DNA of 64,000 bases from Yoonia litorea. Its GTDB lineage: Bacteria; Pseudomonadota; Alphaproteobacteria; Rhodobacterales; Rhodobacteraceae. This document shows positions 1-64,000 of the stretch, one piece after another. The first letter of the stretch is position 1, and each line of letters opens with the position of its first letter. Below the pieces are notes generated by a model. The model saw only the letters and a program-made list of their open reading frames with translations, was not told the DNA's origin and did no database searches. The stretch lies in assembly GCF_900114675.1 (NCBI RefSeq), contig NZ_FOZM01000002.1, forward strand, positions 1 through 64,000, in the 5' to 3' direction. The position numbers and the translations under genes are program-made.

Positions 1-338
1 AGAGCAATGCCCCGCTTCCGCGTCCCAACCGCGCCTCAGCGCCGCCGGTGAAGGGGGTTCTACGGATAACAAACAAAACCCGCAAGAGGTTTTTTTCGTT
101 TTTTGCCATTTTTCTGATCGTGTCTGTTTTCCCCTTGTTTTGCAGGGTTTTTGGCAATTTCCGGTTAGCTTTGGCGATCTTGCCAGCAACAATCTTAGGC
201 ACGATTGAAACCTGCGCCACTACATCTTGGGTTATCCACAGGATGGTATACCAAAGGGCCACGCCAACAGGCCTGAATCGCGCTCTACACCCGCTGAACA
301 TCTGCGCGAGTCGCTCCAGATGCAGGCGACTCGCATGA
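1..338. other. Left-edge non-coding stretch, T-rich, with one perfect DnaA box
   Basis: I see no convincing gene here. The first 60 bases are GC-rich and cannot be placed without the sequence to the left. Bases 80-170 are markedly T-rich. A 96-codon open frame on the plus strand (48-338) has no ribosome binding site and no recognisable domain, so I do not call it. The stretch ends at the stop codon of msrQ. Confidence 0.5.
232..240 (+). promoter_or_regulatory. Perfect consensus DnaA box
   Basis: The nonamer TTATCCACA matches the canonical DnaA binding box exactly. It lies next to a T-rich stretch (80-170), and a weaker two-mismatch relative (TTATCCGTA on the minus strand) occurs near 63-71. 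One perfect nonamer in 64 kb can be chance, so a role in initiation is only a possibility. Confidence 0.4.
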
Positions 339-962
339 TCAGGACGGTGCTGTCTGGCGTTTGCGCGGTATCGCCACGTAGCGTGTTGCCACCAATGCGA
401 TGATGACGACCAAGTAGATGATGGGTTCGATCTGGAACCCTTTTACCAGCCACAGATAATGAAGCGCCCCAAGGACTGCTGCTGGATAGGTCAGCTTGTG
501 CAGCTTGCGCCAAGTGGCGGCACCAAGCTTGCGCACAGAGAGGTTGTTTGATGTCACCGCCAGCGGAATGAGCATCACGAACGACAGCATGCCGACGGTC
601 ACATAAGGCCGCTTCACAATTTCAGTCCATACGCGTTCGAGGCTCTGAACATCCAAGATCGCAAACACAAGGAAATGGGCCAGCACGAAGAAGAAGGCCG
701 TCACCCCGATTGCACGCCGGAACTTCAGCAGGTTCAGACCGACCCATTGGCGCAAAGGCGTCACCATCAGCCCCACGACCATCAGGATCAGAGCGACCTC
801 GCCATAGGCGCGTTCAAGCACGTTGATCGGCTCGACCAGATAAGGTCCGATCTGGTTGAGCGCACGCCAGAATTCCCAAACTGCATAGGCTGCGCCCACC
901 ACATAGATCAGCCAGGCGGGGATCTTGCGCAGACCCTTATTCAATGTGTCGGTGACAGCCAT
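339..962 (-). CDS. msrQ: MsrQ, heme-binding membrane partner of methionine sulfoxide reductase MsrP
   Basis: A 207-residue polytopic protein of the YedZ/MsrQ family, which passes electrons from the quinone pool through heme b to periplasmic MsrP. About six membrane segments are visible, with family-type histidines in LAHF (about residue 96), LHKLTY (about 154) and ALHYLW (about 166). Length is normal. It starts 1 bp beyond the end of msrP, so the two form an operon, as is usual for the pair. The C terminus is short and basic. Confidence 0.93.
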   Translation of the reverse strand: MAVTDTLNKGLRKIPAWLIYVVGAAYAVWEFWRALNQIGPYLVEPINVLERAYGEVALILMVVGLMVTPLRQWVGLNLLKFRRAIGVTAFFFVLAHFLVFAILDVQSLERVWTEIVKRPYVTVGMLSFVMLIPLAVTSNNLSVRKLGAATWRKLHKLTYPAAVLGALHYLWLVKGFQIEPIIYLVVIIALVATRYVAIPRKRQTAPS

Positions 963-963
963 C

Positions 964-1860
964 CTAGTAGAACCGCGTCAGATCCATGCCTTCGTAAAGG
1001 CTGGCCACTTCGGGGTAGCCGTTGAACATCAACGTGTCCTGTCGCGCCGCAAACAGCCCACCACCGATCCGCCGTTCGGTGGCCTGGCTCCAGCGCGGGT
1101 GATCCACATTAGGGTTCACATTACTATAAAAGCCATACTCGCGCGGGTTGGCCTTGTTCCAACTGGTTGGCGGTTCATCCTCTTGCAGCGTGATACGGAC
1201 GATCGACTTGATTGACTTGAAGCCATATTTCCAAGGCACGACCAAGCGGATGGGCGCGCCGTTCTGATTATAGATCGGCTCATCGTAGATGCCGGTCGCC
1301 ATGATCGTGAGCGGATGCATCGCTTCGTCGATCCGCAATCCCTCGACATAAGGGAAGTCGAGGACCCTGCGCTGCACGCCGATCATGTTCTCGGGCTGTA
1401 CGACAGTTTCGAAGGCCACGTAGCGCGCGCCCGACTGGACACCGACTTTGTTGAGGATATCGGCCAACTCGATCCCATTCCAAGGAATGACCATCGACCA
1501 GGCTTCCACACAGCGGAACCGGTAGAGGCGATCTTCGACAGAGAGACCGGCCAAGAGATCATCCAGCGCATAGTCGCCCGGGCGATCCACCATACCATCA
1601 ACCTTGATCGACCAAGGGGACGTCACGAGCTTATGCGCATTCGCAGCTGGATCACCCTTGCCCGTCCCGAACTCATAGAAGTTGTTGTAGCTGGTGATTT
1701 CTTCCAGCGTGTTCGGTTCCAACCCCTGCGCCGATGCACGGCCTGCAAGTCCAATCGCCCCCAGACCGACAGTCCCGGCCAGAATCTGGCGGCGGTTCAG
1801 ATAGGCGGCCTTTGGTGTGACGTCGGCCATCGTCAGATCGTTTTTCCAGCGGTATGCCAT
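964..1860 (-). CDS. msrP: MsrP, periplasmic molybdopterin methionine sulfoxide reductase catalytic subunit
   Basis: A 298-residue member of the YedY/MsrP family, which repairs oxidised methionines in envelope proteins using a Mo-molybdopterin centre. A twin-arginine signal is visible (NRRQIL from residue 22, a hydrophobic stretch, then GRASAQ), so export is by Tat. The molybdenum-ligand cysteine is probably the one in FRCVEAW. The N terminus [17 protein letters not shown] resembles the family pattern, which favours the longer start. It is first in the operon with msrQ. Confidence 0.93.
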
Positions 1861-2088
1861 GAAGCTCTCCGTTCAATGCGTTTGCAAAGCATATAGGCGG
1901 TAACGTTTGAAAGGTGTCTCACGATCCTGCCAGATCAGTGAAATGTTCCAAAAACCGCCCCGATTTATCACGCAATTTCACTAAACTGTGACTGGATCGC
2001 CGAAAAATCACAGGCTTAGATTTCCATCGCGACGCGGCAAGAGACAAAGCGGCGCATCACGCAAAAAACCAGTTGGGTTTTTCCACGT

Positions 2089-2122
2089 AAAAGGATCGAT
2101 GCTGAACAAAAGCATCCCTTTT
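2089..2122 (+). other. Hairpin in the leader of the FAS1 gene
   Basis: AAAAGG (2089-2094) and GATGC (2098-2102) can pair with GCATC (2112-2116) and CCTTTT (2117-2122), leaving a 3-nt bulge and a 9-nt loop. The 3' arm runs into a T tract, so it could stabilise the mRNA or act as a weak attenuator. It lies just upstream of the ribosome binding site GGGAG. Confidence 0.4.
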
Positions 2123-2140
2123 TGAAATGGGAGAACACCT

Positions 2141-2614
2141 ATGCTTCGTAAGACTGTATTTGCTTTCGCCGCTGCTGCTGCAATGGCTACATCCGCTTTC
2201 GCCATGGGCGAAAAGGACATCGTCGACACCGCCGCTGAAGCTGGCACATTTACAACTCTGCTTGCTGCCGCTGAAGCAGCCGGTCTTGTTGACACACTGA
2301 AGGGCGATGGCCCATTCACTGTCTTCGCACCAACTGACGAGGCTTTCGCTGCACTGCCTGAGGGCACAGTCGAAGGCCTGCTGGCTGATCCGGAAGCTCT
2401 CGCAGCAATCCTGACATACCACGTCATTCCTGGCGAAGTGATGTCGGGCGATCTGTCCAATGGCATGACAGCGACAACCGTGAACGGCGCTGACGTCACA
2501 ATCATGACCGAAGGCGGCGTCATGGTGAACGACGCTAACGTCATCACAGCTGACGTCGACGCATCAAACGGCGTCATCCACGTCATCGATAGCGTGATCA
2601 TTCCTGCAAGCTAA
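2141..2614 (+). CDS. Secreted fasciclin (FAS1) domain protein
   Basis: 157 residues: a Sec signal peptide (cleavage near AFA-M, residue 22) followed by one complete FAS1 domain. The H1-type stretch [17 protein letters not shown], the YH motif in [10 protein letters not shown] and the closing H2-type [11 protein letters not shown] are all present. FAS1 proteins are secreted or surface adhesion modules, and the partner is unknown. The GGGAG ribosome site 8 nt upstream supports this start. It stands alone with its own terminator. Codons such as GCT, GCA and ACA are used more than in neighbouring genes, which may reflect high expression. Confidence 0.92.
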
Positions 2615-2636
2615 TCGCTCCGGTCTTGCAGAACGA

Positions 2637-2665
2637 AAGCCCCGGCCATTCGGTCGGGGCTTTTT
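2637..2665 (+). terminator. Rho-independent terminator of the FAS1 gene
   Basis: AGCCCCG and CGGGGCT arms are followed by TTTTT. The convergent membrane-protein gene ends 4 bp further on; its strand has only a short T run here, so bidirectional use is possible but weaker. Confidence 0.85.
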
Positions 2666-2668
2666 GAC

Positions 2669-3280
2669 TCAGGTGGCGACGTAGCGGTCACGCCGGTGAT
2701 TGATCGCGATAATCAGGTTCAGCACCACTGCCCCCAAAAGTGAGTAACCGACAACCCAGATCGGAAAGATGAGGAAGGCGATGCCAAAGACCAGCGCGTC
2801 AAAGATCAACTGCACCCATCCTGCACGAAAACCCGTGCTATCCTGGATCAAAAGCGCGACGACGCCCAAACCACCCAAAGACCCGTTGTGGCGGAACAGC
2901 GCCAACAGCCCCAGCCCAGTTAAAGCCCCAAAGGCAATCGCGCCCAGCGCTGTATCAAGGTACTCAAAGACCATGCCGTGCGGAATGACTTCGGTCAGCA
3001 AGGAAAGCGCGGTGACAGAGGCAAGAGACTTGAGGGTGAATTCCACACCCAACCGCCGCCATGCGAGAAGGTAGAATGGCAGGTTGATCAGAAAGAACAT
3101 CAACCCGAAAGAATACCCCGTGAGATATGAGGCGATAACGGCAACCCCAGCCGTCTGACCTGTGATCAGACCAACAGTGGTGAGCAGGTGCAATCCCAGC
3201 CCGGCAAGAAATACACCAAGCGAGATGCCTTGCAGGTCATCAAGCCACGTATGTCCGGTATCTTCGCGAGGTTCAGCCAT
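2669..3280 (-). CDS. YitT family membrane protein
   Basis: 203 residues with about five to six hydrophobic segments and the layout of the YitT/DUF161 family (for example GLITGQTAGVAVIASYLTGY and GNSL-like GSLGGLGVVALL). The family is found widely in bacteria and its substrate is not established. It is monocistronic, convergent with the FAS1 gene and directly downstream of the clpB terminator on the same strand. Confidence 0.8.
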   Translation of the reverse strand: MAEPREDTGHTWLDDLQGISLGVFLAGLGLHLLTTVGLITGQTAGVAVIASYLTGYSFGLMFFLINLPFYLLAWRRLGVEFTLKSLASVTALSLLTEVIPHGMVFEYLDTALGAIAFGALTGLGLLALFRHNGSLGGLGVVALLIQDSTGFRAGWVQLIFDALVFGIAFLIFPIWVVGYSLLGAVVLNLIIAINHRRDRYVAT

Positions 3281-3318
3281 GGGGCGCTATATAGGGCAGT
3301 ATTTCTGACCTACAAGCG

Positions 3319-3347
3319 AAAAAGAGGGCGCCACGACGGACGCCCTC
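3319..3347 (-). terminator. clpB terminator
   Basis: On the minus strand GAGGGCG and CGCCCTC arms enclose a 10-nt loop and are followed by a T5 run (A5 at 3319-3323 on the plus strand), 9 bp after the clpB stop codon. Confidence 0.8.
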
Positions 3348-3355
3348 CTGTTTCT

Positions 3356-5968
3356 TTAGTGAACAACCGCGTCTTCTGGCGGCCGGCGGTTGCTGGTCGA
3401 TACGCGATCTCCAACAATCAGCCCGTCTGTGCCAGCGCTGACACCAATGGTGTCGCCATCCATCACGTCACCGGCAAGGATCATCTCGGCCAGTTGATCT
3501 TGCAACGCACGCTGGATCACGCGTTTGAGCGGACGCGCACCAAAGACAGGGTCATAGCCTTCGTCGGCCAGCCACTTCAGTGCCGCTTCGTCCAGATCGA
3601 GGCTGATGTTCCGCCCCGCCAGACGCTTTTCAAGCCGCGCAAGCTGGATCGCCACGATCCCTGCCATATCCTCACGGGCCAGACGGTCGAAGATGATCGT
3701 CTCATCCAGACGGTTCAGGAACTCCGGCCGGAAATGCGCACGCACCGCATCCATCACATCACGCTTGGCCGGTGCAGGATCAGCGCCATCTGGCAGCTGG
3801 CTCAGTGCTTGGGCCCCGAGGTTTGACGTCAGGATGATCAGCGTCTGCTTGAAGTCCACAGTGCGGCCCTGACCGTCGGTCAGCACACCGTCATCGAGAA
3901 CCTGCAACAGTACGTTGAACACATCAGGGTGCGCCTTTTCGACCTCGTCAAACAGGACCACCTGATAGGGACGCCTGCGCACGGCTTCGGTCAGCACGCC
4001 GCCTTCGTCGTAGCCGACATAACCCGGAGGTGCACCGATCAGACGTGCAACCGCGTGTTTCTCCATGAATTCTGACATGTCGATGCGGACCATCGCATTG
4101 TCATCATCAAAGAGGTATTCAGCCACTGCCTTCGTCAGTTCGGTCTTACCAACACCGGTCGGCCCGAGGAAGAGGAACGACCCCAGCGGGCGGTACTCGT
4201 CGTTCAGACCTGCTCGCGCACGGCGGACAGCGTTTGACACAGCACGCACGGCCGATTTCTGGCCGATGACGCGCTTGCCCAGCTGCTCTTCCATGCGCAA
4301 GAGCTTGTCCCGCTCACCTTCAAGCATCTTGGACGTCGGAATGCCTGTCCAACGCTCGACCACTTCGGCAATCTGTTCAGGGCGCACGGCTTCTTCGACC
4401 ATCAGATCGTCGGTGCCTTCTGCCTCGGCCAGCTGCCTTTCAAGCTGGGGGATCACGCCGTAAGACAGCTCACCGGCTTTGGCCAGATTGCCTTCACGCT
4501 TGGCGATATCCAATTCGGCCCGCGCACGATCCAATTGCTCCTTGGCGCCACGCGTGCTTTCCAGCTTGTCCCGCTCGGCCTGCCACTTGACCGTCATCTC
4601 GGATGCACGGTCCTGCAGGTCGGCCAGTTCTTTCTCAAGTTTGGCCAAACGGTCCTTGGAGGCCGCGTCGTCCTCTTTCTTCAGCGCCTCGGCTTCGATC
4701 TGAAGCTGCAGGATCTGGCGATCCAAGGCGTCGAGCTCTTCGGGCTTGCTGTCGACTTCCATCCGCAACCTGCTCGCGGCCTCGTCGACAAGGTCAATCG
4801 CCTTGTCCGGCAGGAAGCGGTCGGTGATGTAGCGATGCGAAAGCGTGGCAGCCGCAACAAGGGCACTGTCAGAGATACGGACACCGTGGTGGAGTTCGTA
4901 TTTTTCTTTGATGCCGCGCAGGATGCTGACCGTATCCGTGACCGTGGGTTCTTCAACCATCAATGGCTGGAAACGACGAGCAAGAGCCGCGTCCTTTTCG
5001 ACATACTTGCGGTATTCATCAAGCGTCGTTGCACCGACACAGTGCAATTCACCGCGCGCCAGTGCAGGCTTGATCAGGTTGGCCGCATCCATCGCGCCAT
5101 CCGACTTGCCCGCGCCAACAAGCGTGTGCATCTCGTCAATGAAGAGGATGATTTCACCTGCGGCAGCCTCGATCTCTTTCAGGACCGCTTTCAGACGTTC
5201 CTCGAATTCGCCGCGATACTTCGCACCGGCAATCAACGCCCCCATATCCAGCGCCATCAGCTTCTTGTTGCGTAAGGATTCCGGCACGTCGCCATCAATG
5301 ATCCGAAGGGCAAGACCCTCTGCAATCGCTGTCTTACCGACACCGGGCTCACCGATCAGAACAGGGTTGTTCTTGGTGCGGCGTGACAAAACCTGCATGG
5401 CGCGGCGGATTTCCTCGTCACGGCCAATGATTGGGTCGATTTTGCCTTGCTCTGCAGCCTCGGTCAGGTCGCGAGCGTATTTTGCAAGCGCCTCGAAGCT
5501 GTCCTCGGCTGTCGCACTGTCAGCAGTCCGCCCTTTGCGGATATCGTTGATCGCAGCATTGAGTGTTTGTGGCGTGACGCCGCCGGCATCCAGCGCATCC
5601 TTGGCCTTGGATTTCACCAACGCTAGCGCAGTCAAGAGCCGCTCGACAGGCACAAAGCTGTCGCCTGCTTTTTTGGCTACGGCCTCAGCTTCTGCCACGA
5701 CTTTCGCTGTCGTATTGTCCAGATAAACCTGAGCAGCATCGCCGCTGACCTTTGGCAGCTTGGTGACAGCCGCGTCTGCGGCCATGCGCACTGCCTGTGG
5801 GTTACCGCCTGCACGGGTGATCAGATTGGCAGCAAGGCCCTCTTCATCGTCCATCAGTGCTTTGAGCAAGTGTTCGGGTGCAAGCCGTTGATGGCTTTCC
5901 CGCAATGCGATCGTCTGGGCAGCCTGAAAAAAGCCGCGCGACCGCTCAGTGAACTTTTCTAAGTTCAT
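3356..5968 (-). CDS. clpB: ClpB, protein disaggregase chaperone
   Basis: 870 residues, the normal ClpB length. ClpB is a hexameric AAA+ ATPase that rescues aggregated proteins together with DnaK in the cytoplasm. Order: Clp-N repeats (about 1-145), NBD1 with Walker A GEPGVGKT and Walker [10 protein letters not shown], the long coiled-coil M domain (about 400-530), and NBD2 with Walker A GPTGVGKT and [11 protein letters not shown], then the ClpB D2-small domain. The start [11 protein letters not shown] is preceded by AAAGGAGAG; an in-frame extension of 17 codons upstream has no such site. A sigma-32-like promoter lies about 75 bp upstream. Confidence 0.97.
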
Positions 5969-6043
5969 GAGTCTCTCCTTTGTTAAGCGCCCGAATGATG
6001 CATACCCGCTTGGCGGCATATGACTTTGTGGGCCTCGCTAAGA

Positions 6044-6072
6044 AAGTGGGGTTTGGGAAGGTGTCCTTCAAG
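6044..6072 (-). promoter_or_regulatory. Heat-shock (sigma-32/RpoH type) promoter of clpB
   Basis: Read on the minus strand, CTTGAAG, a 14-nt spacer and CCCCACTT match the sigma-32 consensus (CTTGAAA, 13-17 nt, CCCCATNT) closely. It lies about 75 bp before the clpB start, which is the expected target of RpoH. Confidence 0.8.
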
Positions 6073-6138
6073 GGTTTTGGATGCAATATCCGCACCCGGC
6101 GTGCCTACTTTGAGCCTGCTACACGCTTTCAAAAGATG

Positions 6139-6166
6139 AAGGCGCGCGCAATCTGCGCACGCCTTT
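6139..6166 (-). terminator. Hairpin ending the small membrane-protein gene before clpB
   Basis: Twelve-base arms (AAGGCGCGCGCA and TGCGCACGCCTT, one mismatch) enclose a 3-nt loop, directly after the stop codon at 6178 on the minus strand. The following T content is modest (TTCATCTTTT). It separates the upstream gene from the clpB promoter. Confidence 0.6.
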
Positions 6167-6177
6167 CTAAATGTTAA

Positions 6178-6504
6178 TTATTCGTCACTTTCAGTCGCAG
6201 GAACAGTCGTCACGAATTGGTTGGTATCCTCGGGTGTGATCGCCGGACCGCTGAATTCGGTGACATTGCCACCGTCCATTTGCCGATCTGCAAGGGCTGC
6301 TGGCGACATGTCGTCTTCACCCAGAGTGATATTCTCACCCGGCGGGACCTCAGTCGGGGCCGCTTCTACACCGACATATTCACCGCCCGGCAGCTCTGTG
6401 ATCCAGACCAAAAGGCCAATCACAACGATGACGCCAAGCGAGACAATACCGAAAATCATCGGTGAGGAGGGACCCGTAGTTTCACGATTGTATGTATCTG
6501 ACAT
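6178..6504 (-). CDS. Small single-span membrane protein of unknown function
   Basis: 108 residues starting MSDTYNRE; the start is set by AAGGAAG upstream of the ATG. One membrane segment (about residues 18-38, FGIVSLGVIVVIGLLVW) is followed by an acidic, proline-rich tail of about 65 residues that is probably periplasmic. I recognise no domain. It is monocistronic with its own hairpin terminator. Confidence 0.65.
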   Translation of the reverse strand: MSDTYNRETTGPSSPMIFGIVSLGVIVVIGLLVWITELPGGEYVGVEAAPTEVPPGENITLGEDDMSPAALADRQMDGGNVTEFSGPAITPEDTNQFVTTVPATESDE

Positions 6505-6628
6505 GGATCTTCCTTTCATCTTTTGTTCAGCAAAATAACGATCATACCGCGCTGAAGTTCCATCTTTGGCCTTGACCCCACCGCCTCAATCCGGCACGCG
6601 CAGGCGAAATCTGACGAGGAGATCGACC

Positions 6629-7351
6629 ATGCCAGCAGCAACGGATCAACTGATTGTCGCGATGGACGTGCCCAATGTTCTTGACGGTCTCGAGCTGGCA
6701 AAAACCCTTGGCGATACGGTCAGCTTTTACAAAATCGGTCTTGGAATGCTGACTGGTGGCGGGCTGGCTCTGGCCAATGAACTCAAGCAGGAACATGGCA
6801 AGCGCATCTTTCTGGATATGAAGTTTTTCGACATCGGCGCCACCGTCGAGGCGGCCGTGCGTGGCGTAGCGCAGTTCGATCTCGATTTCCTGACGGTTCA
6901 TGGCGATCCACATGTCGTGCGCGCGGCGCGCGAAGGGGCCGGTGGGTCAGACATGAAAATTCTGGCTGTGACGATCCTGACATCGCTGGACCGTGACGAT
7001 CTGACGGCGTCTTGTATCAAAGACGGCGACGTGGCCGATCTGGTTCAGGAACGCGCAGGCATCGCGCTTTCCAACGGAGCAGACGGTGTCATCGCTTCAC
7101 CGCAGGAGGCAGCCCTGATCCGCGCATTGCCGGAAGCCGAAGGCAAGCTGATCGTCACACCAGGTGTGCGTCCGGCCGGTGCCGACCTTGGGGACCAGAA
7201 ACGGGTGATGACACCGGCGCAAGCCATTGCCAATGGTGCCGACCACGTGGTCGTCGGGCGTCCCATCTGGAAGGCCGCCGACCCGCGCGCAGCGGCGCTG
7301 TCGATCTTGCAGGAAATCGCGTCACCGCAGGCCCAGCAGCCAAACCGATAA
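6629..7351 (+). CDS. pyrF: Orotidine 5'-phosphate decarboxylase
   Basis: 240 residues, a TIM-barrel enzyme that decarboxylates OMP to UMP in the last step of pyrimidine synthesis. The catalytic charge network is visible in FLDMKFFDIGATV (Lys and Asp residues), as is the phosphate-binding end (TPGVRPAG, HVVVGRPIW). The start MPAATDQL follows GAGGAG at good spacing; upstream in-frame codons have no ribosome site. Length is standard. Confidence 0.96.
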   Translation: MPAATDQLIVAMDVPNVLDGLELAKTLGDTVSFYKIGLGMLTGGGLALANELKQEHGKRIFLDMKFFDIGATVEAAVRGVAQFDLDFLTVHGDPHVVRAAREGAGGSDMKILAVTILTSLDRDDLTASCIKDGDVADLVQERAGIALSNGADGVIASPQEAALIRALPEAEGKLIVTPGVRPAGADLGDQKRVMTPAQAIANGADHVVVGRPIWKAADPRAAALSILQEIASPQAQQPNR

Positions 7352-7367
7352 ACCGCGCATTTTTTCG

Positions 7368-7392
7368 GGAACCCGATGGGGTCACCTGCGTT
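7368..7392 (+). promoter_or_regulatory. ECF-sigma-type promoter (GGAAC-N16-CGTT) of the small gene at 7422
   Basis: GGAAC (7368-7372) and CGTT (7389-7392) are separated by 16 nt, the arrangement described for EcfG general-stress sigma factors in Alphaproteobacteria. Expected transcript start is about 7400, giving a leader of roughly 20 nt before the 58-codon ORF. Whether this organism has EcfG cannot be seen here. Confidence 0.6.
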
Positions 7393-7421
7393 AGCCAAAG
7401 AGCAAGCCAGGGAGATGCCCC

Positions 7422-7598
7422 ATGCAGTTTCACAACATCCATTACAGCGCGCGTCGGAACGTGTTCCGCGCCATTGTCACAATCTCTGATGATCTGTCGC
7501 AGAGTTTCGCGTGCGAAACTCAAGGCCCGCGGGATATGTCGCGCCACCGCGTTCTTGAACATCTTCAGCAGCGTGCAGCCCGTATGCTGCAACGCTAA
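7422..7598 (+). CDS. 58-residue basic protein of unknown function
   Basis: The ORF begins MQFHNIHYSARRNVF and ends with RAARMLQR. AGGGAG lies 7 nt before the ATG, an ECF-type promoter lies 30 bp upstream, and a strong terminator follows at 7666. These three signals together argue for a genuine gene even though I recognise no family. The protein is soluble-looking, arginine- and histidine-rich, with a likely C-terminal helix. By promoter type it may be a stress-induced small protein. Confidence 0.6.
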   Translation: MQFHNIHYSARRNVFRAIVTISDDLSQSFACETQGPRDMSRHRVLEHLQQRAARMLQR

Positions 7599-7665
7599 CC
7601 CAATGTCACCGACTGGACCTCGACCTACCTCTCCCGTCGATATTTTCCCCTGACCAGTCGTAACT

Positions 7666-7693
7666 GGCCCGACGCTTGCGTCGGGCCTTTTTT
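7666..7693 (+). terminator. Rho-independent terminator after the small ORF
   Basis: GGCCCGACGC and GCGTCGGGCC arms with a minimal loop are followed by T6. The last bases overlap the stop codon of the convergent nfeD gene. Confidence 0.88.
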
Positions 7694-7970
7694 ATTTGTT
7701 GTCGTTGATATCGGTGTCCCAGATTTTGACCTGCCCGCTGCGCAGTCCAAAGAACTTGCGCATCGCAAGATACGACAGAAGCGATAGTCCGGCGAAAATC
7801 GCGAGGGTCAAGGCAAGCCCACCGGCGCTGATCCCGAAAAGCATCAACAGCCCCATCACTGCAGCGCCAACGGCGAAACCCAGAAAAATATAGCCTGGGA
7901 TCAGCACCTCAAGCGTTGCCAACGCAAGCGCCGCTGCCATCCAGACCCACCATTGCATCCACAACATCAT
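7692..7970 (-). CDS. NfeD-like short membrane protein
   Basis: 92 residues with three hydrophobic segments and a short polar tail. This matches the short NfeD form (membrane part only, with little of the OB-fold), which is almost always paired with an SPFH/stomatin gene. It overlaps the upstream SPFH gene by 4 bp, so translation is coupled. The pair is thought to organise membrane microdomains or quality control; the exact role is not settled. Confidence 0.85.
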   Translation of the reverse strand: MMLWMQWWVWMAAALALATLEVLIPGYIFLGFAVGAAVMGLLMLFGISAGGLALTLAIFAGLSLLSYLAMRKFFGLRSGQVKIWDTDINDNK

Positions 7971-8857
7971 GCGCCACGCCCCTTGAGCATTTTGAAGGCG
8001 TCCGCAAACGCGTCAAGCGCATTTGCGGGCAGGACAACAGTCTGATTGCCCGTTCCTTCGCCGAGTTTCGTCAACGCCTCAACCTGTTTCAACGCGACTT
8101 GATACTGTGCCGCTTCAAGGCCGTTTTGGGCAATCGCTTCGGCCACGACACCGGTTGCATAAGCTTCCGCATCGGCAAGGACACGACGCGCTTTGGATTC
8201 TTGCTCTGCTGCATAGAGATCGGCGTCGGCCTGCAACTCAACCGCCCGCTTCTTTCCCTCAGCTTCGGTGACCTGCGCACGGCGGGCGCGTTCAGCGTTC
8301 AACTGCTGCAACATCGCCTGACGGGTCGCCTGATCAAGATTCACATCGAGGATTTCGGCACGCGTGACCTCAATGCCCCAATCATCGACCTGTTGGGCAA
8401 CCTGCTCACGCACGGCGGCGATCAGGGTTGAGCGGTTCGCCTGCACCTGATCCAACTCCATGCGACCAATTTCAGAGCGCACAATCCCCGCAACAGTGGT
8501 CGAAATCGCACCATCCACATCACGGATCCGGTAAACCGTCTTTTCGGGTTCGATGATCCTGTAAAAGACAGACGTTTCGACCTGCACGAGGACGTTGTCA
8601 GAGGTAATCGCGTCCTGTGTGCTGGCCGGTAGCTGGCGTTCAAGGATCGAGACCTGATGACGGACCCGATCCAGAAACGGAACGATAAAGTTGATCCCCG
8701 GCCCCAGAACCGAATGCAACCGGCCCAGACGTTCGACCACGAATTTTTCGGATTGGGGAACAATCCTCACACCTGCAAAAATGCAGACCACAATGAAGAC
8801 GGCCAACATCAAAAGGACGATGTTGCCGCCTATCAGTTCAGCAAGTAATTGATCCAT
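7967..8857 (-). CDS. SPFH/stomatin-family membrane protein (QmcA-like)
   Basis: 296 residues: an N-terminal membrane anchor (about 12-32), an SPFH/Band-7 domain (about 33-190, with IVPQSEKFVVERLGRLHSVL and GPGINFIVPF), then a long alanine/glutamate-rich coiled coil (about 190-260) and a short tail. The family forms oligomeric rings on the membrane and often associates with proteases such as FtsH. It forms an operon with nfeD. Confidence 0.9.
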   Translation of the reverse strand: MDQLLAELIGGNIVLLMLAVFIVVCIFAGVRIVPQSEKFVVERLGRLHSVLGPGINFIVPFLDRVRHQVSILERQLPASTQDAITSDNVLVQVETSVFYRIIEPEKTVYRIRDVDGAISTTVAGIVRSEIGRMELDQVQANRSTLIAAVREQVAQQVDDWGIEVTRAEILDVNLDQATRQAMLQQLNAERARRAQVTEAEGKKRAVELQADADLYAAEQESKARRVLADAEAYATGVVAEAIAQNGLEAAQYQVALKQVEALTKLGEGTGNQTVVLPANALDAFADAFKMLKGRGA

Positions 8858-8906
8858 CCAAAATCCAACTCAAATGCGTGCAAGCTGAATAGAAGATAAA
8901 GACCAC

Positions 8907-10157
8907 TTAGGCTGATTTCAATTTCTGCTGTGGCATACCGTGCAGTTTTCGCTGACCCAGCTTCGACTGGATCGTGCCCGCGACGATGTCGGCTGTGGCG
9001 GCTGACAATGTCCAGCCCAGATGCCCGTGACCGGTGTTGTAGAACACCCGCGCATCACGACCAGCGCCCACACGCGGCATCATGTTCGGCATCATTGGCC
9101 GCAGACCTGCCCACGGCACACAGCTTTCGGTGCTGACACTTGGGAAATGGGTTTCGCACCAGTCCACCAGTGGCTTGACGCGGTCAGCACGAATATCGCG
9201 GTTCTCGCCATTGAATTCGGCAGTGCCAGCGATGCGGAAGCGATCCTTGCCCAGACGCGATGTGACGATCTTGGCTTTGTCATCCAGCAAGGACACCGTT
9301 GGCGCGGCGGCCTGTGAAGCATCGTCACGCAGGTTCACCGTGATCGAGTAGCCCTTGACGGGATAGACGTTCACACGATCGCCCAGCATCTTGGCGAAAT
9401 AGCGTGAGGCAACCCCGGCCGAAACGACAACCGCATCGAAACGCTCTTCGTTGCGGCCGCGCACAGTCACACCATCAGCGTCTGAGCGCACGTCGGTCAC
9501 GGCGTGGCCCATCTCGAAACGGACGCCTTGGGTCTTGAGCCATTCGGCCATGCCAAAGGTGAACTTGTGGATGTCGCCTGTGCTGTCGCTTTCGGTCCAG
9601 AAGCCGCCCAGAATATCGCCAGACAGGGTCGGCTCCTTTGCAAGGGTTTCTTCGGCGGTCAATTCCTGACGGTGCAAGCCACCTTGGGCCAGCAGGCCAG
9701 TCACGCGGCGTGCGTGATCAAAGTCTTTCCGGGTCTTGTAAAAGTGCAGGATGCCCGCTGGGGTCCAGTCGAAATCAACGCCGGACCGCTCTGCCATTTC
9801 CATCAGACCAGCACGCGCTGTCACGGCCAGACGGGCGGTTTCAATGGTGTTCGCTTTGTAGTTCGGGATGTTGCCAAGAAACTCGGCCATCCAGCTGAAT
9901 TTGTGCCAGCTGGGGCGCGGGTTTACCGACAAGGGCGCATCGCTTTGTAGCATCCACTTGATGCCTTTGAGCACGGTGGACCATTGGTTCCAGACTTCGG
10001 CGTTCGATGCGGAAAGCTGGCCACCGTTGGCAAAGCTGGTTTCCATCGCCGCATAGCGCTGGCGATCAAACACAGTCACGTCATAACCGCGCTGGGACAG
10101 GGAATAGGCAGTGGTGACACCAGTGATACCGGCACCGAGAACAGCAATAGAGGGCAT
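8907..10157 (-). CDS. dadA: D-amino acid dehydrogenase DadA-family FAD oxidoreductase
   Basis: 416 residues. The N terminus carries an FAD-binding GxGxxG (VLGAGITGVTTAYSL) and the typical family stretch ETSFANGGQLSASNAE; the C terminus carries NTGHGHLGWTLS. DadA oxidises D-amino acids (D-alanine classically) to keto acids, passing electrons to the respiratory chain. The start MPSIAVLG follows GGAGATG. Control by the tandem glycine riboswitch immediately upstream suggests that glycine, or a metabolite linked to it, is the physiological signal and perhaps a substrate. That is inference from context. Confidence 0.9.
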   Translation of the reverse strand: MPSIAVLGAGITGVTTAYSLSQRGYDVTVFDRQRYAAMETSFANGGQLSASNAEVWNQWSTVLKGIKWMLQSDAPLSVNPRPSWHKFSWMAEFLGNIPNYKANTIETARLAVTARAGLMEMAERSGVDFDWTPAGILHFYKTRKDFDHARRVTGLLAQGGLHRQELTAEETLAKEPTLSGDILGGFWTESDSTGDIHKFTFGMAEWLKTQGVRFEMGHAVTDVRSDADGVTVRGRNEERFDAVVVSAGVASRYFAKMLGDRVNVYPVKGYSITVNLRDDASQAAAPTVSLLDDKAKIVTSRLGKDRFRIAGTAEFNGENRDIRADRVKPLVDWCETHFPSVSTESCVPWAGLRPMMPNMMPRVGAGRDARVFYNTGHGHLGWTLSAATADIVAGTIQSKLGQRKLHGMPQQKLKSA

Positions 10158-10195
10158 GGTACATCTCCAACCATGTGCGCTTTCGCGCCGCCCCC

Positions 10196-10378
10196 ACCGT
10201 CTGCTGTGCCTGAGAGTTTCGCCCTGGCTGGGCTTGCTCCTTCGGCGGGCCACTCAAGGCCACTCTTCGGCGTTTTGCACCCCAACCGGTCCTTTTGCCT
10301 GAGAGTGACCGGGGCGGTTGCTCCTTCGGCGATGAACCCTGCGACTGAAGGGAGCATTCTCTCCCGGTCGGCGTGTTT
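10196..10378 (-). ncRNA. Tandem glycine riboswitch upstream of dadA
   Basis: On the minus strand two aptamers follow each other. Each has the core GCCGAAGGAGCAA (10318-10330 and 10234-10246) followed by the 3' element CTCTCAGGCA (10296-10305 and 10207-10216). The first aptamer also has the 5' GGGAGAG (about 10360-10366). These are the hallmark conserved segments of glycine riboswitches. The RNA ends about 40 nt before the dadA start, so it is a cis-regulator of that gene; the on/off direction cannot be read off directly. Confidence 0.9.
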
Positions 10379-10559
10379 CCTATGCGAAACCTCTAGTCCC
10401 GAAGCGAAACCAAATCAAGAAAATTCTTCATCTGGCGGAGCGCTTGCTGGCATTCAAAAAACGTTCCACGAAATAGAACGATACCTTGCAAATGTTGTAT
10501 TTTTCTTTGCGGAAGGTCGCCACTACATAGCCATCCAGTTGCAATGGATAGGCAAAACC

Positions 10560-11618
10560 ATGGACATTCTCGTTTCGATCTTCAGCACACTGGGCGATCA
10601 ACTTCAGAAGCCGACTCTCTCGTTCCTGATCGCGGGCATGGTCCTTGCGGCCATGGGCAGCAAATTTGAAGTGCCCGAGCCTGTCTACAAGTTCATCGTG
10701 ATTCTGCTGCTTTTGAAGGTGGGGATGGGCGCTGGCATCTCGATCCAGTCAGCAAGCCTCTCTGCGCTTGCGGTTCCGGCAATCGGAGCAGCCGTCGTTG
10801 GCATTGCAATTGTCTTTCTGGGGCGCTGGACACTAGCGAGGGCCAAAGGCGTGCCGCAAGTTGACGGATTGGCCACGGCGGGACTGTTCGGCGCTGTTTC
10901 TGCATCGACTCTGGCAGCCGGTATGGCGATCCTCGACGATGGGAATGTTCCCTATGAAGGCTTCATCGGTGCTCTTTACCCGTTCATGGATATCGCAGCA
11001 CTGGTCACCGCAATTGTGATGGCCAAGATGGCCAAAGCGCGCAAGCTCGCTTCATCTGTGAACGCAGGTGGCACAATGACAATGGGCGGTACCGGTGGCG
11101 CTGGTCCGGCTGTGCCTCAGGGATTGCTGAAAGACATCCTGATCGACACGGTGCGCAGCCCCGCCATTTCCGCCTTGCTGGCAGGTCTGGCCCTGGGTGT
11201 CTTCGCAGACCCGAAATCCGTCTATGACAGCTTCTATGAACCCCTATTCCGCGGACTTTTGTCGATCCTGATGCTGATTATGGGGATGGAGGCATGGTCG
11301 CGCCTTTCGGAATTGCGGAAGGTTGCGCACGCCTACCTGATTTATGGTCTCGCCGCACCGTTTTTGCATGGGGCACTGGGCTTTGCGGCAGGCTATGTCG
11401 CCCACGTGACAACAGGTTTCTCGGCTGGTGGTGTGGTGTTGCTTGCCGTGATGGCTGCCTCAAGCTCTGACATCTCCGGGCCGCCGACATTGCGCGGCGC
11501 GCTACCAGAGGCAAACCCGTCGGCCTATGTGGGCACATCAACGGGCATCGGCACACCAATCGCGATCCTGAGTATCCCGCTCTGGATTGCCATCGCAGAA
11601 GCCCTGATCGGCTGGTAA
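10560..11618 (+). CDS. SbtA-type sodium-dependent bicarbonate transport permease
   Basis: 352 residues, strongly hydrophobic with about ten membrane segments in two halves, matching the Sbt_1 (SbtA/DUF897) family. Segments such as KVGMGAGISI, GLFGAVSAST and AASSSDISGPPTLRGALP fit the family. Known members carry bicarbonate with Na+; substrate here is inferred. The start MDILVSIFS is chosen because the long open frame upstream runs through the antisense of the riboswitch and dadA. The ribosome site is weak. Divergent from dadA, with a terminator after it. Confidence 0.82.
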   Translation: MDILVSIFSTLGDQLQKPTLSFLIAGMVLAAMGSKFEVPEPVYKFIVILLLLKVGMGAGISIQSASLSALAVPAIGAAVVGIAIVFLGRWTLARAKGVPQVDGLATAGLFGAVSASTLAAGMAILDDGNVPYEGFIGALYPFMDIAALVTAIVMAKMAKARKLASSVNAGGTMTMGGTGGAGPAVPQGLLKDILIDTVRSPAISALLAGLALGVFADPKSVYDSFYEPLFRGLLSILMLIMGMEAWSRLSELRKVAHAYLIYGLAAPFLHGALGFAAGYVAHVTTGFSAGGVVLLAVMAASSSDISGPPTLRGALPEANPSAYVGTSTGIGTPIAILSIPLWIAIAEALIGW

Positions 11619-11629
11619 ACACATCCAAG

Positions 11630-11662
11630 GCGGGTCCCGGTTGCCATTGGGACCCGTCTTTC
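11630..11662 (+). terminator. Terminator after the bicarbonate transporter
   Basis: CGGGTCCC (11631-11638) pairs with GGGACCCG (11649-11656), followed by TCTTTCGTT. Confidence 0.75.
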
Positions 11663-11698
11663 GTTGTGGCCCCCTTCGCAGCATCATATGATACGCAG

Positions 11699-12952
11699 AT
11701 GCCTGCCCTTTGCCGCGATTGCCTGACGACCTTTGACAGCGAAACCCGTTGTCCGAAGTGTCGTAGCCCGCGTGTGACACGGCATCCTGAACTTTTCGAT
11801 CTTTCAATCGCCCACATGGATTGCGACGCCTTTTATGCGTCTGTCGAGAAACGCGACAATCCCGCGCTCGCCGACAAACCCGTGATTATTGGCGGCGGAC
11901 GCCGTGGCGTTGTTTCGACCGCTTGCTATGTCGCGCGGATCAAGGGTGTGAAATCTGCCATGCCGATGTTTCAGGCGCTCAAGCTCTGCCCTGAGGCCGT
12001 TGTCGTACGCCCCAATTTTGAGGCCTACACCGAGGCCTCCAGAGCGATCCGCCAGATGATGGATGAGCTGACGCCGGTCGTTGAGCCTTTGTCGCTGGAC
12101 GAAGCCTTCATGGACCTCACAGGCACAGCCCGCCTGCATCATGCGCCGCCTGCGGTGATGCTGGCGCGTCTGGTCAAGCGCATGAAGGACGAGTTGGGCC
12201 TGACCGGATCAATCGGCCTGTCACACAACAAGTTCTTGGCCAAAGTCGCATCGGACCTCGACAAACCACGTGGTTTCTCAATCATCGGCAAGGAAGAGAC
12301 GACAGAATTCCTGCGTCCCAAATCCGTCAGGCTGATCTGGGGGATCGGCCCTGCCGCGCAAGCCAGCCTCGAGTCGGCGGGTATCAGGACATTTGACGAT
12401 CTTTTGCGTTGGGACCGTCGCGACCTGCATGACCGCTTTGGCGGGATGGGCGAGCGGCTTTACAGTTTGGCGCGCGGCGAGGACGGGCGCAGAATTTCGG
12501 CCCATACACCCGTGAAGACGCTCTCGAACGAAACGACCTTCCACGAAAATACAAGCGATATCGAGATTCTGGACGGACATCTCTGGCGCATGGCGGAAAA
12601 AGTCAGCGCGCGCGCAAAAGCCAAGGACAAAGCCGGGCGGGTCGTGCAACTCAAGCTCAAGACCCAAGACTTCAAGCTAATTTCCAAGCGGCAAAGCCTG
12701 CATCACCCGACGCAGATTGCCGATACGATCTATCGGACTGCACGCGGGCTGTTCGATCAGGTCAGCAACCGCGGACCTTTCCGGCTGCTCGGCGTTGGAC
12801 TGTCGGAGATCACGTCGGACAGTGATGCTGACCGCGAAGGCGATTTGCTTGATCCGGGGGCCGGCAAACGCGCCGAGGCAGAGCGTGCGGCCGACAAGAT
12901 CCGTGCGAAATTTGGTAAGGACGCGATCATCAAAGGACGGGCGCTCCGCTAG
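11699..12952 (+). CDS. dinB: DNA polymerase IV (DinB, Y-family) with N-terminal zinc ribbon
   Basis: 417 residues. Catalytic Y-family motifs MDCDAFYASVE and SLDEAFMDLT are intact, followed by the helix-hairpin-helix thumb (WGIGPAAQASLESAGI) and the little-finger domain. Residues 1-21 add a C-x2-C...C-x2-C knuckle (C5, C8, C18, C21) that Escherichia coli DinB lacks. The enzyme performs translesion synthesis and is error-prone. Its stop codon overlaps that of the convergent LysR gene by 4 bp. No LexA-type box was recognised upstream. Confidence 0.93.
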   Translation: MPALCRDCLTTFDSETRCPKCRSPRVTRHPELFDLSIAHMDCDAFYASVEKRDNPALADKPVIIGGGRRGVVSTACYVARIKGVKSAMPMFQALKLCPEAVVVRPNFEAYTEASRAIRQMMDELTPVVEPLSLDEAFMDLTGTARLHHAPPAVMLARLVKRMKDELGLTGSIGLSHNKFLAKVASDLDKPRGFSIIGKEETTEFLRPKSVRLIWGIGPAAQASLESAGIRTFDDLLRWDRRDLHDRFGGMGERLYSLARGEDGRRISAHTPVKTLSNETTFHENTSDIEILDGHLWRMAEKVSARAKAKDKAGRVVQLKLKTQDFKLISKRQSLHHPTQIADTIYRTARGLFDQVSNRGPFRLLGVGLSEITSDSDADREGDLLDPGAGKRAEAERAADKIRAKFGKDAIIKGRALR

Positions 12953-13905
12953 ATATCACCGAGCGGTGGATAGCCTTCATTCAGCGGCGCCATAACCTCA
13001 GCGATCAAGCCGCGCATCCAGCGATGGGCCGGGCTCCCTGTGAACCGCTTGTGCCAGATCATGTTGATCTGCACACGGTCCACGGGAACGGGGGGCCAGA
13101 ACACATCCAGCTCCGCTTCGCCAGCGATCTTGTGGGCCAGTTGCTCAGGCAGGATTGCGACCGCGTCTGTTTGCAAAACATTGCGCCACACAGCCGAGAA
13201 TGTCGGCACGGTCATCACAACGCGTCGCTTGCGTCCGACGCGTTCCAATGCGGCATCGCCCATCGCCTTGAGATTGCCTTGTGGCGAATAGAGGACATGG
13301 CCGAGGTCACAAAAGAGATCCATGGGCACTTTCTGCCCCGGCTGAAGGCCAGCGTGTGCAATGCGGGCATTCTCCTTACTCGCAACGACAGCGAAATCGG
13401 AATGAAAGACCGCTTGGCCTTCGACCCAGTCGGGCAAGGTCGTTTTCGGGACCATCGCCATATCGACCGAATACTGCTGAAGCGACGCGAGATGGCTGTC
13501 CACCACCAGATCAACGAGCTGCACTTTCACGTTTGGCGCGGTCCGCTGCAAGCGTTCGACAAGCGGCGGTAGCATGAACTCTCCGTAGAAATCACTGCCA
13601 GCGATTTTGAATGCAAAATCCGCCTCTGCGGGGTCGAAACGCTGGTGGGCTGACAAAAGTCTTTCGATATCCCCCAGAAACAAACGCAGGGGCAGCTCGA
13701 TTTCAAGCGCATAGTCAGTCGGGATCATTCCCTGACCGGAGCGGACAAGGAGCGCATCGCCTGTGGCCTCGCGAAGCCGCCGCAGCGCTGCCGAGACAGC
13801 CGGCTGTGAAAGGCCGATCCTGTGGCCAGCCTTGACGGTCGAGCGCTCCAGCAAGAGCGCATCCAGGACGCGCAGCAGGTTCAGATCAAAGTTTCTAAAA
13901 TTCAT
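12949..13905 (-). CDS. LysR family transcriptional regulator
   Basis: 318 residues. An N-terminal winged helix (NLLRVLDALLLERSTVKAGH, then LSQPAVSAALRRLRE) is followed by a periplasmic-binding-like effector domain. The start MNFRNFDLNLL is the family-typical position; 12 in-frame codons upstream are discarded. It is divergent from the cupin gene and shares a 108-bp intergenic region with it. Whether it regulates the cupin gene is not shown, since the palindrome in between is of a different operator type. Confidence 0.92.
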   Translation of the reverse strand: MNFRNFDLNLLRVLDALLLERSTVKAGHRIGLSQPAVSAALRRLREATGDALLVRSGQGMIPTDYALEIELPLRLFLGDIERLLSAHQRFDPAEADFAFKIAGSDFYGEFMLPPLVERLQRTAPNVKVQLVDLVVDSHLASLQQYSVDMAMVPKTTLPDWVEGQAVFHSDFAVVASKENARIAHAGLQPGQKVPMDLFCDLGHVLYSPQGNLKAMGDAALERVGRKRRVVMTVPTFSAVWRNVLQTDAVAILPEQLAHKIAGEAELDVFWPPVPVDRVQINMIWHKRFTGSPAHRWMRGLIAEVMAPLNEGYPPLGDI

Positions 13906-13971
13906 GAGACAAATACATATCATCCAAACAAGCAATTTCACAACTTAACCTTCGCGCGATAATCTGTCGTC

Positions 13972-13987
13972 ACGAAAGCGCTTTCGT
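13972..13987. promoter_or_regulatory. 16-bp perfect palindrome, LacI-type operator, before the cupin gene
   Basis: ACGAAAGCGCTTTCGT is a perfect inverted repeat whose core GAAAGCGCTTTC is the shape bound by LacI/GalR-family repressors (central CG). It ends 26 bp before the cupin ATG and so sits where an operator would act. No LacI-family gene is present in this window. Confidence 0.55.
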
Positions 13988-14013
13988 TTCCATTGAGACA
14001 CTCGGAGGGAACG

Positions 14014-14466
14014 ATGACTACAGACACTGAATCAGATGAATTCATTGAATGGCGGGGGACCCGCTACAAAACCAGCCTTGCATCGCATGCAACCGGCGGC
14101 GCGATCAGCATCGTCGATAGCGTATCGCCGCCCCATTCGGGGCCACCGCGGCATGTCCACCATGATGCTGATGAGACGTTTTTTGTCCTGAGCGGAGACG
14201 TCACCTTCTGGATGGAAGGTGAGACAGCCAACGTCGGCCCCGGCGGCACGATGTTTGTCCCGCGCGGCAAGGAGCACACCTTTCGTGTCTCAAGTGATGT
14301 CCCGTCGCGGCATCTTGTGATCCTGACACCCGGAGGCTTCGAAGGCTTCTTTGAAGAAATGGCTGCCGGGCAATTCCGCATTCCAGAAGAAATGGCGCAA
14401 ATCGTCGAAATTGCAGAGCGCTATCACTTGTCGTTCACCGGCCCACCACTCGATGGCACTAAATAG
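14014..14466 (+). CDS. Cupin domain protein
   Basis: 150 residues with one conserved barrel. Motif 1 is visible as PPRHVHHDADETFFVLSGDV and motif 2 as GPGGTMFVPRGKEHTFRV, with metal-ligand histidines in HVHH and in KEHTF. The cupin fold covers many functions, so substrate is unknown; quercetinase-like or sensor roles are possible. GGAGG lies 6-8 nt before the ATG. It is followed after 11 bp by a small membrane-protein gene, probably in the same transcript. Confidence 0.85.
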   Translation: MTTDTESDEFIEWRGTRYKTSLASHATGGAISIVDSVSPPHSGPPRHVHHDADETFFVLSGDVTFWMEGETANVGPGGTMFVPRGKEHTFRVSSDVPSRHLVILTPGGFEGFFEEMAAGQFRIPEEMAQIVEIAERYHLSFTGPPLDGTK

Positions 14467-14477
14467 GGAGAATAATC

Positions 14478-14855
14478 ATGCCAAGACTCGCATCCACATT
14501 TTTTCTGAGTGCAGCCACCTTTGCCTTGTTGGGCATGATCTGGGGTATCCAGATGTCGGCCACACATGACCATTCGCTTTCAGCCGCACACGGCCACCTG
14601 AACTTGATCGGCTTTGTCGCTATGTCGGTCTACGGCGCCTTCTACGCGCTCTCGCCGCAAATGGCTGACAGTGGTCTCGCACGGTTGCACTTCATCACGG
14701 CCTTACTGGCCGTCGTGGTGATTGCACCCGGCATTGCGGTCGCGATCAGCACCGAAAACCCCATGATTGCCCAGATCGGGTCGGTCCTGACGCTCATCAG
14801 TATGGTGCTGTTCATCGTCATCATATTCCGGTCCCGCCGCCTCGCCGGGACTTGA
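14478..14855 (+). CDS. Small four-span membrane protein, heme-copper-oxidase-subunit-I-like segment
   Basis: 125 residues with four hydrophobic segments. The first two are joined by a histidine-rich stretch (THDHSLSAAHGHLNLIGFVA), which resembles the conserved HGH/NLIG region of cbb3 and NorB subunit I. The protein is far too short for a complete oxidase. It follows the cupin gene by 11 bp, with GGGAG upstream. Function unknown; metal or heme binding is plausible but unproven. Confidence 0.6.
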   Translation: MPRLASTFFLSAATFALLGMIWGIQMSATHDHSLSAAHGHLNLIGFVAMSVYGAFYALSPQMADSGLARLHFITALLAVVVIAPGIAVAISTENPMIAQIGSVLTLISMVLFIVIIFRSRRLAGT

Positions 14856-14924
14856 CCTCACGGGCCGCAGCACCCTACCGTCGCTCTAACGGTCACATCA
14901 AACAACAGGAGGGCAGTGCTGAAT

Positions 14925-14990
14925 ATGCGTATCATCCGCCGACTTCAGCATGGTCCCCGCCAAGCCCTGCAGATCCGTTTGCAGGGCTGA
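14925..14990 (+). CDS. Candidate 21-residue leader peptide of the ABC-F gene
   Basis: ATG at 14925 opens 21 codons ending in TGA at 14988-14990. A strong AGGAGGG lies 11 nt upstream, clearly better than the site of the gene that follows. The peptide is basic (MRIIRRLQHGPRQ, then a LQIRLQG-like end). The last third of the ORF lies inside a 9-bp hairpin, so ribosome position would decide whether it folds. No homologue is known to me. Confidence 0.45.
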   Translation: MRIIRRLQHGPRQALQIRLQG

Positions 14991-15046
14991 TCAGGGAACA
15001 CAACCATCCCATCGGTCTGCCCAAAGCCGCACTGCGGCCCCTTTTT
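14963..15046 (+). promoter_or_regulatory. Possible attenuator before the ABC-F gene
   Basis: Hairpin 1: 14963-14971 (AGCCCTGCA) pairs perfectly with 14980-14988 (TGCAGGGCT), inside the leader ORF. Hairpin 2: GCCGC (15026-15030) pairs with GCGGC (15034-15038), followed by CCC and T5 (15042-15046), which looks like a short terminator 20 nt before the ABC-F start. The arrangement resembles ribosome-mediated attenuation of antibiotic-resistance ABC-F genes. The short 5-bp stem keeps confidence moderate. Confidence 0.45.
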
Positions 15047-15065
15047 CGTTTGAGCAAAGACCAAA

Positions 15066-16583
15066 ATGACCATTCTCAATATCAAAGACCTCGGCCTTAC
15101 GCTGGGTGACGTGCTTTTCACCGACCTTGACCTGACAGTTTCCAAAGGCGACCGCATCGGCCTGGTCGCAGCCAACGGGCGCGGCAAGACTACGCTACTG
15201 GCCTGTATCGCGGGCGAAATGGAACAAACCACTGGCGAGATTACCCGCGCACGCGGACTGCGCATCGGCAATGTCCGCCAGTATGTGCCGGACACCGCGC
15301 TGGATCAGACGCTTTATGATCATGTCCTTTCAGCGCTGCCGCCAGAGCAGGCGGACTATGAAAGCTGGCGTGTGGATGTTGTTCTTGATGATCTGTCGGT
15401 GCCTTATGAGCTGCAACACAAGCCATTGCGCGAGCTCAGCGGCGGGTGGCAGCGCACGGCGCTTTTGGCGGCGGCGTGGGTGACAGAACCGGACCTGCTG
15501 CTGCTCGACGAACCGACAAACCACCTTGATCTGCACCGGATCGGCTTGCTGCAAGGCTGGCTTGACCGCTTGCCGCGTGATGTGCCGGTGATCCTGACCA
15601 GCCACGACCGCGCCTTCCTTGATGCGGTAACCAACCGCACGCTTTTCCTGCGGGCCGAGCGGAGCCGCGTGTTTCAGGTGCCGTTCTCCCACGCCCGACT
15701 GGCACTCGACGAAGCTGATGCTGCGGATGAGCGACGCTTTGCCAATGACCTGAACAAGGCGCAACAATTGCGCAAACAGGCCGCGAAGCTGAAGAATATC
15801 GGTATCAACTCCGGCTCTGACCTGTTGGTCACCAAGACCAAGCAACTGACCGAGCGCGCCGCCAAGATCGAGGCGACTGCCCGCCCGGCGCATCAGGAGC
15901 GGAGCGCGGGCGACATAAAACTGACCAACAGCGGGACACATGCCAAGGCGCTGATCACGCTCGACGAGATTGACGTCACGACGCCGGACGGACGGTTGCT
16001 CTATAACACGGGCAAGAAGTGGATCGCGCAGGGCGACCGCATCGTCCTGCTTGGCACCAATGGCACTGGCAAAACACAGCTGATCCGGCGTATCGCCACG
16101 GCGGTGCAGGGTGAGCCGTCAGAGATCAAAACCGCCCCGACTGTCGCGATGGGATACTCGGACCAGCACCTGAGCCAGTTGCATGACGCCGACACCCCAA
16201 TGCAGGCCGTCGCTGGTCAATTCGATGTGGGCGATCAGAGGGCGCGTGGCCTTTTGGCAGGTGCGGGCGTCAACATCCAGATGCAAGACACCAAGATCGG
16301 GGCCCTGTCAGGTGGGCAAAAGGCGCGACTGGCGATGCTGATCCTGCGGCTGGCGCAGCCGAATTTCTATTTGCTGGATGAACCGACCAACCATCTTGAT
16401 ATCGAAGGGCAAGAGATGCTGGAAGACGAACTACAGGCCCACGGGGCGACCTGCCTGTTGGTCAGCCATGACCGCAGTTTCATCCGCAACGTCGGCAACC
16501 GTTTCTGGCAGATCGCGCGGAAAAGACTGATCGAGGTCGATGATCCGGAGGCGTTCTTGAACGCCGAAATGCAGAAAGCCTGA
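15066..16583 (+). CDS. ABC-F family ATPase
   Basis: 505 residues with two nucleotide-binding domains and no membrane part, as in ABC-F translation factors that act at the ribosome E site. NBD1: Walker A AANGRGKTT (first Gly replaced by Ala), signature LSGGWQ, Walker B LLLLDEPTNHLD. NBD2: GTNGTGKT, LSGGQKAR, YLLDEPTNHLD. The linker is basic (LRKQAAKLKNIG). Whether it gives antibiotic resistance or is housekeeping cannot be told. The ribosome site is weak, and a leader-peptide arrangement lies upstream. It abuts the convergent gene with no gap. Confidence 0.92.
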   Translation: MTILNIKDLGLTLGDVLFTDLDLTVSKGDRIGLVAANGRGKTTLLACIAGEMEQTTGEITRARGLRIGNVRQYVPDTALDQTLYDHVLSALPPEQADYESWRVDVVLDDLSVPYELQHKPLRELSGGWQRTALLAAAWVTEPDLLLLDEPTNHLDLHRIGLLQGWLDRLPRDVPVILTSHDRAFLDAVTNRTLFLRAERSRVFQVPFSHARLALDEADAADERRFANDLNKAQQLRKQAAKLKNIGINSGSDLLVTKTKQLTERAAKIEATARPAHQERSAGDIKLTNSGTHAKALITLDEIDVTTPDGRLLYNTGKKWIAQGDRIVLLGTNGTGKTQLIRRIATAVQGEPSEIKTAPTVAMGYSDQHLSQLHDADTPMQAVAGQFDVGDQRARGLLAGAGVNIQMQDTKIGALSGGQKARLAMLILRLAQPNFYLLDEPTNHLDIEGQEMLEDELQAHGATCLLVSHDRSFIRNVGNRFWQIARKRLIEVDDPEAFLNAEMQKA

Positions 16584-17447
16584 TTACTCTGCCGCAAGTC
16601 GATCCGTTTTCGCGGCACCAATCTCGGCAATCTCGGCAATGACACCTTCGAGCAGTGACTTGAACGCATCAAAGTCCGCGCGTTTCTCAAGCGTGGTCTC
16701 ATCCATGTAAAGCGCGCGGTTCATTTCGATTTGCAGGGCGTGCTGCCGCCGCGACGGGCGACCGTAATGCTGCGTGATGAACGCACCGGCGAAGGGCATA
16801 TTTCGCGCGACCCTGAGACCTGCGGCAGCAAAGGCCGCCTCTACCCTTTCGACAATCTCGCCAGAGACTGTGGCACCGAACCTGTCACCCAGCACGATAT
16901 CGGGACGTGCACTGCCGGGCGGGCCGATGTTTTCCACTGCCTCGTTCGGCATTGAGTGGCAGTCAATCAGAATGGCCTCACCGAAATGGTTGCGGCTTTC
17001 ATCAAGCAGGGTCTGCAACTGGTCGTGATAGGGACGCCAATAACGCGCGATGCGGTCATGCGCATCCTGCAGGCTGATTTTCCCGCGGTAAATCTGGCGG
17101 CCGTTTGCCACGACCCTTGGGATCACCCCGAGGCCACTGGTGATCCGAGGGTTATGCGGATTGCGCCGCACACCTTCGATGAGGGCCGAATCCAATTCAT
17201 CGGGGCCGCGGTTGAGATCAAGATAGGCCCTCGGCACCAAAGCCGTCAAAAGCGGTGCGCCGTGATGCGGAACAGAGGCAAGAAGCTGGTCAACAAACGC
17301 ATCTTCTGACGATCTGATCTGGTGAGCGTCCAGGACTGCCTTGCGCAGGAACGCAGGCGGATACACCCGCCCGCTATGGGGCGAGGCAAACACGACACTT
17401 GTCATGCGACGCTCTGGCATCGTCAGATTGAAGGCGGTCATGGTCAC
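16584..17447 (-). CDS. N-formylglutamate amidohydrolase family protein
   Basis: 287 residues of the FGase/HutG-like fold: SPHSGRVYPP near the N terminus, SEDAFVDQL, RAYLDLNR, and the zinc-site-like ILIDCHSMPN (about residue 157). The family hydrolyses N-formyl-L-glutamate or related amides; no hut genes are nearby, so the substrate is uncertain. A GTG at 17447 is preferred because AAGGAAG lies 8 nt upstream; an ATG two codons later is the alternative. Confidence 0.87.
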   Translation of the reverse strand: MTMTAFNLTMPERRMTSVVFASPHSGRVYPPAFLRKAVLDAHQIRSSEDAFVDQLLASVPHHGAPLLTALVPRAYLDLNRGPDELDSALIEGVRRNPHNPRITSGLGVIPRVVANGRQIYRGKISLQDAHDRIARYWRPYHDQLQTLLDESRNHFGEAILIDCHSMPNEAVENIGPPGSARPDIVLGDRFGATVSGEIVERVEAAFAAAGLRVARNMPFAGAFITQHYGRPSRRQHALQIEMNRALYMDETTLEKRADFDAFKSLLEGVIAEIAEIGAAKTDRLAAE

Positions 17448-17503
17448 GATTCCAGCTTCCTTTCGCTGATAGATAGCCCGTTTCCGGAAATTTCCAAAAG
17501 CCC

Positions 17504-17532
17504 TTGATCCCTCTGACGACTCCTTTTATAGA
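17504..17532 (+). promoter_or_regulatory. Sigma-70 promoter of tRNA-Val
   Basis: TTGATC (17504-17509), a 17-nt spacer and TATAGA (17527-17532) form a near-consensus housekeeping promoter about 67 bp before the tRNA. It may also serve rpmJ. Confidence 0.7.
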
Positions 17533-17599
17533 CCGCACGACTGACGCGGATCACACCGCGTCCTATTTCGTTATAGGGCGTGTGAATCGCAGACGACAC

Positions 17600-17674
17600 G
17601 GACGATTAGCTCAGCGGTAGAGCACTTCGTTGACATCGAAGGGGTCACTGGTTCAATCCCAGTATCGTCCACCA
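17600..17674 (+). tRNA. tRNA-Val (anticodon GAC)
   Basis: 75 nt including an encoded CCA end. The acceptor arms GGACGAT (17600-17606) and ATCGTCC (17664-17670) pair, the D arm contains TAGCTCAGCGGTAGAGCA, the anticodon stem CTTCG/CGAAG encloses loop TTGACAT with anticodon GAC, and the T arm holds GGTTCAATCCC. Confidence 0.97.
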
Positions 17675-17749
17675 GAATTCACCGGACTTTTGGTCCGTCA
17701 TGCAACCCAAGGCGCAATCCGCGCGCCGCGACAGACAAGGAAGAGCACC

Positions 17750-17875
17750 ATGAAGGTTCGCAACTCCCTCCGTTCGCTCAAGCAGCGCCACCGCGATTGC
17801 CGCATCGTGCGCCGCAAGGGCCGCGTCTATGTGATCAACAAGACGCAGCGCAAGTTCAAGGCTCGTCAGGGCTAA
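17750..17875 (+). CDS. rpmJ: 50S ribosomal protein L36 (41-residue form)
   Basis: The 41-residue basic protein begins [17 protein letters not shown] and ends in [11 protein letters not shown], the longer L36 variant typical of Alphaproteobacteria. It retains only one cysteine, so the zinc-binding set is absent. AAGGAAGAG is upstream at proper spacing. It follows tRNA-Val by 75 bp and has a strong terminator. Confidence 0.96.
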
Positions 17876-17896
17876 GAACTGCGACAGCAGAACATG

Positions 17897-17930
17897 AAAA
17901 GGCCGCTGCCCATCGGGCGCGGCCTTTTTC
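17897..17930 (+). terminator. rpmJ terminator
   Basis: AAGGCCGC and GCGGCCTT arms with an inner GCCC/GGGC pairing are followed by T5. Confidence 0.88.
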
Positions 17931-18025
17931 TTTTGCCAAATCCGGCGATCAGCGCTGGTCATACCACGGTCGTCCGCGTTAGCCTTTCTTCATTGAACGT
18001 TCACGTAACAAAGGACTGCTGACAG

Positions 18026-19228
18026 ATGACCCGCCGCCCCTTCCGCCTCCCGATGTTTGCAGCCCTTCTTGCCGGTGCGGCAACACCGGCGCTTGCACAA
18101 GATTCATTCTGCGGCGGATTCGGCGATGGCGGCGTCTGGATCGGCAATGCCGAAGAGAACTCGGATATTGCCACAGTTGACACCTATCGCGAACAGATGG
18201 CGCTGGTTCTGGGTGGCAACGAATACGTCTCGCTCTTCAGCCTGTCAGAGCCAACCGCCGTCCGTGTTGAGGCCGAAGGCCGCGGATCAGGCGATCCGAT
18301 CATTGATTTGCTCGACAGTGCCGGCGGGATCATCCTGTCTGACGATGATTCCGGCGGAAACGCCGCATCGCGTGCGGAAACTTTTCTTGAGGCAGGAACC
18401 TACTGCATGGCGATGCGCAGCTATGACGGTGGGCCGATGACGGCCTTCGTTCGCATCGGACGGGAAGAGCACGAACCGCTGACCGAGGGCTTGATGGATG
18501 TGGCAGCCGATACGGGACGTACCGGAAGCTGCGCCGAAGCCTCACCACTTGGCGCGCTCGGCGACAGCGCCAGCGCCTCTGTTGAAGAAACACCTTACTG
18601 GAGCTTCACCCTCGACAGCCCGACCGCTGTAACAATCACCGCCAGCAATGAATCGGCCGATCCGGTGATCACACTCTATGACGCCAACGAAAACTACATT
18701 GCCGACAATGACGACTTCGACGGGCTAAACAGCCGTATCGACCTGACAGAGCCCTTGGCGGCGGGGACGTATTGCATCGAGATGGCGGCACTCAATGACG
18801 AAACGCTCCCGATCACTGTTTCGGTAAGCGCATATGACGCTGAAGAGGCTGTGCAGGCACTTTACGCACAAGGCGAGATCGCGCCGCCGTTGGACGGATC
18901 AGTTGCGGTAACTGATCTTGGCGTCCTGCAATCGCGCTTGCGGCAGGACGTGCAGGCAACGACTTCGGTAAGCTGGTTCACGATTGAACTGGAGGCTGCG
19001 GGGCTTTTGGTCGTTGAAGCGATCGGTGGCGGAAACAGCGACCCTTGGCTTGTTGTTTATGACGATCTTGGACGGAGCATCGGCATGAACGATGACTACG
19101 GCGACAGTCTCGACAGTCTGGTTTTTGCCCGAGTTCAGGCAGGCACGTACATCGTGGGCGTTCGCCAGTATGAAGGCGGGCCAGGCCTGATCAGACTGCT
19201 GGCGGAACGCTACGTTCGCGCAGAATAA
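18026..19228 (+). CDS. Exported protein with three PPC-like repeats
   Basis: 400 residues with a Sec signal peptide (cleavage at ALA-QD, residue 24). Three repeats of about 110 residues share the pattern DPxIxLxD...DDD...AGTYxxxxR (about residues 90-145, 210-260 and 345-400), which matches bacterial pre-peptidase C-terminal beta-sandwich domains. No protease domain is attached, so it is a stand-alone PPC protein, probably periplasmic or secreted and possibly calcium-binding through the acidic loops. Function unknown. Convergent with the GNAT gene. Confidence 0.75.
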   Translation: MTRRPFRLPMFAALLAGAATPALAQDSFCGGFGDGGVWIGNAEENSDIATVDTYREQMALVLGGNEYVSLFSLSEPTAVRVEAEGRGSGDPIIDLLDSAGGIILSDDDSGGNAASRAETFLEAGTYCMAMRSYDGGPMTAFVRIGREEHEPLTEGLMDVAADTGRTGSCAEASPLGALGDSASASVEETPYWSFTLDSPTAVTITASNESADPVITLYDANENYIADNDDFDGLNSRIDLTEPLAAGTYCIEMAALNDETLPITVSVSAYDAEEAVQALYAQGEIAPPLDGSVAVTDLGVLQSRLRQDVQATTSVSWFTIELEAAGLLVVEAIGGGNSDPWLVVYDDLGRSIGMNDDYGDSLDSLVFARVQAGTYIVGVRQYEGGPGLIRLLAERYVRAE

Positions 19229-19247
19229 GAAAAGGACTCGGCGGCGA

Positions 19248-19267
19248 TGTCCCGTAAGCACGGGACA
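19248..19267. terminator. Perfect hairpin between convergent genes
   Basis: TGTCCCGT and ACGGGACA form an 8-bp stem with loop AAGC between the PPC-repeat gene and the convergent GNAT gene. No T tract follows on either strand, so it would be a weak or Rho-assisted terminator or a 3'-end stabiliser. Confidence 0.5.
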
Positions 19268-19269
19268 GC

Positions 19270-19749
19270 CTAAGACAGCGTTTTCCGCAAAACATGCCAT
19301 GTTCCATGATCGTCGTTGAGCTGCCTCAGCTCAGCGAACCCGGCGCGTTGCATTAGGCCCAGCGCCTGCGATGTCGTGGCAAAGACCTGACGATGGCCGG
19401 TGGACGTCGCGACGCGACATAGATCCTGTACAAGCTGGCTGGCGATTCCATGCCCATGCATGTGTTCAACAACGCAGAGCCCGGTGATCCACGGCGCCTC
19501 ATCTGATTGAGCGCCATAAGACGGACCGCTCAGCGTTCCGGTGCCGACCAGCGTGTCGGTTTGATCAATCGCGACAAGGCCGATTGGCAGCCGTTCTGTT
19601 TGCGCGCGGTCAGTGGCGTCTTTGGTGGCAAATCCCGGACCGGTTGGACCATAGTGATCCGGCCAGGTGGTTTCCAGCAGAGCAGCACAAGCCCCGATCA
19701 GGTCGCGCCGCTCTGCCAGCAAGCAAGTGGTGTATGTCCTACCGGCCAA
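19270..19749 (-). CDS. GNAT family N-acetyltransferase
   Basis: 159 residues with acetyl-CoA-binding motif A visible as ITGLCVVEHMHGHGIASQLVQDL (split here; loop about residues 95-110) and a terminal GFAELRQL segment. Substrate unknown. Its start lies 11 bp inside the upstream caspase-like gene, so the two are translationally linked. Confidence 0.85.
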   Translation of the reverse strand: MAGRTYTTCLLAERRDLIGACAALLETTWPDHYGPTGPGFATKDATDRAQTERLPIGLVAIDQTDTLVGTGTLSGPSYGAQSDEAPWITGLCVVEHMHGHGIASQLVQDLCRVATSTGHRQVFATTSQALGLMQRAGFAELRQLNDDHGTWHVLRKTLS

Positions 19750-21202
19750 ACGTATCGGCCAGAAGGCGCGCCAGCGTGGGCTGGTCGATATAACCGCTGG
19801 CCGTCAGGTTGCGGCTTGACTGGTAGTCAGCAATCGCACGGCGCGTGTTGCGGTCAAAACGCCCGTCGATCTGACCGGGGTTGAACCCGAGGCCTGCCAG
19901 CCTGCTTTCAATCAAACGGCGTAGCGTTGGGTTGATGTTCAGCGCGTCTTCGCGGGCTTGTGCTTGCGCGTTATCGGTCACAGCACCCAAGGCCTGCCGC
20001 GCCTGATCGGCAAAGATGCCATCAGGATAGCGTTCCAGATAAGCGCGGAGGTTCGCTGCACCGCCATTTGCGCCGGTCTCATCCCAATAAGCGCGGTCCT
20101 GCTGTTCACGCTGTTCGCGTTCGCGTTCTTGCTCCTCAGCGATTTCAGCCTCGCGCCGAATAAACTGGGCGGTCATCTGATCAATCTGGGCCTGATTGAG
20201 GAATGAGGTCGGGGTATAGGCATTCGCGCGCTGCCAGCTTTCAATCGCCGAACGCGTGCCGGGGCCGAAGATACCATCGACGCCGCGCGTGTCGTAACCA
20301 AGCGTTGTGAGCATATCCTGAATTTCGCGCCGCTCATTGCGGGTGAGGTTCAGACCGTCTTCGGTTGCTTCGGCGACACGTCGCGGATCATTTTCCAGAT
20401 CATCAAGCCGTTCGCGGGCTTCCGAGGCAAATGGGCTGCGCGGAAACGAGAAGATGAAGTCACGGTAGCTGTCAGCTGTGTTTGCGGCTCTTGCACGATT
20501 CCATGCCGCAATACTCGGATCGACAGTCGGGCGTGCGGCCACCGGTTCGGACCCCTCAGGTGCCAGCACGAGCGCGCCCGGCTGATATCCCAGAATATTC
20601 AGGCGGCGGTCGTTCTGGACATAGGCGATGACATCTCCGCCTTCAGCAGCGACCGCGCGGTCCAGCAGATCATCGACCCGATTTGGGGCGCCATAAACAA
20701 CGGTCACACCTTGCGGGATATCCAGACGGCCGACGCCTTCGCGCAAATAGGGGCCAAAGCTTGCAAAGTTGTCCTGATCATATCCCAGAACCAAAAGCGC
20801 CTGACCCGGCGCGCGTGACAGAATGTCGAGCACGGTATCAACCGAGATCGCATCATCAAGGCCGAATGGCGTCGGTGTATCGCTGTCTTCGGTCAAGAAC
20901 CACGTGCGGTCCTCATCAGTTGCAAAGCGGCCAGACAGACCGACAACTAGCCGTTCTGCATCTGTCGCCTCGTCCGCGAGTTGCTCAAGCACGCGGCGGG
21001 TGTCTCTGATGGACCCATCCGCGAGGGTGGAGACATTAAAGCCCACATCACGCAGTGCATCGGCAGTATCAATCAGATCTGTTGCGCCACTCACACGGCG
21101 AAAATCATCATAGCGGTCAACGCCGATCAGCACGGCAGCATCATCGGCGAGCGCCGGGGCCGCCAGACAGGACAGTGCTGCAATCAGGGTCAATTTACGC
21201 AT
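19739..21202 (-). CDS. Exported caspase-fold protein without catalytic residues, with two peptidoglycan-binding domains
   Basis: 487 residues with a signal peptide (cleavage near ALA-DD, residue 19). A caspase/p20-like domain (about 20-215) begins AAVLIGVDRYDDF. Where active members have a histidine in a (S/A)GHG loop this one has LSGRF, and where they have the Cys of DACRDN it has LGYDQDN, so it looks like a pseudo-enzyme. Two PG_binding_1-type domains follow (about 285-345 and 425-487) with a charged coiled coil rich in Glu, Gln and Arg between them (about 350-375). A periplasmic cell-wall scaffold is the likeliest role. Confidence 0.75.
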   Translation of the reverse strand: MRKLTLIAALSCLAAPALADDAAVLIGVDRYDDFRRVSGATDLIDTADALRDVGFNVSTLADGSIRDTRRVLEQLADEATDAERLVVGLSGRFATDEDRTWFLTEDSDTPTPFGLDDAISVDTVLDILSRAPGQALLVLGYDQDNFASFGPYLREGVGRLDIPQGVTVVYGAPNRVDDLLDRAVAAEGGDVIAYVQNDRRLNILGYQPGALVLAPEGSEPVAARPTVDPSIAAWNRARAANTADSYRDFIFSFPRSPFASEARERLDDLENDPRRVAEATEDGLNLTRNERREIQDMLTTLGYDTRGVDGIFGPGTRSAIESWQRANAYTPTSFLNQAQIDQMTAQFIRREAEIAEEQEREREQREQQDRAYWDETGANGGAANLRAYLERYPDGIFADQARQALGAVTDNAQAQAREDALNINPTLRRLIESRLAGLGFNPGQIDGRFDRNTRRAIADYQSSRNLTASGYIDQPTLARLLADTFGR

Positions 21203-21319
21203 GGTCTTACCTCTTGTTTACGAAAGGCGCACCAAAAGGCGCGCCGCGTTCGTGGTAAAGCTAGGTCAGCACCGTGCTGCTATTCAATAGCGCCCCCGCA
21301 TAGGATCAGACTTGCGGCG

Positions 21320-24085
21320 TTACTCCGCCGCAAGCTGATCTGGGGCTTTTTCAACCCGCACCGCAGCAAACTTGAACTCGGGAATCTTTCCGTAAGGATC
21401 CACGGCCGGGTTTGTCAGCACGTTCGCTGCCGCTTCAACATAGGCGAAAGGTACGAAAACCATGTCCGGTGCGACGGCCCGATCCTCGCGTGCCATGATG
21501 GTGATGCTGCCGCGGCGGGTGCTCAGCGTGACCATCCCGCCCGGTTCGACCCCCAGCTTGCGCAAGGTCGACGGATGCAGCGAACAGTTTGCCTCAGGCT
21601 CGACTGCATCCAGCACTTTGGAGCGGCGGGTCATAGATCCGGTGTGCCAGTGTTCCAACTGCCGACCGGTGGTCATGATCATCGGATAATCGGCATCGGG
21701 GGCTTCGTCCGGTGGGATCACGCTTGCAGGTGTGAAGCGGGCGCGACCATTGGGACGCGGGAAACCATCACCGAACACGATTGGCTGACCGGGATCGTCC
21801 GGCGACAAAGACGGATAGGTCACAGCGTTCTGTGCCTCGAGCCGGTCCCAAGTGATGTTGGAGAGCGATTTCATCGACAGCGCCATTTCGGCGAAAACGT
21901 CAGATGGATGTGCATAGGTCCAGCCCAAGCCAAGTCGCTTGGCCAATTCGACGGTGATCCACCAGTCTTCCTTGGCTTCGCCAGGTGGCGACACAGCAGG
22001 GCGGCCCATCTGCACCTGACGGTTGGTGTTGGTGACTGTCCCCGATTTCTCGGCAAAGGCGGAGGCAGGCAGGATCACATCAGCAAAGTTGGCCGTCTCT
22101 GTGATGAAAATATCCTGCACCACCAGATGCTTGAGCTTGGCCAGCGCGTCGCGGGCGTGTTCGACATCAGGATCAGACATCGCAGGGTTTTCGCCAAGGA
22201 TATACATGCCGTTGATATCGCCCGCGTGCACAGCATCAAGGATCTCGGTCACGGTCAGACCCTTGTTGGGGTCAATCGACCCTTCCTGCCAGATTTCCTC
22301 AAACGCACTGCGCACACCGTCATCGCCCACTGGCTGATAATCCGGCAAGAACATCGGAATAAGGCCAGCGTCAGAGGCACCTTGCACGTTGTTCTGGCCC
22401 CGCAATGGGTGCAGGCCCGCACCCGGCCGCCCCACCTGCCCTGTCATCAGCGCGAGGCTGATCAGGCAGCGCGAGTTATCAGTGCCGTGGATGTGCTGGC
22501 TGACGCCCATCCCCCAGAAGATCATCGCAGCCTTGGCACCGGCAAAGGTGCGGGCGACGTCACGCAAGGTCTCTGCCGGAATGCCGCAGATCTTTTCCAT
22601 CTTCTCTGGCGTGAAGTCGGCCAAATGTGCTTTCTCGGCTTCCCAGTTCTCGGTGTAGGCTTCGATGTACTGCTGGTCGTAGAGACCCTCTTCGACGATT
22701 GTGTGCATGATCGCGTTCAGCATCGACACATCCGCACCCGGGCGGAACTGCAGCATATGGCTGGCAAAGCGTTTCAGCGCCTGCCCGCGCGGGTCCATCA
22801 CGATCAGCTTTCCACCGCGCTTGGTGAATTGTTTGAAATAGGTCGCTGCAACCGGATGATTCTCGATCGGGTTGGCCCCTATGACGATGGCCACATCCGC
22901 GTTCTCGATCTCATTAAACGTCGCGGTGACGGCACCTGAGCCGACGTTCTCCATCAGCGCCGCAACAGACGAGGCGTGGCACAGACGCGTGCAGTGGTCG
23001 ACGTTGTTGTGCCCGAACCCCTGACGAATGAATTTCTGGAACAAATAAGCTTCTTCGTTCGTACATTTCGCCGAACCAAAGCCCGCCACGCCACGTCCGC
23101 CGATATCCTTCAACCCCTTGGCAGCGACATCCAGCGCCTCGTCCCAAGACGCCTCGCGGAAGAATTCCTGCCAGTTGCCCGGATCGACGTTGAGGCCCTT
23201 TGCAGGGGCATCTTCGCGCCGGATCAGCGGTTTTGTCACGCGGTGATCATGGTGGATGTAGTCAAAGCCGAAGCGGCCCTTCACGCACAAACGCCCTTCG
23301 TTTGCGGGACCGTTGATGCCTTCGACATATTTGACCTTATTGTCTTTGACCTTGAGGCTGACCTGACATCCGACACCACAGAAGGGGCAAACGCTTTCGA
23401 CTTCGCGGTCGTAGTCCTTGCTGTCACCGATCTGGTTTTCATCTGTCACGGTTGCGGGCATGAGCGCGCCTGTCGGGCAGGCCTGTACGCATTCGCCGCA
23501 GGCCACGCAGGATGAGGCCCCCATGGGATCATCGAAGTCAAACACCGGATAGGCTGTCGCCCCGCGCCCGGCCATGCCGATGACGTCATTGACCTGCACC
23601 TCGCGGCAAGCCCGCACGCAAAGGCCACACTGGATGCAGGCATCAAGGTTTACAGACATCGCCACATGGCTGTCGTCAAGCAGGGGAATATGTTCCTCTT
23701 TCGCGGGGAAACGGCTTTCGCTGACTTCCTGCTTGGCCGCCATGTCCCAAAGATGGGCGGATTTGTCATGCGCCACATTCTGCGCGGGCTGGTCAGCGAC
23801 CAACAGTTCCATGACCATCTTGCGGGCCTGACGCTCGCGCGGTTGATCGGTCGTCACCACCATGCCTTCACTTGGCTCGCGGATGCAGGATGCGGCCAGT
23901 GTCCGTTCGCCTTCAATCGCGACCATGCATGCGCGGCAGTTGCCGTCGGACCGGTAGCCTGGAGCAGGCTTGTGGCACAGATGCGGAATGACCAGGCCGC
24001 GACCATGCGCAACCTCCCAGATTGTCTCTCCGGGGGCGGCGGTGACGGTTTCACCATCAAGGGTGAATGTAATGCGATCCGACAT
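21320..24085 (-). CDS. fdhA: Formate dehydrogenase alpha subunit (FdsA/FdhA-like, Mo/W)
   Basis: 921 residues. An N-terminal [2Fe-2S] ferredoxin domain (cysteines in HLCHKPAPGYRSDGNCRACM) is followed by two [4Fe-4S] motifs (CIQCGLCVRAC, CVACGECVQAC), a further [4Fe-4S] at CPFCGVGC, and the molybdopterin domain with active-site Cys in VDHCTRLCH. It oxidises formate to CO2. The FdsA-type H-C-C-C cluster after the first domain appears to lack its cysteines (HDKSAHLWDM). No beta, gamma or delta subunit lies alongside, so its electron partner is encoded elsewhere or is a different protein. Confidence 0.9.
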   Translation of the reverse strand: MSDRITFTLDGETVTAAPGETIWEVAHGRGLVIPHLCHKPAPGYRSDGNCRACMVAIEGERTLAASCIREPSEGMVVTTDQPRERQARKMVMELLVADQPAQNVAHDKSAHLWDMAAKQEVSESRFPAKEEHIPLLDDSHVAMSVNLDACIQCGLCVRACREVQVNDVIGMAGRGATAYPVFDFDDPMGASSCVACGECVQACPTGALMPATVTDENQIGDSKDYDREVESVCPFCGVGCQVSLKVKDNKVKYVEGINGPANEGRLCVKGRFGFDYIHHDHRVTKPLIRREDAPAKGLNVDPGNWQEFFREASWDEALDVAAKGLKDIGGRGVAGFGSAKCTNEEAYLFQKFIRQGFGHNNVDHCTRLCHASSVAALMENVGSGAVTATFNEIENADVAIVIGANPIENHPVAATYFKQFTKRGGKLIVMDPRGQALKRFASHMLQFRPGADVSMLNAIMHTIVEEGLYDQQYIEAYTENWEAEKAHLADFTPEKMEKICGIPAETLRDVARTFAGAKAAMIFWGMGVSQHIHGTDNSRCLISLALMTGQVGRPGAGLHPLRGQNNVQGASDAGLIPMFLPDYQPVGDDGVRSAFEEIWQEGSIDPNKGLTVTEILDAVHAGDINGMYILGENPAMSDPDVEHARDALAKLKHLVVQDIFITETANFADVILPASAFAEKSGTVTNTNRQVQMGRPAVSPPGEAKEDWWITVELAKRLGLGWTYAHPSDVFAEMALSMKSLSNITWDRLEAQNAVTYPSLSPDDPGQPIVFGDGFPRPNGRARFTPASVIPPDEAPDADYPMIMTTGRQLEHWHTGSMTRRSKVLDAVEPEANCSLHPSTLRKLGVEPGGMVTLSTRRGSITIMAREDRAVAPDMVFVPFAYVEAAANVLTNPAVDPYGKIPEFKFAAVRVEKAPDQLAAE

Positions 24086-24252
24086 CGGAAACCTCCATCT
24101 GCACTGGGACAGAATAGATCATTTCGCCAGTCGTGCCGAAAGGTCAGGCGCGACCGCAAGCGGTGCTTTTGCGCCATGCGACATTTCCGAAATGCGTCAT
24201 GGATTCACAAAGACGGTCAGCAACGGCACCCGTAAGGGTGCGATAGCCGCGA

Positions 24253-24540
24253 TCAGATGAATGCGCTCATGTTGTTGATCAGGAAGATTCGCAGGATTTC
24301 GATGCCGACGAGGACCACGATCGGTGATAGATCAATGCCGCCAAGGTCAGGCATAATCCGGCGGATACGGCTGTAGATCGGATCAAGAATACGCTCCAGC
24401 CCGTACCAGACCTGCCCCACAAACTCCTGACGGATATTGAGCACCTCAAAGCGGATCAGCCAGCTCATGATGAAGTGTGCGATCACGAAAAAGCGCAACA
24501 CGCCGAGGATCAAAAGTAAGGCTTGGAGGATGGTCAGCAT
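24253..24540 (-). CDS. YggT family membrane protein
   Basis: 95 residues with two long hydrophobic segments at the ends and the family centre (VWYGLERILDPIYSRIRRIMP). YggT proteins are small inner-membrane proteins of uncertain role, sometimes linked to division or osmotic response. The start MLTILQALL is chosen over 32 extra in-frame codons because AAGGGCG lies just upstream. A GCACCC/GGGTGC hairpin (about 24226-24241) follows it. Confidence 0.88.
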   Translation of the reverse strand: MLTILQALLLILGVLRFFVIAHFIMSWLIRFEVLNIRQEFVGQVWYGLERILDPIYSRIRRIMPDLGGIDLSPIVVLVGIEILRIFLINNMSAFI

Positions 24541-24674
24541 AGTCACGCCCTTTTCTTGGTGACAGAGACCTATGTTGTTGTTTCGCATTCGACAAGGCCA
24601 AGGTTGCCGCGAGGTCAAAGTTGACGTGCGCGTCAAGCGATACCAGTTGCTGCCTTACCAGCAGGAGCGGTCCC

Positions 24675-25229
24675 ATGTATCCAATTGTCAGAGTCATCAA
24701 AGAGCTTTTGCGCGCGCGCAAGATGCCGGAACTTGGCGCGCTTGACGCGCATGTGTCTTACCACCGGTGCTGGCCACAGGACGTGGACAATTATCTTGAA
24801 ATGAACAACGGCCGGATCCTGTCCATTCTCGACATTGGTCGCACCGGCCTTGCGCAACGGGTCGGGTTGATCGGCGCCTTGACGAAGAACCGTTGGGGCC
24901 TAACGATTGCAGGAAGCTCCCTGCGTTATCGCAAGCGGATCAGGCCTTTCGTCAAATTCCGGACGGTCAGCCGCTGCATCGGCTGGGACAAACGTTTTTT
25001 CTACATCGAACAGTCGATCTGGATTGGTGAGGATTGCGCCGTTCAGGCTCTTTTCCGCTCTGCTATGACGGACAAGAACGGGATCGTCCCCCCCGAAGCC
25101 GTCTTTGCAGCCGTCGGCTATCAGGCCGACAGCCCTCTCCTGCCCGCTTGGGCCCAAGCATGGATTGACGCCGACAACACACGGCCCTGGCCGCCGGAGT
25201 TTGACGGGACGTCGCAGCCCACTGCATAA
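24675..25229 (+). CDS. Thioesterase-like (hotdog-fold) protein
   Basis: 184 residues matching the 4HBT_2 thioesterase-like family (LDAHVSYHRCWPQDVDNYLEMNNGR region, then an RYRKRIRPF strand). These are probable acyl-CoA thioesterases, acting in the cytoplasm. AGGAG precedes the ATG; an 18-codon in-frame upstream extension lacks a site. Divergent from yggT. Confidence 0.78.
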   Translation: MYPIVRVIKELLRARKMPELGALDAHVSYHRCWPQDVDNYLEMNNGRILSILDIGRTGLAQRVGLIGALTKNRWGLTIAGSSLRYRKRIRPFVKFRTVSRCIGWDKRFFYIEQSIWIGEDCAVQALFRSAMTDKNGIVPPEAVFAAVGYQADSPLLPAWAQAWIDADNTRPWPPEFDGTSQPTA

Positions 25230-25298
25230 AGCTAGACTTGCCAGAAACCGGTTTCTCTGTGTCTTATCCTCAAAAAGGCGCGACGGGGGAACGAGCAG

Positions 25299-26678
25299 AT
25301 GGCAGTCAGCAAGAAACGTATCTGGGGGTGGATGTCATTCGACTGGGCGTCCCAGCCCTTCTACACCCTCGGACTGACGTTCATTTTCGGCCCCTACTTT
25401 GCCGTTGTCGCGACGGAATACTTTCTGGCAGGCGGCATGGAGGAAATCGCCGCTGACGCCCAAGCCCAATGGGTCTGGTCCTTGGGCCAAACCGTTGCTG
25501 GCTTGCTGATTGCGGTCACCGCGCCGTTTCTGGGCGCGTTTGCTGACAACTCGGGACGCAAGATACCCTGGATTGCGTTCTTTTCCGTCGTCTATGTCGT
25601 TGCAACCTTCATGCTGTGGGGGCTCACACCTGACGGCAGCGCGCTGATCCTGATGTTGATTATCTTCTACACCGGTTTCTTTGCCGCCGAGAGTTCTCTC
25701 AACTTCGTTAACGCGATCCTGCCGTCGCTGGGGACCGAGAAAGAGATCGGTCGTATTTCCGGATCTGGCGCGGCGATGGGCTATTGGGGCGGCGTTGTTT
25801 CGCTCTTTATCATGCTGCTGCTGTTTTCGGAAAACGACAAGGGTGTCACGCTCTTGGGCAACGCCCCGCTTTTCGGGCTTGATCCGGAAGCGCGCGAAGG
25901 TACGCGGTTTGTCGGGCCGTTCATCGCGATCTGGTACATCATCTTTATCATCCCCTTCTTCCTTTATGTCCGCGACGACCCGAACGCGCCCAGCAAATCC
26001 ACCAGACTGAGCGCGGTCTGGGGTGAATTGATGGACACCTTGCGCGGCGTCTTCCAACGCAAGAGCCTGCTGAGTTTTCTTGCCGGTTCGATGTTCTATC
26101 GTGATGCCCTGAACGCACTCTACGCCTTTGGCGGGGTTTATGCGGCTTTAGTGCTGGACTGGGGGATCATCCAGATCGGCGTCTTCGGGATCATCGCGGC
26201 GATTGCCGCTGCGATTGCGACCTGGATCGGCGGCCTTTGCGATCAACGTTTCGGACCCAAGCCCGTGATCCGCACCTGTGTCTGGATCCTGATCGGTGTC
26301 TCAGCGATCATTATCGGCATGTCGCGCGAGGCCATCTTCGGCCTGCCGTTCGCAGAAGGATCAGGCACACCTGATCTGATTTTCTATGCCTGCGGTATTT
26401 GCATCGGCGGGGCTGGTGGTGCGCTGTACGCCTCGTCACGCTCCATGATGGTGCGTCACACACACCCCGAGCGTCCGGCAGAGGCCTTTGGCCTGTTCGC
26501 TTTGACAGGCAAAGCCACCGCCTTTCTCGCGCCTGCGCTGATCACCGTGTTCACAATCATGACGGGAAGCAATCAACTGGGCTTTTTGCCGGTGGTATTC
26601 CTTTTCTTCATCGGACTTTTGCTGCTACGCTGGGTGAATAAAGACGGAGATCGCGCAGAATGGTCCGCTTCATCGTAG
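25299..26678 (+). CDS. MFS transporter, UMF1/Atg22-like
   Basis: 459 residues with about twelve membrane segments. The N terminus WGWMSFDWASQPFYTL is characteristic of the UMF1 family (Atg22-related), which are presumed effluxers of amino acids or similar small compounds. Substrate unknown. The next gene, mepA, begins 19 bp before its stop, so the two are co-transcribed. Confidence 0.88.
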   Translation: MAVSKKRIWGWMSFDWASQPFYTLGLTFIFGPYFAVVATEYFLAGGMEEIAADAQAQWVWSLGQTVAGLLIAVTAPFLGAFADNSGRKIPWIAFFSVVYVVATFMLWGLTPDGSALILMLIIFYTGFFAAESSLNFVNAILPSLGTEKEIGRISGSGAAMGYWGGVVSLFIMLLLFSENDKGVTLLGNAPLFGLDPEAREGTRFVGPFIAIWYIIFIIPFFLYVRDDPNAPSKSTRLSAVWGELMDTLRGVFQRKSLLSFLAGSMFYRDALNALYAFGGVYAALVLDWGIIQIGVFGIIAAIAAAIATWIGGLCDQRFGPKPVIRTCVWILIGVSAIIIGMSREAIFGLPFAEGSGTPDLIFYACGICIGGAGGALYASSRSMMVRHTHPERPAEAFGLFALTGKATAFLAPALITVFTIMTGSNQLGFLPVVFLFFIGLLLLRWVNKDGDRAEWSASS

Positions 26679-27562
26679 CAGTCATCCTGGCAGGCGCACT
26701 TGCAGCCTGTCAGAACAATTCCACAGAGACGGTCAGCGTCTCGACCCAGAACGTCAATGACACAAGGGTTGCCAAGTTCCTTTTCGGCGCAGCACCCGAA
26801 GGTTCACCGCAGTCGCCGCAGGCAATTGGCGGCTACGCCAGAGGGTGTCAGGCCGGTGCGGAACAACTCGCCGAAACCGGGCCAACCTGGCAAGCGATGC
26901 GGCTGTCGCGCAACCGCAACTGGGCACAACCGCAGACGGTGGACTTCGTTGAGGACCTGTCGCGCTTTGCTGCAACTCTTCCCGGTTGGGAAGGCATCTA
27001 TGTTGGTGACATGAGCCAGCCGCGCGGTGGGCCGATGCTGACCGGTCATGCCAGCCACCAGTCCGGTCTTGATGTGGATATCTGGATGTTGCCGCCTGAT
27101 CGCTTGAACCTGACAGAGCAGGAGCGCGAGAATATCTCCTCGATCTCCATGCGGCGCGCGGCAGGTGCCTATACCAATGACCGCTGGACGCCGCAGCACG
27201 AAGCCTTGCTGCGCGCAGCGGCATCGGACCCGCGCGTGGCGCGGATCTTTGTGTTTCCCGGGGCGAAAGTCGCCATGTGTAACTCGGCGACCGGCGATCG
27301 CGATTGGTTGCGCAAGATCAGACCATGGTGGGGGCATCACTATCACTTCCATGTGCGCCTGAACTGTCCTGCCGGGGATGCCGCTTGCGTCGATCAGGCC
27401 CCGCCACCGCCGGGTGACGGGTGCGACGATGCCGAAGGCTGGGTTGATCGTATTCTCAACCCACCGCCGCCAGATCCTGATGCGCCGCCACCAACGCCCC
27501 GCCCTGATATCACGATGGCGCAACTTCCGGGTCAGTGTCTGGCCGTGTTGAACGCCAACTGA
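26660..27562 (+). CDS. mepA: Penicillin-insensitive murein endopeptidase
   Basis: 300 residues. A lipoprotein signal with lipobox LAAC (Cys17) predicts outer- or inner-membrane anchoring. LAS-type zinc metallopeptidase motifs are clear: GHASHQSGLDVDIWM (His and Asp ligands) and WWGHHYHFHVRL. The enzyme cuts D-Ala-DAP cross-links in peptidoglycan. The tail from about residue 245 is proline-rich and cysteine-containing. Second gene of a run with the MFS transporter and the esterase-like gene. Confidence 0.94.
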   Translation: MVRFIVAVILAGALAACQNNSTETVSVSTQNVNDTRVAKFLFGAAPEGSPQSPQAIGGYARGCQAGAEQLAETGPTWQAMRLSRNRNWAQPQTVDFVEDLSRFAATLPGWEGIYVGDMSQPRGGPMLTGHASHQSGLDVDIWMLPPDRLNLTEQERENISSISMRRAAGAYTNDRWTPQHEALLRAAASDPRVARIFVFPGAKVAMCNSATGDRDWLRKIRPWWGHHYHFHVRLNCPAGDAACVDQAPPPPGDGCDDAEGWVDRILNPPPPDPDAPPPTPRPDITMAQLPGQCLAVLNAN

Positions 27563-28417
27563 ATGCGCCATTTTCTTGTGATTGGCCTTCTGGCGAGCGC
27601 CTCGCCAGCGGCCAGCGATGTCAGCCTTGTTTCCGATTTCGTCTGGCGTTTCGACGATGACCGCTTCGGCGGTTTTTCCGCGATCGAGATGGCGGATGAT
27701 GGCGCTAGCTTTACCGCACTCAGCGACCGTGGAAATTTCGTGCGCGCAACCGTTTCGCGTCAAGACAACCAGATCAGTGATGTCCAGCTTCTGAACTTCT
27801 ATCGGCTGACGGATGAGAACGGGCGTGGCCTGATGCACGCCTTTAACGACAGCGAGGGGTTGGCCGATCTTGGGAACGGTTCCTTTGCGGTGTCGTTTGA
27901 GTGGACCCACGGTTTGCGGACTTTTGATAGCATTGCTACCCCGCCTTCCCCGTTGATTACAGCACCGGGGTTTTCGATCTTCCAGCCGAACTCGTCGCTT
28001 GAGGCGCTCGCGGTTGATCGCGAGGGCAGTCTCTATACGATCCCGGAGCGTTCGGGCCGCGCAGAATGGCCGTTTCCGGTCTATCGCTACAAGGACGATG
28101 AATGGCGCATCGCATTCGAGATACCGCGCCACGGGAGCTTCCTGATCGCCGGGGCGGATTTCGGACCGGACGGCAGGCTTTATGTGCTTGAGCGCGATTT
28201 CCTCGGCATCGGGTTTCGCAGCCGGGTGCGCAGTTTCGAGGTCAACGGGTCAGACGAGAGGACCGTCCTGCAGACCGGGCCACTGGTGCATGACAATCTG
28301 GAAGGCATCAGCGTTTGGCAAAGCGGCGATGACATCATGCTGTCTCTGATCTCTGACGACAATTTCAGTGCGATCCAACGCACAGAGCTTGTCGAATATC
28401 GGTTGACGCAGAACTAG
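27563..28417 (+). CDS. Exported esterase-like (phytase-domain) beta-propeller protein
   Basis: 284 residues with a signal peptide (ASPAASD, cleavage near residue 18). The rest matches the esterase-like activity of phytase family: WRFDDDRFGGFSAIEM, a SDRGNFVRA segment, HAFNDSEGLADL and HDNLEGISVW. Activity not established; periplasmic. Its ATG directly abuts the mepA stop codon (no gap), so it belongs to that operon. Confidence 0.82.
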   Translation: MRHFLVIGLLASASPAASDVSLVSDFVWRFDDDRFGGFSAIEMADDGASFTALSDRGNFVRATVSRQDNQISDVQLLNFYRLTDENGRGLMHAFNDSEGLADLGNGSFAVSFEWTHGLRTFDSIATPPSPLITAPGFSIFQPNSSLEALAVDREGSLYTIPERSGRAEWPFPVYRYKDDEWRIAFEIPRHGSFLIAGADFGPDGRLYVLERDFLGIGFRSRVRSFEVNGSDERTVLQTGPLVHDNLEGISVWQSGDDIMLSLISDDNFSAIQRTELVEYRLTQN

Positions 28418-28489
28418 CCAGGCGGTAGATCGCGCCGTCCCCAGGGTCGGGGACCAAGTGCCGCAACCTTGTCAAAACGGATATCTGAT

Positions 28490-29131
28490 ATGACACGCAT
28501 CCTTCCCGGCGTTCTCGCCATGGCCACGATTGTGGTCGCCTCAAACATTCTTGTGCAATTTCTCCTGCTCGACGGTCTGCTGACCTGGGGCGCGTTCACC
28601 TATCCGCTGGCGTTTCTTGTCACCGATATCATGAATCGTGTCTATGGCGCCGCTGCCGCGCGGAGGGTTGTCTTTTCGGGTCTCGTGGTCGGGATCATCT
28701 GTTCGCTGATTGGCAGCCAGATCATGTTGCAGGGTGATGGTTACGAATATCCTGCTGTTGCGCTCAGGATCGCGATTGGTTCGGCAACGGCGTTTCTGGT
28801 GGCACAGCTTCTTGATATTGCCGTCTTTGACCGTCTGCGTGACGGCTCGTGGTGGAAAGCACCGCTGGGCAGCACGCTTGTCGGCTCGACCGTCGATACA
28901 ATCATCTTTTTCAGCATCGCTTTTGCGTCTGTTTTCAATGGGTTGAGCGCATCAGCCGCGGAAGAGGTCATCTGGGCGCAGGACGCGGCCCCGTTCCTAA
29001 ACATCGGTCCGATGGTCCCTCTTTGGGTCACTTTGGCTGTCGCTGACTGGGGGGTGAAGCTGAGTATCGCCCTGCTTGCACTGGTGCCATTTCGCATCAT
29101 TGTGGGCCGGATCATGGCACGGACGGTCTAA
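28490..29131 (+). CDS. Queuosine-precursor transporter, VUT family (YhhQ-like)
   Basis: 213 residues with about six membrane segments. FPLAFLVTDIMNRVYG-type motif (here YPLAFLVTDIMNRVYG) is diagnostic of the VUT/YhhQ family, which imports queuosine precursors such as preQ0/preQ1. I use the ATG at 28490; a TTG 21 nt upstream is possible. A GTCCCC/GGGGAC hairpin (28437-28454) lies in the leader, but I could not match it to a known preQ1 riboswitch. Confidence 0.85.
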   Translation: MTRILPGVLAMATIVVASNILVQFLLLDGLLTWGAFTYPLAFLVTDIMNRVYGAAAARRVVFSGLVVGIICSLIGSQIMLQGDGYEYPAVALRIAIGSATAFLVAQLLDIAVFDRLRDGSWWKAPLGSTLVGSTVDTIIFFSIAFASVFNGLSASAAEEVIWAQDAAPFLNIGPMVPLWVTLAVADWGVKLSIALLALVPFRIIVGRIMARTV

Positions 29132-29202
29132 ACGCCACTGCTGGTATCTTTTTTCTTGAATTATACCAAATCTGTGCCAACTTTCGATTAGGCGAAACAT
29201 TT

Positions 29203-29340
29203 GAAAGGAGGTGATCCAGTGCATCATGAGGTATTGGAGAAGTGTGTCGGGACAACTTGGGAGGTTCGCAGCTGAGGCAGCCCTTGGCTGAAGAATACCC
29301 AAGGTGGGGATCCTAACCGAACCACCTCCCTTAATTCAGG
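29203..29340 (+). ncRNA. Candidate structured RNA or leader with extended Shine-Dalgarno, unknown
   Basis: GAAAGGAGGTGATCCAG (29203-29219) is complementary to 17 nt at the 3' end of 16S rRNA. CTTGGG (29256-29261) can pair with CCCAAG (29298-29303) around a small CAGCC/GGCTG hairpin, and CACCTCC (29323-29329) can pair back to GGAGGTG (29207-29213), masking it. A terminator follows at 29341. The element has clear ends and internal pairing, so a discrete transcript is likely. I know no family that matches. Confidence 0.5.
29219..29275 (+). CDS. Possible 18-residue peptide behind the extended ribosome binding site
   Basis: GTG at 29219 lies 7 nt after AGGAGG and reads VHHEVLEKCVGTTWEVRS then TGA. 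An overlapping alternative starts at ATG 29226 (21 residues, MRYWRSVSGQLGRF...). Spacing favours the GTG. There is no homologue known to me, so this may be a regulatory leader peptide or not translated at all. Confidence 0.3.
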   Translation: MHHEVLEKCVGTTWEVRS

Positions 29341-29375
29341 AAAGGGCCATCCCATCGCCGGGGTGGCCCTTTTTC
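29341..29375 (+). terminator. Strong terminator upstream of arfB
   Basis: AAAGGGCCA and TGGCCCTTT arms, with additional inner pairing, are followed by a T run. It separates the structured element from arfB. Confidence 0.85.
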
Positions 29376-29377
29376 CA

Positions 29378-29443
29378 TGTGCACAAGGCGTACACAGGCT
29401 GTACACCAGCTGTACACAGCCTGTGCAGACACCTGCTGTACAG
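29378..29443 (+). repeat. 11-bp tandem repeat array of TGTACAC-type units
   Basis: Units begin at 29378, 29389, 29400, 29411 and 29422, an exact 11-bp period: TGTGCAC, CGTACAC, TGTACAC, TGTACAC, TGTGCAG. A sixth unit (TGTACAG) starts at 29437. The core TGTACA is itself palindromic. The array fills the space between the terminator and arfB, where the promoter of arfB should be. Confidence 0.8.
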
Positions 29444-29467
29444 ACATCCACCCGCCAAAGGCCGCAT

Positions 29468-29881
29468 ATGCGCATCAATGACAAGATCGAGATTGCCGAC
29501 TGGGAGCTGACCGAAAGCTTCGTGCGGGCCTCTGGTCCCGGTGGGCAAAACGTCAACAAGGTGGCCACAGCAGTCGAGTTACGGTTCGAGGCCATGCGCT
29601 CCCCGCATTTGCCGCAGCCGGTCAAGGCGCGGTTGAAGCGGCTGGCCGGCAGCCGTTGGACGCAAGACGGTGCTGTTGTGATCTTTGTTCAGGAGACCCG
29701 CAGCCAAGCCAGAAACCGCGAGATCGCACGCAAACGGCTGGCCGACCTGATTGCGAAAGCCTGCGAAAAGCCAAAGCGCCGCATCCCGACAAAGCCGACC
29801 TATGGGTCGGTCAAACGCCGCCTGAAGGCCAAAAAGGCGCGCGGAGAAATCAAAGCCCTGCGCGGGAAGGTCGAGGAATAG
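29468..29881 (+). CDS. arfB: ArfB (YaeJ), alternative ribosome-rescue peptidyl-tRNA hydrolase
   Basis: 137 residues. The release-factor catalytic motif GGQ is present in SGPGGQNVNK (about residue 27), and the C terminus is a highly basic tail (KPTYGSVKRRLKAKKARGE) that enters the empty mRNA channel of stalled ribosomes. It hydrolyses peptidyl-tRNA on non-stop ribosomes, backing up tmRNA. The start MRINDKIEIADWEL fits the family. The upstream repeat array and structured element are unusual for this gene. Confidence 0.95.
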   Translation: MRINDKIEIADWELTESFVRASGPGGQNVNKVATAVELRFEAMRSPHLPQPVKARLKRLAGSRWTQDGAVVIFVQETRSQARNREIARKRLADLIAKACEKPKRRIPTKPTYGSVKRRLKAKKARGEIKALRGKVEE

Positions 29882-29977
29882 GCCCCAGATCTGCGCCAGC
29901 CGCTTTCGCGGCAGAGTCATACCGGATTTTAATCTTTTTGCTTTTTTCTGTCGACGCGACGTGAGCGGGGCAAGAAC

Positions 29978-31075
29978 ATGCAATTTTTACAAATCCTCCT
30001 GGCACCTGCACTGGCTGTGATGGGGATCGCATTCATTTACAATCTGCTACTACAACGCTTTGCAGACAGTCGGTTTCGTGATGCCGCCTTTGGGTTGATG
30101 TTCGGCGGGGCCATTGTTCTTGGCATGGCAAATCCGATTTCGCTTGGCGACGGGGTCATCTTTGATTCGCGCAGTCTGATCCTGGGTGCTGCCGTGGCAT
30201 TTTGCAGCTACCGTGCTGGTGCAATTGCACTCGGCATTTCCTTGTGCAGCAGGATTGTCATCGGGGGGGCGGGTGTTGTCTCGGGCGTCGTCGGGCTGAT
30301 TTTGGCCTTTGGACTTGCGGTCGCATGGGTCCACTGGGCATTTCCAAAGATCAAGAACCCTTTCATCGCTGATGCCAGCCTTGCAATTGCCATCTCTCCG
30401 ACCCTTCTGGCTGTGTTCCTCTTGCCGTGGGATCTGGCTATTTCCATTCTTCAGACCGTGGGGCCGGTCATCACGCTGTGCAATCTGGTGGGAATGGTCG
30501 TACTGGGGTTCGTTTTCAGACGTGAAATCCGGCAGTTCAACCGCCGTAGCGACCTTTTGCGCGAGGCGACAACAGACCCGCTGACGAACCTGCTGAACCG
30601 CCGTGGTTTTGATCGCAGCGTGCATCACGCCGCGCGACCACATCAGACCGGGCGTGCCTTGCTTTACTTTGACATCGACAACTTCAAACATATCAATGAC
30701 ACCCTCGGGCATGACACCGGCGATCTTGTCCTGGGTCTGATCGCCAAACGTATCGGTGAAAGCCTGCGCGAGGATGCCAAGTTTGCCCGCCAGGGCGGCG
30801 ACGAATTCTCGATCTATCTGCCAGACATCGACGAAACGGACGTGCGCAGCGTCGCAGACCGGTTGTGCCGGATCATCAATCAGGCCCCTTTCCAGATTGA
30901 TGGAAAGCAGGTGGACGTCTCGATCAGCATGGGCGCGTTCTGGGCCGAAGAAGATCTTTCACTCGACCACATGATCAAGGCCGCTGACGAACAGCTCTTG
31001 CTGGCCAAACAAGCCGGAAAAAACCGCGCGCAGATACGCTTTGCCCGCACGACAAATCTGGCAGCCCACGCCTAG
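29978..31075 (+). CDS. Membrane-bound diguanylate cyclase (GGDEF)
   Basis: 365 residues: an N-terminal membrane sensor of about six segments resembling 5TMR-LYT (about 1-185), then a GGDEF domain (about 200-350) with the intact active motif RQGGDEFSIY and LYFDIDNFKHINDTLGH. It should make cyclic di-GMP. No inhibitory RxxD sits at the usual place ahead of GGDEF (REDA is there), so product inhibition by the I-site is unlikely. The signal sensed is unknown. Cyclic di-GMP could influence the flagellar genes 20 kb away. Confidence 0.9.
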   Translation: MQFLQILLAPALAVMGIAFIYNLLLQRFADSRFRDAAFGLMFGGAIVLGMANPISLGDGVIFDSRSLILGAAVAFCSYRAGAIALGISLCSRIVIGGAGVVSGVVGLILAFGLAVAWVHWAFPKIKNPFIADASLAIAISPTLLAVFLLPWDLAISILQTVGPVITLCNLVGMVVLGFVFRREIRQFNRRSDLLREATTDPLTNLLNRRGFDRSVHHAARPHQTGRALLYFDIDNFKHINDTLGHDTGDLVLGLIAKRIGESLREDAKFARQGGDEFSIYLPDIDETDVRSVADRLCRIINQAPFQIDGKQVDVSISMGAFWAEEDLSLDHMIKAADEQLLLAKQAGKNRAQIRFARTTNLAAHA

Positions 31076-31161
31076 GTCGCGGCCCGGCCTTAGTCTGCCA
31101 AAGACTTGAAACAGCACTGATTGCCGCGCGCGAAAGTTGGCACCAATCTGACAGGCGCGTC

Positions 31162-32454
31162 CTAGACAGTGACTTTCATGGCCGTCTGGTCGCCCACGTC
31201 AAAAACCCGCTTGTAACGGGCAATCTCTTCAGCGGGGCCCATTGCTTTGTTGGGGTTGTCGCTCAACTTCACGGTCGGACGTCCATCTGCGGCTACCGCC
31301 TTGCACACTAGCGAAAATGGCACGAGCGCGTCTTTTGCCACCAGGCCCTTGAAGTCGTTGGTCAGCATCGTGCCCCAGCCGAACGACACGCGCACGCGGT
31401 CGGAAAACTGGCCGTGCAGTTCCTTGATCTTTTCCACATCCAGCCCGTCCGAAAAAATGATCAGCTTTTCTGACGGGTCTTCGCCACGTGATTTCCACCA
31501 ATTGATCGCCGTTTCCGCACCGACTGCCGGATCGCCGCTATCAACGCGGATGCCCGTCCAGCCTGCCAGCCAGTCAGGCGCGCCTTCCAGAAAACCCTTT
31601 GTGCCATAGGTGTCAGGCAGGATGATGCGCAGGTTGCCGTCATGTTCCTCATGCCAATCGGCCAGAACATCGTATGGCGCCTGCCGCAGCGCCTCATCGC
31701 CCTCGGCCAAAGCAGCATAGACCATCGGTAACTCATGGGCGTTGGTGCCGATGGCCTCGATATCGCGGTGCATCGCAATGCGGCAGTTCGACGTCCCGAT
31801 AAAGCTTTCGCCGAGCCCTTCCATCATGGCCTGGACGCACCAGTCTTGCCAAAGATAGCTATGTCGCCTGCGTGTCCCGAAGTCAGCCAACCGCAATCCC
31901 TCGACCGGCTTGAGCGCCTCGACCTTTTCCCACAGCTTCGTCATGGCGCGCGCATAAAGCACCTGCAGTTCGAATTTGCCCATATCCCGCAGAACCGCAC
32001 GACTGCGCAGTTCCATGATCACGGCCAGCGCGGGAATTTCCCACAGCATGACCTCCGGCCATGTCCCCTCGAAGGTCAGCTCGTATTGGCCGTCCTTCTT
32101 CTCCAGATGGTAGGGCGGCAGTGACAGGTTCTCGAACCATTCCATGAAGGCCGGCGTGAACATCTGCCGCTTGCCGTAAAACGTGTTGCCCCGCAGCCAT
32201 GTGCTTTCGCCGCGTGTCAGACGCAGACTGCGAATGTGGTCAAGCTGTTCGCGCAGCTCGCCTTCATCGACAAGTTCGGCCAGTCTGATCGACTTGGTCC
32301 GGTTGATCAGGGAAAACGTCACCCTGGTGTCAGGCCGGTTGCGAAAGACGGACTGACACATCAGAAGCTTGTAAAAATCTGTGTCGATCAGTGACCGGAC
32401 AATCGGATCAATCTTCCATTTATGGTTCCAGACGCGTGTTGCGATATCGACCAT
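31162..32454 (-). CDS. pncB: Nicotinate phosphoribosyltransferase
   Basis: 430 residues, normal length. The enzyme joins nicotinate and PRPP to give NaMN for NAD salvage. Visible features: SLIDTDFYKLLMCQSVF at the N terminus, the catalytic-His region in DFGTRRRHSY, and the PRPP-site GIRVDSGDP. Nicotinamidase pncA, which makes its substrate, lies 1 kb away on the same strand with one opposite-strand gene between. Confidence 0.95.
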   Translation of the reverse strand: MVDIATRVWNHKWKIDPIVRSLIDTDFYKLLMCQSVFRNRPDTRVTFSLINRTKSIRLAELVDEGELREQLDHIRSLRLTRGESTWLRGNTFYGKRQMFTPAFMEWFENLSLPPYHLEKKDGQYELTFEGTWPEVMLWEIPALAVIMELRSRAVLRDMGKFELQVLYARAMTKLWEKVEALKPVEGLRLADFGTRRRHSYLWQDWCVQAMMEGLGESFIGTSNCRIAMHRDIEAIGTNAHELPMVYAALAEGDEALRQAPYDVLADWHEEHDGNLRIILPDTYGTKGFLEGAPDWLAGWTGIRVDSGDPAVGAETAINWWKSRGEDPSEKLIIFSDGLDVEKIKELHGQFSDRVRVSFGWGTMLTNDFKGLVAKDALVPFSLVCKAVAADGRPTVKLSDNPNKAMGPAEEIARYKRVFDVGDQTAMKVTV

Positions 32455-32598
32455 GTGCTGTTCCCTCGTTTGGCAACGGTCTTAGACCAAGTGTCGCCCG
32501 CACTGGCAAGAAAAACGCGCAGTGACGCGCCGGGGCAAGAATAGATATCGCGATCGGGGCAAAGCTGTGGTCTATCTCGCGCGATCAACGGAGCAATC

Positions 32599-33462
32599 AT
32601 GACACAGCCCTCTTCCCCCTATTCTGCCAGACTGGTGCTGACGGTGGTCGTTGCCATGACGCTGATTGTCGGTGGTGACGCAGCTGCGACAGTGCTGACG
32701 GGATCGGGCTTTCCGCAGACCTTCGTGGCATGGACCCGCTTTGCCGTCGCGGCTGTGCTGTTGGCGCCTTTTCTGGGTTTGCGGCGCAGCGAGGTTGCGC
32801 ATTTTCTCGACTGGCGGCTCTATCTCAGGGCGGGGCTGATCGTGGGAGGGATCGTCTCGATCCTGACCGCGCTGCTGACAGAACCGCTGGCCAATGTCTT
32901 TGGCGGTTTCTTTGTCGGTCCGGTAGTGTCCTATTTTTTGTCGGCAGCGCTTTTGGGCGAACGGATCACACCGTTGCGCACGCTGTTGCTGCTTGGCAGC
33001 TTTGCCGGGGTGCTTCTGGTGGTCAAGCCGGGGTTCGGCATGACCGTGGGGATGGCATTTTCATTGCTCGCCGGCACGTTTTACGGCGGCTATCTGGTCG
33101 CCACGCGGTGGCTCGCCAGCGCATTCAGGCCGCGTTTTCTTTTGTTGTCGCAACTCAGCATCGGCGCGGTCATGCTCTCGCCCTTTGCCTTCGCAGACAG
33201 GCCCGATTTCACGGTGCTGGCCCTCGCGCTGGTTCTGATGTCAGCTTTGGGCTCGGCTGGCGGAAACTTGCTGCTGGTTCTGGCCAATCGCAGTGCACCA
33301 GCAGGCGTCATTGCACCGCTGATCTACAGCCAGCTGGTCGCCGCCATGGCCATCGGCTGGGCCGTCTTTGGCGATTGGCCGGATCTGCTCAGCTTCGCCG
33401 GTCTGGTCGTGATCATGGTCGGAGGCGTGTCCTCGGTCTGGTTTGCCAGACAGGGACGCTAG
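32599..33462 (+). CDS. DMT/EamA-family permease
   Basis: 287 residues with about ten membrane segments in two EamA halves, as in drug/metabolite transporters. Substrate unknown. It sits between pncB and pncA, so carriage of a pyridine compound is conceivable but only from position. Its stop overlaps the pncA stop by 4 bp (CTAG). Confidence 0.85.
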   Translation: MTQPSSPYSARLVLTVVVAMTLIVGGDAAATVLTGSGFPQTFVAWTRFAVAAVLLAPFLGLRRSEVAHFLDWRLYLRAGLIVGGIVSILTALLTEPLANVFGGFFVGPVVSYFLSAALLGERITPLRTLLLLGSFAGVLLVVKPGFGMTVGMAFSLLAGTFYGGYLVATRWLASAFRPRFLLLSQLSIGAVMLSPFAFADRPDFTVLALALVLMSALGSAGGNLLLVLANRSAPAGVIAPLIYSQLVAAMAIGWAVFGDWPDLLSFAGLVVIMVGGVSSVWFARQGR

Positions 33463-34052
33463 GCGAGCGTCACACCGGCCCCCCGCATGGAGTCCTTGGC
33501 CCCCTCCAATGACCCGTCGAAATCAATCGCGCGACACAGATCCTCACGTACTTTGACGTCAAATCCCAGTCGCGCGGCATCAACCGCCGAATAGGCCACA
33601 CAAAAATCAGTGGCCAGCCCGACAAGGGTCAGCCGGTCAATGCCGCGTGTGCGCAAATACCCCTCTAAGCCGGTCGGCGTGGTCTTGTCGTTTTCAAAGA
33701 AGGCAGAATAGCTGTCGATTGCCGGATTAAACCCTTTGCGGATGATCAGATCGGCACGGTCAACGGCGAGATTGGTGTGAAACTTGGCACCCATACTGCC
33801 CTGAATACAATGATCAGGCCAAAGGACCTGCGGCCCGTAGGGCATCTCGGTCATGGTCATGGGTGCTGCATCGTGGGTGCTGGCGAATGACGAATGCCCC
33901 GCCGGATGCCAGTCTTGGGTCAGGATAACAGCCCCGAAATCGGCCATCAGCATATTGATCCCGTCAACGATCTCGTCACCCCCGCTGACAGCCAGTGCGC
34001 CGCCGGGGCAAAAATCATTCTGTACGTCAATCACGACCAAGGCTTCGGTCAT
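33459..34052 (-). CDS. pncA: Nicotinamidase
   Basis: 197 residues of the isochorismatase-like fold. Catalytic Asp is in VIDVQNDFCPGG, metal ligands in DWHPAGHSSF, and the nucleophilic Cys in LATDFCVAYSA. It converts nicotinamide to nicotinate, the substrate of PncB. GGAGGG lies 9 nt before the ATG at 34052, which sets the start. Confidence 0.94.
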   Translation of the reverse strand: MTEALVVIDVQNDFCPGGALAVSGGDEIVDGINMLMADFGAVILTQDWHPAGHSSFASTHDAAPMTMTEMPYGPQVLWPDHCIQGSMGAKFHTNLAVDRADLIIRKGFNPAIDSYSAFFENDKTTPTGLEGYLRTRGIDRLTLVGLATDFCVAYSAVDAARLGFDVKVREDLCRAIDFDGSLEGAKDSMRGAGVTLA

Positions 34053-34162
34053 TATGTGGCCCTCCATCAGATGTGGTAAGGATTAGCAGCCCCACGCGAT
34101 GAGCGCGACCAACTTTCCAGACAGCCCCGTCGAAAACGCGGCCTCGATCATTATCGGCCCCG

Positions 34163-34206
34163 AAATATCCTGGGGGAGCCCCGCTAGGGGCGGGGGCAAA
34201 GCCCCC
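34163..34206. repeat. Double-hairpin intergenic element of Rhodobacteraceae type
   Basis: ATATCCTGGGGGAGC is followed by two adjacent hairpins, GCCCC-GCTA-GGGGC (34178-34191) and GGGGGC-AAA-GCCCCC (34192-34206). The minus-strand reading CTCCCCCAGGATATTT resembles an abundant dispersed element that I recall from Rhodobacteraceae intergenic regions. Only one copy is visible here, so repeat status is from memory, not from this window. Confidence 0.45.
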
Positions 34207-34251
34207 CTCATCACGCTTGAAGAAATCCCGGCCCCGTCGTATGGGGCAGGC

Positions 34252-35157
34252 ATGTATACGATCGCTGCTCTTTATCATTTCACCCGATTTGACGACCTTG
34301 AGGCCATTCAACAGCCGCTCAAGACGCTTTGCCAATCCGAAGGGATCACCGGCACGTTGCTGGTCGCCAAAGAAGGGATCAACGGAACAATCGCTGGCTC
34401 ACGCGAGGGCATTGACCGGGTCATTGCGCATATTCAGGGCCTGCCGGGCTGCGCCGATCTGGAGTGGAAGGAAAGCCACGCCGAAACACCGCCGTTTCAT
34501 CGCATGAAGGTGCGCTTGAAAAAAGAAATTGTCACGATGGGCCAACCTGACGTCGATCCGGTGGCGCGCGTGGGTCACTATGTTGATCCTGCCGACTGGA
34601 ACGATCTCATCTCGGCGCCTGATGTGGCGGTGATTGATACGCGCAATGACTACGAGGTCGCGATCGGCACATTCGAGGGGGCGATCGACCCTGAGACCAC
34701 AAGCTTTCGCGAGTTCCCGCAATGGTGGGAAGAGAACAAGGATCGGTTTCACAACAAGCGTATCGCCATGTTCTGCACCGGCGGCATCCGCTGTGAAAAA
34801 TCCACCAATTACCTGATGGGGCAAGGCGTAGACGAGGTCTATCACCTCAAGGGTGGTATCCTGAAGTATCTTGAAAACGTCCCAAAAGAAGAAAGCAAAT
34901 GGGATGGAGAGTGCTTTGTCTTTGATGCCCGCGTCAGCGTCGGGCACGGCCTGAAAGAAGGCCCGCATATCCTGTGTCATGCCTGCCGCCGTCCGTTGCG
35001 CCCCGAAGACAGGGATCATCCGGGTTTTGAGCAGGGTGTCTCCTGTCATCAGTGTGTTGACGAAACCTCCGACGCCGACAAGGCCCGCTTTCGTGAACGT
35101 CAAAAACAGATGGCGCTCGCCAAGGCGCGCGGCACCCACCACATCGGGGGCATCTAG
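34252..35157 (+). CDS. trhO: TrhO, oxygen-dependent tRNA uridine-34 hydroxylase (rhodanese domain)
   Basis: 301 residues. An N-terminal acylphosphatase-like domain (LVAKEGINGTIAGSREG) is followed by a rhodanese domain with catalytic Cys in MFCTGGIRCEKST. A C-terminal zinc-like cysteine cluster is present (ILCHACRRPL, VSCHQCVDE). The enzyme hydroxylates U34 of certain tRNAs. The ATG at 34252 gives the family start MYTIAALYHFTRF; a longer reading frame upstream covers the hairpin element and is rejected. Confidence 0.94.
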   Translation: MYTIAALYHFTRFDDLEAIQQPLKTLCQSEGITGTLLVAKEGINGTIAGSREGIDRVIAHIQGLPGCADLEWKESHAETPPFHRMKVRLKKEIVTMGQPDVDPVARVGHYVDPADWNDLISAPDVAVIDTRNDYEVAIGTFEGAIDPETTSFREFPQWWEENKDRFHNKRIAMFCTGGIRCEKSTNYLMGQGVDEVYHLKGGILKYLENVPKEESKWDGECFVFDARVSVGHGLKEGPHILCHACRRPLRPEDRDHPGFEQGVSCHQCVDETSDADKARFRERQKQMALAKARGTHHIGGI

Positions 35158-35165
35158 GGCCTGAC

Positions 35166-36215
35166 GTGAGCGCACCACCCCACATCCGGCATCAGGTTGT
35201 CGCCATGGCGATCGGGATCTCCGGAGGTTTGATCGCTTACTATGCGGGACTTCCCCTGCCGTGGATGTTGGGGCCGATGATCGCCAACACAGTTGCCGCG
35301 ATGTTGCGTGCCCCTATCGCGGGGCCAGACCAGCTGCGTCCTGTGATGATCCCGATCATTGGTGTCATGCTTGGTTCAGGGGTCACCGCCGAGATGGTCG
35401 GCCAGCTTGGTACTTGGGCCATCACACTGGCGCTTTTGCCTGTTTTTCTCGCGCTCGCCGCCGGTATTTCATTTGCCGTATACCGCAGGATCGGCGGCTA
35501 CGATCCGGTCACTGCGTTTTATGCCGCCATGCCAGGTGGCCTGAACGAGATGCTGATCCTTGGCACAGAGGCAGGCGGCAATGAAAGGCGCATTGCGCTG
35601 GCGCATGCGTCGCGGGTGTTGTTGATCATCATTTTCGTGGCCCTGTTTTTCGGGCTTTTCATCGGGGTGACGACCGGCGGTCAGTCAGGTGCTGCGTGGG
35701 TGGGTCTCGCTGACATTACCTTGGTTGATTATGCGATCCTTCTAGCCTGCGCTGTCCTTGGGACGGTTCTGGGACGGCGGCTGAAAATCCCTGCTGCCCC
35801 CGTGTTCGGCCCCATGATCCTGAGCGGTGTGGCGCATGTGCTCGAATGGGTCACGGTTGCGCCACCAACCCTATTCGTGATCGCAGCCCAGATTACCATC
35901 GGCTCAATTATCGGGTCGCGCTTTATCGGTGCGACACTGGCCGAGGTGCGTCGCGACATTGGACTCTCCGCGATTGCATCCACGCTCATGCTTGCAGTGG
36001 CGGTTGTATTTGCTGAAGGGATTGTGCTGCTCAGTGGGATCCCGCTCGCGCAGGCGTTTCTGGCCTTTTCACCGGGCGGCCTGACAGAGATGTCGCTTCT
36101 GACCTTGGCGCTTGACCAAGACGTGGCCTACGTCTCGGTCATGCATATCATCAGGATCACATTGGTGATCGCAATCGCGCCATACGTCTTTGCCTTGGTG
36201 CGCCGCCGGTTCTAG
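35166..36215 (+). CDS. AbrB-family membrane protein (PF05145 type)
   Basis: 349 residues in two similar hydrophobic halves, each with a PWMLGPM / PxxFGPMIL and PGGLxEM signature (MPGGLNEMLIL and FSPGGLTEMSLL). The family is annotated as ammonia-monooxygenase or AbrB regulator, but it is an integral membrane protein and probably a transporter. It starts at GTG 8 bp after trhO. Its stop overlaps that of gyrB by 4 bp. Confidence 0.85.
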   Translation: MSAPPHIRHQVVAMAIGISGGLIAYYAGLPLPWMLGPMIANTVAAMLRAPIAGPDQLRPVMIPIIGVMLGSGVTAEMVGQLGTWAITLALLPVFLALAAGISFAVYRRIGGYDPVTAFYAAMPGGLNEMLILGTEAGGNERRIALAHASRVLLIIIFVALFFGLFIGVTTGGQSGAAWVGLADITLVDYAILLACAVLGTVLGRRLKIPAAPVFGPMILSGVAHVLEWVTVAPPTLFVIAAQITIGSIIGSRFIGATLAEVRRDIGLSAIASTLMLAVAVVFAEGIVLLSGIPLAQAFLAFSPGGLTEMSLLTLALDQDVAYVSVMHIIRITLVIAIAPYVFALVRRRF

Positions 36216-38626
36216 AAGTCGAGGTTTTCGACGTTCAGCGCGTTCTGCTGGATGAACTCACGACGCGGTTCGACCACGTCTCCCATCAGCTTGGTAAAGA
36301 GATCATCTGCCTCCGCGACATCCTCGATCTTGACTTGCAGCAGGGTGCGCGCGTCAGGGTCAAGTGTCGTCTCCCACAACTGGTCGGGGTTCATTTCGCC
36401 CAGACCTTTGTAGCGTTGCAGTGACAGCCCTTTTTCGCCTTCTTCCAGAATGGCGTTCAGCAGGTCCAGCGGACCGTGGATCAACTGGCTGCGATCCTTG
36501 CGCACCAGCGTCGCCGGCAAGTTGTACACGTCCTGAAGGCTCTGGGTGAAGCTGCCTGTCCGCCGTGCCTCGCCAGAGCGGAGCATCGGTCCGTCAAGCG
36601 TGCGCACCTCTTCGACGCCACGCAGGATGCGGGCAAGACGCATGCCTTTGTCTTGCGTGATGCGTCCGGTCCAGCCGCGTTCCCATTCCAGCGCGATCAG
36701 GTCGAGCCGTTTGGCCACTTCGTCGGCAACGCCTTGCAGGTCGTTGTCTACCGCACCGGGGACAAAGGCCCCGGCAATCGCGGCCTGTTCGAGAATGTGT
36801 CTTGGGTAATGCGTCGGGAAGGCACCAAGGACGCGCTTGAGTTGCCGCGCCTCATCGACGACACGGCGCAGATCGTTGCCGGTGATTTCCTCGCCATTGC
36901 CCTGACGGAGCATGGCGCCTTCGACGCCTTGTTCGATCAGGTATTCATCCATGGCGGCCTGATCCTTGAGGTAAACCTCTGACTTGCCGCGCGACACTTT
37001 ATAGAGCGGTGGTTGCGCAATATAGAGGTACCCGCCTTCGATCAGTTCCGGCATCTGGCGGAAGAAGAACGTCAGGAGTAGCGTCCGGATGTGCGCGCCG
37101 TCTACATCAGCGTCGGTCATGATAACGACCTTGTGGTAGCGCAGCTTGTCGATGTTGAATTCATCGCGCCCGATACCGGTGCCCAGCGCCATGACAAGGT
37201 TGCCCACTTCCTGACTGGACAGCATCCGGTCAAAGCGCGCACGCTCCACGTTCAGGATCTTCCCGCGCAAGGGCAGGATGGCCTGGGTCTTGCGGTCACG
37301 GCCCGTTTGGGCTGATCCGCCTGCAGAGTCGCCCTCCACCAGGAAGACTTCGGTTTTCGAGGGGTCCTTTTCGGAACAGTCCTTGAGTTTGGAGGCGTTG
37401 AAATTCACATCCATCGCGGATTTGCGGCGGATTTCGCGGGCCTTGCGGGCCGCCTCGCGGGCGGCGGCGGCTTCGACGATTTTGGTGATAATCGACTTGG
37501 CCTCGGCAGGGTTTTCCTCAAACCATTCGCTCAGCTTTTCGTTCATCAGGCTTTCGACGGCAGGACGCACCTCTGAGCTGACGAGCTTATCCTTGGTCTG
37601 GCTTGAGAACTTCGGATCAGGCACTTTGACTGACAGCACGCAGGTCAGACCTTCGCGCGCGTCATCACCGGTCAGCGACACCTTTTCCTTTTTGCTGATG
37701 CCGCTTTCGGTCGCGTATTTGCTGATCGCGCGTGTCAGCGCACCCCGAAAGCCCGCCATATGCGTGCCGCCGTCGCGCTGCGGGATGTTGTTTGTGAAGG
37801 GCAGCACCATTTCGTTGTAGCTGTCATTCCACCACATCGCGACCTCAACGCCGATATCGTCGCGTTCACCGGCGACATAGATCGGTGCCTCCATCAGGGG
37901 CGTCTTGGAGCGGTCGAGATATTTGACGAATTCCTTGACCCCGCCTTCGTAGAGCATCTCTGTCTTGAGAGGCTCACTGGGGCGCAGGTCTTCGAGGATG
38001 ATTTTCACGCCCGAGTTCAGGAAAGCCAGTTCGCGCAGACGCTTTTCCAAAGTCGAAAAGCTGTAGTCACGGTTGCTGAAGGTGTCGGTGGAGGCAAGGA
38101 AGGTCACTTCGGTTCCTTTGCGCCCATTGGCATCGCCCTCAACCCGCAGATGCTCTGTGGTGAAGCCGCCCTCAAAGCGGGCGTAGTGTTCCTTGCCGTC
38201 ACGCCAGATGCGCAGTTCCAACCAGTCAGACAGCGCGTTGACCACCGAGACACCCACGCCGTGCAGACCGCCGGACACCTTGTAGGAGTTGCTGTCAAAC
38301 TTACCGCCAGCATGAAGCTGGGTCATGATCACTTCGGCGGCTGACACGCCCTCTTCTTCGTGGATGCCGACAGGAATCCCGCGTCCGTTGTCACCCACCG
38401 TGACGGACCCGTCGGTGTTGATCTTGACGTAAACATGGTCTGCATGGCCGGCCAATGCCTCGTCAATTCCATTGTCCACGACCTCATAAACCATGTGGTG
38501 CAGACCCGACCCGTCGTCGGTATCGCCGATGTACATTCCAGGGCGCTTGCGGACTGCCTCTAAGCCCTTGAGAACCTTAATGGAATCGGCACCATATTCT
38601 GCTGGATTTTGGTCGTTATCGGCCAT
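36212..38626 (-). CDS. gyrB: DNA gyrase subunit B
   Basis: 804 residues. GHKL ATPase with [13 protein letters not shown] and LHAGGKF, a transducer domain, and the toprim domain with [11 protein letters not shown] and [13 protein letters not shown]. The C-terminal gyrase-B tail is complete (EFIQQNAL). GyrB with GyrA introduces negative supercoils. It is the last gene of the dnaA-side block, 105 bp after the LysE-family gene. Confidence 0.98.
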
Positions 38627-38731
38627 GTCTTAAACCTTGTGCAAAGTTACGCAAAATATATGGGAAACGGGGGTGTTTGTCACGCAAATGACACAAGATT
38701 TTGTGGGCATTGCCTGACAGTTCAAGCTCGC

Positions 38732-39352
38732 TCAACTGACCGCGATGACAAGCCCGACAATGACCAGAAGCGCGCCTGATGTGACGTTCAGACGGCGCAG
38801 CGCTTCAGGCGATTTCAAGAGCCCCCTGACGCGTCCGACGAACGCTGCCAAAAGCAGGTTGCCCACCAGCGGAACCAGAAAACTCAGCGTGCAAATGGCG
38901 ACCATATCAGCGGCTGTGACCGTGGTCAGATCAAAGAAGCCCGGCAAGACACCCATATAGAACAGCACGGCCTTCGGGTTGCCGAGGATCACGGCCAATC
39001 CGGCCACGAACCCGGCGCACATGCCGGGCCGCGTGAGCCTGCTGTTGGTCGAAAGCGTGCCCCCAGCGTGGCGGATCAGCCCGACCCCCATCACGATGAA
39101 CACGACGACCGCCACCCACTTGAGCACCAGCATGAAGCCCGAGAACACCGAAACGAGCCACGAGACCCCCAGCACGGCGACCAGAGGCCAGAAGATGTCA
39201 CCGATCGCCACGCCCAGCGCCAGCGGCCAGGCCGCCTGCAGACCGCCGGACAGCGACCTGGCGATCAGGGCCACCCAGACCGGCCCGGGCGTCATGAAAA
39301 GGATGGCCAGTGCACCTGCATAGAGCAGGAGTTCGGCTGTGGTGATGGTCAT
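38732..39352 (-). CDS. LysE family translocator
   Basis: 206 residues with about six membrane segments, and the family start (LLLYAGALAILFMTPGPVWVALIARSL region) and GNPKAVLFYMGVLPGF motif. Members export amino acids such as lysine, threonine or homoserine lactone; the substrate is unknown. The start MTITTAEL at 39352 is 1 bp from the end of the preceding GNAT gene. Confidence 0.9.
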   Translation of the reverse strand: MTITTAELLLYAGALAILFMTPGPVWVALIARSLSGGLQAAWPLALGVAIGDIFWPLVAVLGVSWLVSVFSGFMLVLKWVAVVVFIVMGVGLIRHAGGTLSTNSRLTRPGMCAGFVAGLAVILGNPKAVLFYMGVLPGFFDLTTVTAADMVAICTLSFLVPLVGNLLLAAFVGRVRGLLKSPEALRRLNVTSGALLVIVGLVIAVS

Positions 39353-39353
39353 G

Positions 39354-39902
39354 TCAGAACAGGTGCCCCAGAAGATCGACGTCAGCCTGATCATCCCACG
39401 CCTGATCGGTCAGCGGGAGAACCTGCAAATACCGTGTTGGGGCGCTGACCACGCTTTCTGTGCGGCTATCCTCGATCTTGGTATAGCGCAGGGTATTGGT
39501 CACAGCGCGAAACCCGTTTCTGGCATAGACCGGATGGTCACCGAAGAGCAGGACAAACGCGGCTTGTGTCTGACGTAACAGCGCGATCGTGTGCTTCAGC
39601 AATTGCCCTGCGATGCCTTGGCCGCCGTGATCGGGATGGGTCGCAACCTCGGCCAGTCCGGTGACAGGGACGAGCGTGCCAGCGACATTGATGACGCGAA
39701 AACAGATTGCGATATGACCAATCAACCGCCCATCACTGCGGCCCAGAACGCGCAAGTGGTGCCGCTGTTTGTAGAAGGACCGCCCGCCGAAATCATCGTC
39801 GCCGTTCTGCCCGAAGGCGGCAGACAAAAGGCCCGCAATCTCGTCATCCTCGGCGCGGGTCAGCGACAGTTCATCGCGGTTTTCAATCTCAATTCGCTTC
39901 AA
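39354..39902 (-). CDS. GNAT family N-acetyltransferase
   Basis: 182 residues. Acetyl-CoA-binding motif is visible (VTGLAEVATHPDHGGQGIAGQLL region, about residues 79-103), then LFGDHPVYARNGFRAV. Substrate unknown. It overlaps the VOC gene by 14 bp and almost touches lysE-like, so the three genes form one translationally linked group. Confidence 0.85.
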   Translation of the reverse strand: MKRIEIENRDELSLTRAEDDEIAGLLSAAFGQNGDDDFGGRSFYKQRHHLRVLGRSDGRLIGHIAICFRVINVAGTLVPVTGLAEVATHPDHGGQGIAGQLLKHTIALLRQTQAAFVLLFGDHPVYARNGFRAVTNTLRYTKIEDSRTESVVSAPTRYLQVLPLTDQAWDDQADVDLLGHLF

Positions 39903-40320
39903 GCGTCAGGCTCCCGTCATCGCCGAGTTCCCAATAGGGATTGTAGGCGGTTTCCCAGACATGGCCGTCAGGATCGGCGTAGTAACTTGAATATCCACCC
40001 CAAGCCATTTCCGCAGGCGCGGCAAGCGGTGTGGCACCTGCGGCGATGGCCTTGTTGTAGGCTTCATCCACGTCTTCGGGGCTATTCATGTTCTGCGCCA
40101 GTGTTATCGCACCGGTGCCCAACGCGCTGACCGGACGATTTTGCTCTTTGGCGAGCGCTTCGCGGCTGAAAAAGCCCAGTGCGGACCCATGCATCTGGTA
40201 GAAGACGACCTGCCCTTCGATCTCTCGGGTCGGGGTCCATCCGAGTGCCGCGTAGAATGCCTTGGCGCGCGTGATGTCTGCGACGCCGAGAGTGATGAGT
40301 GTGACGCGCTGCGGGGTCAT
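39889..40320 (-). CDS. VOC (glyoxalase/bleomycin-resistance) family protein
   Basis: 143 residues with two beta-alpha-beta-beta-beta modules: RVTLITLGVADITRAKAFYAALGW at the start and DPDGHVWETAYNPYW near the end. This superfamily includes metal-dependent isomerases, dioxygenases and binding proteins, so no reaction can be named. It starts 4 bp inside the end of recF. Confidence 0.87.
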   Translation of the reverse strand: MTPQRVTLITLGVADITRAKAFYAALGWTPTREIEGQVVFYQMHGSALGFFSREALAKEQNRPVSALGTGAITLAQNMNSPEDVDEAYNKAIAAGATPLAAPAEMAWGGYSSYYADPDGHVWETAYNPYWELGDDGSLTLEAN

Positions 40321-41417
40321 GGTGTCTCCTTTGTGTTAATCACCGACTGCCCTTCGGTTTCGGTGACTTCAATATACTGCGCGCGATTGCCCAATTCGGC
40401 AAACAACTCCGCGCCCGTCCCTGTCATGAAAGCTTGTGCGCGTAACGCGCAGATTTCGTCATAGAGGGCCGCGCGTCGCGCTGCATCCAGATGGGCTGCG
40501 ACTTCATCCAGAAGCAAGATGGGTGCTGCACCAAAGTCACGCGCCAAGGCGCGCGCATTGGCAAGGATCAGGCTGATCAGAAGCGCCTTCTGTTCGCCGG
40601 TGGAACAATCTTTGGCGGGCATCTGCTTTTCGGCATAGACGGCCTCAAGATCGGCACGGTGGGGCCCAATCAACGTCCGGCCCGCGGCCATGTCCCGTGG
40701 CCGGTTGTCTGCAAGGCTGCTGGCGAGATCATCGGGAATGGGTTCTGCGGCGGTGATAGCCAAAGTCGCGGTAGGAAACGCGGTTTCGGCGCTGTCCTGT
40801 GCTTGCGACAGCGCATCCACGGCACGGTTGCGGTTGGCAATCATGGTGGTAGCGGCTTCGGCCATCTGCGCCTCGATCGCGGCATACCAATGGGGATCGC
40901 GCACCATGTCTTTGAGCAGACGGTTCCGCTCTCGCATCGCCTTTTCGTAAGAGAGAACAGCCTCGGCGTGTCCGGGCTCGAAACTGAGCGTGGCGCGGTC
41001 AAGAAACCGCCTGCGGCCCTCTGCCCCTTCGATCCACAGCCGGTCCATCGAGGGTACAAGCCAAAGCATCCGCCCGATCCGGCCCAAGGCGACCTGTGGC
41101 GCTGTCTTGGCGTCAATGCGCAACTGGCGCGATTGCCCCGCTTCGGCCCAGGTTTCAAGTTCATGCGTTTGATGGAGCGACTGCAACACGCCAGAGATCT
41201 TCCATCCCAGCGCCTCTGGTCTACGGGTGAGGTCATCGGCGCCAGCACGCCGCAGCCCCCGCCCAGGGGAGAGCAGAGAGACAGCTTCCAGGATGTTGGT
41301 CTTTCCGGCCCCGTTCGGTCCGTAGATCGCGACAGGGCGGCCATCAAATCCCATTTCCGCGCGCTTGTGGCTGCGAAAGTGGGACAGCGTGAGTTCTCTG
41401 ATCGCGAGACCGGTCAT
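40317..41417 (-). CDS. recF: RecF, DNA replication and repair protein
   Basis: 366 residues. SMC-like ATPase: Walker A YGPNGAGKTNILEAV near residue 32, signature STGEQKALLISL and Walker B ILLLDEVAAHLD. RecF with RecO and RecR loads RecA at gaps. The start MTGLAIRELTLSHFRSH is typical. It follows dnaN with 58 bp between. Confidence 0.95.
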   Translation of the reverse strand: MTGLAIRELTLSHFRSHKRAEMGFDGRPVAIYGPNGAGKTNILEAVSLLSPGRGLRRAGADDLTRRPEALGWKISGVLQSLHQTHELETWAEAGQSRQLRIDAKTAPQVALGRIGRMLWLVPSMDRLWIEGAEGRRRFLDRATLSFEPGHAEAVLSYEKAMRERNRLLKDMVRDPHWYAAIEAQMAEAATTMIANRNRAVDALSQAQDSAETAFPTATLAITAAEPIPDDLASSLADNRPRDMAAGRTLIGPHRADLEAVYAEKQMPAKDCSTGEQKALLISLILANARALARDFGAAPILLLDEVAAHLDAARRAALYDEICALRAQAFMTGTGAELFAELGNRAQYIEVTETEGQSVINTKETP

Positions 41418-41475
41418 CGGCGCACCGTGTGGCCGACGCCCCGCTGACCCAAATAACTTACCTGGATTGTGAGGC

Positions 41476-42594
41476 TCACACGCGCATCGGCATCACGACA
41501 TAGACAGCCGAGGTGTCGTTACCTTCGCGCATCAACGTGGGATCGCCTGACGAATTGAACATGAAAACCGCGTTCTCGCGATCAACCTGACTGGCGATTT
41601 CCAGCAGATATTTCGCGTTGAAGCCAATCTCGAGCCGTTCGTCACCATAGGCCACGGCAAGCTCTTCTTCAGCCGCACCGCTGTCGGGGGCGTTGACCGA
41701 CAGGACAAGGCGATCTTCGTCGAGGGCCAGCTTGACCGCCCGCGAGCGTTCGGATGAGACCGTCGCCACACGATCAACCGCGCGCGCAAATTCGGCAGCG
41801 TCAACCTCCAACCGGCGCGTGTTGCCCATTGGAATGACGCGTGTGTAATCGGGGAAGGTGCCGTCGATGACTTTTGAGGTCAGCGTGATGTCGGGCGTGG
41901 CAAACCGTATCTTTGTCTCTGACACAGAGACCGCGATCTGCATGTCGTCGTCATCTAGCAGTTTGCGCAATTCGCCGACTGTCTTGCGCGGAACAATGAC
42001 GCCCGCCATCTCTGACGCACCATCAGGCAGGTCTGCATCAATGCGCGCAAGGCGGTGGCCGTCGGTTGCGACACAGCGCAGGACCTTTCCGCCGTCGGCG
42101 TCAGCGACGTGCATATAGACACCATTGAGGTAGTAACGTGTTTCCTCGGTCGAGATGGCGAACTTCGACTTGTCGAAAAGGCGGCGCAGCACCGGAGCCG
42201 CGGCAGAGAAATTCGCCGCATATTCCGATGAGGCCATCACCGGGAAATCCTCTTTCGGCAGTGTCGCCAATGAGAAATTCGAGCGGCCTGCCTCGATCGT
42301 CAGGCGACCGGATGCGCCATCTTCGGTCAGCGTCACAAGCGCGCCGTCGGGCAGCTTGCGGACAATCTCGTTCAGGGTGACTGCAGCGACGGTCGTGGCA
42401 CCCGCACGCTCCACCTTTGCAGGGGCGCGATCAACAACCTCGATATCGAGGTCGGTTGCGCGGAACTGCACGCTGTCACCTTCGGCTTCGATCAGGACGT
42501 TGGCGAGAATAGGAATTGTGTTGCGCCGTTCGACGACCGACTGGGCCTGCGCGACCGCCTTTAGTAGTACAGCGCGTTCAATGCTGAATTTCAT
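41476..42594 (-). CDS. dnaN: DNA polymerase III beta subunit (sliding clamp)
   Basis: 372 residues in three clamp domains, beginning MKFSIERAVLLKAVAQAQ and ending with the family C terminus SAVYVVMPMRV. It forms a ring that tethers polymerase III to DNA. In-frame codons upstream (25) lack a ribosome site and are excluded. It follows dnaA by 138 bp; a GGCGGCG/CGCCGCC hairpin lies in that gap (42700-42718), without a T run. Confidence 0.98.
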   Translation of the reverse strand: MKFSIERAVLLKAVAQAQSVVERRNTIPILANVLIEAEGDSVQFRATDLDIEVVDRAPAKVERAGATTVAAVTLNEIVRKLPDGALVTLTEDGASGRLTIEAGRSNFSLATLPKEDFPVMASSEYAANFSAAAPVLRRLFDKSKFAISTEETRYYLNGVYMHVADADGGKVLRCVATDGHRLARIDADLPDGASEMAGVIVPRKTVGELRKLLDDDDMQIAVSVSETKIRFATPDITLTSKVIDGTFPDYTRVIPMGNTRRLEVDAAEFARAVDRVATVSSERSRAVKLALDEDRLVLSVNAPDSGAAEEELAVAYGDERLEIGFNAKYLLEIASQVDRENAVFMFNSSGDPTLMREGNDTSAVYVVMPMRV

Positions 42595-42732
42595 GTCCCA
42601 ATCTCCCGCGTATCTTGGCAACCCCATTTGCCGGGACACGAAATGTATCCATTTCCGGGGGCGGCTCAAGCGTTTTGTTGGACTGTTGACGATGCCTGTG
42701 GCGGCGTCAAGCGCCGCCCCAAGAAGCGTGGC

Positions 42733-44070
42733 TTATTCCTGAAGTGCGCGGCGCAGAAGCTCCAGATCGTCAGAGATCTGGCTGTCTTTGGCCATCAGTT
42801 CTTCGATCCGCTTCACCCCATGCATGACCGTGGTGTGATCGCGGCCGCCGAAACGCCGTCCGATTTCCGGCAATGAGCGGCTTGTCATCTGCTTGGCAAG
42901 ATACATGGCGATCTGGCGTGGCCGCGCATAGGTGCGCAGACGCTTGGGGCCGATCATGTCAGACAGGCGGATGTTATAGTGCTCCGACACTTTGCGCTGG
43001 ATTTCTTCGACAGTCACCTTGCGGTCTGAAGCCTTCAGCACGTCAGACAGGCAATCCTGCGTCAGTTCCAGCGTGATTTCACGGCCCACAAGTGACGCAA
43101 AAGCAAAGAGACGGGTCAGGGCACCCTCAAGAACGCGGACGTTGGTCGAGATGCGATGGGCGAGAAACTCCAGCACGCCATCGGCGATGACGAGTTCGGG
43201 GTATTGTGCGGCGTAAACTTCGACTTTGGACTGAAGAATGCCAAGACGCAGTTCGTAATCCGTCGGATGCAGATCCACGACCAGGCCACACTGCAGACGC
43301 GACTTGATCCGCTCTTCGAGGTCCTTGATTTCACCCGGGGCGCGGTCGGCAGAAATGATGATCTGCTTTTGCCCGTCCACGAGGGTGTTAAAGGTGTGGA
43401 AAAATTCTTCCTGCGTGCTGTCTTTGCCTGCGATGAACTGCACATCATCAACCATCAGCACATCGACAGACCGGAAAAGCTGTTTGAAATCCATCATCTT
43501 GCGTTCCCGCAAGGCCGTGATGAAGCGATACATGAATTGTTCAGCCGAGAGATACAGCACGTTCAATTCTGGTGAGCGCAATTTCAGCTCATGTGCAATC
43601 GCGTGCATGAGGTGGGTTTTACCAAGCCCCACGCCGCCATAGAGGAAAAGCGGGTTGAATGAGACAGGCCCGCCTTCTGCGACGCGACGTGCTGCGGCAT
43701 GTGCCAGTTCGTTGGGCTTGCCCACAACAAAGGTGTCGAAAGTAAACCGGCTGTCGAGTTGTGCACCTTTGTCATCGTCTGATTTGGTCACTTTGACAGT
43801 AGGCTTTACCTGGGCTGTCTTGCGCGCCTTGGAGGGCACCCGAAAGGACAAGCGGCGTGCCTCATGGCCCGATTTATTCAGTTGGTAAAGAATTTGGTCG
43901 CCGAAGTTTTGCGACACGTAGTTACCGATAAAATTGGTCGGCACATGAAATGTCGCCACACCGTCTTCGAGCTGCGCAAACTCGAGTGGTTCGATCCAAT
44001 TTGAATAATTGCTTTTGCCGAGGGCCCCCTTGAGAGTGCTTAAAACCTCAGCCCAAACGTCGTTCGTCAT
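42733..44070 (-). CDS. dnaA: Chromosomal replication initiator DnaA
   Basis: 445 residues. Domain I at the N terminus (MTNDVWAEVLSTLKGALGKSNYSNWIEPL), AAA+ domain III with Walker A YGGVGLGKTHL and Walker B LMVDDVQFIAGK, and domain IV with the DNA-binding signature GGRDHTTVMHGVKRIEEL. The ATG at 44070 is preferred; a TTG six codons upstream is in frame but unlikely. It lies downstream of rpsT on the same strand, as in relatives. Confidence 0.98.
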   Translation of the reverse strand: MTNDVWAEVLSTLKGALGKSNYSNWIEPLEFAQLEDGVATFHVPTNFIGNYVSQNFGDQILYQLNKSGHEARRLSFRVPSKARKTAQVKPTVKVTKSDDDKGAQLDSRFTFDTFVVGKPNELAHAAARRVAEGGPVSFNPLFLYGGVGLGKTHLMHAIAHELKLRSPELNVLYLSAEQFMYRFITALRERKMMDFKQLFRSVDVLMVDDVQFIAGKDSTQEEFFHTFNTLVDGQKQIIISADRAPGEIKDLEERIKSRLQCGLVVDLHPTDYELRLGILQSKVEVYAAQYPELVIADGVLEFLAHRISTNVRVLEGALTRLFAFASLVGREITLELTQDCLSDVLKASDRKVTVEEIQRKVSEHYNIRLSDMIGPKRLRTYARPRQIAMYLAKQMTSRSLPEIGRRFGGRDHTTVMHGVKRIEELMAKDSQISDDLELLRRALQE

Positions 44071-44584
44071 TTTTGTCTTTGTCCCCAAAACGCACTGTCA
44101 CTTCCGGCACCGCAAAGTGCCTGCGTCCCAATGGCCGGGAAAAAAGCCACGTGTCGCATGAATTGCCTCTTTCATGCGGCGAGCTTTACCCAATCTCCAA
44201 ACGATCAGTGCTATCCGCACGGTTGTGCGGACCAGACACCATTCGGCAGCGCGCGGGTTCTCTAAGCAGCACCTGATCGGGGGGCAGATCCCCGATAAAA
44301 GCGCAGACACAATGAGGCTAACAAGGCGCAGAATTGCGCTCATTCGCCACCACAGCATGAGTTCTACAACAGGAGGCGCATGTCATCATGTCCGTGATGA
44401 CATCGGCTTGCCTGATGCTGATCTCCCTCAAGTCCCCCCGGACAATGTGAATCGCAGAGCCAAGGTAGCAAGGCGTTTGCGGCTGCTTCAACACAACATC
44501 ACACTTGACTCAAAGATTGACGAAAAAGAATCTGTGCACCGCCTAAAACCGTGTCATTTCTGCGCGGCGTGGACACACCTCGAC
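44071..44584. other. dnaA upstream region without an evident gene
   Basis: About 510 bp between the rpsT terminator and dnaA. No TTATNCACA box on either strand, no clear gene, and no ribosome-binding-site-led ORF were seen. An 86-codon minus-strand frame (44098-44358) has no recognisable domain. The region most likely carries the dnaA promoter, which I could not pinpoint. Confidence 0.5.
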
Positions 44585-44614
44585 AAAAAAAGCGCGCCCC
44601 TCAGGGACGCGCTT
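44585..44614 (-). terminator. rpsT terminator
   Basis: On the minus strand AGCGCG/CGCGCT arms with an added GGG/CCC pairing are followed by a T7 run (A7 at 44585-44591 on the plus strand). Confidence 0.85.
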
Positions 44615-44649
44615 GAAAAGCTCTCGAAAACCCGCAAGCGGGTCCAGAA

Positions 44650-44913
44650 TCAGCTCAGAGCCTTCACACGGGAGGACAAGCGAGACATCTTCCGGGACGC
44701 CGTGTTCTTGTGCATGACACCCTTTGTGACACCGCGCATCAGTTCAGGCTGTGCGGCCTTCAAAGCTGCTGCTGCAGCTGCCTGATCGCCAGAGGCAATC
44801 GCCTCTTCGACAGCGCGCAGATAGGTGCGGATGCGCGAACGGCGCATTTTGTTGACTGCAAAACGGGATGCATTCTGACGGGCGCGTTTTTTCGCCTGTG
44901 GTGAGTTTGCCAT
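44650..44913 (-). CDS. rpsT: 30S ribosomal protein S20
   Basis: 87 residues, very basic and helical ([18 protein letters not shown] start, [13 protein letters not shown] end). It is a primary 16S rRNA binder. GGAGAATG lies just upstream of the ATG. It has its own terminator and precedes dnaA, a common order in Rhodobacteraceae. Confidence 0.97.
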
Positions 44914-45081
44914 TTGATCATTCTCCTAAAGGCCAAGGGCCATATTGAATTCTATTCGCGCAATCAGCCCTCGCCCCGGGTTTTCCTACCGGATGATCTG
45001 GCCAGAGCGGGCCTCACGCGCATGTCTGACGGTGCCTTTATGGGAGTCGCTGCCTTGGTTCAAGCCCAAAACGCATCGCCC

Positions 45082-46020
45082 TTAATGAACCTTGGCGTGA
45101 TCCTGATAAAGAAACAGCAGGTCCAAGATCACAACGCGTTCGTCAATCAGACCGTAGTAGAGCGCATGACGATCCGTCTCAGACAAAGGTTCGGACAGGG
45201 CCACACGGTCGAGGAATTTTCGGTTCTGGGTCCAGACCCCGGCAATTTCGGACAGCTTGTCTGCGATACCAGGTGTTTGGGGTGGCAGGATGCCCATCGC
45301 GTCATACCCGTGCGACAGGGCGTGAAGGCTATTCTGATAGTTCGATATCGTACGATTAAAGTCTTCAATCACTTCGGGATCAGCACCATTTGAGGCCAGC
45401 AGGCATGCCTCAAGCGCGAGGTGCTGGTTCATCGCGGCCATTCGGCCTGACAACTGAATGAACATCACATCGCGCCTCAGTATTTCGGCCGCGCCAGAGT
45501 ATTGGCTGTCGAGTGTTGTCAGCAGCTTGTAGGTTCTGTCTTCGAGCATATCGGCCGCGCCGTAGACAAGCGATGCGGCCACAAGATCCGTCGGATCATC
45601 CAGCAGGCGCGTTGCGGCCACTTGCACCGGGACCCAATCCTCGCGCAGCGCGGCAATCTCTGCAAGCGTCTTGCGGCGGGTCTCAGGGGTAGTGATGCCC
45701 CAGAACAGATCACCCGCGATCAACGCATCGAGAAGTTCATCAATCTGCGCGACGCCATAGACGATGTTGTCGGTAGCATCTTCGACATTGATCTGATTGT
45801 GCAGATGGCACGCCGCCGCGGGAATTTCTTGCGTCAGCGTTCTCAGCAGTTCACCGACAACAAGGCGGTTTGCCACGCCGGTGTCCTGAATGATGGATCC
45901 AGCACTGACCTCGGTCGCCGCATGGGTGGTTGCGGCAGGGCCGTTGGACGAAAAACTGGCAGTCGGGAGAAGCGCACATGCAGAGACGGCACAGGCTTTA
46001 AGCACAGAAACAAGACGCAT
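45082..46020 (-). CDS. Exported protein with PilJ-type sensor domains
   Basis: 312 residues with a signal peptide (cleavage around ASFSS, residue 24). Two similar helical segments resemble the PilJ/NarX N-terminal helical domain; the second carries IQLSGRMAAMNQHLALEACLL, close to the family pattern LSGRQRMLSQR. There is no membrane-anchored HAMP, kinase or methyl-accepting domain, so it would be a free periplasmic protein. Start MRLVSVLKAC follows GGTGAT. Function unknown. Confidence 0.65.
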   Translation of the reverse strand: MRLVSVLKACAVSACALLPTASFSSNGPAATTHAATEVSAGSIIQDTGVANRLVVGELLRTLTQEIPAAACHLHNQINVEDATDNIVYGVAQIDELLDALIAGDLFWGITTPETRRKTLAEIAALREDWVPVQVAATRLLDDPTDLVAASLVYGAADMLEDRTYKLLTTLDSQYSGAAEILRRDVMFIQLSGRMAAMNQHLALEACLLASNGADPEVIEDFNRTISNYQNSLHALSHGYDAMGILPPQTPGIADKLSEIAGVWTQNRKFLDRVALSEPLSETDRHALYYGLIDERVVILDLLFLYQDHAKVH

Positions 46021-46229
46021 TGGATCACCGCAAATCAGGTGTGAAAGGGACCCAAAAGCGGCCCTGCCGCCCTTGAGCTTTGTTGCGTCCAACATCTCAT
46101 GGTTACAGTGAAGGGACCTTGATCCAGCGCACCGAAATGCGGCGGAAATAAGGTGTTCTTATCTGTTAGCGCTATAAGGCGTGCATTACCGCCCGCTGTT
46201 CGCAAGTTGCGAAAACTGGCAGGTTCTGA

Positions 46230-47006
46230 TCACTTGTCGCGGAATTGCGCCTCGCGCTTTTCGGTGAAGGCCGCCATGCCTTCGGCCTGGTCCTCGGTCG
46301 CGAAGAGCGCCTGGAACATCCGGCGCTCATAGTTGAGCCCCTCGGCAAGGGTTGTCTCAAAGGCGCGATCAACAGCGTCTTTTGCAGCCATCGCGGCAAT
46401 CTGCGATTTCTCGGTAATCTTTTCGGCTGCAGCCCGTGCCTCTGACATCAGCTTTTTCGCTGGCACAACACGGCTGACAAGCCCGCTGCGCTCTGCCTCT
46501 TCTGCATCCATAAAGCGACCGGTCAGATGCATATCCATCGCTTTTGATTTGCCGACATAACGGGTGAGGCGTTGTGTGCCGCCAAGGCCTGCAATGACAC
46601 CAAGATTGATTTCGGGCTGGCCAAACTTGGCGTTATCCGCGGCAATGATGAAATCGCACATCATGGCCAGCTCGCACCCGCCACCCAGCGCATAACCTGC
46701 GACGGCAGCGATAATCGGTTTGCGAATACGATGAAAACGATCCGTTTCGTTTTCAAAGAATCGCTGCGTGTACATTTCAACGAAGGACTTATCGGCCATC
46801 TCGGTGATGTCAGCGCCAGCTGCAAAAGCCTTTTCAGATCCGGTGATGATGATGCAGCGCACCTTTTCGCTTGCGTCCGCTTCTTCCAGCGCTGTGCAAA
46901 GCTCGGAAAGCAAATCGCTATTCAGCGCATTCATCGCATCAGGGCGATTGAGCGTAATCGTAGCGATATAGTCGCTGATCTCGACGATGATCTTGTCAAA
47001 GGCCAT
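46230..47006 (-). CDS. Enoyl-CoA hydratase
   Basis: 258 residues of the crotonase fold. Oxyanion-hole segments are visible at [10 protein letters not shown] and [13 protein letters not shown], and the catalytic glutamates at the usual positions (E in GGGCELAM and in [16 protein letters not shown]). It hydrates enoyl-CoA in fatty-acid beta-oxidation. Monocistronic and 63 bp from mutM. Confidence 0.93.
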
Positions 47007-47069
47007 GCGGAAGTCCCTCTTTTCGCTGGTCAGGCCACAACGCTTAGCAAAGCCCGCAGCCAGATCAAG

Positions 47070-47921
47070 CTATCTTTGGCATTGCGGACAGAAGAAACTT
47101 GAGCGTCCGGATTGAACGATTCGCCTGATTTTTCTGTCACAGTCAGGGGTTAGGCAGGCTGCGCCCTCGCGGTCGTAAACTTGGAAAACATGCTGGAAAT
47201 AGCCAAGTTCTCCGTCAGACTGCCGATAATCGCGCAAAGATGATCCGCCAGCCGCAATGGCTTCGGTGAGAACCTGCCGGATCAGGGGTACCAGACTGGC
47301 AACACGTTTGCTGCTGATCTTGCCGGCTTTGCGTGCGGGGTGAATACCCGCGCGGTAGAGCACCTCGCAAACATAGATATTGCCGAGCCCTGCAACAATC
47401 CGTTGGTCAAGCAAGGCAGATTTGATCGGGGTGTTCCGGCCTTTCAGCTTTGCTGCAAGGTAGTCTTCGTCAAAGCTGTTTCCCAAGGGCTCAGGACCAA
47501 TATCCCTGATCAGCCAGTGGTCTTCCTGTGCTGCGGTCGGCATCAGATCCATGGCACCAAATCTGCGGGCATCATTGAAGGTGACACGGCTATCGTCATC
47601 CATATGCAGCACCACATGGTCATGTTTGGCGGGTGCGGGATGGGGGTGGTGGAACGCGCCGATCTTTTGGCCGGAGACGAGCATCCGGCCTGACATACCA
47701 AGGTGGATCAGTAACGTTTCACCACTATCAAGATCGACCAGAATGTATTTCGACCGGCGGCGCAGGGCAGTCACGCGGCTGCCGGTCAGCCGGTCTGCCA
47801 TATTCTCAGGAAAGGGCCAGCGCAGGTCGGGGCGGTTCACTTCAGCCTTGGCGATGATCTTTCCAGACATGGCCGGGCGGATGCCTTCTTTGACTGTCTC
47901 GACCTCTGGTAGCTCTGGCAT
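47070..47921 (-). CDS. mutM: Formamidopyrimidine-DNA glycosylase (Fpg/MutM)
   Basis: 283 residues starting [10 protein letters not shown], where Pro2 is the catalytic residue, so the start is certain despite 56 more in-frame codons upstream. The C-terminal zinc finger CLTPDC...FFCPQCQR is complete. It excises 8-oxoguanine. It is divergent from ubiE, an arrangement common in Alphaproteobacteria. Confidence 0.96.
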
Positions 47922-48176
47922 AGGGCGCTTTCTTTTGATGACTGGCCTGTCAGCCAGTGGTTCGCGTTGTTCCACAACTGACAGATACTGCTGTGACAAG
48001 CATGGCCAGAGATAAGGCGCAGTGCGATGGGCTTCAACACTGGCTGAGAGTGACGCGACGCGCTGCAAATGGCACGGGTTTTGCCCCATGGCCTCGCAAG
48101 GTGCGTGCTTTTGCTCCGATTGTCATTCGCCACAAGCGGCCTATAAGGTCTTGCAGACAGTTAGTAGGCGCTTTCC

Positions 48177-48929
48177 ATGACCGATCCCAAAGATACGACC
48201 ACCCATTTCGGGTTCGAAACCGTTCGCGAAGACGAAAAGGCCGGTCGCGTGCAAGGCGTGTTCTCATCGGTGGCGAGCAAATACGACATCATGAACGACG
48301 TCATGTCGGTCGGTATTCACCGCATCTGGAAAGACGCGATGATGGATTGGCTGGCCCCGCGTGCAGGTCAAAGGTTGCTGGACGTTGCCGGAGGCACCGG
48401 TGATATCTCGTTCCGTTTTCTCAAACGTGCCGGACACGGGCATGCGACCGTCCTTGATCTGACAGAATCAATGCTGGTCGAAGGCCGCAAGCGCGCCGAG
48501 GCCGAGAAAATGTCTGCGAGCCTTGATTGGGTGGTTGGCGATGCAATGGCGCTGCCATTTGAGGCGAACACGTTTGATGTTTATACGATCAGCTTTGGCA
48601 TCAGAAACGTGACCAGACCGCAAGACGCCCTCAAGGAGGCCTTTCGTGTTCTCAAACCGGGCGGCCGCCTGATGGTGCTTGAGTTCAGCCAACTGCCAAA
48701 TCCGATGATGCAGGCAGCTTATGACGCCTATTCGTTCAACGTCATCCCCCGGATGGGGCAGATGATCGCAGGTGATCGCGACAGCTATCAGTATCTGGTT
48801 GAGTCGATCCGCAAGTTTCCCGATCAGGACAGTTTCCTTGGCATGATCAAGGACGCCGGGTTTGGCAATGCCAAGTACCGCAACCTGAGCATGGGGATTG
48901 CCGCGCTGCATTCCGGTTGGAAAATCTGA
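48177..48929 (+). CDS. ubiE: UbiE, ubiquinone/menaquinone C-methyltransferase
   Basis: 250 residues. SAM-binding region [16 protein letters not shown] and the family motif [26 protein letters not shown] (split across residues 120-145), followed by [18 protein letters not shown]. It methylates the ubiquinone ring precursor. The ATG is at 48177. It is followed directly by ubiB. Confidence 0.97.
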
Positions 48930-48931
48930 TC

Positions 48932-50461
48932 ATGCGTGGCCCTCACAACATTATCAGGTTGATCCGGACGGGTGCGACGCTTGAAAGAACGGGTGCAATG
49001 AAAGTTGTACTTGATGCTTTCGACGCCGGACCAGTCTTGCGCATCACGGTGCGGACGCTGGTTTGGCCCTTCCGGTGGCTTGGATACAAGGGCGATGTGA
49101 CATCGCCGCCCGCGGTGCGCGCACTGACGGCATTGGGGCCTGCGTATATCAAGTTTGGTCAGGTGCTTTCGACGCGGCCGGATGTGGTCGGCGACGAACT
49201 GGCGGTTCAGTTGCGGGTCCTTCAGGACAAGCTGCCGCCGTTTTCGATGCGCGATGCGAAAGCGACCCTACAGCGCGAGTTGGGGCAATCCTTCGACCAG
49301 CTTTTTACCTCTTTTTCTGAGCCTGTTGCGGCCGCATCGCTTGCGCAGGTGCACAGGGCGACGCTGGCCGAGTCCGGCGAAGACGTCGCGGTCAAGATCC
49401 TGCGGCCGGGGATCGAGAAGGCCTTTCGCAAGGATATCGACGCCTTTTACTTTGCCGCACGCGCGATCGAGTTCCTCTCTCCTGCCTCGCGCCGTTTGCG
49501 TCCGATGGATGTGATCACGCACTTTGAAGGCGTGGTCATGGGCGAGCTGGACTTGCGTTTGGAAAGCGCCGCCGCCGCAGAGTTTGCGGCGAATACGGCA
49601 GATGACACAGGTTTTGCCGTGCCGCAGATCCGCTGGCATCTGTCTGGTCGGCGTGTGATGACGCTGGACTGGGCCGAGGGCACCAATATCGGGTTGAATG
49701 ATGCCCTTGATGCAGCCGGCCACGACAGGCGCGTTCTTGCGGCGCGTGTGCTTGAGCTTTTCCTCAACCACGCGCTGCGCGACGGTTATTTTCACGGCGA
49801 TATGCATCAGGGGAACCTCAAGGTTTCCGCAAATGGCGACATCATCGCCTATGACTTCGGGATCATGGGGCGGATCGACGAATACACCCGCCGCGTCTAT
49901 GCCGAGATTTTGTTCGGGTTCATCCGCAAGGACTATCAACGCGTGGCCGAAGTCCATTTCGAGGCGGGCTATGTTCCGGCGGATCGCGATGTGGACGAGT
50001 TTGCGCGTGCGCTGCGCGCTGTTGGTGAGCCGATTTTTGGCATGGATGCGAGCCGGATTTCGATGGCCCGGTTGTTGAGCTACCTTTTTGAGGTGACAGA
50101 GCGGTTCGGGATGGAGACGCGCACTGAACTTATCCTGCTGCAGCGGACGATGGTTGTGGTTGAAGGTGTCGCGCGCTCGCTTGATCCGCATATGAACATC
50201 TGGCAGGTCGCAAAGCCGGTCGTCGAAAACTACATCAAGGAAAGCATCGGACCGAAAGCACTGTTGCGCGATCTGGTCAAAACGGCTCAGGTCCTTGCGC
50301 GGTTCGGCCCGCAGTTGCCACGGATCGCCGAAGATGCGTTGATCAGGCAGAATAACCCGCCACCGCCGCCGAAACCACAGCGCCGCATTGCCCGTCTGTC
50401 ATGGATGGCCCTTGGCGGCGTGATTGTGGGGCTGGCCTGGGTGTTGACCGCGCTTGCTTAG
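48932..50461 (+). CDS. ubiB: UbiB, ubiquinone biosynthesis atypical kinase
   Basis: 509 residues. ABC1/ADCK family motif KFGQVLSTRPDVVG (KxGQ), nucleotide-site ASLAQVHRA with a VAVKILRPG lysine, and metal loop AYDFGIMGR, with a C-terminal membrane segment (about 488-508). It is an ATPase-like helper of coenzyme Q synthesis. The ATG at 48932 is 2 bp after ubiE; an in-frame ATG five codons upstream overlaps ubiE. Its stop overlaps flgD by 4 bp. Confidence 0.96.
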   Translation: MRGPHNIIRLIRTGATLERTGAMKVVLDAFDAGPVLRITVRTLVWPFRWLGYKGDVTSPPAVRALTALGPAYIKFGQVLSTRPDVVGDELAVQLRVLQDKLPPFSMRDAKATLQRELGQSFDQLFTSFSEPVAAASLAQVHRATLAESGEDVAVKILRPGIEKAFRKDIDAFYFAARAIEFLSPASRRLRPMDVITHFEGVVMGELDLRLESAAAAEFAANTADDTGFAVPQIRWHLSGRRVMTLDWAEGTNIGLNDALDAAGHDRRVLAARVLELFLNHALRDGYFHGDMHQGNLKVSANGDIIAYDFGIMGRIDEYTRRVYAEILFGFIRKDYQRVAEVHFEAGYVPADRDVDEFARALRAVGEPIFGMDASRISMARLLSYLFEVTERFGMETRTELILLQRTMVVVEGVARSLDPHMNIWQVAKPVVENYIKESIGPKALLRDLVKTAQVLARFGPQLPRIAEDALIRQNNPPPPPKPQRRIARLSWMALGGVIVGLAWVLTALA

Positions 50462-51123
50462 CTTTCACGCAGCGCTGTCACATCCGACAAGGGGATGCGC
50501 GCCCCGCCTTCGATGACAAGGATTTGGTTGCCCTGATCAATACGGGCCTCGGTCACGCGTGCATAGGTTTCAACCTCACCTTCAGAGACGATCTGTCCGT
50601 TGCTGAGGCCGATGGCCTGAAAGGTATAGGTGCCATCTGTTGCCATCAGGCCACCATATCGCAATCCGTCCCAGACAGCAGTGTCCGTGTCGGGGTCGAC
50701 AGTGAGCCGGCGCACCTCCTCACCCTTGGCGTCGCGGACGCTTACCTCCCACTGATCGGCGAACCCGTCGGTGCGCGGATAAAGCGTGACGGGCTCGCCC
50801 TCAAACCTGACGGGGACAGTCGCCCGCACCTCTTTGCCAACCCAAGGGGCGAGGTCTGTCAGCCCGCCAACACCAAGCTGGTTTGTCAGTGACTTGAGCA
50901 AATCATTCGTTTGCACTGCCTGTTCGACACCTGAAAACGTTGCGAGTTGCGTTGCGTAATCGGTCGAGTCAATCGGATTGAGCGGATCCTGATACTGCAT
51001 CTGGGCCGTCAACATCTGCAAAAACACCTCAAAATCAGAACTCAGTTGGGTTGCAGCTGTCGCATTGGGCGTCTGCGAAAATGGCTCAATCGGCGTGGCC
51101 GAGGTCAATGGTTCAACAATCAT
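50458..51123 (-). CDS. flgD: FlgD, flagellar hook-capping protein
   Basis: 221 residues. N-terminal FlgD region (FLQMLTAQMQYQDPLNPIDSTDYATQLATFSGVEQ, split about residues 33-68) is highly characteristic, followed by the FlgD Tudor/FnIII core with an edge strand GTYTFQAIG. It caps the growing hook during FlgE assembly. It follows the fliK-like gene by 11 bp on the same strand. Confidence 0.95.
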   Translation of the reverse strand: MIVEPLTSATPIEPFSQTPNATAATQLSSDFEVFLQMLTAQMQYQDPLNPIDSTDYATQLATFSGVEQAVQTNDLLKSLTNQLGVGGLTDLAPWVGKEVRATVPVRFEGEPVTLYPRTDGFADQWEVSVRDAKGEEVRRLTVDPDTDTAVWDGLRYGGLMATDGTYTFQAIGLSNGQIVSEGEVETYARVTEARIDQGNQILVIEGGARIPLSDVTALRES

Positions 51124-51134
51124 ATCCGGCCCTC

Positions 51135-52475
51135 TTATAGTCTGACATCAATGCTGCCATTGCTGTGCCTCATCTGTGTGTGCCTGATGATTTCTTCGCT
51201 GGCATGCGGCTCGTCTGCCGCGCGACCCCCATTGTCGCCGGGCTGTTCACTTGCCGTGCCATTCTCTCCGAAGCTGAAAGTGATGTCTGCATAACCCAAC
51301 GCACGAAATTCCTGTGAGAGAACGTCAATGTGGCGCCGCAAAAGATCTGCAGTTTCCGGGCGCTCTGCCAAGAGCGATAACGTCACCGCGCCTTCTGTCG
51401 CGGTGAGTGACAATTTGACCCGACCAAGTTCCTCAGGGTTCAACGCAATTTCGGTTGCACCACCGGGCGCCTGAATGATGCTGGTCGCGACCTGTCCCGC
51501 AACCAATCGCGCGCCTTCTGCTTGGTTGGCGGCCCCGTGAAGGAGAGCCCCAGTTGATGCACCGTTGACCGACACGCGTTGACTTTCAGGGGTTGTCCCG
51601 ATGGCCACACCCTCAGGGGTGCGCGAAGCCATTTCCTTAGTGTCTTTCAGGTCTTGTAGAAAAGCGGGCGGTCCGCCCTGTAAAACATTTACACTTGGCT
51701 GCATCTGAGGCTGCGGTTTTTCAAATGTTGGTCGTTCACGCGTCAGAGGCTCTGGCGAGGGATGGCGACCTCTTGTGTCTTCATGGGGCAAGCCTTCGCG
51801 ATGCAAAGCGTCGCGTGCAGGAATGGTTTTCTCATCCACGCGTGACCAGGCTAATGGCGGCGCATCGCGCTGAGCGCGATCCGCCGTCCGCGCGATTGCG
51901 GTTTCATTTGCCCGGGAGTGCGCGATGCCGTCTTCATCAAGCGGAAAAGGCCCCCGGGCAGCGTTGCCCATTTCCTTGGAATGCCCGGGGCTTTCAGGCG
52001 CCGCCCGTTGACTTCCCTGTGTGATCTCTGTCCCGCCTTCGGGTGCAGCAGGCCGCCCAGAAGGCACGTTGATTGCTAGTTGCGGCGCGTCAGGCAAAAC
52101 CCGCAATGCTTGGTCGGGAACCTTGCGCGGTAGGTCGACTGTGGCGTTATTTGTCTGCAGGTTTTCGAGGACAGATACAGCACGCGACAATCCTTTTTCC
52201 AAAGCCGTATCCGACGCCTTTTCACGCGCTACAGAAAGCGCTGGGACTTCCAGTTCAGGCTCGTCGATGACTTCACTCGGCGCTTCTGTTTTCTGAAAGG
52301 CGCCCTCTTCTACCTCTACAGTTGGAATTGCATCCACCGGAAGGGCGAGTGTTTCGACCTCATTTCCAAGTTCAAGGTGGAACCCCGCATGAAACCCTTC
52401 TGCGGTGTTCGTCGCTGCCTGTCCCTGATTGCTGGTCGGTCTCTGCGACAGTTCGAGAGGCAAAGAAGTGAGCAT
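51135..52475 (-). CDS. fliK: FliK-like flagellar hook-length control protein
   Basis: 446 residues. The C-terminal Flg_hook domain is clear (ALNPEELGRVKLSLTATEGAVTLSLLAERPETADLLRRHI region, about 350-425). The long N-terminal part is disordered, Pro/Glu/Arg-rich, as in FliK secretion rulers. It sets hook length and switches export specificity. The start MLTSLPLEL is used; six codons upstream are discarded. It is divergent from the flgJ-like gene. Confidence 0.85.
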   Translation of the reverse strand: MLTSLPLELSQRPTSNQGQAATNTAEGFHAGFHLELGNEVETLALPVDAIPTVEVEEGAFQKTEAPSEVIDEPELEVPALSVAREKASDTALEKGLSRAVSVLENLQTNNATVDLPRKVPDQALRVLPDAPQLAINVPSGRPAAPEGGTEITQGSQRAAPESPGHSKEMGNAARGPFPLDEDGIAHSRANETAIARTADRAQRDAPPLAWSRVDEKTIPARDALHREGLPHEDTRGRHPSPEPLTRERPTFEKPQPQMQPSVNVLQGGPPAFLQDLKDTKEMASRTPEGVAIGTTPESQRVSVNGASTGALLHGAANQAEGARLVAGQVATSIIQAPGGATEIALNPEELGRVKLSLTATEGAVTLSLLAERPETADLLRRHIDVLSQEFRALGYADITFSFGENGTASEQPGDNGGRAADEPHASEEIIRHTQMRHSNGSIDVRL

Positions 52476-52582
52476 AGCGGTTCCAATACACAAGAATCAT
52501 CTTTGTCTGTTTCTGGGGTGCAAAACTTACGAAATGTTTAGGAAAAGGCGTCATTTGTGCTGCAAAACAGGTGGAGTTTCCC

Positions 52583-52888
52583 ATGACGCTGATCCCTACA
52601 CTGCCGCCTCCACGGCCCGCCGTCGACCTGCCGACCTTTGTTCACAAGGACACGAAACTACGCGAAGCGGCCGTCGCGCTAGAAGCTTCGTTTCTGGCCG
52701 AGATGTTGAAATCCACAGGCTTTGGCGAAGGTACCACGTCATTTGGCGGCGGGATCGGGGAAGAACAATTCGCGTCCTTTCTTGCGGACGCACAGGCAAA
52801 GGAGTTGGCTAAGGCTGGTGGGATTGGTTTGGCGGAAGCAATCTTTGAGGCGCTTAAGATTCAAGGGGTAAATGATGTCGCTGATTGA
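52583..52888 (+). CDS. flgJ: FlgJ-like rod-binding protein (no muramidase domain)
   Basis: 101 residues resembling the N-terminal rod-binding domain of FlgJ (LREAAVALEASFLAEMLKSTGFGE, then QFASFLADAQAKELAKAGGIGLAEAI). The muramidase half is missing, as in many Alphaproteobacteria, where a separate lysozyme (SltF) does that job. The ATG at 52583 is preceded by GGTGGAG. The next gene overlaps by 17 bp. Confidence 0.82.
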   Translation: MTLIPTLPPPRPAVDLPTFVHKDTKLREAAVALEASFLAEMLKSTGFGEGTTSFGGGIGEEQFASFLADAQAKELAKAGGIGLAEAIFEALKIQGVNDVAD

Positions 52889-53210
52889 GAAGCTTCACGG
52901 ACTTCTTGACGAAGAAAGGCTCCTGCTGCGGTCCGGCCAGATCGATCAACTCGCAGATATTGCCAGACAGAAAGAAACATTGATGCTGAAACTGCCGGGG
53001 TCGCGAATGGGCCGCGCTGAAGCCATGAAACTTTCAGATGCCCTGCAACGAAATCAGACACTTCTGGCCGCCGCCATTTCCGGCGTGCAGGCAGCAAGGC
53101 AGCGGTTAAAGGTTCTGCGTTCTGTCCATGAGGGGCTGACGACCTATGACGGCAACGGTCGGTTGGCAACGCGCGGCCAGAAAACCGGAACGGTCGAGAA
53201 GAAGGCGTGA
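52872..53210 (+). CDS. FlgN-like flagellar export chaperone
   Basis: 112 residues, mainly helical with heptad-like leucines (SLIEKLHGLLDEERLLLRSGQIDQL). Position and length suit FlgN, the chaperone of hook-filament junction proteins, but sequence signals for this family are weak. Two adjacent ATG codons at 52872 and 52875 are possible starts. It overlaps the end of the flgJ-like gene by 17 bp. Confidence 0.6.
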   Translation: MMSLIEKLHGLLDEERLLLRSGQIDQLADIARQKETLMLKLPGSRMGRAEAMKLSDALQRNQTLLAAAISGVQAARQRLKVLRSVHEGLTTYDGNGRLATRGQKTGTVEKKA

Positions 53211-53294
53211 TTTAGGTCAAATTTGCCAGATCGCGCTGCCAGCAATTAATCGGTTGTTGATCTTGCGATGGTCTATCCTCCGACAACCAGAACG

Positions 53295-53320
53295 GCCGGT
53301 CGGTGAATATACACACCGGC
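53295..53320 (+). promoter_or_regulatory. Stem-loop in the flagellin 5' leader
   Basis: GCCGGT and GTG (with a 2-nt CG bulge between) pair perfectly with CAC and ACCGGC around loop AATATA, giving a 9-bp stem 85 bp before the flagellin start. In Caulobacter, FlbT acts on the flagellin mRNA 5' leader; flbT is encoded downstream here. Function by analogy only. Confidence 0.5.
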
Positions 53321-53404
53321 ATTTACGTCAGAACGACGCTTCACCCGCAAATCGCGGATATCTGAAACGTAGGGCGCAAAGCGCTTCCAAAGGGGACCAA
53401 AATA

Positions 53405-54955
53405 ATGTCCAGCATTCTGACCAATAACAGCGCGATGGTGGCGCTGCAGACACTCAAATCAATTAACAACGACCTTTCCAAAACCCAGGCGATGATCTCG
53501 ACCGGCAAAGAAGTCGGCTCAGCAAAGGACAACAGCGCAGTTTGGGCCATTTCCAAGGTAATGGAATCTGACGTCAAAGGCTTCAAAGCCATTTCCGAGA
53601 GCCTGTCACTTGGTGAATCGTCCGTCGCCGTTGCGCGTAATGCGTCGGAAACCGTGACCGATCTGCTGACCGACATGAAAGAAAAAATCGTTGCAGCGCA
53701 GGGTGAGAACGTCGATCGCACAAAGTTGCAGGATGATATCAATGCGCTAAGTGACCAGATCGCGTCGGTCGTCGGTGCAGCGCAGTTCAACGGGCTCAAT
53801 CTGCTTCAGGGCACCGCTGATGTGAACATTCTGTCATCGCTTGACCGCAACGGAAGTGGTGAAGTCGCGGCCAGTAACATCACGGTTGCGCGACAGGACC
53901 TTACCGCCGACGCTGGCGTTTACGGAACCGGTGCCGACCTTTCCCCCAATGTGACCGCCGCTGACGGTGCGAATAATGCAGCCGGTGCCGGCGGCAGTGA
54001 ATTCTCCAACGTTGGTAACACGCTGACAATTGCACTGGCCTCTCCTACTGCAGCAAGTAGCAATACCTACAATTTGCAGGTTGCCGGTACGACGGTGACC
54101 TACACGTCCGATGCGACAGGCAATAGCGCAACGACTGTAGCCGCCGGTATCACAGCCGCATTGAATGCCGCTGGTATCGAAGACATCACGGCGAGCGAGG
54201 CGACCGGGACAATCACCATCACTTCGACATCTGCATTCGACGATGTCGAAGTCAATTTCACAACCACTGACACGGCGGTCACGGCCAACGTTAACGGCGC
54301 AGGTGCGGGAACCGCCGGTGCAGGGTTCACTGGCCAAACCATTGACGCAAGGGCGTCGACGATCACCTTCAACGCCTCCGCCAACATCGCAGAAGGTGAC
54401 GGTTATCGTGTCAATATTGGCGGCGTTGCCTATGACTATATCGCCGGAAAGAACGAAACGTCAGAGGATGTGGCCAGAGGCCTGAAATCCGTCATTGATG
54501 GTGCAGGGATTGAAAACATCTCTACACGGGTCGTCCAAGACAGTACCACAAATGAGTGGGTGTTGCAGATCGACAACGACGGTGCCGATCTGGCGCTGAC
54601 GGCAGAAGGTGCGGCGGGCGGTGAAGCCACAGGCGGCCTGGTCGGTTTGGACAAACTGGACGTCACCACCAATGAAGGGGTCGAGGCGGCACTTGCCAAC
54701 ATCGAGACAATGATCGACCGCTCCATCGATGCGGCCGCAGCATTTGGCTCGAGCCAAGGCCGTATCGAAACGCAGTCTGATTTCATCTCCAAGCTCACGG
54801 ATTCACTCAAGTCCGGCATTGGTGCGCTGGTCGATGCCGATATGGAAGAAACCTCAGCGCGCCTGCAGGCTTTGCAGGTGCAACAGCAGCTAGGCGTTCA
54901 GTCACTTTCAATCGCGAACCAGGCGCCGCAGACAATCCTGTCGCTGTTCCGGTAA
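53405..54955 (+). CDS. fliC: Flagellin
   Basis: 516 residues. Conserved N-terminal helices (MSSILTNNSAMVALQTLKSINNDL region to about residue 150) and C-terminal helices (about 420-516, ending NQAPQTILSLFR) build the D0/D1 core. The centre (about 150-415) is a Thr/Ala/Gly-rich variable surface region with beta-type repeats. The protein is the main filament subunit. AAGGGGA is its ribosome site. It is followed by flaF and flbT after an unbroken hairpin. Confidence 0.95.
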   Translation: MSSILTNNSAMVALQTLKSINNDLSKTQAMISTGKEVGSAKDNSAVWAISKVMESDVKGFKAISESLSLGESSVAVARNASETVTDLLTDMKEKIVAAQGENVDRTKLQDDINALSDQIASVVGAAQFNGLNLLQGTADVNILSSLDRNGSGEVAASNITVARQDLTADAGVYGTGADLSPNVTAADGANNAAGAGGSEFSNVGNTLTIALASPTAASSNTYNLQVAGTTVTYTSDATGNSATTVAAGITAALNAAGIEDITASEATGTITITSTSAFDDVEVNFTTTDTAVTANVNGAGAGTAGAGFTGQTIDARASTITFNASANIAEGDGYRVNIGGVAYDYIAGKNETSEDVARGLKSVIDGAGIENISTRVVQDSTTNEWVLQIDNDGADLALTAEGAAGGEATGGLVGLDKLDVTTNEGVEAALANIETMIDRSIDAAAAFGSSQGRIETQSDFISKLTDSLKSGIGALVDADMEETSARLQALQVQQQLGVQSLSIANQAPQTILSLFR

Positions 54956-54964
54956 GCGCATAGG

Positions 54965-54986
54965 CGGCGTCACGATTGTGACGCCG
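54965..54986 (+). other. Hairpin between flagellin and flaF
   Basis: GGCGTCAC (54966-54973) and GTGACGCC (54978-54985) pair with loop GATT, extended by one C-G pair. There is no T tract, so it probably stabilises the flagellin mRNA or dampens expression of the downstream genes rather than acting as a strong terminator. Confidence 0.5.
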
Positions 54987-55044
54987 TCACCACAAACCAC
55001 TGCATAAAGCGCCAGTTTCGATGTTTCCCGAAGGGGTATTTTAA

Positions 55045-55416
55045 ATGAGTGCGATCACCTTAGCACAACAGGCCTATAGTCAAACCCAGGCTACTATTCG
55101 TACCGACCGTGCAACCGAAGCACAGCTCTTTGGTCGGATCACGCAGCAGCTCAGGGCTGTGCAATCGACAAAACGGGGCGAATACCCAAAGCTCGTTTCG
55201 GCCCTTTATGAAAACAGGCGGATGTGGGCAACAATCGCCGCCGAGGTAGCGGACGCTGCAAACGCGCTCGCACCTGAACTGCGCGCTCAGATTTTTTACC
55301 TTGCGGAATTCACAGAAAGACACAGCCAGATGATCATGCGCGGCGAGGCCGACGTTGACGCGCTGATTGACGTCAATACAGCCGTCATGCGCGGCCTCAA
55401 CAGCAGGACCGCTTGA
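55045..55416 (+). CDS. flaF: FlaF, flagellar biosynthesis regulator
   Basis: 123 residues of the FlaF family (start MSAITLAQQAYSQ, LVSALYENRRMWATIAAEV, LRAQIFYLAEFT). In Caulobacter FlaF is needed for flagellin translation and acts opposite to FlbT. It overlaps the region where flbT begins, so the two are coupled. Confidence 0.92.
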   Translation: MSAITLAQQAYSQTQATIRTDRATEAQLFGRITQQLRAVQSTKRGEYPKLVSALYENRRMWATIAAEVADAANALAPELRAQIFYLAEFTERHSQMIMRGEADVDALIDVNTAVMRGLNSRTA

Positions 55417-55418
55417 TC

Positions 55419-55826
55419 GTGTCTGGACTTGTACTGAAACTCGGACCTAAAGAACGTGTTCTGGTCAATGGTGCCGTGATCGAAAACGGCGACCGACGCG
55501 GACGGATCTCGATACTGACACCAAATGCAAACATCTTGCGGCTGCGTGACGCGATCCGACCTGATCAAGCAAAGACACCAGTGTCACGGGTCTGTTATAT
55601 CGCGCAACTCGTTCTTTCCGGCGATGCGAGCGAGGTCGAGGCAAAACCACAAATCCTGAGCGGCATCGAACAGCTCAGCCAGGTTTTGAGGGACGAAGAC
55701 AGCCGCGCCCACCTTGACGCAGCGACCAGCGCCTTTTGCACAAACGACTTCTATCGCGGTCTCAAGGCTTTGCGAAACCTTTTGCAACGCGAGGCAAGAT
55801 TGCTTGGCGGCGGAGCAAAACAATGA
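55419..55826 (+). CDS. flbT: FlbT, flagellin mRNA translational regulator
   Basis: 135 residues. The family start reads (M)SGLVLKLGPKERVLVNGAVIENG, so the GTG at 55419 is preferred over a TTG at 55413. FlbT binds flagellin mRNA and limits its translation in Caulobacter. The start lies 2 bp after the flaF stop (overlap if the TTG is used). Confidence 0.9.
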   Translation: MSGLVLKLGPKERVLVNGAVIENGDRRGRISILTPNANILRLRDAIRPDQAKTPVSRVCYIAQLVLSGDASEVEAKPQILSGIEQLSQVLRDEDSRAHLDAATSAFCTNDFYRGLKALRNLLQREARLLGGGAKQ

Positions 55827-56644
55827 CTTTTCAACCGCTGTTGCCTCTCACAGGATATAGCGGTTGGAAAGTCCTTGAGCGTACATTGGGCCCACAACAG
55901 AACGCCTTTGCAAATAGCGCTTCTGTGTCCCGCCTTACCGATACTTTCAAAGAGCGCATCCCTACGATCCAAAACGCTCAGCAATTGGTAAATGACAGAG
56001 AATTGTTAACGGTGGCTTTGGGCGCATTCGGTCTGCAAGATGACCTGAACAACCGGTTCTTTATCCGCACAATTCTCGAGGAAGGGACATCCGATCCCGA
56101 ATCCCTTGCCAACCGCTTGGCGGACAAACGCTATGCGGCGTTTAGTGAGGCATTTGATTTTTTCGGCTCGGGTGTATCACGCCTGCAAAACCCAGCCTTT
56201 GCCGAAGACGTCGTCTCACGTTTCGAACGTCAGCAGTTTGCAAGGGCGGTAGGCGAGCAGGACAACAACATGCGCCTTGCACTCAACGCCGGGGAGGCGC
56301 TGACACAAGTTGCTGCACAAAACAAAACCGAAGGAGGTCGGTGGTTTGCGATCATGGGCAATCCGCCACTACGCGAGGTATTTGAAGTTGCTCTGGGACT
56401 GCCAAAGGCAATCGTCGGGATAGATTTGGATCGCCAACGCGAGGTCTTTCAGGAAAAGGCGCGCTCAGCCTTCGGCACGGATGATATTGACGAATTGCTC
56501 ACCCCCGCTGGTCTGGACCAAATCAGACGTCTGTTTCTTGTCCGTACTGAAGCGGCAGATGTGTTGGGTGCAACATCTGGCCGAAATGCACTTACACTTT
56601 TGCAGTCTGGCCCGATCAATCCTGGCAACCGGACATTGGGCTAA
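55823..56644 (+). CDS. DUF1217 family flagellar-associated protein
   Basis: 273 residues, helical, with the DUF1217 pattern (LTDTFKERIPTIQNAQQLVNDRELLTVALGAFGL and LEEGTSDPESLANRLADKRY). Genes of this family recur in alphaproteobacterial flagellar clusters, probably with a structural or export role that is not defined. It overlaps the flbT end by 4 bp (ATGA). It is the last gene of the fliC-flaF-flbT run, convergent with fliI. Confidence 0.85.
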   Translation: MTFQPLLPLTGYSGWKVLERTLGPQQNAFANSASVSRLTDTFKERIPTIQNAQQLVNDRELLTVALGAFGLQDDLNNRFFIRTILEEGTSDPESLANRLADKRYAAFSEAFDFFGSGVSRLQNPAFAEDVVSRFERQQFARAVGEQDNNMRLALNAGEALTQVAAQNKTEGGRWFAIMGNPPLREVFEVALGLPKAIVGIDLDRQREVFQEKARSAFGTDDIDELLTPAGLDQIRRLFLVRTEAADVLGATSGRNALTLLQSGPINPGNRTLG

Positions 56645-56668
56645 ATGATTGGCAGACAGCCAAAAACC

Positions 56669-57979
56669 TTACACCAGCGCCTGGCGCAGTCTGGAAAAGT
56701 GCGCCAACCTGTCGCGCCCATCTGCCGTTGCCAGGAAATGCTCTAACGCGGAGAAACATGCGACTGCCCGATCAAGCAACGGGTCCGAACCAGCTTCATA
56801 GAGGCCCGATCTGACCATCAGCGCGGCTTGGTCATTTTGAGACAGCAACGACCTTGCCTCGGCAATCAGGACGTTTTCCTGATCTGTCGCAGCGGTGGGA
56901 AGCGCGCGCGAAACGGATCTGACGACATCAACGGCAGGGTAGCGCCCCGCCTCGGCAATCTCTCGGCTGAGGATCGTGTGCCCGTCCAGAATACCGCGCA
57001 AAAGGTCAGCGACAGGTTCGTCCATGTCGGCCCCAGCAGTCAGAACGGAGAAAACGGCAGTGATATCTCCCGCACCAGCAACCCCCGGTCCCGCACGCTC
57101 ACACAAATTGGCGACAGCAGGGGGCAGCGACGCAGGAAACCCCCGCAACTTGGCCTCTTCACCCTGGGAAATCGCCACCTCGCGATACGCTTCACAAAAG
57201 CGCGTAATTGAGTCGATGAACAACGCAACCTGTCTGCCTTGATCCCGAAAATGTTCAGCAACTGTCATCGCCGCGAGCGCGCAGCGCTTGCGCACCAAGG
57301 CTGACCGATCAGACGTCGCGGCGACGATCACTGTCTTTCGCATGCCGTCATCGCCCAGCACCTCTTTTATGAAGTGTTGCAGTTCCCGCCCGCGTTCACC
57401 AACGAGGCCGACGACAATTACATCGGCATCAAGACCTTTCACCAAATCGCCGATCAACGTGGTTTTGCCGACGCCTGCCCCGGCAAAGAGCCCGATCCGC
57501 TGACCTGACACAATCGGCAGCATCGTATTGAAAACAGCGATCCCTGTTTCAAATCGCACACCAAAGCCGCGCCTGAAATAGGCCGGGGGCGGCGGGTTAT
57601 CGTGTTGTCGCGCGATTAAGCCCGGCAAAATCGGCCGCCCGTCAAGCGCATTGCCATCCGGATCAATAACCCGGCCGATCCACCCGTTATCAGGTGCAAA
57701 CCGCGGCGGCTCGGAAAGTAGGATTCGATCCCCGATCCTGAGGCCAGTGGGAGGCGCATCAAGCAGCGCATGAAATCCAGCTGCCGTGAGTTTGATGACT
57801 TCGGCAGTGAGAGGACCCGGGGTGGCGGCAATGTGCAGGCGATCACCCACCTTTGCGTGCGAACACGTCATATCGCCTATGACAACCTGCCCTTCAACGG
57901 CAATCACCCTGGAAACAGTCTGTCTGATCGGAACATGCCTGATCGCAGCGCGCAGTTTCTCGATTTCCTTGCTCAGCAT
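56669..57979 (-). CDS. fliI: FliI, flagellum-specific ATP synthase
   Basis: 436 residues of the F1-ATPase-like family: Walker A GLFAGAGVGKTTL, catalytic GERGRELQHFI and VALFIDSITRFCEAYREV. It energises type III export at the base of the flagellum. The start MLSKEIEKL follows GGGAG; more than 100 further in-frame codons upstream lie over the flgB gene and its promoter and are rejected. It is divergent from flgB. Confidence 0.96.
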   Translation of the reverse strand: MLSKEIEKLRAAIRHVPIRQTVSRVIAVEGQVVIGDMTCSHAKVGDRLHIAATPGPLTAEVIKLTAAGFHALLDAPPTGLRIGDRILLSEPPRFAPDNGWIGRVIDPDGNALDGRPILPGLIARQHDNPPPPAYFRRGFGVRFETGIAVFNTMLPIVSGQRIGLFAGAGVGKTTLIGDLVKGLDADVIVVGLVGERGRELQHFIKEVLGDDGMRKTVIVAATSDRSALVRKRCALAAMTVAEHFRDQGRQVALFIDSITRFCEAYREVAISQGEEAKLRGFPASLPPAVANLCERAGPGVAGAGDITAVFSVLTAGADMDEPVADLLRGILDGHTILSREIAEAGRYPAVDVVRSVSRALPTAATDQENVLIAEARSLLSQNDQAALMVRSGLYEAGSDPLLDRAVACFSALEHFLATADGRDRLAHFSRLRQALV

Positions 57980-58011
57980 TCTGCTGCTCCCAAAGCTGCG
58001 GACACCTCTTT

Positions 58012-58033
58012 TTAAGGAATCAGGCTTAAGCCT
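58012..58033. promoter_or_regulatory. Palindrome between divergent fliI and flgB
   Basis: AGGCTTAAGCCT (58022-58033) is a perfect 12-bp palindrome, overlapping an inverted pair TTAAG-N8-CTTAA (58012-58029). The intergenic space is only 84 bp. TTAA-type half sites recall CtrA-bound sequences, but the spacing differs from TTAA-N7-TTAA. Confidence 0.45.
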
Positions 58034-58063
58034 TCGTTGAGATCGAAAAAGGGAGAATCCCTC

Positions 58064-58447
58064 ATGTATGAAAAGGTGGCTTTGTTCCAGGTGGCGAGCG
58101 ATATGGCGCGACACGCTGGCAGCCGGCAGGCTGTCGTCGCGCGCAATATCGCAAACGCGGATACACCGGGTTTTCAGGCGCATAGGCTTGCCAGCTTTGC
58201 CGACATCGTCGGCCAAGGGCAGAGTTTGAGCATGAAGGCGACCCGTGCAGGCCACATGCGGCTTGCACCCTCTTCCGGACCACACGGATCGCTACAGCTG
58301 GCCGGCGCGGCTTCGCCAAACGGGAACTCGGTCTCTCTGGAAGACGAGTTGATGGAATCTGTATCCGTCAGCAGGGAACACAGTCGTGCGATCACCGTTT
58401 ATCGTCATAGCATGACAGTCCTGCGCACCGCACTTGGACGCGGATAG
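58064..58447 (+). CDS. flgB: FlgB, flagellar basal-body rod protein
   Basis: 127 residues. The rod-protein N-terminal motif ARNIANADTPGFQAH is present (about residue 26-40), as is the helical C-terminal end. FlgB forms the proximal rod. GGGAG lies before the ATG at 58064. First gene of a nine-gene plus-strand run from flgB to fliL. Confidence 0.95.
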   Translation: MYEKVALFQVASDMARHAGSRQAVVARNIANADTPGFQAHRLASFADIVGQGQSLSMKATRAGHMRLAPSSGPHGSLQLAGAASPNGNSVSLEDELMESVSVSREHSRAITVYRHSMTVLRTALGRG

Positions 58448-58452
58448 GTGCG

Positions 58453-58845
58453 ATGACCGACTTCTCAGAAGCAATGAGCGTCGCCACGAGCGGCATGAAA
58501 GCGCAAGCCAGTCGCTTGAGGCACGTCTCAGAAAACATCGCAAATGCTGACACACCCGGGTACCGCCGAAAGATCGTTGCTTTCGAAAGCCTCGTGAACG
58601 AGGGCCGTCGCACTGGCCAAGTTTCAGTCGGGCCGGTGCAGTTGGATCGCACTAACCCGACGCAGATATACGACCCCAATCATCCGCTGGCTGACCCGTC
58701 AGGGCATTACGACGGCTCGAATGTCAATTTGTTGATCGAGATTGCCGACGCGCGAGAGGCCCACCGCAGTTACGAGGCAAATCTCAAGATGTTCGATCAG
58801 GTCAGGCAAATGTCCTCGTCACTCATGGATCTATTGCGAAGATAA
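58453..58845 (+). CDS. flgC: FlgC, flagellar basal-body rod protein
   Basis: 130 residues. ENIANADTPGYRRK at about residue 27 and the C-terminal RAYEANLKMFDQ-like RSYEANLKMFDQVRQM mark the family. It builds the rod with FlgB, FlgF and FlgG. It begins 5 bp after flgB. Confidence 0.96.
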   Translation: MTDFSEAMSVATSGMKAQASRLRHVSENIANADTPGYRRKIVAFESLVNEGRRTGQVSVGPVQLDRTNPTQIYDPNHPLADPSGHYDGSNVNLLIEIADAREAHRSYEANLKMFDQVRQMSSSLMDLLRR

Positions 58846-58855
58846 GGAGAACCCT

Positions 58856-59137
58856 ATGGACGTAAATTCGATTGTCGCACAAAGCTATGCGGCCACAAAA
58901 AACCTTGCCGCACCGTCTGGCAACGGGACCGCAAATGCTTTGACAGGTGCAGCAGAAAGTTTTGCCGCAACACTTCAACGAAGCGAAACCGTGGCGATGC
59001 AGTCGATGACATCTGGTGCTGATCCTCATGCGTTGGTCGATGCGTTGGTACAAACCGAATTGGCGGTGCAGACAGCAGTCACAGTGCGCGATCGGGTGGT
59101 CGAAGCGTATCAGGAAATCCTTCGGATGCCTGTCTGA
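58856..59137 (+). CDS. fliE: FliE, hook-basal body complex protein
   Basis: 93 residues. The C-terminal part matches FliE (DPHALVDALVQTELAVQTAVTVRDRVVEAYQEILRMPV, split in two segments of about 18 residues). It links the MS ring to the rod. The start MDVNSIVAQSY follows AAGGAGA. It overlaps the fliQ start by 1 bp. Confidence 0.93.
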   Translation: MDVNSIVAQSYAATKNLAAPSGNGTANALTGAAESFAATLQRSETVAMQSMTSGADPHALVDALVQTELAVQTAVTVRDRVVEAYQEILRMPV

Positions 59138-59406
59138 TGGGTGAAGCACTTTTCTACGACACCTTGCGACAAGGCCTGTGGGTCGCATTCCTGATTTCAC
59201 TGCCTATTCTCGGCGTCGCTCTGGCATCTGGTCTGATCGTCGGGCTTTTTCAGGCATTGACGTCAATTCAGGAAATGACGCTGACCTTTGTGCCCAAACT
59301 TGCCGCAATTGTCTTGGTTTTCTGGGCGTCAATGGGCTTCATGACACAGACGTTGGTAGCGCTTTTTCGGGATGTTTTGATGCCCATCGTCGCAGGAGGC
59401 TGGTGA
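59137..59406 (+). CDS. fliQ: FliQ, flagellar export gate protein
   Basis: 89 residues with two membrane segments and the family motif GLFQALTSIQEMTLTFVPKL. It is part of the FliPQR export gate; fliP and fliR are outside this window. The start overlaps the fliE stop (TGATG) and its stop overlaps flgF by 1 bp. Confidence 0.96.
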   Translation: MGEALFYDTLRQGLWVAFLISLPILGVALASGLIVGLFQALTSIQEMTLTFVPKLAAIVLVFWASMGFMTQTLVALFRDVLMPIVAGGW

Positions 59407-60122
59407 TGGATGACGCAGGCTACACCACCTTGACCCGTCAGTCGGGGCTCTTGCAACAAATGCAGGTGATCGCCAACAACATTGCCAATGCCCCGACCAC
59501 AGGTTTTCGCGCGCAAAGTCTGATTTTTAGCGAACATATCAATGCTGGGGACACGTGGCAGCCATCGTTGTCTATGGCGACAGCGCGCGTACAACAGTCG
59601 CTGAACGGTCAGGGGGCGCTTTCACAAACAGGCGGTACTTTTGACCTCGCGATCGAAGGCGACGGGTTCTTTCTCGTTGCAACACCAGAAGGAACCCGCC
59701 TGACACGGTCCGGCGCCTTTACAACGAACGAAAATGGCGACCTCGTGACGGTAAACGGGCATGCCGTCATGGATACCGGTGAAGCGCCAGTCTTTATCCC
59801 CCAAGGGCTTGGCCCTGTCGGGATCAGCGCTGACGGTACGATCAGTGCAGGTGGCGCACCGGTGGGTCAGATCGGGCTCTTTCGTCCACTTGATCCTGAC
59901 CGCGTTGAGCGGGAAGGAAACGTACTCCTCAACCCCATTGGCGGGGTGGCAGCGCAACCAGACGGAAGAATGAAACAAGGTTTCCTCGAAGGCGCAAATG
60001 TTGATCCGCTTCTGGAAATGAGCCGCATGATCAACGTGCAGCGCGCCTACGAGCTGGGGCAAAGCTTTCTCGACAAGGAGGATCAACGCATCCGCACAGT
60101 GATTGACGCAATCAGCCGTTAA
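59406..60122 (+). CDS. flgF: FlgF, proximal rod protein
   Basis: 238 residues. The start MDDAGYTTLTRQSGLLQQM and the rod motif NNIANAPTTGFRAQ are present; the C terminus has NVQRAYELGQSFLDKEDQRI. A longer frame upstream covers fliQ and is rejected. It assembles with FlgG into the rod. Confidence 0.95.
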   Translation: MDDAGYTTLTRQSGLLQQMQVIANNIANAPTTGFRAQSLIFSEHINAGDTWQPSLSMATARVQQSLNGQGALSQTGGTFDLAIEGDGFFLVATPEGTRLTRSGAFTTNENGDLVTVNGHAVMDTGEAPVFIPQGLGPVGISADGTISAGGAPVGQIGLFRPLDPDRVEREGNVLLNPIGGVAAQPDGRMKQGFLEGANVDPLLEMSRMINVQRAYELGQSFLDKEDQRIRTVIDAISR

Positions 60123-60134
60123 AGGAGCATTACC

Positions 60135-60920
60135 ATGCGCGCACTTGAAATTGCAGCCGCCGGCATGTCGGCGCAACAAACCCGGGTCGAGGTGATTTCA
60201 AACAATCTGGCCAACATGAACACCACCGGCTACAACGCCCGGCGTGCCGAATTCGCAGATCTGCATTACCAGCAGGTCGCACGACCAGGGACCATCAGCG
60301 CCGCAGACGGGTCAACGCTTCCTACAGGAATTCAGCTAGGACTTGGTGTACGGCCCGCAGCCGTTTCAGTGATGCTAAGTCAAGGCGCGCTCTCTGCGAC
60401 AGGCGGCGATCTTGATCTGGCAATCGAGGGTGACGGATATCTGGAGGTGACCCTTCCGTCCGGCGTCGCGGCTTATACACGAGACGGTGCGCTAAAGCTT
60501 ACCGGCGACGGCCAACTGGTAACATCGGAGGGTTATCCGGTGGTCCCGGACATCACAATCCCACGCGATACACGCTCCATCTCGATCAACGCGGACGGCG
60601 AGGTTTACGGCTATTTCGTTGACGAAGTCGAACCACAGCTTTTGGGTCAGTTTACCTTGGCCGGTTTCACCAACCCGAAGGGGTTGGAGGCTTTGGGCAG
60701 CAATCTGTTTGCCGAAACCACGGCATCAGGACCACCTGCGATCACCACGCCAGGCCAAGAGGGGTTGGGCGTCCTGAGGCAAGGGTATCTTGAGGAAAGC
60801 TCGGTTGATCCGGTCAAACAAGTAACAGATCTCATCGCCGCCCAGCGCGGGTACGAACTGAACTCCAAGGTGATTACGGCCGCGGATCAGATGCTCGGTG
60901 CGATGGTCCAGATCCGATGA
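60135..60920 (+). CDS. flgG: FlgG, distal rod protein
   Basis: 261 residues, typical length. Starts MRALEIAAAGMSAQQTRVEV with SNNLANMNTTGYNARR; the C terminus has QVTDLIAAQRGYELNSKV. AAGGAG is upstream. FlgG forms the distal rod that crosses the outer part of the periplasm. Confidence 0.97.
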   Translation: MRALEIAAAGMSAQQTRVEVISNNLANMNTTGYNARRAEFADLHYQQVARPGTISAADGSTLPTGIQLGLGVRPAAVSVMLSQGALSATGGDLDLAIEGDGYLEVTLPSGVAAYTRDGALKLTGDGQLVTSEGYPVVPDITIPRDTRSISINADGEVYGYFVDEVEPQLLGQFTLAGFTNPKGLEALGSNLFAETTASGPPAITTPGQEGLGVLRQGYLEESSVDPVKQVTDLIAAQRGYELNSKVITAADQMLGAMVQIR

Positions 60921-61333
60921 TCCGTTTGATCATCGCTTTGCTCAGCTTGGCTGATGTGGCTGCTGCGGATACAATTCTCGCGGCGCGCACAATTCCGGCG
61001 AAAACGATCATCGCACCCTCCGATCTTCTCTTAAGCGACGATGAGGTGCCCGGCGCGGCCTCGGACTCGGCATCGGTCGTCGGGATGGAGGCGCGGGTTT
61101 CACTTTATGCAGGTCGCCCGATCAGACTTGCCGACCTGGGGCAACCTGCACTGATAGAACGCAACCAGATTGTGCAGCTTCAGTATCGGGGAAATGGCCT
61201 TGTGATCCAGACTGAAGGGCGTGCGCTTGGCCGTGCGGGACCGGGTGAAAGTATACGTGTAATGAACCTGAACTCGCGCGCGACGGTGACGGCAGTGATG
61301 GGCGATGATGGGGTTGCGTATGTCCATCGCTAG
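60917..61333 (+). CDS. flgA: FlgA, P-ring assembly chaperone
   Basis: 138 residues with a signal peptide (ADVAAADT, cleavage near residue 17) and an SAF domain (ILAARTIPAKTIIAPSDLL, then RVMNLNSRATVTAVMGDDG). It is the periplasmic chaperone of FlgI, which is not in this window. It overlaps flgG by 4 bp and flgH by 14 bp. Confidence 0.92.
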   Translation: MIRLIIALLSLADVAAADTILAARTIPAKTIIAPSDLLLSDDEVPGAASDSASVVGMEARVSLYAGRPIRLADLGQPALIERNQIVQLQYRGNGLVIQTEGRALGRAGPGESIRVMNLNSRATVTAVMGDDGVAYVHR

Positions 61334-62048
61334 GCCCTTGGCGCTCACTGTCGGTCTGTTGTCTGGATGCAGCCAGAGCTTTGGCGGTCCTCCGCCTTTC
61401 ACGCCAACGGTCGATGATCGCGAGCGACGCGCGATGCTTGGTGCGGCGCCATTGCCAGCAGTTGCCCCCGCTCCGCCGACGTCGGCCAATCGCGCCTCCC
61501 TTTGGACCGGTGCACGCGGATCGCTTTTGGGTGATCGCAGGGCAAGGCAGCAAGGCGATATCCTGACTGTCGTGATTGAGATAGACGACCGAGCTGAGAT
61601 ATCGAATTTATCTGATCGGTCACGACGCGCAAGCCAGGAGCTTGGCACGCCGCAACTCTTTGGTTTGCCGCAGCGTCTGGATGAAAATCTGCCCGCAGGC
61701 GCAAATACAGCATCGCTCGTCGATCTGTCGGGCCAGAGCAGCGCCTCTGGCGATGGCAGTGTTAGCCGCAACGAAAGACTGACCTTACGTGTCGCTGTCA
61801 CTGTGATGGATGTTTTGCCGAACGGTGTTCTGGCGATTGCAGGGCAGCAGGAAGTCAGGGTCAACTTCGAACTGCGTGAGCTTCTGGTTTCTGGTTACGT
61901 CCGGCCGGAAGATATCACCCGCCAGAATGAGGTCACCTACGACAAAATCGCGTCCGCCCGTATTTCTTACGGCGGCAGAGGACAAATCTCTGAAATGCAG
62001 CAACCGCGGGTCGGACACCGGTTGCTCGAGTCGGTCCTGCCATTTTAG
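61320..62048 (+). CDS. flgH: FlgH, flagellar L-ring lipoprotein
   Basis: 242 residues. Lipobox LLSGC (Cys17) fits the L-ring lipoprotein in the outer membrane. SLWTGARGSLLGDRRARQQGDILTVVIEI and the C-terminal QNEVTYDKIASARISYGGRGQIS are family signatures. It starts 14 bp inside flgA. Confidence 0.96.
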   Translation: MSIARPLALTVGLLSGCSQSFGGPPPFTPTVDDRERRAMLGAAPLPAVAPAPPTSANRASLWTGARGSLLGDRRARQQGDILTVVIEIDDRAEISNLSDRSRRASQELGTPQLFGLPQRLDENLPAGANTASLVDLSGQSSASGDGSVSRNERLTLRVAVTVMDVLPNGVLAIAGQQEVRVNFELRELLVSGYVRPEDITRQNEVTYDKIASARISYGGRGQISEMQQPRVGHRLLESVLPF

Positions 62049-62069
62049 TCCGTGGAAAGGTTGGCATGA

Positions 62070-62558
62070 ATGAAGGCTGTTATTCTTCCGATCGTTCTCT
62101 TCATCCTTGGCAGCAGTGCCGGTGCAGGCGCAGGGTATTTCTTGAATGTGACCCCTTCGGAAATGGATGATCAGGGCTGCGTCGTACCTGAAGATCACGC
62201 CGACAGCACCACCGAACTTCCGCCGATCAGCGAAGAGCGCGAGTACGCCAAACTGAACAACCAATTCGTGATACCTGTTGTGGAAGACGGCGCTGTGGCG
62301 GCGCTCGTGGTTTTGTCTCTCAATTTGGAGGTGACAGTAGGCAACAGGCCGGCAATCTTCGCCGCAGAACCCAAGCTACGGGACCGTTTCTTGCAAGTGA
62401 TGTTCGACCACGCCAATACCGGCGGCTTTTCCGGTAACTTCACGTCGGGGCTGAACATGCAGGCGCTTCGCCGCGATCTTTTAAGAGTAGCACAAGATGT
62501 CAGCGGAGATGCGATCACTGATGTCTTAATTATCGATATCGTCAGGCAAGATACCTAA
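62070..62558 (+). CDS. fliL: FliL-like flagellar basal-body-associated protein
   Basis: 162 residues with one N-terminal membrane segment and a periplasmic FliL-type domain (EREYAKLNNQFVIPVVEDGAVAALVVLSLNLEV region, then RDLLRVAQDVSGDAITDVLIIDI). FliL supports stator function near the motor. It ends the plus-strand run; its stop overlaps the convergent gene by 4 bp. Confidence 0.85.
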   Translation: MKAVILPIVLFILGSSAGAGAGYFLNVTPSEMDDQGCVVPEDHADSTTELPPISEEREYAKLNNQFVIPVVEDGAVAALVVLSLNLEVTVGNRPAIFAAEPKLRDRFLQVMFDHANTGGFSGNFTSGLNMQALRRDLLRVAQDVSGDAITDVLIIDIVRQDT

Positions 62559-62926
62559 CTTTCGCGCTTTGCCGCGCGCCGCGCCTCTTGCCGTTCCTGA
62601 TCTTTGATCAGCTGTGCCAATGCAATGTCTTTGGCCATCACGCGCCGCATCCTGACGCGCGCCTCCTCCCATTCTGCGCGCAGTCTTGCGCGTTCGATCT
62701 GGATCGCGGCGCGGCGCTGATCTGCCCATCGCTCCCATAGATGGAGCCTATGCGGCAGGGCTGTTTCATGGGGACTCTGCGTTGCGACATCAATGGAACG
62801 AAGCCGATCGAGGGCTTGTTTCAACGCATTGTCCCGGTGCGCAACGTTCGAAAGCTCAGCTTGCGCTTTTGCAAGTTGATGCCTGGTCAACGCGGACAGT
62901 CTTTTCAAGGTGGCAATCTGGGTCAA
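62555..62926 (-). CDS. Small coiled-coil protein in the flagellar cluster, FliJ-like by position
   Basis: 123 residues, highly helical and charged (RRAAIQIERARLRAEWEEARVRM, then KDQERQEARRAAKRES). A long coiled coil and the flagellar setting suggest an export-chaperone role like FliJ, but I see no decisive motif. It overlaps the flhB end by 4 bp. Confidence 0.6.
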   Translation of the reverse strand: MTQIATLKRLSALTRHQLAKAQAELSNVAHRDNALKQALDRLRSIDVATQSPHETALPHRLHLWERWADQRRAAIQIERARLRAEWEEARVRMRRVMAKDIALAQLIKDQERQEARRAAKRES

Positions 62927-63999
62927 ATGGTGCTTGCTTTCTGCCGCATTTGGTCAGCAAACCTGATTGCCGCTGCAACAGCTTTGTAATGCGTTGGCTG
63001 AATCTCGGCACCAATCTCGACTTGCGCGAAAAGCGCGCGGGCCGTTGGAGGGTCTGAATGAACCGGCACGCCGTGTTCAGCGGCACGGAGCCTGATTTGC
63101 GCGGCAACTGCGTCAACACCTTTGGCGACGCAAGTCGGGGCCGTTTCACCACGATCCCACTTCAAAGCTACAGCGAAATGTGTCGGATTGACGATAACAA
63201 CGCTGGCCTGTGGCACATCAAGCAACATCCGGTTTGTGGCAATGTCCTGTGCCCTCTGCCGTCGCTGTTGTTTCATCAGTGGATCACCTTCGGACTGCTT
63301 GAGCTCATCCATCATTTCCTTGCGGCTCATCCGGTTCTTTCGCAGGTGGTGAGAACGCTGCCAAAGGTAGTCAAACACCCCTAAACACAGCGCAATCAGG
63401 AGGACAATCGCAACAAGTGGGGCAAGTTGATCGTTGAGCAGGCCGATGATCTGACGCGGTGTGAGAGAGGCGCTCATCACGATATCATCAATCTGGGACC
63501 AAAGCAGGAGACCGAGGCAGACAGAAAATATGACAAGTTTGGCACTGCTTTTGAGGAATTCGAACAGACCTTGCGCGCCGAACTTGTTCTTTACACCAGA
63601 GACCGGCGAAATCCTGTTAAGCTTTGGCATGATTTTTCCCGGGGTTAGTTGTAACGCCCGCTGGGCCGCCACGCTCACCAAGGCGAACACAGCCGGCACT
63701 GCAAACCACACAATTAAAGTTGATCCGACCGTACCGAGAAATCCGCCAGCAGTGCTTGTTCCTCCGTGAAAGACAAGATCTGCAAATGCGAACGGATCAT
63801 CCAGAAAAGGGACCAGTGCCTGAGAAAATGAATCCAGTGACGTGTTGGCGACGGTCAGCAGAACGCACAGAAACCCGGCATAGGACGCGGCCGTGGTCAG
63901 ATCAGCCGATCTTGCAATCTCACCTTTCTTTCGCGCGTCTTCCAGCTTTTTCGCGCTGGGCTCGTATTGCTTGTCACTGTCCTCATCATTCTCGCTCAT
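62923..63999 (-). CDS. flhB: FlhB, flagellar export switch protein
   Basis: 358 residues: four membrane segments in the N-terminal half and a cytoplasmic domain with the autocleavage motif NPTH in VVIVNPTHFAVALKW. It governs the switch from hook to filament substrate together with FliK. The complete ORF starts MSENDEDSDKQYEPSAKKLE at base 63999, one base before the window end. Confidence 0.96.
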   Translation of the reverse strand: MSENDEDSDKQYEPSAKKLEDARKKGEIARSADLTTAASYAGFLCVLLTVANTSLDSFSQALVPFLDDPFAFADLVFHGGTSTAGGFLGTVGSTLIVWFAVPAVFALVSVAAQRALQLTPGKIMPKLNRISPVSGVKNKFGAQGLFEFLKSSAKLVIFSVCLGLLLWSQIDDIVMSASLTPRQIIGLLNDQLAPLVAIVLLIALCLGVFDYLWQRSHHLRKNRMSRKEMMDELKQSEGDPLMKQQRRQRAQDIATNRMLLDVPQASVVIVNPTHFAVALKWDRGETAPTCVAKGVDAVAAQIRLRAAEHGVPVHSDPPTARALFAQVEIGAEIQPTHYKAVAAAIRFADQMRQKASTI

Positions 64000-64000
64000 G

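Follow-up and report, generated by a model that had tools for sequence, protein, structure and literature searches.

A structured RNA gene with an extended Shine-Dalgarno sequence in Rhodobacteraceae: a distant relative of CC2171 and a candidate ribosome-controlled switch

The locus

We begin by considering what lies in the window, by which we mean the whole stretch of 64,000 nucleotides of Yoonia litorea DNA that was analysed computationally. In the interval between a VUT transporter gene and arfB there is a predicted RNA gene, the features of which are collected in Table 1. Its 5' end is placed from the position of the promoter and from the start of the Rfam match (29195). Near its 5' end lies a block that is the perfect complement of the 3' end of the genome's own 16S rRNA and contains the Shine-Dalgarno (SD) core. 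It runs on through a short open reading frame (ORF), a mimic of the anti-SD sequence (CACCTCC) 110 nt beyond the complement, and a terminator. Between this terminator and arfB (29385-29442) there are three TGTACA boxes in about 45 bp (GTACACAGGCTGTACACCAGCTGTACACAGCC); within the genus, GTACA units differ strongly in number and are not always present, as might be expected of a small tandem array or of clustered regulator sites. Elsewhere in the window, a glycine riboswitch aptamer (10277-10376, reverse strand) scores 59.1 bits, above the Rfam gathering score.

Table 1. Predicted features of the RNA gene and its surroundings, with positions in the window.
Feature	Position	Strand	Remarks
VUT (Vut_1, queuosine-precursor type) transporter gene	28490-29131		upstream neighbour
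-35-like block TTGAAT, predicted own promoter	29156..29161	+	47 nt ahead of the 16S complement
Predicted -10 region	about 29179-29184	+	follows the -35-like block
Predicted RNA gene	29193..29375	+	about 175-183 nt; RF01867 alignment, same-genus conservation
Extended SD (16S 3' end complement)	29203..29219	+	17 nt, GAAAGGAGGTGATCCAG
P1, 5' strand, SD core GGAGGTG	29207..29213	+	partner 29323-29329; paired in 97.6% of cells, 41 genera
P2 hairpin, start codon inside	29215..29238	+	29215-29222 with 29231-29238; 95.8% of cells pair
ORF, GTG start, TGA stop	29219..29275	+	18 codons, peptide MHHEVLEKCVGTTWEVRS
P5 helix	29247..29320	+	29247-29250 (TCGG) with 29317-29320 (CCGA); 96.9% of cells pair, two pairs change two-sidedly
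P3 helix	29256..29303	+	29256-29261 (codons 13-15) with 29298-29303 (3' of stop); partner-swap test
P4 hairpin around the stop codon	29269..29290	+	5 of 6 counted pairs compensatory; 0 of 2000 permutations
Candidate anti-mimic AGGTGG	29302..29307	+	alternative partner of 29322-29327 (CCACCT); helix-length swap test
P1, 3' strand, anti-SD mimic CACCTCC	29323..29329	+	fold, covariation, SD accessibility
Intrinsic terminator hairpin and T-run	29339..29374	+	two-sided changes in 7 of 8 pairs
arfB, Pfam RF-1 domain	starts 29468		downstream of the element

Sequences resembling the -35 block recur at other loci. Of 79 Rhodobacteraceae loci, 51 carry TTGAC at -47 to -50 relative to the SD block, whereas none of the 79 has it in a control interval. 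CTTG[ACT] is found at about the same position in 74 of 155 loci from other orders and in the control in 13 of 155. The TTGAAT block of the window was missed by a generic sigma-70 scan.

Of 109 Rhodobacteraceae loci, 105 have VUT upstream and 93 have arfB downstream on the same strand; 16 loci have no arfB in the retrieved stretch, at least one of them being too short to judge and about 14 sufficiently flanked. Outside the family neither gene is present in 150 of 158 loci, the remaining eight being Rhodobacteraceae that had escaped the family filter, and in other orders the neighbouring genes differ in kind and in strand. The same RNA occurs class-wide without arfB, and the stretch from terminator to arfB is variable even within the genus. 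The initial annotation had taken the ribosome-rescue factor encoded by arfB as an argument for ribosome sensing. This argument falls away, since VUT is at least as constant a neighbour and the element is kept without arfB, other orders included. As read from sequence, the element is an autonomous small RNA gene with its own predicted promoter and terminator, not a leader of arfB.

Family and distribution

An Rfam scan at the curated cut-offs gives no match at the element. At an E-value threshold, RF01867 (CC2171) is aligned over its full length (1-159 of 159) to positions 29195-29370 with 44.2 bits (E 3.3e-8), which falls below the gathering score of 75 bits. With this model one locus each is found in 95 of 120 Rhodobacteraceae genera, none of the 120 reaching the cut-off, and loci are found in 61 of 289 genomes drawn from Alphaproteobacteria. 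The exact core pattern occurs in 56 of 289 Alphaproteobacteria genomes and in 0 of 182 from other Pseudomonadota, and control patterns were without matches. The element is usually present once per genome and is conserved in all 36 same-genus genomes, its own included. A pattern of the 5' block reaches at least 119 genome loci; the 80 matches listed are alphaproteobacterial by title, one being titled only Proteobacteria, and among them are Rhizobiales, Sphingomonadales, Caulobacterales, Rhodobacterales, Rhodospirillales and Acetobacteraceae.

The 14-nt core of the 16S complement (AAAGGAGGTGATCC) has a sole other copy in the 3.32-Mb genome, on the complementary strand of the 16S gene; from length alone, about 0.02 matches per genome would be expected by chance for any 14-mer. 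The 17-nt match to the anti-SD tail that the initial annotation pointed out is indeed present, and otherwise lies only in the complement of the 16S gene. Over the 118 loci found with the model, AAGGAGGTG agrees with the 16S complement at 1.00 per position and its flanks at 0.69-0.98. The complement of the 16S 3' tail, 15-17 nt long, is shown by these alignments to be nearly invariant, with the start codon at a fixed spacing behind it.

By our own sorting, the sub-types follow the orders (MSHC.., MSHGSA.., MSS[DE].. and ..KRCHLAG.., with MSR.VLERGVGT.. in Rhodobacteraceae). Common to them are the promoter block, CAACA, the SD block, the start codon, mostly a UCN second codon, and the terminator. 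We treat the element in the window as a divergent and distant relative of CC2171, by the Rfam rule not a member, and take it to be the form that a CC2171-related RNA, spread across Alphaproteobacteria, has in Rhodobacteraceae.

Several individual loci deserve mention. At least one genome of the class (G047) carries two sub-types, MSHC.. and MSHGSA.., at C1:805104-805255 and C1:2921849-2922077 (L047, L107), and the loci of the G047 family include RNAs of the sphingomonad type (MSHGSA). Five of the seven matches on viral contigs (IMG/VR contigs L271, L272, L273, L276 and L277) are of the Bradyrhizobium type, and on three of these five the upstream ORFs resemble antisense readings of tRNA genes; these may be prophages that end at a neighbouring tRNA, not phage-borne RNAs. 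A variant on a further viral contig (L274, around 100, reverse strand) has an ORF that begins GTGTCACCTCCTTTTTC (MSPPFSF); its mimic comes directly after the start codon and may fold with the SD into a nearly perfect hairpin. At L214 (titled Azospirillum) and L262, the same 5' block is followed by a longer ORF, with more than 50 codons (MSHGA..LFGLAALLTAG..), which resembles an exported small protein.

Fold and covariation

The minimum-energy fold of the single sequence has -78 kcal/mol (z -4.3), with 0 of 200 shuffles equally stable, and contains the pairing of the SD with the mimic, the CTTGGG/CCCAAG helix and the terminator hairpin. All three had been proposed in the initial annotation, and the comparison with relatives bears them out: across 41 genera the back-pairing of CACCTCC and the inner stem are conserved or vary compatibly, and the terminator gives the strongest covariation in the pair scan.

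The covariation alignment consists of 41 Rhodobacteraceae loci from 41 genera, and the controls are shuffling, sliding and swapping; the swap and Fisher tests retain shared ancestry. In the structure made up of P1, P2, P4, P5 and the terminator, 95.2% of cells are paired and 15 pairs show two-sided changes. Shuffles have 6.6 such pairs, and none of 500 comes as high; when the structure is slid, 40-58% of cells are paired and 3-7 pairs are two-sided. P3 is missed in the plain MAFFT/RNAalifold consensus of the family alignment because of gap placement. Since MAFFT misaligns this helix, a partner-swap test was used for it, in which the sum is -560 with its own partners and -384 with partners swapped between genera (sd 15.5, 0 of 2000); for P4, too, no permutation matches the own partners. 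An unbiased scan of all window pairs gives z values of -10.9 for the terminator, -9.7 for P3, -6.3 for P4, -3.5 for P1 and -3.2 for P5 over a background with an sd of 1.6, the first four being among the strongest signals. On this comparative evidence, the predicted fold of P1 to P5 with the terminator is real in Rhodobacteraceae.

In the core pairs of P1, two-sided changes are absent among the 41 genera because the SD is fixed by the 16S rRNA. The SD base next to the core covaries with the mimic: loci with GTGG carry C in the mimic in 20 of 21 cases, and loci with GTGC carry G in 4 of 8, as against 1 of 93 elsewhere (Fisher p 8e-5). Judging by these bases, a departure of the SD from the 16S complement tends to be matched by a change in the mimic. 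For the anti-mimic, the bases facing the mimic are T-A in 8, C-G in 10, T-G in 1 and C-A in 0 (p 1e-4), and the helix-length swap test gives z 5.2. It pairs in 7 of 39 predicted SD-open folds, and because it is thermodynamically a minor and weak partner we grade it as a candidate. Pairing of the P2 loop with the linker that follows the mimic, which would make a pseudoknot, had an energy z of -7.0, but was dropped because it is unsupported when continuous helices only are scored (own 4.88 vs swapped 4.74). Ahead of the mimic, CTAACCG/CTAACTG is highly conserved (alignment A1, columns 149-158); P5 accounts only for its CCGA/CTGG part, not for CTAA.

For GGAGGTG, the predicted unpaired value rises from 0.006 in the own genus to 0.04 in other Rhodobacteraceae, and to 0.33-0.34 when the downstream sequence is shuffled. 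Bradyrhizobiaceae have 0.12 (0.24 shuffled), and in the MSHC, MSHGSA and MSS[DEG] types the predicted accessibility of the SD is no lower than in shuffled sequence. By this modelling, SD sequestration is clear in Rhodobacteraceae alone, with a hint in Bradyrhizobiaceae. Sequestration across the class was rejected, the other orders pairing the SD no more than shuffled sequence does, and the switch therefore cannot be the class-wide function. Opening the SD is predicted to cost about 10 kcal/mol on average and 11.1 in the window, and the SD:16S duplex is predicted at -29.7.

Open reading frame and peptide

The GTG-start frame of the initial annotation is present, with the predicted length. Of 71 genus-level loci in Rhodobacteraceae, 67 keep it at exactly 18 codons, and TAG, TGA and TAA all serve as the stop at codon 19. 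The next question is whether the peptide itself is under selection. In 98 distinct Rhodobacteraceae sORFs no selection at the amino-acid level was detected (synonymous fraction 0.174 vs 0.163 column-shuffled, p 0.36) and the three codon positions are equally variable; this test has limited power because the RNA structure overlaps the ORF. At the class level the ORF lengths, 14-36 codons, are close to the chance expectation, and it is therefore Rhodobacteraceae and the sphingomonad type with 18 codons that carry the claim of a conserved frame. In Rhodobacteraceae, the frame is shown by comparison of the ORFs to keep its length of 18 codons while the peptide drifts.

Interpretation

Bacteria must match the supply of mRNA to that of free ribosomes. 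We infer the sensing of ribosomes by this element from its anatomy: the length of the 16S complement goes far beyond what ordinary initiation requires, the product is unselected, and ribosome occupancy would therefore be the signal. The initial annotation had suggested a ribosome-sensing RNA beside arfB. What stands of it is a structured RNA with ribosome recognition (covarying fold, near-invariant 16S complement, sequestered SD), and what does not is the appeal to arfB.

The explanation that we prefer, and hold to be probable on balance if only just, is a two-state RNA in which the SD has two alternative partners, its own mimic (off) and the 30S subunit (on), and in which ribosome loading, not the peptide, sets the state. 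The nascent or free RNA would shut itself through P1. A 30S subunit, with a complement longer than that of the mimic, would capture the SD and open P1; it would then translate the 18 codons through P2, P3 and P4, finishing in P4, and the mimic would be left free or be taken by the anti-mimic after translation. Candidate outputs are the stability of the RNA, an anti-SD strand released onto other mRNAs, and the holding of 30S subunits. The predicted fold, in which the mimic hides the SD, suggests that free ribosomes would open the switch in Rhodobacteraceae.

A more far-reaching version, which we offer as a tentative and rather doubtful possibility, is a class-wide RNA gene with a conserved 30S-binding function and an unselected "dummy" ORF, to which Rhodobacteraceae would have added a 16S-mimic lock and so made a gene-independent sensor of free ribosomes. 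The lock would consist of the SD, the anti-SD mimic and possibly the anti-mimic. To our knowledge, dedicated ribosome-availability RNAs without a linked gene have hardly been described.

Other explanations have to be weighed against the two-state RNA. The element could be a short mRNA that encodes a functional peptide of 18 aa, its structure merely regulating translation, and the strong SD, the start and stop codons that are always there, the constancy of the 18 codons and the likeness of the peptides within the family (e.g., MSREVLERGVGT) would fit such a role. Against this stand the synonymous fraction and the equal variability of the codon positions given above; moreover, the peptides are unrelated between orders past the first two residues, and the conserved residues fall on paired bases. 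As a functional small-peptide gene the element was rejected for the lack of purifying amino-acid selection (p 0.36), and we regard the peptide explanation as decidedly unlikely. An RNA that acts as a decoy by binding the 30S subunit through its anti-16S sequence, and so occupies free or idle subunits with an ORF that serves only for run-off, is unlikely as well. It would explain why selection extends across the whole 15-nt complement, beyond the needs of initiation, and why the 5' 30 nt are constant class-wide while the remainder changes, but a pure decoy has no need of the Rhodobacteraceae mimic that hides the complement, and the conserved frame length also speaks against it.

Control of arfB by a translation-dependent transcription attenuator is suggested by the leader ORF, the structured middle and the intrinsic terminator ahead of arfB, together with the same-strand position of arfB in most Rhodobacteraceae loci. 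We find it very improbable: the element is kept without a downstream arfB and in orders with neither VUT nor arfB, the terminator is conserved everywhere while the stretch from it to arfB is unconserved within the genus, no covarying antiterminator was found (P4 vs terminator, z -0.1), and in the unbiased pair scan the 5' arm of the terminator has no other partner. As the main function, attenuation of arfB was rejected on the varying downstream genes and strands and on the missing covarying antiterminator. Hardly to be expected, finally, is a trans-acting anti-SD sRNA that would target mRNAs through its CACCUCC strand and be gated by the ORF. Translation would free the anti-SD strand, known anti-SD motifs are carried by loops of Rhizobiales sRNAs (PMC3927594), and the conservation of CTAACCG ahead of the mimic would suit a targeting strand; yet the predicted fold keeps the mimic paired, and P5 partly explains CTAACCG.

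The RNA is found in most of the sampled Rhodobacteraceae genera and is scattered across other alphaproteobacterial orders. With the two-state RNA, the uncharacterised Rfam entry CC2171 gains a concrete hypothesis, under which point mutations in the SD, the mimic and the start codon predict opposite effects.

Comparison with known systems

Landt et al. 2008 is said to be the source for the Caulobacter sRNA CC2171. The element shares with CC2171/RF01867 a nearly identical 5' block (CAACA..GAAAGGAGGUGAUCCAGUG), an alignment over the full length of the model including the terminator, and the setting of an intergenic stand-alone gene with a terminator; it differs in the middle of the RNA and in the fold of SD with mimic. 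The internal consensus helices of RF01867 give many non-standard pairs and a low-confidence middle on the element, and P1-P5 of Rhodobacteraceae is a different arrangement. In the literature searched, CC2171 is named only in lists or database notes, with no function described, and the R. sphaeroides sRNA literature searched gave no match to the element. Two Caulobacter ncRNAs, unnamed in the main text of the source, are reported to be translated (PMC4117421).

Two kinds of rhizobial RNA share single traits with the element. The S. meliloti rnTrpL/peTrpL is an attenuator-derived sRNA with a 14-aa ORF, released through transcription attenuation (PMC10117765), and is likewise a small RNA carrying a short ORF; it is, however, leaderless, trp-linked and codes for a functional peptide, whereas the element has an extended SD, lacks a fixed downstream gene and shows no detected selection on its peptide. 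The Rhizobiales anti-SD sRNAs SmelA075 and SmelA099, with the loops CCUCCUCCC, also have an anti-SD sequence within an sRNA (PMC3927594). In these sRNAs, described as trans-encoded, the motifs lie in hairpin loops, whereas the mimic of the element would pair with its own SD and is accompanied by an ORF.

The nearest analogue would be the S. meliloti duf1127 uORF leader. The leader of the duf1127-1 mRNA has a 29-aa uORF close behind a short 5' UTR; without a bound ribosome its ribosome binding site pairs with C-rich uORF codons, and the RNA, not the peptide, is what matters (PMC12218461). It yields a uORF-containing sRNA, has been proposed as a monitor of ribosome availability, and controls the downstream DUF1127 gene, presumably through Rho (PMC12218461). 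A motif search for DUF1127-like proteins near all loci was empty, and a link of the element to DUF1127 genes was rejected. The element differs, too, in having an intrinsic terminator and in placing its mimic downstream of the ORF, not in uORF codons. We therefore compare the two as a likeness of logic and claim no homology: in both, by prediction and covariation on the side of the element, the SD would be paired with a C-rich segment as long as the RNA is free of ribosomes.
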